Source of the DNA: a virus
DNA: 34,057 nucleotides
Virus record (IMG/VR): IMGVR_UViG_3300017991_000265
Span: 1-34,057 of that record
Reading direction: 5' to 3' (one strand)
Shown: one piece after another, positions 1 through 34,057 of the stretch
How the letters are laid out: each line of letters opens with the position of its first letter
How positions within the stretch are numbered: position 1 is the stretch's first letter
Position numbers and translations under genes: made by a program
The notes under the pieces: model-generated
Databases searched by the model: none
What the model saw: the letters and a program-made list of their open reading frames with translations, nothing else
What the model was told of the DNA's origin: nothing

Positions 1-1
1 C

Positions 2-715
2 ACGCCCCCGGCCGCCCCGGCCGCCCCGGCCGCCCCGGCCGCCCCGGCCGCCCCGGCCGCCCCGGCCGCCCCGGCCGCCCCGGCCGCCCCGGCCGCCCCG
101 GCCGCCCCGGCCGCCCCGGCCGCGGCTTTCGCCGGGACGAAAGTCGTGGACGCTCTCAAAGCGATCAAGGCGGAGACGGACGTGGACAAGCTCCGCTCGT
201 GGAGCGCTGGCGAGTCCCGGAGCACGATCACCAAAGCGATCGACAAACAGATCGCGGAGCTTGTCACTCCCTCCGCCCCGTCCCCGGAGCCCCCCGCCGC
301 GCCCCCCAGCGCCCCCCAGAACGCGCCGGAGCCAGCCCCGGTCCAAGCGGAGCCCCCCACGCCCCCGGCCGCGCCAGCGCCCCCCACGGCTCCGGCGATC
401 GAGGGGCGCGGAGGCTTTACGCTCTTCGTGAATTGCTCCCCGATCAAGCTACCGGACGGAGCCCCCCGTCCGGAGCACGCCTCGATCCGGATCGCCCACG
501 TCATGGCGGAATTCCAGAAGAGCCACTGCGTCAACCACTATCGCGTGATCGATTACGGTAAGGGCTCCGGGATCTTCGCCGCTGGCGTAGCTCGGGACCT
601 CTTGGAGCGTCCCCCCACGACGGACGTCGTGATCGATACCCACACGCGCGAAGCACAAGACGCGCTCCACGCTTTCGAGGCGGCCGCCTCACGGGTGATC
701 CATGGCCACTCCTAG
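2..715 (+). CDS. Partial protein with (PAA)13 linker, short helical module and unknown C-terminal domain
   Basis: The frame is open from the left edge, so the start lies outside the window; the GTG at 146 is an internal codon in this reading. Visible residues: 3-41 are 13 Pro-Ala-Ala triplets, about 49-87 form a small module (DALKAIKAETDVDKL...) that closely matches the C-terminus of the head-region protein at 27470-28003, about 90-133 are Pro/Ala-rich linker, and 134-237 form a compact domain beginning GGFTLFVNCSPIKLPDG. I do not recognise that last domain. The layout is beads on flexible strings. Its stop overlaps the start of the next gene, which places it in the replication operon. The module resembles the helix-extension-helix type found at ends of phage proteins, but that name is inference. 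Confidence 0.75.
   Translation, partial: TPPAAPAAPAAPAAPAAPAAPAAPAAPAAPAAPAAPAAPAAAFAGTKVVDALKAIKAETDVDKLRSWSAGESRSTITKAIDKQIAELVTPSAPSPEPPAAPPSAPQNAPEPAPVQAEPPTPPAAPAPPTAPAIEGRGGFTLFVNCSPIKLPDGAPRPEHASIRIAHVMAEFQKSHCVNHYRVIDYGKGSGIFAAGVARDLLERPPTTDVVIDTHTREAQDALHAFEAAASRVIHGHS
6..122 (+). repeat. 13 tandem copies of a 9-bp all-GC unit (Pro-Ala-Ala codons)
   Basis: The unit CCCCGGCCG repeats 13 times without a mismatch and consists only of G and C. Nine is a multiple of three, so the array stays in frame with the gene that covers it and encodes 13 Pro-Ala-Ala triplets. Each junction contains the palindrome CGGCCG. Such arrays slip easily during replication and collapse in assemblies, so the copy number may not be exact, and the nearness to the window edge may reflect this. 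Confidence 0.95.
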
Positions 716-1061
716 GAGCTTCCCCGCCGCTCCCGCCGTTAAGCGCGTGCTTGCGGAGGAAGACGGCTCGATCGAAGTCGGCTTGATCCTGGATCTCGGT
801 TTCCGGATCTACCGGGAGACGGTCGTGGTGCTCTCCGGCGTGGTCCACGTGGCTCCCGATCTATGCGAGAGCTTCGCCACGGAATGGATCAAGCACGCCG
901 CGCCGGATCTTCTCAGCGTCCACGTGGAGACGCTCACGGATGACGGTCAAGCCATCGGGCAGATCCGGCGGATCGGTTTCGCCACGGACGGGACGCGGAT
1001 GGGCTTCGAAGACTTGTGCCAAACGCTCGTGGATCAAGGGATCGCGGAGTGGACCTCTTAG
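702..1061 (+). CDS. Degenerate SNase-like (thermonuclease-fold) protein, probably inactive
   Basis: A 119-residue protein whose ATG lies inside the end of the preceding gene (14-base overlap). The pattern DGSIEVGLILDLGFRIYRE followed by VVVLSGV recalls the strand order of phage staphylococcal-nuclease-like proteins, where a DGDT motif precedes a LGF turn and an RLxGID motif. The final part, with GQIRRIGFATDG and a last helix DLCQTLVDQGIAEW, also matches the usual ending of that fold. The second Asp of DGD is Ser here, and the Arg of RLxG and the following Pro-Glu are absent, so catalysis is unlikely. An SNase-like fold is inference from pattern alone. Its position just before the helicase suggests a replication or binding role. 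Confidence 0.5.
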   Translation: MATPRSFPAAPAVKRVLAEEDGSIEVGLILDLGFRIYRETVVVLSGVVHVAPDLCESFATEWIKHAAPDLLSVHVETLTDDGQAIGQIRRIGFATDGTRMGFEDLCQTLVDQGIAEWTS

Positions 1062-2764
1062 GGCATAGCGCTTTGGCCGTGCCAGTTTCGGGGGAGTTGA
1101 CGCGGATCGCGCGGCTCCCCCGGCGCCTGTGGTCGCCAAGCAACCTAGAAGCGCTCGCCCGTGAGCTTGGCGCATTGCTCCGCACGCCGGACGGAACGAT
1201 GGCGCTCCGGCCGATCCAAGCCCAAGCGCTTTTCGAGCTTGGCACCACGGGCGGACTTTTTGGTGTGCTCCGCGTGGGGGCGGGCAAGACTCTGATCAGC
1301 TTGCTCGCCCCCGTGGTGAGCTTTGCACAACGTCCCGTCTTGCTGATCCCGGCGAAGCTTTGCGGGAAAACGTCCCGGGACTGGGCGGAGCTTGCGCGTC
1401 ACTGGCTGATTCCTCCGCCCCACGTGATCTCGTATGAGTGGCTTGGACGGGTGCAAGCGGCGGAAGCCTTGGACGAGATCGCCCCCGATCTGATCGTGGC
1501 GGACGAGGCGCACAAGCTCAAGAATCCCAAAGCGGCCGTGACGCGCCGTGTCCGGCGCTACATGAGGGAGCACCCGGAAACGCGCTTCGTGGCCATGAGC
1601 GGAACGATCACGAAGCGATCGCTTTTCGACTATGCCCACCTAGCGCTCTGGAGTCTCAAAGCGCAACGCTCCCCCGTTCCCGTCCGCTTCGGGGACGTGG
1701 AGACGTGGGCGGACGCCTTGGACGAGCGCAAGGGACAAACGCGCCGCGCCGATCCGGGAGCGCTTGCCGTGCTTTGCAACGAAGAAGAGCGTGCGGCTTG
1801 GAACGTCGATCGCCGGAGCGCCGCGCGGCGTGCCTATCGGCGGAGGCTCGTGGAGACGCCCGGCGTGGTGGCAACCCAAGAGACGCCGATCGACGCCTCG
1901 ATCGTGATCTCGGAAGTGGAGCCCCCCGCGAGCCCCGAAGTGGACGAGGCTTTCGAGACGCTCCGCCGGACGTGGACCACGCCGGACGGGTGGCCGATCG
2001 CGGACGGGATCACGCTCGCTCGTCACGCCAGAGAGATCGCGCTCGGGTTCTATTACGTTTGGGATCCCCGCCCCCCGCGGGCATGGTTGGAAGCCCGCGC
2101 CGTTTGGTGCGCCTTCGTGCGTGAGAAGCTCTCTCGCTCGCGGACGCTGGACTCCGAGCTCCAAGTCCGCCAAGCGTTCCCGGACGCGCCAGAGCTTGCT
2201 GAGTGGCTCGCGATCCGTGATACCTTCGAACCTCACACGGTGGCGGAGTGGCTCGACGGATCGATCGCTCAATTCTGCGCGGACTGGGCTTTCGAGCACG
2301 GCGGGATTGTGTGGACCTCGCATCGTTGTTTCGGGGAGGTTCTCCACTCGCTTGGCGTCCCCTACTATGGGCGCGGGGGCAAGACATACCACGGGGACGT
2401 GATCGAGGATCATCCCACCGATCGCCCCATGGCCGCGTCCGTCCAGAGCAATGCCGAGGGGCGGAATCTCCAAGCGTGGTCCAGCAACTTGATCACGTGC
2501 CCCATGCCCGATGGGGGCGGATGGGAGCAACTCTTGGGGCGCACACACCGCGACGGACAAGAGGCGGACGAAGTGACGGTGGACGTGATCGTCTCTTGCG
2601 CGGAGCACGTGGGCGCGTTCTGGCAAGCCGTGGCGGATGCTCGATACGTCCAAGACTCCACGGGCTCGCCTCAAAAGCTCTTGCTCGCGGACGTGAATGT
2701 CCCGCGAGCCGGGGACGTCGTGCTCCGTGATGGGGCACGATGGGACAAGAATCTAGAACCATGA
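1049..2764 (+). CDS. SNF2-like superfamily 2 DNA helicase/translocase
   Basis: About 571 residues. Visible SF2 motifs in order: Walker A with VGAGKT at residues 76-81, DEAH box at 152-155 in the context LIVADEAHKLKN, motif III MSGT near 183-186, and the C-terminal motif QLLGRTHRDGQ with its arginine finger near residue 498. This order is that of SNF2/RapA-type ATPases common in phage replication modules beside a family A polymerase. I chose GTG at 1049 because AAGGG sits 8 bases upstream and the codon overlaps the end of the previous gene; the frame is open further upstream to a GTG at 1016, and GTG at 1079 is also possible. It is expected to use ATP to open or remodel DNA at the fork or during recombination. 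Confidence 0.88.
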   Translation: MDLLGHSALAVPVSGELTRIARLPRRLWSPSNLEALARELGALLRTPDGTMALRPIQAQALFELGTTGGLFGVLRVGAGKTLISLLAPVVSFAQRPVLLIPAKLCGKTSRDWAELARHWLIPPPHVISYEWLGRVQAAEALDEIAPDLIVADEAHKLKNPKAAVTRRVRRYMREHPETRFVAMSGTITKRSLFDYAHLALWSLKAQRSPVPVRFGDVETWADALDERKGQTRRADPGALAVLCNEEERAAWNVDRRSAARRAYRRRLVETPGVVATQETPIDASIVISEVEPPASPEVDEAFETLRRTWTTPDGWPIADGITLARHAREIALGFYYVWDPRPPRAWLEARAVWCAFVREKLSRSRTLDSELQVRQAFPDAPELAEWLAIRDTFEPHTVAEWLDGSIAQFCADWAFEHGGIVWTSHRCFGEVLHSLGVPYYGRGGKTYHGDVIEDHPTDRPMAASVQSNAEGRNLQAWSSNLITCPMPDGGGWEQLLGRTHRDGQEADEVTVDVIVSCAEHVGAFWQAVADARYVQDSTGSPQKLLLADVNVPRAGDVVLRDGARWDKNLEP

Positions 2765-2777
2765 AAGAAGAAGCAAG

Positions 2778-3251
2778 ATGGGACTTTTTGAAGGCATAGA
2801 GGACGCTGAGATCTTCGAACGAGGGAAGTTTCTCCCCGCCGGTTTCGTGGGTGTGCTCGAGGTAAAGCGCACGCTCGCGAAGGACTCGATCAAGTCCGGA
2901 ATGGGCTTCATTGTCGAATTCGAAGTGATCGCCTCCAACCGGGAAGACGTCCCGGTGGGCTCCAAAGCCACGTGGTGGCAAGGCATGAAGGATCGGACCG
3001 TGGCTTTCCCGGCGATCAAAGAATTCGTGGCCGTGCTCTCCGGTTTCGAACGGCACCAAAAGGACGAGATCAACGCGGAGGTTTCGCCCGTGCTGGCTCA
3101 ACTCTTGGACCACGCCACGGAAAACCCGGACTCCAACGATCTGATCGGCCAGCGGATCCAGTGTGAGACTGCAAACAAGCGCACCCGCAACGATCGGGAC
3201 TTCACGCTCCACTTGTGGAGCCCCTACGTTCCCCCGCCCACGGGGGGCTGA
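2778..3251 (+). CDS. Likely phage single-stranded DNA-binding protein
   Basis: 157 residues, ATG preceded by a purine-rich GAAAGAAGAAGC ribosome site. It begins MGLFEGIEDAEIFERGKFL and continues with alternating strands typical of a small beta-barrel (GFVGVLEVKRT, FIVEFEVIASN). A conserved SKATWWQGMKD segment is followed by a helix, and the C-terminus is Pro/Gly-rich (PPPTGG). I know this arrangement from phage proteins located between an SNF2-like helicase and a family A polymerase; binding of single-stranded DNA by an OB-like fold is the usual guess rather than something the sequence proves. It ends 4 bases before the polymerase ATG, so the two are probably translated together. Confidence 0.6.
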   Translation: MGLFEGIEDAEIFERGKFLPAGFVGVLEVKRTLAKDSIKSGMGFIVEFEVIASNREDVPVGSKATWWQGMKDRTVAFPAIKEFVAVLSGFERHQKDEINAEVSPVLAQLLDHATENPDSNDLIGQRIQCETANKRTRNDRDFTLHLWSPYVPPPTGG

Positions 3252-3255
3252 TCGC

Positions 3256-5097
3256 ATGAGCCCCAGCCCGATCGCTTTCGACACGGAGACGGAGCTAGTC
3301 CGTCCCGGCGTGCTCGCCCCTCCCATGGTTTGCCTCACGGCGTGCGATGGGGACGAGCCCGTGATCTTCCACCATACCCAAGCGCGGGACGTGGTGGCGG
3401 AGTTGCTCGAAAGCGATCGGGTGCTCGTGGGGCATAACGTGGCCTATGACTTCGGAGTGATCGCCGCGGCTTTCCCCGATCTCATGCCCGCCATCTTCCA
3501 AGCCTACGCGGACGATCGAGTCACGGACACGATGCTCCGGGAGAAGCTCCAACACTTGGGGCTTGGGATCTATCGAGGTTTCGAGACGCGCGACGGGCGG
3601 ACGATCAAGCTAGGTTACTCCCTCGGGGAGATCGTGAAACGCCGTCTCCGGATCGAGCTTGAGAAGGACTCCGGGTGGCGTCTCCGCTATGGGGAGCTTC
3701 GGGACGTCACCCTCGACGCTTGGCCAGCGGATGCGCTCGAGTACGTCTTGACGGACGCGGCCGTTACGCTTGCGCTCTGGCGCGATCAAGAGGCGGAGCG
3801 CTCGGACTTGCTCGTGGATCAATTCCGCCAAGCCCGCGCGGCGTGGTGGTTACATCTCATGAGCGCGTGGGGGCTCACCACGGATCCGGAAGGCGTGCGC
3901 CGCTTCGCGGAGCGCACACAACAAGAATATGACGAGATCGTGGTGGGGCTCCAAGACGCCGGGCTCGTCCGGGACGACGGCACCCGGGACACAAAAGCGG
4001 CCATGGCACGAATGATCGCCGTGTGCGCTCGGGAGGGGCTCAAGCTTCCCGTGACGGGGACCGGGAAGCCCAAGCTCAACCGGGACGCTTGCGAGCGGAC
4101 GGGGGATCCCATCTTGGAGCACTACGCCAGCCTATCGAGTCTCAAGAAGAAGCTATCCACGGACGTCGTGCTCTTGGAGCGTGGGCTCATCCAAGCGCGC
4201 TTCGACTTCCTCGAAACGGGACGCACGTCGTCCAAGCCCAACGTCCAAAACCTCCCGCGAGCTCCCGGCGTCCGGGAGTGCTTCGTCCCCCGCCCCGGGC
4301 GAGTCTTCGCCGCGGCGGACTATTCCGGTTTCGAGCTTCGCGCCGTGGCTCAAGTGTGCGTGGCGAACGGGTGGCGCTCCAAGTTGGCCGAAGCTCTAAA
4401 CGCCGGTTTCGATCCCCACTTGGAGATCGCCCGGCGGATCGTCGGATGCTCTTACGCCGAAGCCCAAGCGCGGATCCACGAAGACGAGATCGACGCCGCA
4501 CGACAAGCCGGGAAGGTCGCAAACTTCGGTTTCCCGGGTGGGCTCGGGATCGTTCGCTTCGTCCACTACGCGCGGAATCAATACGGCGTGGTGATCACCG
4601 AAGAGCAAGCGGCGCAACTCAAGCGTTACTGGCTCGCGGCGTGGCCCGAATTCGAAGCCTACTTCCGGTGGGTGGGCGATCAATGCGAAGAAGCGATCCC
4701 CGTGGTCCGGCAACTGTACTCCGGACGGGTGCGCGCAAACGTGAGCTTTACGGAGGCTTGTAATTCCTACTTTCAAGGGCTCGCGGCGGACGCGGCGAAA
4801 GCGACTGGCTTCTTGATCGCCCGGGAGTGCTACGCCGATCCGTGCTCCGTGCTCTTCGGTGCTCGCCCGTGCAACTTTGTACACGACGAATTCATTGTGG
4901 AAGTGACGGACGACGGACGCGCCGCGGACGCGGCGGAGCGGCTCGCGGCTCTCATGGTGAAAGGCGCGAAACCGTGGCTTCCCGATCTAGACGTCACGGC
5001 GGAGCCCTATCTCATGCGCCGCTGGTCAAAGAAGGCGAAGCCAGTCCGAGACGAAGAGGGGAGACTCATCCCATGGGATCAGACGTCCGAAGCGTGA
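3256..5097 (+). CDS. Family A DNA polymerase with 3'-5' proofreading exonuclease
   Basis: 613 residues, ATG 4 bases after the previous stop. The N-terminal half is a DnaQ-like exonuclease: ExoI DTE at residues 9-11, ExoII GHNVAYDF with Asp65, ExoIII YVLTDAAVT with Asp167. The palm and fingers follow: motif A ADYSGFELR with Asp355, motif B RQAGKVANFGFPGG with Arg416, Lys420 and Phe424, motif C VHDE with Asp544. There is no 5'-3' exonuclease domain, as in other phage enzymes of this family. In motif B the position of the O-helix tyrosine (Tyr766 in E. coli Pol I) holds Gly428. It should copy the phage genome with the neighbouring helicase. The frame is open upstream to 3163, but that part lies inside the preceding gene. 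Confidence 0.95.
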   Translation: MSPSPIAFDTETELVRPGVLAPPMVCLTACDGDEPVIFHHTQARDVVAELLESDRVLVGHNVAYDFGVIAAAFPDLMPAIFQAYADDRVTDTMLREKLQHLGLGIYRGFETRDGRTIKLGYSLGEIVKRRLRIELEKDSGWRLRYGELRDVTLDAWPADALEYVLTDAAVTLALWRDQEAERSDLLVDQFRQARAAWWLHLMSAWGLTTDPEGVRRFAERTQQEYDEIVVGLQDAGLVRDDGTRDTKAAMARMIAVCAREGLKLPVTGTGKPKLNRDACERTGDPILEHYASLSSLKKKLSTDVVLLERGLIQARFDFLETGRTSSKPNVQNLPRAPGVRECFVPRPGRVFAAADYSGFELRAVAQVCVANGWRSKLAEALNAGFDPHLEIARRIVGCSYAEAQARIHEDEIDAARQAGKVANFGFPGGLGIVRFVHYARNQYGVVITEEQAAQLKRYWLAAWPEFEAYFRWVGDQCEEAIPVVRQLYSGRVRANVSFTEACNSYFQGLAADAAKATGFLIARECYADPCSVLFGARPCNFVHDEFIVEVTDDGRAADAAERLAALMVKGAKPWLPDLDVTAEPYLMRRWSKKAKPVRDEEGRLIPWDQTSEA

Positions 5098-5537
5098 TCG
5101 CGATCGATCCCGGCTTGTGGTCCGGGTGGGCTCTCTTCCACCGTGGCAAGCTCCACGTGGCCGGCGTGCTCTCCGAAGACGAGATCACCCGAGCCCCACC
5201 CATGCCAGAGTGGAGCCCGGCGATAGCCTTGATCGAAGTCCCCGTGATCTATCCGATAGGGAAGAGCAAGGGGGATCCCAACGATCTGATCAAGCTCGCG
5301 ATCACGGTGGGGGATCTCCGTGGCTTCTATCGCCGCCACGGACTCCGTGTGGGGTTTGTGAAGCCTCGACGGTGGAAGGGGACAGTCCCAAAAGAGATCC
5401 ACGGAGAGCGCGTCGTGGGCAAGCTCGAGGCGGACGAGCGCGCGATCCTCCCCACGCTCCCGAAGACGAAACGCCACAACATGATCGACGCGATCGGGCT
5501 TGGTCTGTGGTGGCTTGAGAAAGAAGAAAGAAGGTAG
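5073..5537 (+). CDS. RuvC-like Holliday junction resolvase
   Basis: 154 residues starting at ATG 5073, overlapping the polymerase end by 25 bases, with GAGGGGA upstream. The RNase H-like active-site pattern is visible: first strand VIAIDPGLWSGWALF with Asp12, second acidic residue in LIEVPVIYP (Glu55), and the C-terminal helix MIDAIGLGLWW with Asp139. These match the metal-binding residues of RuvC-type crossover junction nucleases; the length is close to that of the E. coli enzyme (about 170). A stretch PRRWKGTVPKEIHGE before the last helix is typical of phage members. It probably cuts branched DNA made by replication or recombination before packaging. Confidence 0.8.
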   Translation: MGSDVRSVIAIDPGLWSGWALFHRGKLHVAGVLSEDEITRAPPMPEWSPAIALIEVPVIYPIGKSKGDPNDLIKLAITVGDLRGFYRRHGLRVGFVKPRRWKGTVPKEIHGERVVGKLEADERAILPTLPKTKRHNMIDAIGLGLWWLEKEERR

Positions 5538-5540
5538 GGC

Positions 5541-6158
5541 ATGAGCAAGAAGAAAGCAGAAGGTGTGGATCTCACCGTGTACCGCAAAGCGGCGGGGGAT
5601 CTCTCGGACGAACAAGATCAAGCCGATCAGTCGATCGCCTTGCTCCAAGAGCTGATCGTGGCATCGGAGACGGACTTGGCTTTCGCTTCGGAGATCCTCT
5701 TGGACGTCAAGGCGAAACACTCGGAGCTAGAGTCCCGCCGAAAGAGCGTGGTCCAGCCCTTGAACGGCGTGGTGCGGGAGATCAACTCGTGGTTCAAACC
5801 CGTCCGCGATCGCCTCGAAACGGCGGAGCGGATCCTCAAGGCGAAGCTTGCCGGGTATATCGAAGCTCGCGAAGAAGCGAACCGCGAAGCGCTGGCCACC
5901 GCGTCCACGGCGGAGACGGGGGCGGAGGCGGCCGCGGCTCTCGCCACGATCGAAGACGTGGCCACGGCTCCCGGGACGAGCACCCGGAAGGTATGGCGCT
6001 TCCGCGTGGTGGACGCCCAAGCGCTCCCCCGTGAGTGGCTCGTCCCCAACGTGGAAGCGATCGCGGGATACGCCAAAGCCGCCAAGGGGGAGCCCCACCC
6101 GATCGCCGGAGTGGAATTCTTCCAAGAGACGATCGTGGTGGCTTCGCGGGGAGCGTAG
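5541..6158 (+). CDS. Coiled-coil replication/recombination-associated phage protein
   Basis: 205 residues, ATG 3 bases after the resolvase stop, with GAAGG upstream. Residues about 20-120 are charged and helical with heptad-like spacing (SELESRRKSVVQPL, RDRLETAERILKAKL), which suggests a long coiled coil. An Ala/Thr-rich hinge follows near 122-145. The C-terminal 60 residues form a small beta domain: RKVWRFRVVDAQALPREWLVPN, then GVEFFQETIVVASRGA. I know this C-terminal signature (a W-F-V-D strand, then PR-x-[YW]L-x-[PV], then an IPGV-like end) from phage proteins near recombination genes, without a firm function. It is the last gene of the + strand cluster, and its stop touches the stop of the opposing operon. 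Confidence 0.7.
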   Translation: MSKKKAEGVDLTVYRKAAGDLSDEQDQADQSIALLQELIVASETDLAFASEILLDVKAKHSELESRRKSVVQPLNGVVREINSWFKPVRDRLETAERILKAKLAGYIEAREEANREALATASTAETGAEAAAALATIEDVATAPGTSTRKVWRFRVVDAQALPREWLVPNVEAIAGYAKAAKGEPHPIAGVEFFQETIVVASRGA

Positions 6159-6500
6159 CTAGCTCGGCGGATAGAACGGGGAAGGGATCGCTTCGAACCG
6201 GGATCGGGCAACGGCCGTGACGCCCCCCGGACCGGAGCTTCCCTCCCATCGTGCAATATAGGGTTTGATCGCTTTGTCCCCGTCCAAGGGGATCGTGTAG
6301 TCGTATTCCCATCTCCCCGTCGAAGGGTTGGAGAGCGAAGCGTGGAGCACGTCCACGATCGTCTCTCCGTCCCCTTCCAAGATCCGCAAGAGCGCGACGT
6401 CCGGATTCGCCGCGTTTCCGTCTTCGTCCGCGAAGTCCACGTACAACGTGACTTGCTGCCCCATGTGATACTCCGGGATCGGATCGTCGGCTTGGCTCAT
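6159..6500 (-). CDS. Small beta-sandwich structural protein at the end of the late operon
   Basis: 113 residues; its ATG overlaps the stop of the gene before it (ATGA). The order of strands MGQQVTLYVDFADEDG, VALLRILEGDGE and GRWEYDYTIPL with an Asp-Gly turn looks like a single Ig-like or BppU-like domain, as found in phage tail fibre accessory proteins. A similar 'YRYDWTAP' strand occurs in the N-terminal part of the repeat fibre two genes upstream, so the two may share a domain. Last gene of the operon. Role as a tail tip or fibre accessory is inference from position. Confidence 0.6.
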   Translation of the reverse strand: MSQADDPIPEYHMGQQVTLYVDFADEDGNAANPDVALLRILEGDGETIVDVLHASLSNPSTGRWEYDYTIPLDGDKAIKPYIARWEGSSGPGGVTAVARSRFEAIPSPFYPPS

Positions 6501-6787
6501 CTTTTACACTCCGGTTTACGGATCCCCGCCGTGGCGGAGCTTGTCTCGTGCTGGCCGCTCGTGGCGCTAGACGTGGCGATGCTGGCGCTCCGCGCCGTGC
6601 TCCGCGCCCTTCCCCCCGCCACGGCGGAGCTTGTCACCAGTGTGCTCGAGAGCGCCGTGCTCGTCCGCTGAGAGCCGGGACAAGCGCGTCCCGTCACGCC
6701 TCCCGTGATCGCCACGATCCCGTCGTGGGCAATGAACGCGACGGGAAAGAAGATCCCGTCATGAGCCACGGCGTGGACGTTGATCAT
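6497..6787 (-). CDS. Ser/Thr/Ala-rich small protein of the adsorption island
   Basis: 96 residues, coupled at both ends by ATGA overlaps with its neighbours, which supports it as a real gene despite low complexity. Residues 1-36 are hydrophobic and Gly/His-containing (HDGIFFPVAFIAHDGIVAI, with HDGI repeated). Residues 38-89 hold 23 Ser or Thr in 52 positions with repeats of the type TSSA and SAVAGG. No known domain is visible. A Ser/Thr-rich tract in the same operon as a glycosyltransferase could be a glycan acceptor, but this is speculation. It could equally be an extended, flexible structural peptide. Confidence 0.6.
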   Translation of the reverse strand: MINVHAVAHDGIFFPVAFIAHDGIVAITGGVTGRACPGSQRTSTALSSTLVTSSAVAGGRARSTARSASIATSSATSGQHETSSATAGIRKPECKR

Positions 6788-7977
6788 GGTTGCCGCGTCC
6801 CCGTGATCGTGGTCCCCACCACGGCCAATTGAATGTCGATCAAGCTCCCGTCCGCCGGGACCTTGATCGACGTGGGTGTGTCCACTCGTGGGTTGGCGGG
6901 ATCTAGGTGCAAGCGTTGCCAAACCTCTTGGAGATGCAAGGCTTCCGTGGGCGAGAGCGATCCTTCCGACCACGGTCCGGTCCCACCTTCCGCCAAGATC
7001 GCGTCTCGCGCCGCGTTTACGTCCGCCAGTGTGGCGAACCCGATCGCGGTGCTCCACGTGGCGTCTCCGTGGCTCTCCAGAGCGGCGAGCTCCACGGACG
7101 TGGCGAAGCCCGTTGCGGTGCTCCACGTGGCGTCTCCGTGGCTCTCAAGCGCGGCGAGAGCGGCGCTCGTGGCCAGCCCCGCCACTACGGCCGTGGTCCA
7201 CGAGCCAGCCCCGTGGGACACGGTGAGCGCCGCGTCCACCGCAGCGGTGAGCGTGGCACGCTCTCCGGGCGTGAGCGTCATGGCATCCCCCGGCGTGGCG
7301 AAGCCCGTTGCGGTGCTCCACGTGGCGTCTCCGTGGCTCTCAAGCGCGGCGAGAGCGGCGCTCGTGGCGAGGGAGGATACATCCGCCGTGATCCAGTTGC
7401 CCGCCCCATGGGAGCCCGTGAGCGCCGCGTCCACCGCGGAGATCGCCCCCGCCGTGAGCGTCATGGCATCGCCCGGCACGGCAAAGCCTGTTGCGGTGCT
7501 CCACGTGGCGTCTCCGTGGCTCTCGAGCGCCGCGAGAGCGGCCGCGGTGGCGAAGCCCGTTGCGGTGCTCCACGTGGCGTCTCCGTGGCTCTCAAGCGCG
7601 GCAAGCTCCGCGCTCGTGGCGAGATCCGCCACCCATTGATCCACCTTGATCTCTCCGTGGAAGGGGACGTTTTTCGCCGTGCCCCCCGTCTCGTCCACGC
7701 GGATCATGTAGGTTTGATCCCCCGCCGGAGCCGTCCAGTCGTATCGGTATTCCCCGGGGGCAAGCGTGGCGGAAACCTCCGCCATGGTTTGTTGCCGCGT
7801 GGTCCAGCCCGAAGACTTGAAAGTGGAGTCCGCGAAGTCCAGCCAAAAACCGTCACTCACGCGCTGGATCGCCACGACCACGGTGGAGAGCCCCGTAAGA
7901 GCCACGAGCGCCCCACTCTTGACGGCCGGCGTTTGGATCCGCTCCGTATCCCCTCCGAGGATTCTCACCGATGCCAT
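6784..7977 (-). CDS. Repeat-rich tail fibre-like protein
   Basis: 397 residues. The N-terminal part (1-115) looks like a beta domain with LAPGEYRYDWTAPAGDQTY, similar in style to phage tail accessory domains. Residues 125-315 contain five copies of LAALESHGDATWSTATGFA (the fifth with Ile for Thr), at 125, 148, 209, 274 and 297, and two copies of a VDAALT-x-SHGAG-x-W unit at 182 and 247. The C-terminal 80 residues (ARDAILAEGGTGPW, then TEALHLQEVWQRLHLDP) resemble endings of other phage fibre-like proteins. The DNA repeats are almost identical, so the number of copies may change by recombination. The gene begins 3 bases after the stop of the zinc-ribbon gene. Confidence 0.75.
   Translation of the reverse strand: MASVRILGGDTERIQTPAVKSGALVALTGLSTVVVAIQRVSDGFWLDFADSTFKSSGWTTRQQTMAEVSATLAPGEYRYDWTAPAGDQTYMIRVDETGGTAKNVPFHGEIKVDQWVADLATSAELAALESHGDATWSTATGFATAAALAALESHGDATWSTATGFAVPGDAMTLTAGAISAVDAALTGSHGAGNWITADVSSLATSAALAALESHGDATWSTATGFATPGDAMTLTPGERATLTAAVDAALTVSHGAGSWTTAVVAGLATSAALAALESHGDATWSTATGFATSVELAALESHGDATWSTAIGFATLADVNAARDAILAEGGTGPWSEGSLSPTEALHLQEVWQRLHLDPANPRVDTPTSIKVPADGSLIDIQLAVVGTTITGTRQP
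7033..7605 (-). repeat. Interspersed near-identical repeats inside the fibre gene
   Basis: Five copies of a roughly 57-bp unit coding for LAALESHGDATWSTATGFA. The two largest blocks, 7099-7173 and 7294-7368, are 75 bases long and identical, 195 bases (65 codons) apart, so recombination between them would add or remove a reading-frame-preserving block. A third copy at 7548-7602 shares most of the same sequence. Confidence 0.92.
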
Positions 7978-7980
7978 GAT

Positions 7981-8442
7981 CTACTCCGCGTCAAGAAGGG
8001 GACTCGCGTCCCACGTGTCGAGATCCGGGACGCTCTCGCCCAACAAGAAAGCATAGAGCACGGCCGCGAGCGTCCCGTGGAGATTCGAGCCCCCGGCGAT
8101 CAAGGTCCCCGCGAGGCGTGAAAAGCCATCATAGGGAACCGTAGCTCCACCACAATCGGGGCAAGCGATCTCCAACTTGCACCAAGCCCCACAAGCGGAA
8201 CACTTCCGGAGCGCGGTATTCGGTGACAACGGGTGGCACCCGTCTTCGATCTTGAAGTACGCGGGAGGGACACGGATCCCGGTGACGGGATCGGCGTGCT
8301 CCACGAAGCTCCCCTCCACGATCTGTCCGAAAGCCACCCAGATCTCCACCCACCGTTCCACGTTGTTTTCGACCTTGAACGCTACCACTTTCGCGGAGTC
8401 CAAGACGACGGGCTCGATCGTTCTGTGCAGAGTGACGGGCAT
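7981..8442 (-). CDS. Zinc-ribbon protein of unknown function
   Basis: 153 residues from ATG 8442, starting MPVTLHRTIEPVVLD; the frame is open further upstream, but that part lies in the glycosyltransferase gene and AAAGG stands before this ATG. A four-cysteine zinc ribbon is visible: CSACGAWC (Cys pair two apart), then CPDCGG 9 residues on. Before it lies a strand-rich region, WVEIWVAFGQIVEGSFVEH, and after it a helical segment LAAVLYAFLLG. I do not recognise the family. It sits between the glycosyltransferase and the repeat fibre, with 2 and 3 bases of spacing, so it belongs to the same adsorption or decoration unit. It could be a chaperone or a structural cap. Confidence 0.65.
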   Translation of the reverse strand: MPVTLHRTIEPVVLDSAKVVAFKVENNVERWVEIWVAFGQIVEGSFVEHADPVTGIRVPPAYFKIEDGCHPLSPNTALRKCSACGAWCKLEIACPDCGGATVPYDGFSRLAGTLIAGGSNLHGTLAAVLYAFLLGESVPDLDTWDASPLLDAE

Positions 8443-8444
8443 GG

Positions 8445-9713
8445 TTAGCTGGCCTTTCTTCGTGATCCTGATCGCTGAAGCGCTTGGCGGTACACGGCCA
8501 CCGTCTTGTCCACGGCCGCTTCCCACGTGAAAGCCTCGATCCTCTCAAGCCCGCGCCTCTTGAGTGTCTCGCGGATCGATGGGGCTCGCAAGATATCGAG
8601 CCCACGGACGATCGCCCGGGGGCTCCCCGGCGGAGCGATCAAGGCATACTCCCGGCCGCTCGCGTCTTCCACGATCTCTCCGAGCCCGTCCACGCGAGTG
8701 GCGAGCAAGGGGACGCCGGAAGCCATCGCCTCCAAGGCAACGATCCCGAAAGGCTCATGCGTGGAAGGCATGATCACCGCGTCCGCTACGGAATACAGAT
8801 CGTGGAGCGCTTGGCCGTGCTTGAATCCCACCCACCGCAAGCGCTCCGGGTGCTCCGTTTCGAGCTTCCGGATCCGTTGCGTGACGTGCCACCCTTCGCG
8901 CTCCGCTTCGGAATTGGCGTTCACTTCGCCAGCGATCACGATCTGCCAACCTAGATCGCCGCTTTCGATCGCCTCCAAGAGTGGAACGATCCCCTTCATG
9001 GTTGCGATCCTTCCGACGTAAAGCCCGATCAACCGATCGCGATCGAGCCCGTGCGCGGCTCGAGCACGCTCACCACTTCCGGCGTGCGGATGCCACTCCG
9101 CCGGATCGATCCCGTTGTGGATCATGTGGATCGGTCGCTTCGTCAAGAAGGTTTCCCGAACGATCCGGATGTAGGCTTCCGAGCAAAGGATCGTCTCGTC
9201 CGGATCTGCGATCAAGTTTCCCTCTTGTGTGCGGAGATAGAATTCGATCTCCGGCCAGTCCCCGATCGTGGCCATGCATCCGGGATCTTCGACCATGGCA
9301 AGTTTGGTGATACAAAGGTGCATGGTCCCCACGAGAGGGGCTCCAAGCGCGTCGCGCATCATCCGACCCAATTGCACGGATCCCCACTCGTGCTCGTGGA
9401 CTAGATCCCATCGGTGACCGTCCGCGAGCAAACGCGCGAGCGTGCGGGCAAGTTGGAGATCAGCGAACAAGAAAGACGAGAGATCCGCCGTCTTCGGTTT
9501 GTAGCAAACAAGCTTGTCCGCTTGCCACTTCCGGAAACCGCGGAAGACTTCGCACCCTTCGCCGGGACCGTTCGTCACGAAGTCGATCTCCACGTCCGGA
9601 CGCTTGGCCATCGTTTCGTAAAGCTTCCGGCAATGCATCCCCATGCCACCGAGGATCCACGCGGGATCTTCATGGCAGATCGCCAGAACACGGATCGGAG
9701 TTTCTTCGATCAT
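8445..9713 (-). CDS. GT4-like glycosyltransferase (GT-B fold)
   Basis: 422 residues from ATG 9713 (the ATGA overlap with the upstream gene fixes this start). N-terminal Rossmann half: IRVLAICHEDPAWILGGMG, with the Gly-Gly loop that binds the donor in glycogen-synthase-like enzymes; then LVHEHEW, and VGTMHL. C-terminal half: LIGLYVGRIATMKGI (the Gly-Arg and Lys of the nucleotide-sugar site), VADAVIMPSTHEPFGIV and LEAMASGVPLLATRVDG, which contains the E-x7-E motif of retaining GT4 enzymes. The full length and intact motifs suggest an active enzyme transferring a sugar from a nucleotide-sugar. The target cannot be read from sequence; its place between tail adhesin genes suggests glycosylation of virion fibres or change of host surface glycans. 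Confidence 0.85.
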   Translation of the reverse strand: MIEETPIRVLAICHEDPAWILGGMGMHCRKLYETMAKRPDVEIDFVTNGPGEGCEVFRGFRKWQADKLVCYKPKTADLSSFLFADLQLARTLARLLADGHRWDLVHEHEWGSVQLGRMMRDALGAPLVGTMHLCITKLAMVEDPGCMATIGDWPEIEFYLRTQEGNLIADPDETILCSEAYIRIVRETFLTKRPIHMIHNGIDPAEWHPHAGSGERARAAHGLDRDRLIGLYVGRIATMKGIVPLLEAIESGDLGWQIVIAGEVNANSEAEREGWHVTQRIRKLETEHPERLRWVGFKHGQALHDLYSVADAVIMPSTHEPFGIVALEAMASGVPLLATRVDGLGEIVEDASGREYALIAPPGSPRAIVRGLDILRAPSIRETLKRRGLERIEAFTWEAAVDKTVAVYRQALQRSGSRRKAS

Positions 9714-10231
9714 GACAACAAGAGGATCTCCCCCCACACATTCAAGGTCCGATAGCCCGCGGCGAAGTTTGTCCACGTCGTGCGAAGGACTCGCGTGCTT
9801 GGGCCGGTGAGTGTGAGATAGGCGTCCGTGAGCGCAATGTCCGCCCCGGTGGAGTCGAAGATCTTTGCGCTCAAGTAGAGCGCCGCGGCCGCTTTCGCGT
9901 AGGTGTGAGCATAAGCCGTCGTGGTGATCAAACCATGCCCCCCAAGTCCCGCCGTTGCCGCTTCTAGGCTCGAGCGCGTGGCCACGCCCACCACGCCGCT
10001 TTTACCCGAAGCAAGCTCGATCGTCCGGTTCGATCGGAACGAGAAGATCGCCGCCACCGTGGAGAGTGGTACGGGGAGATCCCATTGTCCCGGCCCGAAC
10101 GGGAGCGGCGCAACGGAGAGCGTAGTGTTTGAAACCTCGGAGTTGCTAGGCGCCACGTGGTGCTGATCCGCCGTGACGTTGGAGATCGCCGCGTGGATCG
10201 TCGGATGGCGGAGCAAGTCTTCCGGTCGCAC
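9710..10231 (-). CDS. Tail adhesin-type paralogue 3 of a tandem set
   Basis: 173 residues, GTG start overlapping the preceding stop (TAGTG). It shares with the next two upstream genes a motif order: DQHHVAP near the N-terminus, a YAKAAAAL block in the middle, then LSAKIFDSTGADIALTDAYL and a C-terminal strand TLNVWGEILLL. The shape is that of a small beta-rich virion protein. Closest to paralogue 1 (10722-11219) in the KIFDS block. I do not recognise a named family. It feeds directly into the glycosyltransferase gene through an ATGA overlap. Likely a tail-tip or fibre component. Confidence 0.65.
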   Translation of the reverse strand: MRPEDLLRHPTIHAAISNVTADQHHVAPSNSEVSNTTLSVAPLPFGPGQWDLPVPLSTVAAIFSFRSNRTIELASGKSGVVGVATRSSLEAATAGLGGHGLITTTAYAHTYAKAAAALYLSAKIFDSTGADIALTDAYLTLTGPSTRVLRTTWTNFAAGYRTLNVWGEILLLS

Positions 10232-10728
10232 TACTTCACCGCGATCGCACCATACACGGAGAGATTCCGCGCGAGCGTCCCATGAGTGTTCCGGAATTCC
10301 AAGACAAGCTCGTTTCCGTCGATCCAGGCATCATCAAACCGGATATTCGGTCCAAACGTTTCCGTATGTGAGAGATAGGAGTCCCCGTGGAGCCGGGAAT
10401 AGGCGCCCACGTAACTCGTGGGGTATCCTCCCGCGCCGTATGCTCGGATCCCCACGGCCGCCGCTTCTCCCGCCACGTCGTGCGCCAAGAAGAAGACGCC
10501 TTCGTGGCCTAGAATATCCGTGTTCACCACGCCACGGAGCACGCCCCATGCCACGCGGTGGCCGGACGAGCCAAGCGAGATCCGAAGCTCATAGCTCGTG
10601 AGCGCGGCGATCGCTTGGGAGTTGACTTGCACCTTGACGGTTTCCGCCGCGTCGTGGTGATCGTCTTGTCCCACGTCCACGAGCAGATCGTGATCCGTCA
10701 CCACGTCCGATCCCGCAAGTCTCACCAT
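10231..10728 (-). CDS. Tail adhesin-type paralogue 2 of a tandem set
   Basis: 165 residues from ATG 10728, which overlaps the end of paralogue 1 by 7 bases. The N-terminus has VDVGQDDHHDAAETVKV, equivalent to the DDHHAAPRSV segment of paralogue 1. The C-terminal third has FDDAWIDGNELVLEFRN and LSVYGAIAVK, equivalent to LQDAWIVGAVLRLRFRN and LWVKGSALLW. The middle has diverged (GEAAAVGIRAYGAGG). It is the most distant of the three copies. Probably beta-sandwich, probably on the virion surface; both are inference. Confidence 0.65.
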   Translation of the reverse strand: MVRLAGSDVVTDHDLLVDVGQDDHHDAAETVKVQVNSQAIAALTSYELRISLGSSGHRVAWGVLRGVVNTDILGHEGVFFLAHDVAGEAAAVGIRAYGAGGYPTSYVGAYSRLHGDSYLSHTETFGPNIRFDDAWIDGNELVLEFRNTHGTLARNLSVYGAIAVK

Positions 10729-11219
10729 AGGAGCGCCGATCCTTTCACCCACAGAGTGGACGAACCTCCAAAGTGATTCCGGAAACGGAGGCGGAGCACG
10801 GCACCCACGATCCAAGCGTCTTGGAGGGAGACGTTTCCACCGGAGTCGAAGATCTTTTGAGAGAGTTGAGCGTCCCCTTGGCTCTTCGCGTAGGTGGCAC
10901 AGTAAGAGCGCTTGAATCCGGGAGTCCGGACGGAATGTCCCATTGCCTCCGCGGAGCTTGTTGTGGCGTGGACGGAAGCACACTCCCGCCACTTCCCCGT
11001 CCCCGATCCTCCGCCGGACGTGGCCGGTCCCATGAGTTGCACCCGGGCGACTTTGAGCGCGGAGCTCGGGAGCGTGACGTCCAGATCCCACGTGGTCCCC
11101 GGGGGGAGGCTTTGCGTCACGTTGGAGAAAGACACGGAGCGCGGCGCGGCGTGGTGATCGTCCACCGTCACCGTGAGAGCATCGTGGCTCCGCCCGTCCG
11201 TGTCTTGTTGGGTTCTCAT
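10722..11219 (-). CDS. Tail adhesin-type paralogue 1 of a tandem set
   Basis: 165 residues; ATG overlaps the stop of the Asp-box protein gene (ATGA). Motifs: TVTVDDHHAAP near the start, YCATYAKSQGDAQLSQKIFDSGG in two pieces around residue 110-130, then DAWIVGAVLRLRFRN and a last strand. The DDHHA motif is one I associate with phage fibre and tail-tip proteins, where histidines may bind metal. First of three consecutive related genes, so gene duplication has expanded this family in place. Confidence 0.65.
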   Translation of the reverse strand: MRTQQDTDGRSHDALTVTVDDHHAAPRSVSFSNVTQSLPPGTTWDLDVTLPSSALKVARVQLMGPATSGGGSGTGKWRECASVHATTSSAEAMGHSVRTPGFKRSYCATYAKSQGDAQLSQKIFDSGGNVSLQDAWIVGAVLRLRFRNHFGGSSTLWVKGSALLW

Positions 11220-12496
11220 GTGGTCGGAACGCTCTCCCCCTCACTCGTCAAAAGCGTTGTCCCGATCGAGAGCGATCGGCGGAAGTCGCCGGAGTCCGTG
11301 GGGATCTCTTTCACTAGCGCGAATTCTTGGCGGTGCTCCGAAAAGACGATCCCCGTCACGACGGGATCGGCGAAAGCCCCGCCGCGATCTGATCCCGTAA
11401 CGTAAAACTTCCGCCACGTCGCACCCAGATCAGTGGAATAGAAGATCAAGGGATCGGTGGCACTCGCCGCGACCCACAGACTCCCCGCCGTGGCGAGGCA
11501 ACGGCTTTGAAACTTCAGAGTAAGGCTATCCACGATCTTGGACCATGCGATCCCGTCCGGAGAGGTCCACACGGAAGACTCCGTGAGAAGCATCCAAACA
11601 CCAAGCTCCGCGTTGTAAGCCACGGACTTGGGCTCGTCCGAGGCTCCCGTGCCCACAATGCCCGGGGCTCGGAGCGTCCAAGAGACTCCCCCGTCCGTGC
11701 TCGTCCAAAGATCGGGCGTTTGGTTATCGCCAAACGCTACGATCGTCCCCGCGTCGTCCACGGCCATACACTCCACGATCACGGAGTTGACGGGCGAGCC
11801 GATCCCGGTTCCCGCGGCCCACGTCATGGCCGAAGCGGGAGACGTCCAGAGAAGCGGAGCCCCCGCGCCGTCGTCTCCACCGGCAGCAAAGCGTCCGTTG
11901 CCACCGTCCCAAAGCCCCGTGTTCACCACGGAGCCCACCCCCGTCACGCTCCGCACAGTCACCACGGCTCCGATCGTATCCACGATGTTTCCCGAAGCGT
12001 TGCCCCCGGCAATGTAGAAAGCGCCCACCGTGGCGGGAGCATCGGCGGGAGGCTTCGAAGCGCACCACGTGAGGTTCGTGGCCATGCCCGCCACGCTTTG
12101 TTCGAACCACCACGAGCCGTCGTGGGACTGATTCAATTGTGCATTGCCCGCGACTTGCTCCCCTACCACGATATAGCGCTCCGTCCCACGGTCGAAGCAA
12201 AGCGCCGCGGCGCTCTGGCGAACCGATCCCGTTGTCTCGGACTTGACTGGCAAAGACCAGTTTTGGATCTGCATATCCGAAAAGAATTGGATCCACTGGC
12301 CGATCTCGTTGTGGAGCTTGTTGACGTGCTGAGCGGGTGGGTTTTCTTCTGGCAAGAAACCATCATCCCGTTTGCCCGCGCCGGGCTCCACTTTCGTGGG
12401 CGTACCGTCCCACGGCTCGCCCGGATCGTTCAAGTTGAGATCGTTGGCCCACGAAGGGATCAAGCCTTGCGGGCGTGTGGTTCGCTTGTTTGCCAT
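11216..12496 (-). CDS. Asp-box (BNR) beta-propeller tail fibre/spike protein
   Basis: 426 residues. The N-terminus, GLIPSWANDLNLNDPGEPWDG followed by KRDDGFLPEENPPAQHVNKL and IGQWIQF, is a phage tail attachment segment (the 'NWLL-N-x-IG-x-W' type). From about 95 on it is a series of beta blades with Asp-box turns: SHDGSWW (124-130), STDGGVSW (266-273), SPDGIAWS (312-319) and STDLGATW (354-361). Asp boxes mark the blades of sialidase-like and photosynthesis-repair-like propellers. No sialidase Arg triad is evident, so binding rather than cleavage of glycans is the safer guess. Candidate receptor-binding protein. Confidence 0.8.
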   Translation of the reverse strand: MANKRTTRPQGLIPSWANDLNLNDPGEPWDGTPTKVEPGAGKRDDGFLPEENPPAQHVNKLHNEIGQWIQFFSDMQIQNWSLPVKSETTGSVRQSAAALCFDRGTERYIVVGEQVAGNAQLNQSHDGSWWFEQSVAGMATNLTWCASKPPADAPATVGAFYIAGGNASGNIVDTIGAVVTVRSVTGVGSVVNTGLWDGGNGRFAAGGDDGAGAPLLWTSPASAMTWAAGTGIGSPVNSVIVECMAVDDAGTIVAFGDNQTPDLWTSTDGGVSWTLRAPGIVGTGASDEPKSVAYNAELGVWMLLTESSVWTSPDGIAWSKIVDSLTLKFQSRCLATAGSLWVAASATDPLIFYSTDLGATWRKFYVTGSDRGGAFADPVVTGIVFSEHRQEFALVKEIPTDSGDFRRSLSIGTTLLTSEGESVPTT

Positions 12497-12499
12497 CTT

Positions 12500-13108
12500 C
12501 TAGTCCTCCACGCTCGCGAAGTATCCCACGTCCGAGGTCCCGGCTCCCGTGTCTCCAAAGCCCTTCCCCGTCGTGGGGCTTCCGCCGTTGTCCGAAAACG
12601 TGAGCTTGTCCGCTTCCGTGATCGTCTTGGTGTAGTTCAAGAGCAAACGCACGCCTCCCGCGTCCGCGCTTTCGAGAAGCGCGTGGACCAAAGCCGGCGT
12701 GAGCGTGAGCGGATCGGTGATCGTGATCCGGATCTGCGCGGGAGGCTCGTCCCGGACTTCGAAGTTTTCCCCGCCCGTGAGGATCAACGTTGCGACGTTG
12801 ATCAAGTCCTCCGCCGTGGAGTCCGAGAGATTGATCGCGATCCTCGCTCGGATCGCAGTCTTGTATTCCGCGTCATCCGCCGTCGTGCGGGGCTGGCCTA
12901 CGATCGCCCCGATCGTTTCGAGTTGAACGCCTACGGCCGCGTCCAAGACGCGCTCCAAGATCACTTCGAAGGTCGCATCTTCGATCGCTTGGATCTGCGC
13001 CGCGTAGGATCGCGCGAGTGCTTTGAGATCGTCCGCGTTTTTGAATTGATCCAAGAAGCGCGACACGGAGAGCGCTTCGTGCTCGGAGTATTGATCGATC
13101 AGCGTCAT
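12500..13108 (-). CDS. DUF2612-like baseplate/tail component
   Basis: 202 residues, ATG at 13108. The segment ILERVLDAAVGVQLETIGAI, then VGQPRT with a DDAEYKTAIRARIAINLSDST stretch in two pieces, matches the pattern I know from the DUF2612 tail family (a 'GvQLD-iG-ivGq-R' core followed by 'YR-x2-I-x-A-x-I'). The middle has IRITITDPLTLTP and ends with AGGVRLLLNYT, also typical. The Gly-rich C-terminus contains GSPTTGKGFGDTGAG. In related phages it lies next to baseplate J and fibre genes and probably connects fibre to baseplate; here it directly precedes the Asp-box fibre gene. Confidence 0.75.
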   Translation of the reverse strand: MTLIDQYSEHEALSVSRFLDQFKNADDLKALARSYAAQIQAIEDATFEVILERVLDAAVGVQLETIGAIVGQPRTTADDAEYKTAIRARIAINLSDSTAEDLINVATLILTGGENFEVRDEPPAQIRITITDPLTLTPALVHALLESADAGGVRLLLNYTKTITEADKLTFSDNGGSPTTGKGFGDTGAGTSDVGYFASVED

Positions 13109-13111
13109 GGA

Positions 13112-13480
13112 TCACCGGGTGGAGAAGTAGTAAACCACGAGCCCAACGATCGCGCTCGTGATCAACGTCGAAGCGATCGACAAGAGCCACCACTTCCACC
13201 GATCCACTTCCGCTTTGCGCTCACGGAGCGCCGTCTCCAAGCGGACGATCTCGTGGGCTCCGGTGGCTTCCGCGCCCTTCTCGAGCTTGGCGATCCGCTT
13301 CTCGAGCGCTTCCGAGCGCTCTTGTGATCGGACCTCCGTCCGCGTGATCGCCGTGGTGATCGATCCTAGCTCCCTCAAGAGCTTAGCTTGCTCGTCCGGA
13401 TGCATACTCTCGGGAACCTCGATACGCTGAGACTCGGGTGGAATAGACGCGACGGGAAGAAGAGCGACCACGTTGGACAT
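13112..13480 (-). CDS. Coiled-coil protein with C-terminal membrane anchor (XhlA- or i-spanin-like)
   Basis: 122 residues from ATG 13480, with AAAGGTGAT upstream. Residues 25-90 form a charged coiled coil (RSQERSEALEKRIAKLEKG, LETALRERKAEVDRWKW). Residues about 95-118 (WWLLSIASTLITSAIVGLVVYYF) make one transmembrane helix close to the C-terminus, split here by my quoting into one 23-residue segment whose core is STLITSAIVGLVVYYF. The architecture matches XhlA-type lysis-associated proteins and, less well, inner-membrane spanins, which have an N-terminal anchor. Its position directly after the CHAP-like lysin gene favours a lysis role. Confidence 0.6.
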   Translation of the reverse strand: MSNVVALLPVASIPPESQRIEVPESMHPDEQAKLLRELGSITTAITRTEVRSQERSEALEKRIAKLEKGAEATGAHEIVRLETALRERKAEVDRWKWWLLSIASTLITSAIVGLVVYYFSTR

Positions 13481-13484
13481 AGTA

Positions 13485-14951
13485 TCACCTTTCGATCCAA
13501 GCCCGGATCTCCACGGCGCGGAGATCGTGCCATCCACAAGCGATCGTGTCGTGCTCGTTTCCACCGATCCCGAGATATCGCGATCCCTCCACGCCCACCA
13601 CGGCGCGGACGTGCCCGCGGCCGCCTCGGAGGGGATCCTCCCCCGCCCGGCCGCAGATCGCCAGTGAGCCCGGCGTGGGTGTCCAGTCCGCCGGGCGGAG
13701 CGTCCCCGCCGCTCGCGCGTCTTCCACAAGCTCCCGGACGCTCACCCGGAGCCCGTGAGGGGGGATCTCCCCGGGCAGCAAGACGGCGCGGAGCGTCTCG
13801 GAGGCGAGCGCCGCGCACCACGGCGATCCCGCGTCGTCCGTGGGGAGAGCGAGGGGAGTCCCCCCGTTCCACACGGGCTTCCCCTCCCCGTTGTTTCCCA
13901 AGTAAGCCCCTCCTCTCCGGCAGTGTTTCGAGTAGCTCAAGATCCGGGGATCGTGCTCCGGTCCGGGGATCTCCCGGACGTCCGAGCCGAATTGATACCC
14001 GAGCCAGATCAGGCAACGCTCACCCACCGGATAGTCCCGGGGCTCGATCCCGAAGTCCCACGGGTTTCCCCCACAAGTGCAGTCTTCGTCAAGGTCGCAC
14101 GTGGGGGCGTGGATCTCGGAGCTTGGCAGGGTGTCCGGTATTCGCTCTGAGAGCCCCGCAGACGAGCCGGGGCAATCCGGGTGGATAACGTAAGGCACGA
14201 CACCCGAAAGGCTGAGAGCGTCCGCGTGGTGAGGATCCACGATGTGATCGCGGAGATCCACAGTCCTTCCGTGGTGGCGAGCGGCGGCGAGCACGTACCA
14301 AGCGGCCATGCTGTAATCCCAAAAAGCGCGGTAAAGGTGTGCATATTCGGGCTTTTGAACGACCCACCCGGTCCCGGAGACGTTGGGCGAGCCCCACGAG
14401 ATGGGCTCCCGGACGCTCCACCCATACTCCAAAGCATAGCGGGGGCGGATCGTGGGCGATCCATCCGGCGCGGTCCGGTAGCGCCGAAGCCCATACGTCT
14501 TGCCCCATCCGGAGAGACGCACGGTGGGGGGATACCCGAGCCGCTGGCACTCCGCCTCCACGGCGTCCGCGTGGGCTTTCGCCGCCTTCTTCGTCATGCT
14601 CTCCGATCGACGGATCCCGGGGAGCGTGGGGAGCGTGTGAGGTCCCACCCATCGGGCGTCCGGGTGGGTGGCGGCCGCGTCGTAAAGCCACGGCGTGGGG
14701 CTCATGACGTCCCCAAGCTCAAGCGCGATCAAGTCCACAAGCTCCGCGCTCACGCCGTAGAGCGCCACGTAATCGTCGAAGGTCCCGATCGCGAGCGGCC
14801 GCGTCATGGCTTGGATCTCATAGTCACCGAAGATGATGGGCTTCCACTCGAGCACGGCGTGGCCATTCCGGATCGCGCGGAGCACGGCGTCCGCGTAACC
14901 GTCCCCGAGAGCTTCGGGGACTTCCTCCGCCCACCACGTGGAGCCCTTCAT
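13485..14951 (-). CDS. Fusion lysin: phage N-terminal domain plus C-terminal CHAP-like amidase/peptidase
   Basis: 488 residues from ATG 14951 (ATGA overlap fixes the start). Residues 1-270 contain segments RNGHAVLEWKPI, ELGDVMSPTPWLYDAA and a later DYSMAAWYV/HHADALSLSGVVPY pattern that I recall from a phage family of unknown activity in lysis regions. Residues 284-293 add a Cys cluster (CDLDEDCTC). The C-terminal 120 residues look like a CHAP/NlpC-like peptidase: Cys379 in SPWCAALAS, His447 in GRGHVRAVVG and Asn465 in GIGGNEHDTI, with PGSLAICGR as the core strand. Expected to cleave peptidoglycan cross-links or amide bonds. No signal peptide, so a holin is needed. The two-part structure is unusual. 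Confidence 0.7.
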   Translation of the reverse strand: MKGSTWWAEEVPEALGDGYADAVLRAIRNGHAVLEWKPIIFGDYEIQAMTRPLAIGTFDDYVALYGVSAELVDLIALELGDVMSPTPWLYDAAATHPDARWVGPHTLPTLPGIRRSESMTKKAAKAHADAVEAECQRLGYPPTVRLSGWGKTYGLRRYRTAPDGSPTIRPRYALEYGWSVREPISWGSPNVSGTGWVVQKPEYAHLYRAFWDYSMAAWYVLAAARHHGRTVDLRDHIVDPHHADALSLSGVVPYVIHPDCPGSSAGLSERIPDTLPSSEIHAPTCDLDEDCTCGGNPWDFGIEPRDYPVGERCLIWLGYQFGSDVREIPGPEHDPRILSYSKHCRRGGAYLGNNGEGKPVWNGGTPLALPTDDAGSPWCAALASETLRAVLLPGEIPPHGLRVSVRELVEDARAAGTLRPADWTPTPGSLAICGRAGEDPLRGGRGHVRAVVGVEGSRYLGIGGNEHDTIACGWHDLRAVEIRAWIER

Positions 14952-15502
14952 GGGTGCGCCTTCCGTTGGAGTCCGGCGAGTTTCCAAAACGTGGCCACCC
15001 GAGCCTTGATCAACTTGGAGCGCTTCGGGTAACGGACGCCACCGTATGCCCCGAAGACGCAACGGGGGAGCGCTTTCTCCGGTCCACCGCAACGCTTCCG
15101 GACGCGATCGAGCAAGAGCAAAGACACACGAGCGCAACGGCGCGTGGCGGCGAGATCGGTCCCCACGAGATCCTCCGCCTTGAAACGATCCGGCCGTGGC
15201 GTGAGTTGCCCGGGCGCCAAGAGGATCTGCCCCAAGCACGACGATCGGCACGTCCCGGGGATCCGCTCGCCCTTACCCGGGGCTCCGCCCGTCCACTGGC
15301 AATCCCCCTTGATCTTTCCGGAGTGTACTTCCTCCCGAAAGTGGCTCTCGTGGAAGAAGACGGAGACGACATAGCGCCGGAGCTCGGAGTCTCCCGTCTC
15401 CAAAGCCACGGCTTGCGCGATCGTCTTGAGCCTCGGAAGCTCCGCGGGAACCTTCGAAGGCTCCGGAAGCAAAGCGAGGATCAACGCGAGGATCTCGATC
15501 AT
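14948..15502 (-). CDS. Lytic transglycosylase / lysozyme-like lysin
   Basis: 184 residues with ATGA overlaps on both sides. The N-terminus MIEILALILALLPEPSK is hydrophobic and could be a signal-arrest or signal peptide. The catalytic glutamate of a soluble-transglycosylase fold is likely Glu52 in FFHESHF, with a following CLGQILL (family: 'GlmQi'-like segment) and the late FGAYGGVRYP, similar to the 'AYN-G' end of transglycosylases. DLVGTDLAATRRCARVSLLLL is the typical long helix between these. Five or more cysteines suggest disulfides outside the cytoplasm. It likely cuts the glycan strand, complementing the CHAP-like enzyme next to it. Confidence 0.75.
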   Translation of the reverse strand: MIEILALILALLPEPSKVPAELPRLKTIAQAVALETGDSELRRYVVSVFFHESHFREEVHSGKIKGDCQWTGGAPGKGERIPGTCRSSCLGQILLAPGQLTPRPDRFKAEDLVGTDLAATRRCARVSLLLLDRVRKRCGGPEKALPRCVFGAYGGVRYPKRSKLIKARVATFWKLAGLQRKAHP

Positions 15503-15660
15503 CCGTCTCGCTCCACCGCTTCCCGGGCTCGCCGGTTGATCTCGCTCTCGCGATCTTCGCCCACGATCGGATCGAGCTTGTTCCCGGGCTTGGCGGACTC
15601 ACCGATCCAGCCCTTGATCACGCCTCCGAGGAAAGCTCCAAAGATAGACAGCCACGTCAT
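15499..15660 (-). CDS. Small membrane-associated protein of the lysis cassette
   Basis: 53 residues, with ATGA overlaps at both ends. The N-terminus WLSIFGAFLGGVIKGWIG is amphipathic or membrane-inserting, and the rest is charged (EDRESEINRRAREAVERDG). No family recognised. Such short proteins between a lipoprotein and lysozyme gene are often holin accessory or antiholin proteins, which is a guess from position. It is easy to miss by length cut-offs. Confidence 0.55.
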   Translation of the reverse strand: MTWLSIFGAFLGGVIKGWIGESAKPGNKLDPIVGEDRESEINRRAREAVERDG

Positions 15661-16070
15661 GGGATCGCCTCGCTTAGCGCTTGCTGCGCCGTGAGAGCCG
15701 CGGAGATGAGCCCCGCAAGCTTGGACAAGTCCGGTTCGTGTCCGGCAAGCTCCGCCGCCTCCGCGGCCGTGAGAGCCACCCGGGCGGATGCCAGCGCGGC
15801 GCGGAAGACTCGAAAGGCTCGATAGGCTGGCGCCCATCTCGCCGCCACGTGATCTAGCGCTTCGATCTTCTGTGCTTTGGTGAGCGTGGGGCTTTCGATG
15901 ATCGCTTGGGTGTCCGCTTCGTGGAGCCCTTCGATCTCCGCCTTCGTCTCCACGGCCGTGGCGTTTGCGACGTTCCACGCGCTCCGAAAGGGAGCGGTCC
16001 CGGACGAGCACCCGAGCAAGAGAAGCACGATCCCCACGAGCACGAAGATCCAACCCTTGTCCACGATCAC
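15657..16070 (-). CDS. Lysis-cassette lipoprotein (o-spanin-like)
   Basis: 137 residues. The N-terminus is a lipoprotein signal: positive start, hydrophobic GWIFVLVGIVLLLL, then lipobox LLGC with Cys21 followed by SSG. The mature part is helical and Ala-rich (KAQKIEALDHVAARWAPAY, ALASARVALTAAEAAEL), probably a coiled coil reaching across the periplasm. This fits an outer-membrane spanin subunit but is longer than most. The lipobox suggests a Gram-negative host. A partner could be the membrane protein at 13112-13480. Other lipoprotein functions, such as superinfection exclusion, are possible. Confidence 0.65.
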   Translation of the reverse strand: MIVDKGWIFVLVGIVLLLLGCSSGTAPFRSAWNVANATAVETKAEIEGLHEADTQAIIESPTLTKAQKIEALDHVAARWAPAYRAFRVFRAALASARVALTAAEAAELAGHEPDLSKLAGLISAALTAQQALSEAIP

Positions 16071-16372
16071 GCTCCCCCGTTGGGCTTCGTCTTGCTCGGC
16101 CGATAGGTATTGACCCCGTTAGCGGCGAGAATGATCCCCACGGCGGAAGACACGACCGTAACCCACGGAGCACCTTCCGCGATCAACCACACGGCCGGCG
16201 GAAGCATGAGAAACCATGCGGCCGCTTGCTTGCGCCGCGGCGTGGTGAGGATCTTGTCTCGCACCCACGGAACGGACTTGATCGCCCACATGATCACGAA
16301 GAGCAGTGCAACAATGATGAGCCGCGCTTCGCCGCTCTGGATCCACACGATGATCTGATCTGTGCTTGGCAT
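16067..16372 (-). CDS. Holin candidate with three membrane segments
   Basis: 101 residues; ATGA overlap with the lipoprotein gene. Three hydrophobic stretches can be seen: IIVALLFVIMWAI (about 19-36), AAAWFLMLPPAVWLIA (about 50-65) and VTVVSSAVGIILAANGV (about 71-87). Short charged loops RDKILTTPRRK lie between the first two, and a basic tail (RPSKTKPNGGA) ends it. Small size, three transmembrane helices and the place at the head of the lysis cassette fit a class I holin. No sequence motif defines holins, so the call rests on topology and context. Confidence 0.65.
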   Translation of the reverse strand: MPSTDQIIVWIQSGEARLIIVALLFVIMWAIKSVPWVRDKILTTPRRKQAAAWFLMLPPAVWLIAEGAPWVTVVSSAVGIILAANGVNTYRPSKTKPNGGA

Positions 16373-16381
16373 GGTCTTACC

Positions 16382-17596
16382 TCACGGAAGGGGGAGGATC
16401 TGCTCATTGATCACGATCCGCGCCGTATCGAGCCGGGCGATCTCTCGTTCGCTGATCGAGAGATTCGCGGTCCCCACGGGGAGGATCGCAAAGCCTAGTT
16501 GCGGCGGAGAGTACATATCGAAGATCCCCGCGAAGCCCATCGCCACGTCGATCAGTCGGTTGGCGATCACGTCACGACCTTGCTGAAGATCGGAAGTATT
16601 GAGAGCCACGAGCGCGGCTTTCAAGGCGGCCGCCCCGGCGTAGCCGGTGGCGATATTCACGGAAACAAACATCTCGATCCACACTTGCTTCTCCGTGGGT
16701 CGGGTGAAACCGATCGTGTGGAAGCCCCCTTGGGAGTCCGTGGCCACGCCGGACTCCAAGCCGAAAGCCAAGATCCCCGCGGGCTTGGTGTCGAAGATGG
16801 CTTGAGCGATCTGGTTATTCGTGAGCGCCGGGGGGCTCCCGTCATAGATGACACACTCGATCGACTTGCCCGGGAGCCCCGTCGCGTCCACCACGTCCGT
16901 CACGTTTTCGAAGACGCTCGCTTGCTCTATTGACTGCACGCCGTCAACTTCGAAAGCGAGCAAGTCCGCGCGGATCGCGTCCACCGTAGCGGAGCCAGTC
17001 GCCCGAAGCTCTTGCTCTCGCCGGAGACGGAGGATCGGATCGTCGTCCGCCTCGCGTCCCGTGTAGGCGTCCGCCGCGTTTGTTACCGAATTCCAACCCA
17101 CGACGGGCGTAGCAATCACGGTGATCGTTCCGGCGTTTGCTGGCACGGCTCCCGCGTCTTCCGCTTCGAAGTCCACGGACTGCGCCCCCGCAACTCCGGC
17201 CGTGTAATCATCCGCCGGAGTCCACCTATTGTCCGGAGCGCCCACGACGTGGGCGAAGTGTGTCCCGGCCACGAGCGCGGTCCCGAGATCAAGATCGCAC
17301 GTGAGCGTGACGGTGGACTTGGTGGCCGGTCGCTTCACGGTCCCGGTGAGCGCGGAGAGCTTCTCCAACAAGAATCCCTCCGCCGCGTCCGGGTTGAACC
17401 CGTTATAAGCCACTTCCACGACTTCCCACGCCTCGCGGAGTTGCGAGGCAAAGATCCCGTTGATCTGTCCGAGGGGCGAATCCGCGGCCGTGTTCAACGT
17501 GGCGTCTATGTCGGCTTTCTGGCGAGCGGAAAGCTCATCCAAGATCTCTTGAACCGTCTTGATCTGGAGTCCGGCGGCCGTGACGTAATCGCCCAT
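16382..17596 (-). CDS. Baseplate J-like protein (Mu gp47 family)
   Basis: 404 residues. The start ITAAG-like region (GDYVTAAGLQIKTVQEILDE) and SPLGQINGIFASQLREAWE match the N-terminal domain of baseplate J. The middle has LLEKLSALTGTVKRPATKS and VTLTCDLDLGTALVAGT, the inserted beta domain. A conserved NAADAYTGREADDDPILRLRRE segment follows (DDxxLRxR motif of the family), then GVQSIEQASVFENVTD. The C-terminal part GRDVIANRLIDVAMGFAGI is also typical. In contractile tails J/gp6-like proteins form the baseplate wedge ring. It follows the gp25-like gene, as in other myoviruses. Starts right at ATG 17596. Confidence 0.9.
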   Translation of the reverse strand: MGDYVTAAGLQIKTVQEILDELSARQKADIDATLNTAADSPLGQINGIFASQLREAWEVVEVAYNGFNPDAAEGFLLEKLSALTGTVKRPATKSTVTLTCDLDLGTALVAGTHFAHVVGAPDNRWTPADDYTAGVAGAQSVDFEAEDAGAVPANAGTITVIATPVVGWNSVTNAADAYTGREADDDPILRLRREQELRATGSATVDAIRADLLAFEVDGVQSIEQASVFENVTDVVDATGLPGKSIECVIYDGSPPALTNNQIAQAIFDTKPAGILAFGLESGVATDSQGGFHTIGFTRPTEKQVWIEMFVSVNIATGYAGAAALKAALVALNTSDLQQGRDVIANRLIDVAMGFAGIFDMYSPPQLGFAILPVGTANLSISEREIARLDTARIVINEQILPLP

Positions 17597-17605
17597 GGTT
17601 GAACC

Positions 17606-18085
17606 TCAAGTCTCAGAGATGGGATCGCGTGGCACTTGGATGATAAATTCGTCCGGTTGAGCGCGGAACACCACGCCACCCGTGAGCACGATCTCCAAGG
17701 GGTGGATCGTGAATGTCCGGATCGCCCTGTCGTGCGTCGTGGCCATCCGCTTGATCGCAAGCACGCCAGGCGTCCCCAAGATCGCCCGGCGGAAGACGCT
17801 TTGGATCAATCCGAGATCCGGATTCTTGACGAGCACAACTTGGAAGTAGGGGATCCCTTGGCGCTTGTCGAGGAACCACTCCGCCAAGAAGAATTGGAGA
17901 CGGACGCGGAGCCGTTGGGCGATCGCCGGGACGCCTCGGAGGATCACGATCGGGATTGCCACGTCCCACGTGGCTTCGTCCAAGGCAAGCTCCGCGAAAG
18001 GGAGTGTTCCGTCGAGGTCCCCGTCCGCCGTGGTAACGACCACGGAAGGCGAAGCGATCGGGTAACTGTAGGAGGGGAGGCTCAT
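17606..18085 (-). CDS. Baseplate wedge protein, gp25/GPW-like
   Basis: 159 residues from ATG 18085 (ATGA overlap). Diagnostic piece: RLQFFLAEWFLDKRQGIPYF, with the LxxxxGEW-like turn of gp25-family lysozyme-like wedge proteins, then VLVKNPDLGLIQSVFRRAIL and GTPGVLAIKRM, then TFTIHPLEIVLTGG. These follow the usual order of the family. It should form the inner baseplate ring with the J-like protein downstream. The N-terminal 45 residues (SYSYPIASPSVVVTTADGD) are an extra strand-rich segment. Confidence 0.85.
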   Translation of the reverse strand: MSLPSYSYPIASPSVVVTTADGDLDGTLPFAELALDEATWDVAIPIVILRGVPAIAQRLRVRLQFFLAEWFLDKRQGIPYFQVVLVKNPDLGLIQSVFRRAILGTPGVLAIKRMATTHDRAIRTFTIHPLEIVLTGGVVFRAQPDEFIIQVPRDPISET

Positions 18086-18465
18086 GCTTCGTTTCCAAAC
18101 GTGTCGATCGCGATCACTTCGAAGACGGCGGACGTGATCCACCCACCGTTCCGCCGGACAGAATAGCGCCAGCCCCCGGCGATCGCCACTCGGGTGGAGT
18201 AATTGGAAAACTCCCCGCGGAAGCTATCCCCATCGTGGACCACGAGCGTTTGATCGTTGTGCGTCACGAAGATCGCCACGCGCCTCAAAGCCACGTCGTC
18301 CGTAACGTCGAAGCTCACCGGGGAGTTACGCTCGAGTGGAGTCCCCACGACAGGATCGAAGTTTCCGATCGTGGGTGCCGTCGTGTCCCCGGTCCCTCCG
18401 TGGGCGCTCCGCGCCGTGGGCACCAAGTCCGCCGCGTCGATCCGTCTCTGTGGGTGATCTGCCAT
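18082..18465 (-). CDS. Ig-like/cadherin-like baseplate or tail protein
   Basis: 127 residues; ATGA overlap with the gp25-like gene. Residues 28-127 form one beta-sandwich: TTAPTIGNFDPVVGTPLERNS, then VSFDVTDDVALRRVAIFV, then VVHDGDSFRGEF and RRNGGWITSAVFEVIAIDTFGN. This pattern (D-T-x-P, FDVTDD, DxxGN end) is typical of Ig or cadherin-type domains that precede gp25 in several phages. No catalytic residues. Likely surface-exposed and able to bind glycan or other tail proteins. Confidence 0.7.
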   Translation of the reverse strand: MADHPQRRIDAADLVPTARSAHGGTGDTTAPTIGNFDPVVGTPLERNSPVSFDVTDDVALRRVAIFVTHNDQTLVVHDGDSFRGEFSNYSTRVAIAGGWRYSVRRNGGWITSAVFEVIAIDTFGNEA

Positions 18466-18469
18466 GGCG

Positions 18470-19408
18470 CTATGACGAAAGCGGCGTGGTGGCTCCGTCC
18501 CACTCCACGTTAACGTCTCCGAGGGAGATCCGGGCCAAGCCGTCGAAGGTTTCGCCGGGGGCTCGGGTTACTCCGTTCCACTCCACGAAAGAAGTGATCC
18601 CTTTGAAAAAACCGCTCCCGAGAGCGGCTCGACGTCCGAAGGCGATCGGAGCGCTGAGATCCGCTCCGTCCGTGTCGTCTTCCGTGCTATTCGGGAATTG
18701 TTGCCCGAATTGAGAATTGAACGAGAGCGCCGAAAGCTGGGCATAGGTGCTCGTCCCCGGTTGATACGCCGTGCTCCGAGCCACGGTGACCGCTCCCGTT
18801 TCCGCGCTCATAGCGGAAGCGGAAACCCACCCGGTCCCGCCCCCGTCGAAGAAGAAAACCCACGGCTCCGTCTCCGCGGGATCCTCCGCTGCGGTGATCG
18901 GGATCAACCCATATCCGCCTTGGTGATTCGAAAAAACTCCGGACAAGTGAAGCCACGTCCAGAACCCATAAGGAGCCGCGTCGTCCGCTCCCATGTGGAG
19001 CACGTTTGCTCCGCTGGACGAGACGTTAGCTAGCCCGTGGATCTGTTGCTGATCCACCGCGGTGGGCGGATTGCCCGCGTCTCCCCCCGTGAATGAGGCG
19101 GACGGAGAGACGCTCAAGATCCATTGGGCGTCCACCGCGTTACCTCGTTCCCACAGGAATTCCCGCGCCCCATCGGGCTGGCGCAGCACAAACCAAGACT
19201 CCGAGACGCCGGAAACATACTGCGAAAGATCCCCAAACGCGGCGATATTGTCCCCCGCCCCTCCGATCGTGCCGTTGCTAGATCGGGGCACGGTCCACCC
19301 GGGACCTCCCGGGCTCGCCGTGCGCATGAAGTCCAAGAAAGCGAAGAGATAGATCAACGCGCCGTCCGTGGACGGGATCGACGTGTTAGGAATGAAACGC
19401 ATTGTCAT
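18470..19408 (-). CDS. Unrecognised tail protein upstream of the Ig-like protein
   Basis: 312 residues from ATG 19408; a second ATG two codons later (19402) is possible. GGAG lies about 12 bases upstream. It begins MTMRFIPNTSIPSTDGALIYLFAFLDFMR, in pieces, and is rich in Gly, aromatic and small residues (WVFFFDGGGTGWVSASAMS, LHMGADDAAPYGFWTWLHL). No repeats or known motifs are visible. The composition suggests a beta-rich virion protein. It lies between spike and Ig-like genes, so a baseplate periphery or puncturing accessory is possible. Function unknown. Confidence 0.65.
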   Translation of the reverse strand: MTMRFIPNTSIPSTDGALIYLFAFLDFMRTASPGGPGWTVPRSSNGTIGGAGDNIAAFGDLSQYVSGVSESWFVLRQPDGAREFLWERGNAVDAQWILSVSPSASFTGGDAGNPPTAVDQQQIHGLANVSSSGANVLHMGADDAAPYGFWTWLHLSGVFSNHQGGYGLIPITAAEDPAETEPWVFFFDGGGTGWVSASAMSAETGAVTVARSTAYQPGTSTYAQLSALSFNSQFGQQFPNSTEDDTDGADLSAPIAFGRRAALGSGFFKGITSFVEWNGVTRAPGETFDGLARISLGDVNVEWDGATTPLSS

Positions 19409-19412
19409 GAGA

Positions 19413-20063
19413 TCAACTCTCCGCTTTGAGCTTGGTGGACGCCACGTCCGCCGGGGGCGTGTATGGTGGCGCGGCCGGAGGTCCAGACGTCCCACTTCCC
19501 GCGGTCACGCCTCCGTGAGTGTGCGAGCTGAGAGCCGAAGCGATACTCCCGAGCTCCGCGAGAACCTTCGCGTTCATTGCCACGAAGTCCACGGCCGCCG
19601 GTCCCACTTTGACTTCCGCCCCTTCGATCACCAGCGCCGCGGGATCGGTGGGGATCGATCCCGTCTTGGGCGCGATACCAGGGATCGCGATCGGATTCCC
19701 GAGCCCGTGCTTCCCGAGATCCACGGGGTTGGAGACTGCGCCCGTCTCTCTCCACTGGCCTATCGCCCACGAGTTGAACACCAAGAGCACGAAGTCCCCC
19801 ACCGCAATCGGCCACGTGATCGAGTAGGTGTCCGCGGAGCCCCGGGGGAAGAGCACCGGGACGTTGGGGATCTTCGGGAGATCTTCATGTTGGATCGCTC
19901 CGGCCGTGTCCGGGATCGCACGGCGGATCATGGGGAGAACCTCCGCCGTTTGCGTGCTCGGATCGTAGGACTCGATCCGCCCGGGAAGCGCGACGTGCAG
20001 ATCAGAGAGCCGCGAAGCGATCGCGTTTCGGATGATCTCCGCTAGCGTGGGCTCGCCACTCAT
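19413..20063 (-). CDS. Baseplate spike / puncturing device (Gp138/Mu gp45-like)
   Basis: 216 residues from ATG 20063; ATGA overlap with the hub gene. The N-terminal helix LAEIIRNAIASRLSDLHVALPG is followed by an OB-fold: GRIESYDPSTQTAEVLPMIR, then KIPNVPVLFPRGSADTYSI and WPIAVGDFVLLVF. The pattern 'P-G-x-I-x-xYD-x2-Tq-tA-V-P' is that of gp138-like spikes. Residues about 175-216 hold SSHTHGGVTAGSGTSGPP, where SHTHG is a metal-binding motif found in spike tips of related proteins. It probably forms a trimer at the tail tip and pierces the outer membrane, consistent with a Gram-negative host. Confidence 0.85.
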   Translation of the reverse strand: MSGEPTLAEIIRNAIASRLSDLHVALPGRIESYDPSTQTAEVLPMIRRAIPDTAGAIQHEDLPKIPNVPVLFPRGSADTYSITWPIAVGDFVLLVFNSWAIGQWRETGAVSNPVDLGKHGLGNPIAIPGIAPKTGSIPTDPAALVIEGAEVKVGPAAVDFVAMNAKVLAELGSIASALSSHTHGGVTAGSGTSGPPAAPPYTPPADVASTKLKAES

Positions 20064-20911
20064 AGCTTTTCCGCCTCCAGATCCACGTACCAGTCTTCCC
20101 CCGCCGTGTCCCCAGTGTAAGCCGCTTTGATCACGCGAAACGATCCGGTAAGCCACTCGCTTTCGACTTCCACGATCCGCCCCGGGAAAAGATCGGGGAT
20201 CAGCAAAGCTTGAGCGGAGAGGATCCCTTCGTTGTCCACGCTAGGCGAGCCCACGAGCCCCGTTTCCGGCGTGAGGGATACCGCGGTCCCCGTGAGCGCT
20301 TGGCGAAGTGGCAACAGTTGCAAAGCGCCGTTTTGGATGCTCCACTCGAAACCCACGCTCCCGGCAAGCTCCGTGATCACTTGCGAGACTTGTCCGGACA
20401 AGACTCCGCCTTGTGGGAAGAGCGCCGGGAAGCTCGAGAGCTTGAGCGTTACGTAAGGGAGCGAGAGGTTCCCCTCCCCCACGCCAAGAGCTTTCGAGAC
20501 TTGCTTGAACACGTCCACGTTACTCGTCCCCTTGGCGATCGAGACGTTGATCCGCGCTTGCTGATACTCTTTCTCCCCGTCTCCGCTCTGGATCGACGTC
20601 ACGAGATCCGGACCGTCTCGCGTGGTGTAAACGGTTCGCATGGTCCCGAGATAGAGCATTGCTGTTTGCCCTTCATACCCGGCGTCAATCTGCACGGGGA
20701 CGCCACCGGACAAGCTCTTGATCTCTTCTAACTGGAGTCGATTGCTCGGGTTGAGATTCCAGATCTGTAGCTCCGCCGTATTCGGCTCGGGCTTGAGTGA
20801 TCGCTCTACGTGGAAAGCCACGTCCAAGTGACTCCCCGGCTCCGCTGGATCCACGACGATCTCGATCGTGGAGATCGCCACTCGCGCCGCTCTTCGAAAG
20901 AGACGTGTCAT
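20060..20911 (-). CDS. Baseplate hub protein (gpD/gp44-like)
   Basis: 283 residues. Visible pattern: FHVERSLKPEPNTAELQIWNL (family: 'F-x-V-x-k-x3-s-x-PN-x-AxvxIyNL'), then PVQIDAGYEGQTAMLYLGT, then DLVTSIQSGDGEKEYQQARI and INVSIAKGTSNVDVFKQVSKALG. These are the repeated hub domains of phage D-like and gp44-like proteins, ending with GSFRVIKAAYTGDTAGEDWY. It should hold the tail tube at the baseplate centre and carry the spike whose gene follows immediately. Overlaps the next gene by ATGA. Confidence 0.85.
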   Translation of the reverse strand: MTRLFRRAARVAISTIEIVVDPAEPGSHLDVAFHVERSLKPEPNTAELQIWNLNPSNRLQLEEIKSLSGGVPVQIDAGYEGQTAMLYLGTMRTVYTTRDGPDLVTSIQSGDGEKEYQQARINVSIAKGTSNVDVFKQVSKALGVGEGNLSLPYVTLKLSSFPALFPQGGVLSGQVSQVITELAGSVGFEWSIQNGALQLLPLRQALTGTAVSLTPETGLVGSPSVDNEGILSAQALLIPDLFPGRIVEVESEWLTGSFRVIKAAYTGDTAGEDWYVDLEAEKL

Positions 20912-21258
20912 CCGATCCCCGCGAGCGCCTCCACGTCTTCGTCCGAGGCGTAATAGAAGAGCCGGACTCGCGTCCCGAAGTCCGTGTAACCGGGCGGCTC
21001 TCCGCCTTCTTCCAAGTCGATCGCGATCAGCTCACCGGGAGGAAGACGATCGTCCCACTTGGACCGGGTGAGAAAGCCCCAATTGGCGATCATCTTGATC
21101 CCCGTCAAGAGTGGCGATTCTTCCGCGTCATAGATCCCCATGTAGAAGCGCCCCTCTCGCCCCACCCAATCGAAGCGAAAAAGGAAGTCCCGCCCCTCCA
21201 AGCGGACGCGCTCTTCATAAAGAGCTTGCCCCGGAAACACTGGCACGATCACTGGCAT
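20908..21258 (-). CDS. Baseplate plug protein (DUF6983-like, cyanophage Pam3 gp18 type)
   Basis: 116 residues, ATG at 21258. The line LEGRDFLFRFDWVGREGRFY is followed by MGIYDAEESPLLTGIKMIANW, LPPGELIAIDLEEGG and a terminal FGTRVRLFYYASDED. This succession (a 'W-x2-R-x-G-x-W/F-x3-I-D' strand, a 'G-i-x-l-v' strand, 'P-x-G-x-L' and 'LG-x-R-v-x-LxY') is that of small baseplate proteins between hub and tail-tip genes. A similar family is described as the plug of cyanophage Pam3. Family name given from memory. Tail completion or plug is the likely role. Confidence 0.75.
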   Translation of the reverse strand: MPVIVPVFPGQALYEERVRLEGRDFLFRFDWVGREGRFYMGIYDAEESPLLTGIKMIANWGFLTRSKWDDRLPPGELIAIDLEEGGEPPGYTDFGTRVRLFYYASDEDVEALAGIG

Positions 21259-21260
21259 GG

Positions 21261-21977
21261 TCAGATCAACCCTTGCGACGAGAGAAGGTTATACGCGATC
21301 GACGCCGGTTTCTTTTCGTCTTCCCCCGATCCGGGAGGCTTCGCCCCTTGCGTGCCTAGCTTCGCTAGCTTCCCGCCGCGCGGCTCTTCGGGGACCGGCG
21401 GGGACGCCACTTGTCCGGACTCCACCACGCGGAGTTGACGGAGATCCATCGCAAACGCCACGCCGGAGTCCCCCGCACGCCGGGGAGCGCTCACGCGCTC
21501 TAGGATCATATCTTCGTACCATCGGAGCGTCGTTAGCACTTGGAGCAAGACGGCGTTTTTTTGTAGCTCCAAGAGGATCTCGTGGGTTTCGCGTGGGGCG
21601 TCGAAGACTTCCGGGAAGACCAAGACTTGCGCCGTGCGCTCCGGCGCTCCGAAGATCGCGCCTTCCACGGCGGACACGGCGTTTCGATAGAGTGATCCAG
21701 GCGTCCCTTCCAAGGGGACTTCCCACTCCGGGATCTCCAACTTGAACGATCGAAGCTCTCCGCGTTGCGTGAAAGGGTTGGGGGCGATTGGCTGATTCGA
21801 CACGTATCCCACGAGAGTGATCCGATCAGGCAAGGGGCGGACGTGATCGGTAACGTCCACTCCCACTTCCACGGGATGCTCCGTGATCTCGCTTGCCGTC
21901 TCGTGGTTCTCATCTTCGATCACGTCGAAGGTGACCACGCGCTCCGAGCCGTCGTCTGGAATGATGTAGGCTGCCAT
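21261..21977 (-). CDS. Dit-like baseplate / hub protein
   Basis: 238 residues from ATG 21977. The N-terminal segment VVTFDVIEDENHETASEITEH, PVEVGVDVTDHVRPLPDRIT then LVGYVSN matches the N-terminal domain of Dit-like phage tail proteins ('F-D-v-x2-E-x-H-x5-iT-x-hPVE-x-Gx-iTDHv'). Next comes RETHEILLELQKNAVLLQVLTTLR, followed by YEDMILERVSAPRRAGDSGVAF and FAMDLRQLRVVESGQV. The tail end is flexible (GSGEDEKKPAS). It probably links tape measure, tube and hub. It ends 2 bases before the baseplate plug gene begins. Confidence 0.75.
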   Translation of the reverse strand: MAAYIIPDDGSERVVTFDVIEDENHETASEITEHPVEVGVDVTDHVRPLPDRITLVGYVSNQPIAPNPFTQRGELRSFKLEIPEWEVPLEGTPGSLYRNAVSAVEGAIFGAPERTAQVLVFPEVFDAPRETHEILLELQKNAVLLQVLTTLRWYEDMILERVSAPRRAGDSGVAFAMDLRQLRVVESGQVASPPVPEEPRGGKLAKLGTQGAKPPGSGEDEKKPASIAYNLLSSQGLI

Positions 21978-21980
21978 GGC

Positions 21981-23726
21981 CTAGGTTGCCTCCACCGTTT
22001 GCGTGAGAGCCGCGAGCGTCGCGCGACGATTGTCCGTGAGCTCCGAGCGGATCCCTTGCCGGAGTTTTTGGATCTGCGGATCGCTGGCACTCCCGCCGGA
22101 GACGGAGAGATCGATCTTGCTTTGAAAGACGATCCCGCCGCGAGGGATCGCCGCGCCCCCCGTGCGTGGTGCGGTCACCGCGGAAGGGATCGCCGCGCGT
22201 GCAGTTTGCGCGAAACGCTCCGCGGATCGCATCGCCTCCGCAGGATCAAACATACCGGCGATCAAGGGCTTGCCGATCTCTTCCCTCGCCAAGCCGGACG
22301 GGCTCTTGATCCGGAGTAACTTTTTCCCCGCGTTCACCGCGTCTTTCGCTACGTTTTTGACCGCTTCCGCCACCGCGGCCGCGCCGTTTTTGATCCCCTC
22401 CACGAGCCCATCGATCAGCGCTTCGGCAAGCTCCACGGCCGCTGCAAACCAGTCCGGTCCGAAGCCTAGGATCTCTCCGATGATCCCAACGATCGCGCTA
22501 ACGATCGCGGCTCCCGCTTGGGAGAAACCTTCCGGGACGTCTTCCACGAAGAAGCGGACGATCATCGCCCCCACTTGAGAGAAGAATTCCGCGATCGGTC
22601 CCGTGCTCTCTCCGGAGAAGAAGGTAACGATCGACTTCCCGAGAGAGTCGAGAGCGTTTGCGGCAAGGTGAACGGCTTTCTCCCAATCACCTTTCTTGAT
22701 CGCGTCCGTGATATCCGTGATCGCCTTGACTACACGCCGCGCGGATCCCGGCCCGAAGAGCTTGTCCAAGAAGTGACCGATCACGCTATCGCCACCCTTG
22801 AAAAGCGAGATCAGATCGTCCACGAGCAAGATCAGGATCGCGATCTTGAGCGCGGGCATGAGAGCCGCGCGCCCAAGCTTGAGAAGCGCCATTCCAAACT
22901 TCCCGATCGCGAGCTTCGCGAGCACGCCACCGAGCACCACGAGCGCGGCTTGGAGAGTGTTCGTCCCTTCGAAGGTGCGAGAGAACCACGCCACGAGCTT
23001 GGAAAGCCCAAGCGTTAGCTGATTCAAGATCGGCAAGAGCGCCACGGCGATCCGGCTCTTGAGGCTCGTGGTAGCAATGTCGAATTCCGCAAAGCGATCT
23101 TGCGCCGCTTCGGCAAGGGGGATCAGATCCTTTGAGAGTCCGCCCCCGAAGCGCTCGAGAGCCGCTAGCGCTTCGTCTAGCCCTTGCTCCCCCTTGGCGA
23201 AGAGAGGAAGAAGCTCCGCGCCGCTCCGCCCCATGAGTTGTTGAGCCAGTGCCACGCGCTCCGTGGAATTCTCCAAGCCTCCGAGGGAGAGCCCCACTTC
23301 TCGCATGAGCTGATCGCCGGTCTTGAGGTTTCCGTTTGCGTCTTTGATATCGACGCCCAACATTCGGAAACCGTCCGCGGCTTGCTTCGATCCCTGATCA
23401 GCAAGAAGCGTGTTCTTTTGGAGAACACGCATAGACTGGTTAAACTTGGTCGTTTCGACGCCAGCGAAACCGGCCGCGGCTTGCCACGCTTGGAGTTGTG
23501 TGGACGAGATCCCGAGTTGCGTTGCCGTCTTCCCAAGAGAGTCTCCGGCGTCCACGATATCCGTGACGAAGTTTTTGATCCCCCGGGCAACCACGCCAGC
23601 GCCTAGCACCACGCCAAACGATCGGAGCCCACCAACGATCCCGGCGATCCCCTTGTCCGCGGCTTTCATACCGCGCTGATCGAATTCGAAACCGAAACGG
23701 GCTAGGATCTCTCGGAGCGCTGGCAT
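21981..23726 (-). CDS. Tail tape measure protein
   Basis: 581 residues, the longest complete tail gene here, placed after the chaperones as usual. N-terminal coil region with FDQRGMKAADKGIAGIVGGLRS and QLGISSTQLQAWQAAAGFAGV, the standard beginning of many tape measures. Several hydrophobic helices follow in the middle (ALVVLGGVLAKLAIGKFGMAL, PALKIAILILLVDDLISLF, AIVSAIVGIIGEILGFG). The C-terminus has LRIKSPSGLAREEIGKPLI, a frequent tape-measure signature. At about 0.15 nm per residue it would give a tail near 87 nm. No lysozyme-like domain is evident. It sits 2 bases downstream of the chaperone fusion's stop. Confidence 0.88.
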   Translation of the reverse strand: MPALREILARFGFEFDQRGMKAADKGIAGIVGGLRSFGVVLGAGVVARGIKNFVTDIVDAGDSLGKTATQLGISSTQLQAWQAAAGFAGVETTKFNQSMRVLQKNTLLADQGSKQAADGFRMLGVDIKDANGNLKTGDQLMREVGLSLGGLENSTERVALAQQLMGRSGAELLPLFAKGEQGLDEALAALERFGGGLSKDLIPLAEAAQDRFAEFDIATTSLKSRIAVALLPILNQLTLGLSKLVAWFSRTFEGTNTLQAALVVLGGVLAKLAIGKFGMALLKLGRAALMPALKIAILILLVDDLISLFKGGDSVIGHFLDKLFGPGSARRVVKAITDITDAIKKGDWEKAVHLAANALDSLGKSIVTFFSGESTGPIAEFFSQVGAMIVRFFVEDVPEGFSQAGAAIVSAIVGIIGEILGFGPDWFAAAVELAEALIDGLVEGIKNGAAAVAEAVKNVAKDAVNAGKKLLRIKSPSGLAREEIGKPLIAGMFDPAEAMRSAERFAQTARAAIPSAVTAPRTGGAAIPRGGIVFQSKIDLSVSGGSASDPQIQKLRQGIRSELTDNRRATLAALTQTVEAT

Positions 23727-23728
23727 CG

Positions 23729-24378
23729 TTACCTCTCGGGGGACGTTGCACGCCTATCGAGATCGTCGAGAATGGCTAGCACGTCCAGAGCATCATACAG
23801 ATCGCAAAGACTCCACTTCGTTTCGATATCGATCAGGGTATCGCAGAACCGGGGCGAGCTTGCGACGCGCCAGATCGCCCAGTCGTTTCGTAAGTGTTCG
23901 GGGATGGGGACGGAGACGATCCCCTTTCGGCCGGTTTCGAAACCCGGAGAGCGGCGGCGAGATCCTTCGCTTCGCTCCCGAGCCCGGAGAAAAAACTCGA
24001 ATAGTTGACCTCCACCGCGAAGCGGAGCCATTCCACGAGCTCCACGTAAGCTCCGGCGAAGTGCAGATCGAAAACGCCTTCCGCGCCCAACGGGATCGAC
24101 TTGTCTTGATACTCTCCGCCGGAGACTTCCGTGTGCTCCGCGAAAGCGTCCACGAAGAAGTCGTATTCCGTCTCTGAGAGCGCCTCCGCGAGTCCGGTGA
24201 TCAACCGGCCGATCGTCTCCGTGTCGAGACTCTCCGCCGCGCTCACCGCGTCCCCGATAGGTTTCCCCAAGAGCTTCCCGAGGCGGACGAGCACCCGTCC
24301 GCCTTGCTTCGCCCCGAATTGCCGAACCGCGTAGGTGTAACCACGCGATCCGAGCTTCTTTTTCTCCGTCTTGATCAT
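23729..24378 (-). CDS. Tail assembly chaperone, -1 frameshift (GT-like) fusion product
   Basis: Read in zero frame from 24378 to 23989 and then in the -1 frame to TAA at 23731-23729, giving 130 + 86 = 216 residues. The extension holds IPEHLRNDWAIWRVASSPRF, then IETKWSLCDLYDALDVLAILDDL, which looks like the T-part of tail chaperones ('W-x-I-W-R-l' and 'l-x-D-x-n-x-l-D'). The -1 frame has no well-placed start of its own and overlaps G by more than 100 bases, which also favours frameshift expression. In lambda, the G/GT ratio controls tail assembly. Confidence 0.75.
23833..24378 (-). CDS. Tail assembly chaperone, short (gpG-like) product
   Basis: 181 residues when read without frameshift. It starts MIKTEKKKLGSRGYTYAVRQ and has GKLLGKPIGDAVSAAESLD, AEALSETEYDFFVDAFAEHT and FAGAYVELVEWLRFAVEVNY, the usual shape of contractile-tail chaperones. 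After the slippery codons (residues 129-130) the zero-frame tail is low-complexity (SKPAERGSSPSPSPN), so most of the chaperone fold lies before the shift. Lies between tube and tape measure genes, where lambda-like G/T chaperones are expected; it probably binds the tape measure. Confidence 0.8.
   Translation of the reverse strand: MIKTEKKKLGSRGYTYAVRQFGAKQGGRVLVRLGKLLGKPIGDAVSAAESLDTETIGRLITGLAEALSETEYDFFVDAFAEHTEVSGGEYQDKSIPLGAEGVFDLHFAGAYVELVEWLRFAVEVNYSSFFSGLGSEAKDLAAALRVSKPAERGSSPSPSPNTYETTGRSGASQARPGSAIP
23989..24013 (-). promoter_or_regulatory. Programmed -1 frameshift site with upstream Shine-Dalgarno-like element
   Basis: On the - strand the heptamer T TTT TTC lies at 23995-23989, in register with the G frame (codons TTT TTC). 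Re-pairing in -1 frame gives TTT TTT, allowed for both tRNAs. The sequence GGAGGT lies at 24013-24008, exactly 12 bases upstream. A Shine-Dalgarno-like element 10-14 bases before the slip site is what stimulates the bacterial dnaX -1 frameshift. Confidence 0.8.
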
Positions 24379-24412
24379 GTTGTTGCCCTATCTCAGTGAA
24401 AGCACGCCCGTG

Positions 24413-24844
24413 CTAGTTGCTTCCGTCGAAGCGCTCGAGGCTCGCACAACGGAGCGTCCACTCGCGAGCCGTGGGCTCCCGATCGAAGCTCACGTTTGGA
24501 GGCTTGGAGATCCAAGACTCCGCCGCGGCGAAGAGCGCGGTCCCCTGGCGATCCCTCGCGAGGAAAGGACCCACTCCCGCGCCGTTGCCCGCGAGACGAT
24601 CGATATTGCTGAGAGCCGAAAGAAGCGCGTTGCCCGTGCTTGACTGCATGAGCAAGATCGTGATCGTCGCGCGGCGATCGTTCGTCTTGCTTCGGGTGAC
24701 CTCTCCGTCCGTCCCCACTTTGTCCACGAAGTCGTCCGCCTCTTGTTCGATCCGGAGAAACTCCCCGTCATCGAAACCCGAGTCGATCGGGATGCCCGCG
24801 ATCGATACGGAAACCTCGTTTGCATCGTATACCTTGAAACCCAT
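24413..24844 (-). CDS. Tail tube protein (DUF3277-like)
   Basis: 143 residues. The order of elements VSVSIAGIPIDSGFDDGEFL, IEQEADDFVDKVGTDGEVTR, RRATITILLMQSSTGNALLS and FAAAESWISKPPNVSFDREP with final EWTLRCASLERF is the pattern of DUF3277-type tube proteins, which form the inner tube below the DUF3383 sheath gene. It lies right between sheath and chaperone genes, as expected. No ambiguity in start (ATG 24844). Highly expressed structural protein in the virion. Confidence 0.9.
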   Translation of the reverse strand: MGFKVYDANEVSVSIAGIPIDSGFDDGEFLRIEQEADDFVDKVGTDGEVTRSKTNDRRATITILLMQSSTGNALLSALSNIDRLAGNGAGVGPFLARDRQGTALFAAAESWISKPPNVSFDREPTAREWTLRCASLERFDGSN

Positions 24845-24872
24845 GGTTCGCTTTCGCCTCCGTGTCGATCGG

Positions 24873-26186
24873 TCAAACCGAGAGCACGCCCGTGATCACG
24901 AGCTTGTGGATCGCCCCGGCTAGAGTGGCTTGGAAGGTGACGTCCGGGAGGATCCGGTTTGCTTTGTCCGCCGTGTCGATATCCGCCACCTTTGGAGCGG
25001 TCACCGTGGGGGCGGGATCCGCGGCAAGCGCCCCCGCCGTGATCCCCTGATTCAATTGTGCGAGGATCTCCGCACGCATGAGATCCACGCCGCCGTCCGT
25101 GAAAGGGATCTTGGCATTGTTCACGAGCACGCCGAAGATCCGTTCCTTGATCCGAGCGTCGAGCCAATCGATCGTCCGGGTGATATCGATGTACTCCCCG
25201 GACGCGGTGATCCCGTAGCTCGTGACGTTCACGCCAGCGATCCGCGTGTAGTGATTCCCACCCTTGGACTCGATCACGGAGGCTTGCCCGCCCGTGAGAT
25301 TCCCGTCCACCGTGACTCCCGCGAGCGTCTTGTAAGCCCACGTGCTCGAGCCGGGATCGGAAGGGAGACGATTGCCCGCCCACGCCGCGCCGCTCCACGA
25401 CAAGAGCGAGGCTTGGGAGTAGAGGATCGCGGTCCGTGCATAGGCGGCCGCTTGGAGATTGCTCATCACGTCATCCGTGACGCCAATGTCCACCACTTCG
25501 GAGTCCGTGGTGTTACAGAGGAAGATCTTTTTTCGCGCCTCGATCCACGCCGCGGCCGCCTCGATCTCCGCCTTGGAATTGGAGTCCAAAACGAGCGCGT
25601 ACCACCCATCCGGATCGGCACCTTCGATCGCGGCGAGGTCCGTTGCGATCCCGGGATCCACCGTCACGTCTTCGATCGTGAAGTTGTCCGGTTCGTCGAA
25701 GCCTTCGAAGTCCACGAGCGCTCCGGCCGTGTCCGTGGTCACCGTCACGTGCGTTGTGTCGTCCGTCGCGGTGACGGACGCGATCGCGTCGATCAAGGCT
25801 TGGAGCGCCGTAACCACGGACGCCACGGAGGCGGCCGCGGGGACCGTGTATTGAATCGCCGTGCCGTCCACGTCGAATTCGTACACATAATCTTCCGTGA
25901 CGTTGATCGGAGTGATCCGAATGATCTGGGTGAAAGCGAGCGTGCGCTTGCCCACCGCGACTTTGTTGGGCTTCGGATTCTGGGAGAGGATCTTGGTGGC
26001 GATCAGCACGGCGGGATCGGTCGTGGCGAAGCCCGCGTCCGTCATCTCCGTTAGCGTGGAGAAGTACCGCACGACGGACGCGAAAGCCGTGTGGACTCTG
26101 GCGATCAGCGGAGTGCCGAAACCCAAGCGGCTCGGAGTCGTGGTCTGTGCAGTGATCGTGACGTTGACAATATCGGAGAGACTCAT
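24873..26186 (-). CDS. Contractile tail sheath protein (DUF3383-like)
   Basis: 437 residues from ATG 26186. The N-terminus SLSDIVNVTITAQTTTPSRLGFG is followed by LTEMTDAGFATTDPAVLIATKI and LSQNPKPNKVAVGKR, the typical opening of DUF3383 sheaths. A surface domain rich in Thr/Val follows (residues 85-180, with TATDDTTHVTVTTDTAG). Then WYALVLDSNSKAEIEAAAAW, KTLAGVTVDGNLTGGQASVIE and GEYIDITRTIDWLDARIKER, and the C-terminal handshake strand region. This gene establishes that the virion has a contractile tail. The middle domain is probably an exposed decoration of the sheath. Confidence 0.93.
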   Translation of the reverse strand: MSLSDIVNVTITAQTTTPSRLGFGTPLIARVHTAFASVVRYFSTLTEMTDAGFATTDPAVLIATKILSQNPKPNKVAVGKRTLAFTQIIRITPINVTEDYVYEFDVDGTAIQYTVPAAASVASVVTALQALIDAIASVTATDDTTHVTVTTDTAGALVDFEGFDEPDNFTIEDVTVDPGIATDLAAIEGADPDGWYALVLDSNSKAEIEAAAAWIEARKKIFLCNTTDSEVVDIGVTDDVMSNLQAAAYARTAILYSQASLLSWSGAAWAGNRLPSDPGSSTWAYKTLAGVTVDGNLTGGQASVIESKGGNHYTRIAGVNVTSYGITASGEYIDITRTIDWLDARIKERIFGVLVNNAKIPFTDGGVDLMRAEILAQLNQGITAGALAADPAPTVTAPKVADIDTADKANRILPDVTFQATLAGAIHKLVITGVLSV

Positions 26187-26198
26187 GGGTTAGGGCTC

Positions 26199-26738
26199 CT
26201 AGTTGAATGTCCCTTGCGGATCTTCCACGGTTTCAAAGACGGGGATCGGGGTTGTGTCTTCCTCGCTCACGCCAGCCGACAAGATCAATTCGAAGACGGC
26301 AACGGAAGTGACTCGATCGTCTTGGAAGACGTTGGGAACGTCAAGCGTCTGTCCCTTGGAGATGATCGCTAGGTTCAAAGCGAGCAAGCGAGAGAGCGAG
26401 CTCCGCCACCCGAGGCGCGTCCGGATGGCTCCGGCCGCGTTGAAAGCGAAGCGATCATCATCGTGCCGGAAGCTCTCCACCCGGACGTCCAGAAAGACGC
26501 GACGGTGGCCGTTAGCGGACTCGCGGCAAGGGTACTCCGGAATCACGGCTCCCGTGTCCCGGTAGCGTCGATCGTCGATCCCGATCCCTTGCTCCGTCCG
26601 GGCGTGTAGCAAGACGATCGCTTGCTTCTTCGGATCGATCATGGGGCGCCGCTTGTCTTGCCACACCACTTGGAGATCCCCGGAGAGATCTCCCATGAGG
26701 TCCCGAAGCTCCGGACGGATTGTCTCCCAATCGATCAC
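26199..26738 (-). CDS. Neck / tail terminator protein (gp12-like)
   Basis: 179 residues with GTG start; GTGA overlaps the stop of the previous gene. Segments: LQVVWQDKRRPMIDPKKQAI, VLLHARTEQGIGIDDRRY, ESANGHRRVFLDVRVESFRHDD and AIRTRLGWRSSLSRLLALNL. This is the pattern of the LIC_12616/gp12-like neck terminator family ('W-x3-p-r-x5-l-l-x-l' strand then 'G-x-r-f-t-l-x-i-x-v'). It lies just upstream of the sheath gene, where a tail terminator that caps the tube is expected. Family assigned from memory. Confidence 0.75.
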   Translation of the reverse strand: MIDWETIRPELRDLMGDLSGDLQVVWQDKRRPMIDPKKQAIVLLHARTEQGIGIDDRRYRDTGAVIPEYPCRESANGHRRVFLDVRVESFRHDDDRFAFNAAGAIRTRLGWRSSLSRLLALNLAIISKGQTLDVPNVFQDDRVTSVAVFELILSAGVSEEDTTPIPVFETVEDPQGTFN

Positions 26739-27199
26739 GCTTCCACCTTGTGAGTGATCGATCCCACGAGTTGTCCCGTCGCGATCAGCGTCGTGGGATT
26801 GTCTTGTGGATCCTTCTTGATCGTCTTGGGCGAGACGCTATCGGACTGAATGAAGCCTTGACATTCCGCCACGAGTAGCACGCCCATCTTTTCGAGAGCC
26901 GCGTCCACGGTGTTTTGGCCACGGACCACGGACTCCGCCATGCGTCTTTCGAGGTCCCGGTGTTTGTCCCGATCCTGATCGGCCCACGCTCGCAAGAAGC
27001 TCCGCTCCACGCCGTTGAGTCCGAATTCGTGGATCGAAGCCACGTCCGCCACGGTGAGATCGCTTTCTTCGTGTCCGGCTCCGCCTTCTTCCGCGTGGAT
27101 CCCCACGGTGACGGAGCGTCTCCGCGCGGCGCTCTTGAGCCGTCGCATGAGAGCGCGATAACCACGATCGCGATCGATCACTCTGGCACGGCTTGCCAT
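26735..27199 (-). CDS. HK97 gp10-like tail completion / neck protein
   Basis: 154 residues from ATG 27199; the stop of the previous gene overlaps this ATG by one base. RRRSVTVGIHAEEGGAGHEESD then VADVASIHEFGLNGVERSFL match the 'v-x-VGi ... vA-x-x-hEfG ... pR-F-R' core of gp10-type proteins. A long helix follows (DKHRDLERRMAESVVRGQNT), then SPKTIKKDPQDNPTTLIATG and the final QLVGSITHKVEA, equivalent to 'pLidTGqL-x-si'. Very similar to neck proteins of many Mu-like phages. Head-tail joining role is standard for this family. Confidence 0.85.
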   Translation of the reverse strand: MASRARVIDRDRGYRALMRRLKSAARRRSVTVGIHAEEGGAGHEESDLTVADVASIHEFGLNGVERSFLRAWADQDRDKHRDLERRMAESVVRGQNTVDAALEKMGVLLVAECQGFIQSDSVSPKTIKKDPQDNPTTLIATGQLVGSITHKVEA

Positions 27200-27480
27200 C
27201 ACGCCACCCGGAAACCCGGCGTCACGCTTCGCATGAGCCGGGCGTGTTCCTTCCCGTAAGTGGTGGAGCCATCTTTCGAGACGAGCCGCGCTTGCTGCCC
27301 CCACGGCGTGATCGCCAAAAGGTGCGCGGCAAGCCATCGGATCCCGTCTTCCGTCTTGTCCCCCCATACGGAAGCGTCCACGCCGCGCGTAGCTTCGGCA
27401 ATTGCCGAAGCAACCATGCTGCTATCCGCGGGCTCGAATTCGGGGAACCGAGCCAAGAAGTCGTGGAAGTCAACCACCAT
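27199..27480 (-). CDS. DUF4054-like head-tail adaptor
   Basis: 93 residues from ATG 27480, 11 bases inside the end of the preceding gene. FHDFLARFPEFEPADSSMVA begins with the 'F-x-FPeF' motif of DUF4054; WLAAHLLAITPWGQQ matches 'yLaAHll', and TTYGKEHARLMR matches 'T-x-Y-g-x-x-y-x-x-l'. Small helical adaptors of this kind bind the portal. It overlaps the gp10-like gene's start by one base (TGATG). Confidence 0.85.
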   Translation of the reverse strand: MVVDFHDFLARFPEFEPADSSMVASAIAEATRGVDASVWGDKTEDGIRWLAAHLLAITPWGQQARLVSKDGSTTYGKEHARLMRSVTPGFRVA

Positions 27481-28003
27481 CGGAGTCCAATTCAGCCAAT
27501 CGCTTGTCGATCGCTTCGTTGATCGTCTTCCGCTTGTCCGCGTCCGCCCAGTCCACGAGCTTGCCTATGTCCGTCTCCGCCTCGATCAACGGGAGCGCGT
27601 CTTCGACACGGAGCCCCGTTACGGAAGCTCGAGACGCCGGAGTCTTGGGGAGACGCTTCGTGATCTTCGCCGCCTCGCGTCTTGAAAGCTCCGCCTCCAA
27701 GATCGGATGCCATTGGACGGGGACTTCCGGATCCTTGATCGCCTTCCGGAGATCGTCGAGAGAGAAGCTCGCCAATTCCTCCGCGGACGGAGGCTTGTCC
27801 GGATCGGGCATTGATCCGTCGAGGTCCACGGAGATCATGGGTGAGCGTCCGGACCGCCAAGACTTCATGACGGCGGAGTCTTTCACTTGCGCCCAGTATT
27901 CCGGATCGAGCGGATTCCGCCCGGGGAGCCAACGCGGGACCGGATGCCCCTTGACGGTGAGCCCCACCAAGAGCCGCGCGGAGTGGTTGATCAATACTGC
28001 CAT
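27470..28003 (-). CDS. Unrecognised head-region protein with C-terminal helical module shared with the first gene
   Basis: 177 residues, ATG at 28003. N-terminal half: LINHSARLLVGLTVKGHPVPRWLPGRNPLD in pieces, without known motif; middle SLDDLRKAIKDPEVPVQWHPIL followed by SRRE. The last 40 residues (135-172: DALPLIEAETDIGKLVDWAD...EAIDKRLAEL) share about 21 identical positions of 38 with the module near residue 49-87 of the gene at 2-715. Phage proteins with this kind of C-terminal module occur in the head-tail region. The module looks like a small helix-extension-helix domain; function unknown. Follows a possible terminator. Confidence 0.7.
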   Translation of the reverse strand: MAVLINHSARLLVGLTVKGHPVPRWLPGRNPLDPEYWAQVKDSAVMKSWRSGRSPMISVDLDGSMPDPDKPPSAEELASFSLDDLRKAIKDPEVPVQWHPILEAELSRREAAKITKRLPKTPASRASVTGLRVEDALPLIEAETDIGKLVDWADADKRKTINEAIDKRLAELDSDGG

Positions 28004-28028
28004 CGGATCCTCCCGTGTTCACCACGAA

Positions 28029-28057
28029 AGCCCCGGGCTCCGAGAAGCTCCGGGGCT
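28029..28057 (-). terminator. Possible weak intrinsic terminator between head and neck genes
   Basis: An 8-bp perfect inverted repeat, AGCCCCGG (28029-28036) and CCGGGGCT (28050-28057), with a 13-base loop. On the - strand, read after the gene ending at 28096, it is followed by TTTCG, only three T in a row. It occupies most of the only 92-base gap in the right arm. It may lower rather than stop read-through, balancing head and tail gene expression. Confidence 0.5.
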
Positions 28058-28095
28058 CGCGTGGTTCGCCCCCGATGGCTCGCCGCGCGTGGGTG

Positions 28096-28533
28096 CTAGC
28101 CGATCACGAGCACGGTAACGGTGGACGTATCCGCCCCGTTGGCCGAATCGATCACCGCGGAACCGGGGGCTCCGGGCGTGATCGTCCCCACGGAGAGATC
28201 GCCTTCCGTCCCCGCCCCCGTGTTCCGAATGGGGATCACTTGGGAGCTTGCCGTGTAGGTGAGCGTGGACTCCGTGGCCGTGCCCGCCACGAGCGTGACC
28301 TCCGCGGACTGGACGTTGGGCACGGCCGCGTCCAAGTGGGTGGCGAGCAAGGCAAGAAGCAAGACGAAAGTCTTGGGGGACTGAGCCGGTCCGAGAGAAA
28401 CGACTTTCTGTTCTCGGACCACGAAGCCCGCGGTTTCGAGAACCTCGATCTCCGCGTTGATCGCAGTCTCCGCTTGCGCCTCCGTGAGCTGATCGATATT
28501 CACGATCGCCATTCTGGAATCTGTGGTGGCCAT
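28096..28533 (-). CDS. Small virion protein after the capsid gene, possibly decoration
   Basis: 145 residues from ATG 28533, AAAGGGA upstream. The first half is helical (QLTEAQAETAINAEIEVLET, then TFVLLLALLATHLDA); the second is a beta-rich region of Gly, Ser and Thr (TLVAGTATESTLTYTASS, SAVIDSANGADTSTVTVLVI). I do not recognise a named family, but the place downstream of a major capsid gene and before the terminator is common for head decoration or stabilising proteins. A signal peptide is unlikely. Confidence 0.6.
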   Translation of the reverse strand: MATTDSRMAIVNIDQLTEAQAETAINAEIEVLETAGFVVREQKVVSLGPAQSPKTFVLLLALLATHLDAAVPNVQSAEVTLVAGTATESTLTYTASSQVIPIRNTGAGTEGDLSVGTITPGAPGSAVIDSANGADTSTVTVLVIG

Positions 28534-28563
28534 GATGCTTTCCCTTTCTGCGCGCTTGTGGCG

Positions 28564-29532
28564 CTACTCGCCCGTCCCGTCCATGTAGGCCATGGCCAGC
28601 GGATAGCGCACGGAGACGCCACCGATCCGTGAGTGGGTCGGGATGACGAAAGCGAGGTTCCGTGCTTGCGGCGGGAATTGCTCGAATTCTTGCGGGATGA
28701 CAAGCTCGAGAACCTCGGGATCACGTTTGTAGGCCACGATCCGGGTGACGCCACCCGCCCCGGCGTCCGTGAGCTTCACCCACTGATCGACGTTCCGGAC
28801 ATATGGGTTATTGTCGAGCCAGAACCGAAGGATCGTCTTGTCCGCGTCACCCGTGGTGCTCATGGGCGTGGTGTTCATGATCTGGAAACTGGCCGTGTCC
28901 AGGATCACCGTATCCGGCGTGAATGTTTCGAGCGTGGCAGTCACGATCGAATTCACGAGCTTGTTGAGATCTGCGATGATCTCCAACGGCGTGGCGCTGG
29001 ACCACGGCGCGTTGTCCGCTCCGATGATCGGCACGTTTGCGTGGTTCGTGAAACCTCCGAGCCCGGCGTCCGCGTCACCGAAGGCGGCGATCTCGTCCAC
29101 GGCTTGCTCATTCGCACGACGGCAAGCCATCGCACGCTTGGAGTCCAGTTGTGATCCCGCCATGGCAGCCCGGCGAAGATCCTGGATCGAATATCCGTAG
29201 GAAGATCCGAGCGAATGGATCGGAGCCGGGTATTCTTTCGCGAGCACGTCCACGCGGGGTAGATCGTCCGCGTAGTTGGCGATCAGCTTGGCCATGCCAA
29301 ACTGATCCCACTGGCGGTAGGTGTAGAATTCCGCGCCGGGATCCACGGAGTTGTCCACGGGGATGTAGCGCCGCGCCTTCAGCTCCGCGTATCGGACATC
29401 GAAGGTCCGAGCATAGATGTATTCGAGTTGCCGCGCGAAAGCGGCCGTTTCGCCAGCGTCCAAGCGGATGCCACGACGTGCGAGCTCCTTTTGGAGCCAG
29501 TCTTGATCAATGAAGCCAACGGGTACGTTCAT
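28564..29532 (-). CDS. Major capsid protein (DUF2184-like)
   Basis: 322 residues. AFARQLEYIYARTFDVRYAE, LKARRYIPVDNSVDPGAEFY, YTYRQWDQFGMAKLIANYAD, SLGSSYGYSIQDLRRA and FTNHANVPIIGADNAPWSSA follow the pattern of DUF2184 capsid proteins; the C-terminus has PHSRIGGVSVRYPLAM-like end (THSRIGGVSVRYPLAMAY). HK97-type fold is expected. Strong SD-like AGAAGGGA precedes ATG 29532. No N-terminal delta domain is visible; scaffolding is provided by the nested scaffold gene upstream. Likely the most abundant virion protein. Confidence 0.92.
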   Translation of the reverse strand: MNVPVGFIDQDWLQKELARRGIRLDAGETAAFARQLEYIYARTFDVRYAELKARRYIPVDNSVDPGAEFYTYRQWDQFGMAKLIANYADDLPRVDVLAKEYPAPIHSLGSSYGYSIQDLRRAAMAGSQLDSKRAMACRRANEQAVDEIAAFGDADAGLGGFTNHANVPIIGADNAPWSSATPLEIIADLNKLVNSIVTATLETFTPDTVILDTASFQIMNTTPMSTTGDADKTILRFWLDNNPYVRNVDQWVKLTDAGAGGVTRIVAYKRDPEVLELVIPQEFEQFPPQARNLAFVIPTHSRIGGVSVRYPLAMAYMDGTGE

Positions 29533-29571
29533 TGTTTTGGTTCCCTTCTTCGGTTCTCTCTGGCTTCCCGA

Positions 29572-30120
29572 TCAGACGTTGGGAAGGTTGATCTCCACGA
29601 GTGCCACCCGGTAGGTGTCCGCTTGGAGCACGACGTCTTGGTGGGCGGATCGGAAGACGGCGTTTGGAAGCGCGGCCGCCTCCGAGCCGGGATCGTCTTC
29701 GCGGAAGACTCCAAGCCGCGTCCCACCCACGCCGGAAGCGTAGCGGACGAAGGCTTGGGAATTCGCGGTGATCGTGGCGCCAGCGTCGCAGAGAACCCAG
29801 ACGCGCCCCTTCTGCATGAGCGGAACGGCTTGCTCCGGATCGTATTCGTTGTCCGCGGCGATCGCCGCGGCAACGGTGGCTGGCTGTTTGCTGGCGTCGA
29901 AGAGTGCCACGCCCAACCCGGTTCCGCCCGTGATCTCCACGGCCGTGGTGGGCACGATGGCTTGGGCTTCGGCGTCCGTCCCGGGGACGAGACACGTCCC
30001 GGCTTTCGCTCCCGCGGCGTCTTCCACGAGCCGCGAGATCACGTCTTGCGTGAGTCCGTTGTCCGCCCGGAGTCCCGGGAAGGCTGCCGGAGTATTGATC
30101 GCGTGTACAGTCTGAGGCAT
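29572..30120 (-). CDS. Capsid cement protein (Gp24-like, DUF2190 relative)
   Basis: 182 residues from ATG 30120, GAGGAAG upstream. Strands: VISRLVEDAAGAKAGTCLVP, GTGLGVALFDASKQPA, YDPEQAVPLMQKGRVWVLCD, GATITANSQAFVRYASGV then FRSAHQDVVLQADTYRVALV. This is the pattern of small capsid cement proteins ('aG-x-v-x-p-G...GVaL...Y-x-G-x-v...v...g-x-V-y'), coded just before the major capsid gene in many myophages. It binds the outside of the capsid to stabilise it. Confidence 0.8.
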   Translation of the reverse strand: MPQTVHAINTPAAFPGLRADNGLTQDVISRLVEDAAGAKAGTCLVPGTDAEAQAIVPTTAVEITGGTGLGVALFDASKQPATVAAAIAADNEYDPEQAVPLMQKGRVWVLCDAGATITANSQAFVRYASGVGGTRLGVFREDDPGSEAAALPNAVFRSAHQDVVLQADTYRVALVEINLPNV

Positions 30121-30155
30121 TGCCCTTGTCTTCCTCTCGGTTTCGATCCGCGGTC

Positions 30156-30752
30156 CTAGTTGTCCCGCGAGAAGCGGAGCGGCTTGGTGGACGCTTCCCG
30201 GTTGGCTTGGATCATCCGTTCCCGAGCGGCTCGGGAGTCGAAACGATCGACGTCTTCCCCGTCCGTCCGCTTGTCCGCGGGCTTCCGGCTCGCCACGGCC
30301 GCGGAACGCACGGCACCCACGCCGGTTCCGCCTTCGTCATGGCGCTTGTGCGTCTTCGTGGTGGCTTCGAAGTAGGCGCGGACATAATCGTCCGATCGCC
30401 CATCGGCGTCGAAGTCCTGATCGTCGTGCTTGATCGCTTCGATCATGACGTCTCGATCTGTCTTGCCGTCGAGCTTGACGTCCGAGCCGAGCACCTTGCG
30501 GGCGTCCGTGTGGAGCGCCACACGATCGGCCACGAGCTTGTCCAGCGTCTTGGGATCTGTCGCCGTGGCGAGATCCTCCCGCGCTTTGGCGAGCTCCGCG
30601 TTTGCCGCGTCGTGCTTTGCCTGGATCTCGTCTCGTTCCTTCGTGAGCGTGGCGATCTCCGTGTCGCGCTTGGCGTCCCACTTGGCGATCGCTTGCTCGA
30701 GAGCCGGCGAGTCCGCTTCATATTCGATCCCGTCGATCCGGATCTTGGCCAT
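30156..30752 (-). CDS. Nested head scaffold protein, internal start within the protease gene
   Basis: 198 residues, same frame and stop as the protease fusion, starting at ATG 30752 (codon 239). It reads MAKIRIDGIEYEADSPALEQ, which is the way free-standing phage scaffold proteins begin. It continues as a coiled coil (AKREDLATATDPKTLDKL-like KAREDLATATDPKTLDKL, residues 60-95) and a charged tail. This arrangement mirrors lambda C and Nu3, where protease and scaffold share a C-terminus. Independent synthesis is predicted from the ribosome site at 30760-30765. Confidence 0.7.
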   Translation of the reverse strand: MAKIRIDGIEYEADSPALEQAIAKWDAKRDTEIATLTKERDEIQAKHDAANAELAKAREDLATATDPKTLDKLVADRVALHTDARKVLGSDVKLDGKTDRDVMIEAIKHDDQDFDADGRSDDYVRAYFEATTKTHKRHDEGGTGVGAVRSAAVASRKPADKRTDGEDVDRFDSRAARERMIQANREASTKPLRFSRDN

Positions 30753-31466
30753 GGTCTTTTCCTCTCGTCTCCGTGGCGGACTCGCCGCCGGTTCGTCTTC
30801 CCACACTTGGCAAGCTCCCGTCTTGGAGTCAAGGCGGAGCGCTACTTCGTTCCCGGCGCGTCCCCATCCGGATGGGCCGAGCGCAACGTGATTGTAACGG
30901 ATCGCGCGCTGGATCGCGTCGTATCGTTGTCCCTCGAATTCCCCCGGCGTCTCGTCCGTCCGGCAAGAGTACCCACACGAAAGCTCCGAACGATCACCAC
31001 GATCCACCGCTTCGATCGCGGTGGCGTCTTGGATTGCGAGCTTGGCGGACACGAAGCGTCCGTCTTGCTCCACGTGCTCACCCACGTGCCCCACAGAGAG
31101 CTTCCGCCAATTCTGCGGCCCAACCATGCCCACCGGATGCAAGTCCGTCACGGGAGCCCCCGCGAGCGTGGCGAGAGAATCCGCGTGGAAGACTTCCTCC
31201 GCCGGACGAAGCTCCCGGCGCTCCGTGCCGTCCGCCTTGCGGTACACGAAGATCCCCGTCCGGGTGAGCTTGGCCGGAACGCGGATCCCGCCTTGCGGCG
31301 TCCGCTGGACTTTCCCGAGCCTCCCGAAGTCGAGACGATCGACGCGGCCGCCTTCCGCTTCCGCTTGGAGAGCGCCGCAGATCCGGCGAGCTTCTTCCGA
31401 AGTCTTCCCGTCACGCTCTTGCGCGATCACGCACGCTTCGAAGTTTTCGAATCCCGCGAAAGGCAA
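30156..31466 (-). CDS. DUF2213 prohead protease fused to a scaffold domain
   Basis: 436 residues, TTG start at 31466 (an alternative CTG lies at 31502; no strong ribosome site). Residues 1-35 hold FENFEACVIAQERDGKTSEE and CGAL, a short Cys-rich head-protein leader. Residues 65-215 are the DUF2213 protease-like domain: FHADSLATLAGAPVTDLHP (His110), SELSCGYSCRTDETPGEF (Ser161/Ser164 nearby) and NHVALGPSGWGRAGNEVALR (His193). From 239 onward there is a coiled-coil scaffold part (KDE-rich, with RDTEIATLTKERDEIQAK). An internal in-frame ATG with a strong SD gives the scaffold alone (see next). Matures the prohead. Confidence 0.8.
   Translation of the reverse strand: MPFAGFENFEACVIAQERDGKTSEEARRICGALQAEAEGGRVDRLDFGRLGKVQRTPQGGIRVPAKLTRTGIFVYRKADGTERRELRPAEEVFHADSLATLAGAPVTDLHPVGMVGPQNWRKLSVGHVGEHVEQDGRFVSAKLAIQDATAIEAVDRGDRSELSCGYSCRTDETPGEFEGQRYDAIQRAIRYNHVALGPSGWGRAGNEVALRLDSKTGACQVWEDEPAASPPRRREEKTMAKIRIDGIEYEADSPALEQAIAKWDAKRDTEIATLTKERDEIQAKHDAANAELAKAREDLATATDPKTLDKLVADRVALHTDARKVLGSDVKLDGKTDRDVMIEAIKHDDQDFDADGRSDDYVRAYFEATTKTHKRHDEGGTGVGAVRSAAVASRKPADKRTDGEDVDRFDSRAARERMIQANREASTKPLRFSRDN
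30753..30765 (-). promoter_or_regulatory. Internal ribosome binding site for the nested scaffold
   Basis: AGAGGA at 30765-30760 on the - strand, 7 bases before ATG 30752, inside a purine-rich stretch that codes for RREEK. It is a better site than anything found before the TTG start of the full-length gene. Confidence 0.7.
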
Positions 31467-31498
31467 CTTAGGTGACCGATAGCACGGACTCCCGGGTA

Positions 31499-32380
31499 TC
31501 AGTCAAGCTCGGGAAGCACGGGGAACGCGGTGCAACGGCACTGATAATCGTCGCCCGGATGGCCTACGCGCCCATCTTCGGAGATCACGGGGGGCGTATC
31601 CCATCGCTGCGTGGTGCCGTCGAGATCGGCGTGAGTCTCCCGGACTTTCCCGTCTCCGCTCGTGGTCCAAACGTAGCTCTCGATCCCTAGGTTCGTCTGC
31701 CGTTGCCGGGCGATCTGCGCGTTCAAGGTGAGCGTTTGATCCCGTGCCAAGAGCGCCGCTTTGCTCTTCGTGACGCCGAACCGATCGCGGATCTGATCTC
31801 GGAGTTGCTCCACCCGGAGCCCCACCCGTGTGGAGTCCTCCAGAATGTTCGTGATCTCCACAAGCTCTTGGCCAGCAAGGCTTTTGATCTTGTTCACGTT
31901 GGAGGTTCGAAAACCGTCCACGAGCGCGGCAACGGCGGGATCAGCAACTTGGATCGAGATCCCCATCACGCGCCGTAGCTCCGTGAAGTTTTTTCCAGAA
32001 ACGCGCTTCCCGATCACGTCGAGATCCGCGCCTAACGCCTCATCATCGAAGATGGCTCCGATCCGAAGCTCCAAGAATTCGAGCCTCCGCCTCACGAAGT
32101 CCACCGGAAGCGTGGGCGCGTCGAAGCGCTCGTCCGGTTCTGATTCTACCGCGAAACGTGGCGCGTCTTCTTCGGGAGCCAAGAGCCGCGGAAGCACGGG
32201 GAAGAGCGTCTCTTCGATCTCTCGTTCGAAACGCTCGAGGCGCTTGGTAATTCTGCGAAGAAGCTCGAGAGCCGCGGCTTTTGGTGGGCGCGCGGAATTG
32301 GCGAGCCTAACGGCACGGCTCGGGATACGCCGCGCGAGACGTCTCCGCCTTCGTGTGGCCGTGATCAACCCTTGCGCCAC
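31499..32380 (-). CDS. Minor head morphogenesis protein (Mu gpF / SPP1 gp7-like)
   Basis: 293 residues, GTG start 3 bases after the portal stop. The N-terminal third is Arg-rich and helical (ATRRRRRLARRIPSRAVRLA). GRDFGVTKSKAALLARDQTLT-like region (FGVTKSKAALLARDQTLTLN) and YVWTTSGDGKVRETHADLDG, then PGDDYQCRCTAFPVLPELD give the family signature: 'W-x-T-x-D-x-k-v-R-x-x-H', then 'P-G-x-d-x-x-CRC-x-a'. The HxxxDG and CRC residues may bind a metal. Typically packaged in few copies near the portal and needed for head assembly or DNA ejection. Confidence 0.9.
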   Translation of the reverse strand: MAQGLITATRRRRRLARRIPSRAVRLANSARPPKAAALELLRRITKRLERFEREIEETLFPVLPRLLAPEEDAPRFAVESEPDERFDAPTLPVDFVRRRLEFLELRIGAIFDDEALGADLDVIGKRVSGKNFTELRRVMGISIQVADPAVAALVDGFRTSNVNKIKSLAGQELVEITNILEDSTRVGLRVEQLRDQIRDRFGVTKSKAALLARDQTLTLNAQIARQRQTNLGIESYVWTTSGDGKVRETHADLDGTTQRWDTPPVISEDGRVGHPGDDYQCRCTAFPVLPELD

Positions 32381-32383
32381 GTG

Positions 32384-34057
32384 TCACTCCGGCGGGGGCT
32401 CGGGCTCGTCCCCGTCCGGCTCATCACCGGGGGAGGACTGCTCCGGCGCGGGGGGACCTCCGAAGGGCGGAGGCGCGGACGCGGGGGGCTCCGGCGTGGG
32501 CGTGATCTCTTTCGCCGCGGCCGCGCCTTCCGCCGCGCCCACCTTCTCGCCTTCCGTCTCTTTCCGCGCCTTGAATTCGGCAACGGTGAGCTTGCCTTCT
32601 TCCGCGTCCGGCCAGTCCGGCAAACCTTGCGACTTCCGCGCCTCGTTCACCGTCACAACGATCGCGATATCCGTGGGGGCGAGCACGACGTTCCCACCCG
32701 TGGCGGGCTCGTCCGGCGGAGGTTCGTCCGGATCGGTGGGATTGTCCGGGAGCGTTGCCTCCGCGGCTTGCATCGTTTCGCGAGGCTCTAGATCGATCTG
32801 AGTTTCCGCGCTCCACCCTTCCGGACGGAAACGCGAGAGCGCCACTTCTTCGGGCGTGATCACGTCCGTTTCAAGATAGATCTTGTCTTTCTCCGCCGTG
32901 GCTTTTTCGAGCGCCGCTTGTTCCACGGGCGTGGGTTGCCAGAGCGGATGAAAAACGATCTCCCAAGACTCTGGCTCTTTCCCCCCGGTGGGTCCGTCTT
33001 GCGCCAAGAAGAGCAAGCGGATCAGCCGCTCAAGCTCCGGCTTGAGATCGTTCCTCTGCGCCGCTTGGATCGTGTCATAGAACCATCGAAAGTCACTCTC
33101 CCCCGTTGCGTTCATTCCCGCCGGGGATTGCCCCATGAGGATCGTGACGGGGACCTCCGCGGCGGATGCTAGACGAAGCATCCACTTGTCAAGCATGTTT
33201 GCGGCGTCCGTGAAGCTCGCCCCTTCGCGCGAGTAGTCTTCGCCGTTGTCCGCGTCCAAGAGAAGTGATCGGGCGATGCTCTTGGACATATCCACGAGTT
33301 GCATCCGCGTTTGCAACTCCTCTTTTTGCCCCCCGGCGATCATACCCATGAGCCCGGCGATCTTGAACACGCCTTGCGAGGCTTCGGCCATGAGATGTTG
33401 AGACGAAGCCCATACATCGTTGAAAGCGCGAAGCACGCCGTAAACCGCGGTGAGCACGGAGTGATCCCATCCCCCCAACCGATCGCGCTCTTCGTCCGTC
33501 GTGTGGGCTCCGCCGAAGATCATCATCCGGGAACGGTGGATCACCATGTTCGTGGAAGCCATCCCTTGCGCCGTGCGGTGGGGGATCACTCGAAACGTCT
33601 TCGCCTCCCCGTAAAGCGGATCGTTGATCGGATCTTCGAAGTAGGACTCCGCCACGATCCACCGTCGATCGATCGTGTGAAGCCACTTCACACTCCGGAT
33701 CGCTTCTTCCCGCAAGGGCTGATCCGCGGGCTGGCCATCGTCCGCGCCGATCAGCACTACGCCCCCGCCGTAAAGCCTTCCCCAGATCATTGCATCCCGG
33801 ACGCGAAGGGACGTCTTGAGATCCCGATTCTTCTGACCGATCGCGGTGCTCGCTTCCGTGTCTCCCTCGACGTTCACCGCGAAACCGCGGCGCGTCATCT
33901 CCCGCGGCTTGAGAGCCACGACGCGCTTGGCCGTGTCGTCTTGGTGATAGAGCGCAGTAAGCTCCGTGTCGCTGATCTCTTGGAGCGAGACGAAGCGCCC
34001 ATATTGCGTCTTGTCCCGAGCCGTTCCCAAGCCCGTAAACACGTTTTGCCAGTTGTC
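32384..34057 (-). CDS. Portal protein, DUF1073-like (Acb1-like domain), partial at right edge
   Basis: The frame is open to the right edge: before the GTG at 34042 it already reads DNWQN, so the true start lies outside. Visible 557 residues: FTGLGTARDKTQYGRF, LTALYHQDDTAKRVVALKPR, AMIWGRLYGGGVVLIGADDG, IHRSRMMIFGGAHTTDEER, AEVPVTILMGQSPAGMNATG and FRWFYDTIQAAQRNDLKPEL. This is the pattern of DUF1073 portals of Mu-like and related phages. The C-terminal ~75 residues are acidic and Pro-rich (GDEPDGDEPEPPPE). The terminase genes are expected to lie beyond the edge. Confidence 0.9.
   Translation of the reverse strand, partial: DNWQNVFTGLGTARDKTQYGRFVSLQEISDTELTALYHQDDTAKRVVALKPREMTRRGFAVNVEGDTEASTAIGQKNRDLKTSLRVRDAMIWGRLYGGGVVLIGADDGQPADQPLREEAIRSVKWLHTIDRRWIVAESYFEDPINDPLYGEAKTFRVIPHRTAQGMASTNMVIHRSRMMIFGGAHTTDEERDRLGGWDHSVLTAVYGVLRAFNDVWASSQHLMAEASQGVFKIAGLMGMIAGGQKEELQTRMQLVDMSKSIARSLLLDADNGEDYSREGASFTDAANMLDKWMLRLASAAEVPVTILMGQSPAGMNATGESDFRWFYDTIQAAQRNDLKPELERLIRLLFLAQDGPTGGKEPESWEIVFHPLWQPTPVEQAALEKATAEKDKIYLETDVITPEEVALSRFRPEGWSAETQIDLEPRETMQAAEATLPDNPTDPDEPPPDEPATGGNVVLAPTDIAIVVTVNEARKSQGLPDWPDAEEGKLTVAEFKARKETEGEKVGAAEGAAAAKEITPTPEPPASAPPPFGGPPAPEQSSPGDEPDGDEPEPPPE

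Follow-up and report, generated by a model that had tools for sequence, protein, structure and literature searches.

Genomic context of the tail assembly chaperone gene

We analysed the entire IMG/VR virus record IMGVR_UViG_3300017991_000265 (34,057 bases; hereafter the window), the minus strand of which carries the structural gene cluster of a contractile-tail phage. The cluster starts with the genes for the portal, head morphogenesis, head protease and major head proteins. Further along the same strand follow a tail sheath protein (24873-26186; DUF3383, PF11863; phrog_205, E 2.8e-94), a KPP10_Orf10 structural protein in the tail-tube position (24413-24844; PF11681, 41.9 bits versus a cut-off of 25), the tail assembly chaperone (23833-24378) and the tape measure protein (21981-23726, 581 amino acids; phrog_8125 and others). 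A previous reading of the window, made from the sequence only, had called the gene between the tail tube and the tape measure genes a tail chaperone gene. This assignment is borne out by the family matches of the open reading frame: its zero-frame product of 181 amino acids is a G-like protein of the Phage_TAC_15 family (PF21822, 51.2 bits versus a cut-off of 22), and a second match is to phrog_1613, tail assembly chaperone (E 7.5e-16).

Slippery heptamer and -1 frame

Around the proposed slip site, the minus strand reads ...GTG GAG GTC AAC TAT TCG AGT TTT TTC TCC... The sequence-only reading had placed the heptamer T TTT TTC (23989-23995) in the right register for a -1 frameshift and had the -1 frame run to a stop just before the tape measure gene, and we could confirm both claims. 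Counted from the ATG at 24378, the distance of 24378-23994 = 384 = 3 x 128 nucleotides makes TTT and TTC codons 129 and 130, in agreement with the X XXY YYZ register. The -1 frame stays open as far as a TAA at 23731-23729, two bases before the ATG of the tape measure gene at 23726 (23729-24031 in the list of open reading frames). The -1 frame extension past the heptamer comprises 86 codons plus the TAA (23729-23989), such that the predicted product is a fusion of 216 amino acids with the slip, compared to 181 without it. The zero frame runs on for another 51 codons past the slip site (23988-23833) and encodes a Ser/Pro-rich tail. Thus, the two products would bear different tails, and neither would be a simple extension of the other.

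The conserved, T-like part of the extension (DWAIWR...LDDLDRR, 23750-23884) matches phrog_4625, a family of unknown function, with an E value of 7e-5. With regard to the earlier suggestion that W-IWR is a feature of T-type tail chaperones, DWAIWR is indeed present and conserved in the clade, but we found no evidence that it is a general mark of T-type proteins. Within the otherwise variable linker of the -1 frame, the motif SPGF (codons at 23939-23950) is nearly invariant in the window and 14 relatives, and its DNA may double as the 3' arm of a hairpin.

Conservation of the frameshift in relatives

Relatives of the window were collected by a search with the N-terminus of the tape measure protein, which avoids the frameshift site. 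This search yielded 20 contigs, a few of them nearly identical. An in-register T TTT TTA/C/G was found at the same place in all 20 contigs, the run consisting in every case of six T followed by A, C or G, and the -1 frame ended no more than about 30 nt from the start of the tape measure gene (20/20). The alignment revealed that the -1 domain (W-IWR ... DLYDAHDVxDxLEELE) is kept in most of these contigs. Past the zero-frame stop, the differences between relatives amounted to 0.33, 0.26 and 0.58 at positions 1, 2 and 3 of the -1 frame codons, respectively, and are thus concentrated at third positions. In 12 of 26 representatives, no ATG, GTG or TTG precedes the T-like part in the -1 frame, which leaves frameshifting as the only evident way for these phages to make the second domain. 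The window does have an upstream ATG in the -1 frame, at 24031, 36 nt before the heptamer and with an SD-like match of -5.6 kcal/mol.

As tblastn searches against isolated phages with either the chaperone or the -1 domain gave no match, the sheath protein was used to reach isolated relatives. In this way, Felix O1-type phages were found to carry T TTT TTC at the same site, with a -1 product that matches phrog_4963, 'tail assembly chaperone' (E 5e-55). A scan of bacterial genomes with the -1 domain gave no match, and later viral scans added no further independent lineage. The canonical -1 frameshift signal proposed in the sequence-only reading is thereby backed by register, heptamer and -1 product in 20/20 relatives and the Felix O1-type phages. 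On these comparisons, we consider it near certain that the tail assembly chaperone gene is subject to a programmed -1 frameshift. This part of our reading is the ordinary -1 frameshifting of tail chaperones, as it was proposed before for related families.

An SD-like element upstream of the heptamer

The window carries the Shine-Dalgarno (SD)-like sequence GGAGGT at 24008-24013, within the coding sequence and, as previously claimed, exactly 12 bases before the heptamer (spacer at 23996-24007). The window has 5 copies of TTTTTTC, against 2.8 expected, and 16 of GGAGGT, against 19.3 expected, such that neither is remarkable alone; the spaced combination GGAGGT-N12-TTTTTTC occurs once, and in 0 of 100 shuffles. 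Among the tape-measure-linked contigs, GAGGY was found exactly 12 nt upstream in 15 of 20, and as GGAGGY in 8 of those 15. L009 carries GAGGT. GGAGGC is present in 14/16 Felix O1-type contigs, typing phage 15 and Pectobacterium phage Arno18. The element is absent in L052, L053, the Erwinia-phage type (L016, L034, L035), ctsHD2 (L012) and MII_001 (L013); L055 and L018 have AAGGT in its place, and L054 has AAGGC at 15 nt from the heptamer. Since it is missing or misplaced in several lineages, the element is not required in the family and has to be regarded as a variable accessory. A natural spacing variant is found in L046 2231 (same contig as L008 2878), where GAGG lies just 6 nt from the heptamer and the chaperone is two codons shorter at the SD-like site.

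Because the element encodes E-V or E-A, coding might account for its sequence, and we therefore performed a synonymous recoding test. For the synonymous recoding, each codon was drawn, conditional on the base that follows it, from those used in neighbouring genes of the contig concerned, and pairing was scored with CACCUCCU, taken as the anti-SD. In the 26 representatives, real anti-SD pairing was stronger than that of the recoded genes for 8-mers that end 7-14 nt upstream of the heptamer, with z reaching about -7 against a codon usage taken from a few neighbouring genes, and no |z| > 2 was found at the remaining distances from 0 to 45 nt before the heptamer. Clustering at 60% identity lessens and does not remove shared ancestry among the relatives; with one sequence for each of the 16 clusters, the pairing observed at the site was attained by 0 of 3000 recodings. 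In the window alone, an equal or better anti-SD match was obtained in about 20% of the draws (p about 0.2, not significant), so that the claim for the SD-like element rests on the relatives; L042, L049 and L055 taken individually gave no sign of selection on the element either.

The choice of glutamate codons is in line with these results. Before codons starting with G, the structural genes of the window use 28 GAG versus 75 GAA, and the corresponding use of GAG is 0/12 in L040 and 7/54 in L015; GAG is nonetheless used at the SD-like site. Multiplied over eight cluster representatives, the codon probabilities give about 4e-4. As an observation of its own, the avoidance of GAG before G-starting codons in the minus-strand structural reading frames of the window would fit a host that initiates translation by SD pairing and in which SD-like sequences within genes are avoided.

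The best surviving alternative is that the frameshift at T TTT TTC is an ordinary one and that GGAGGT is a functionless by-product of coding for the conserved V-E-[VA]-N. Such an explanation would fit the match in the window, which is not unusual for its protein, the preservation of E-[VA]-N at the protein level and the several lineages that appear to frameshift without the element. However, it does not account for the fact that the protein-preserving null is exceeded, and exceeded at the SD-like site only, nor for the retention of GAG in spite of a strong preference for GAA-G (L040, L015, L028, L032). In addition, GGAGG is kept in Felix O1-type phages amid leucine and alanine codons that vary around the site. 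We consider the by-product explanation unlikely, and stimulation of the frameshift by the SD-like element probable. The dnaX-like SD stimulator postulated in the sequence-only reading is therefore supported by the synonymous-codon test over the relatives, but not by the window alone.

A possible downstream hairpin

A possible hairpin (23940-23985) begins 3 nt past the heptamer. The 50 nt after the heptamer have a folding energy of -23.4 kcal/mol in the window, with a z of only -1.0 versus shuffles, and the mean folding z of the same stretch in the 26 representatives is -0.85, i.e. slightly better than the shuffles. In an arm-swap test on 15 clade members with S/A-PGF in the -1 frame, the stretch following the heptamer paired better with the motif region of its own sequence than with that of other phages (p 0.0012); when each cluster was represented by a single sequence, the median p was 0.04, with some choices of sequences reaching 0.27. 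RNAalifold on a MAFFT alignment returned no pairs and hence no consensus structure. Taken together, folding energies and arm-swap test are no more than suggestive of a downstream hairpin, which we regard as possible.

Proposed mechanism

We propose that the chaperone gene of this myophage contains a -1 frameshift signal with an upstream SD-like booster, and assign a probability of roughly 0.77 to this explanation as a whole. According to this proposal, most ribosomes would read the zero frame and produce the chaperone of 181 amino acids, and a minority would slip back by one base, from TTT TTC in the P and A sites to TTT TTT, and produce the fusion of 216 amino acids with the T-like C-terminal domain. 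As the conservation of the element suggests, GGAGGT would raise slippage, as in dnaX, by pairing with the 16S rRNA anti-SD of the ribosome during elongation, and a hairpin just downstream might possibly contribute. By analogy with lambda, the two products, made in a set ratio, would bind the tape measure protein and recruit the tail-tube subunits.

In a different scenario, the SD-like element would not act on the choice of frame and would set the speed of translation, e.g. by a pause that aids folding of the nascent chaperone. Pausing of ribosomes at internal SD-like sequences has been reported, as cited in PMC4066793. A pause for folding would, however, not need a fixed distance, and the element keeps one fixed distance to the slip site, which lies within the range of 9-14 nt quoted for -1 stimulation in PMC5009743. 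We therefore regard a role in folding as improbable.

The change of frame might also be due to transcriptional slippage on the T run, to a sequencing error or to a broken gene. A run of six T does exist, but six bases are short for transcriptional slippage. Moreover, the run is always six T long and in the X XXY YYZ register in 20/20 contigs, followed by A, C or G, and both frames remain open; sequencing error is excluded by the occurrence of the same change of frame in independent contigs. Altogether, this leaves very little room for such explanations. Least likely of all is a separate synthesis of the T-like domain by re-initiation or from an internal start such as the ATG at 24031 with its SD-like match, since almost half of the representatives (12/26) have no start codon in the -1 frame, GGAGGT lies downstream of this ATG and the in-register heptamer is invariant.

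Going beyond the window, we tentatively suggest, at somewhat less than even odds, that an internal SD at a constant distance of 12 nt tunes the chaperone ratio in a broad group of contractile-tail phages, namely this clade and the Felix O1-type phages, and that this SD is gained or lost between lineages and in some of them joined or replaced by a downstream hairpin. The strength of pairing to 16S rRNA would then be an evolvable setting of tail assembly. Frameshifting in tail chaperone genes is widespread, and it is less clear what sets its level. If an internal SD sets this level in Felix O1-type phages, the effect is directly testable in E. coli, and it is mainly for this reason that we consider the finding to be of moderate interest. 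If true, phage assembly would be added to dnaX and IS elements as a setting of SD-stimulated -1 frameshifting, and the finding would aid gene finders in joining two halves that are often annotated as separate hypothetical proteins.

Comparison with known systems

A -1 frameshift in the chaperone gene was argued for in Vandenendeviridae and Andersonviridae in late 2025 (PMC12846349), after earlier mentions for Moogle and Mijalis (PMC4319497, PMC5543628). Phages of these families (Adele, Moogle, Mijalis) have, like the window, a homologous sheath, the chaperone just before the tape measure, a -1 product and, towards the end of the first frame, a poly-T slip site. The motif is given as GTTTTT in PMC12846349, and an SD element is not reported there. 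PAK_P1-type phages (PAK_P1, Bitten, P3_CHA; L010 7739, L011, L014) differ from the window in that their zero frame reads GTT TTT and does not conform to X XXY YYZ, and no SD-like element was found at the homologous place in L010, L011 and L014. The -1 frame of these phages is open nonetheless, and a tetramer-type slip (T TTT) is possible.

In lambda, a short chaperone, G, is accompanied by the longer -1 fusion GT, which links tape measure and tail tube (PMC5009743). Gene order and logic are shared with the locus described here, a likeness for which we claim no sequence homology. In contrast to the window, lambda slips at G GGA AAG, has no SD-like match nearby (best -2.5 kcal/mol) and stops in the zero frame 5 codons past the slip, compared to 51 in the window. 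In most of the clade, this tail is about 23-52 codons long. In the E/E' genes of phage P2 (L060 1679), which have a T TTT TTG site, TAAGGTGG ends just 4 nt upstream, outside the 9-14 nt mentioned above. HK97 could not serve for comparison, since an A/T-type heptamer was not found at the slip in its annotated frameshift gene.

For SD-stimulated -1 frameshifting, PMC5009743 reports the SD at 9-14 nt upstream of the slip site. E. coli dnaX has its SD-like sequence within this range of the -1 heptamer according to the same source, and the window has it at 12 nt. By contrast, the dnaX heptamer is A AAA AAG, a defined stem-loop follows downstream (PMC3711429) and the gene is a different one. The likeness of the window to dnaX lies in mechanism, not descent. 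An upstream SD is borne by an estimated 56% of IS elements (PMC5009743), and U_UUU_UUC is among the IS-element frameshift motifs, a set chosen for slipping at > 0.1% in E. coli in the absence of stimulators (PMC4066793). IS elements thus share both the upstream SD and U_UUU_UUC with the window, but in transposase genes and not in phage tail genes. Searches of the open-licence literature did not turn up any account of an SD stimulator in a tail chaperone gene; ribosome-binding-site strength is already among the features from which PRFect predicts such sites, and the idea as such is therefore present in the field. The slip signal in the window is of a known kind, and the new part is the SD-like element in a tail chaperone gene.
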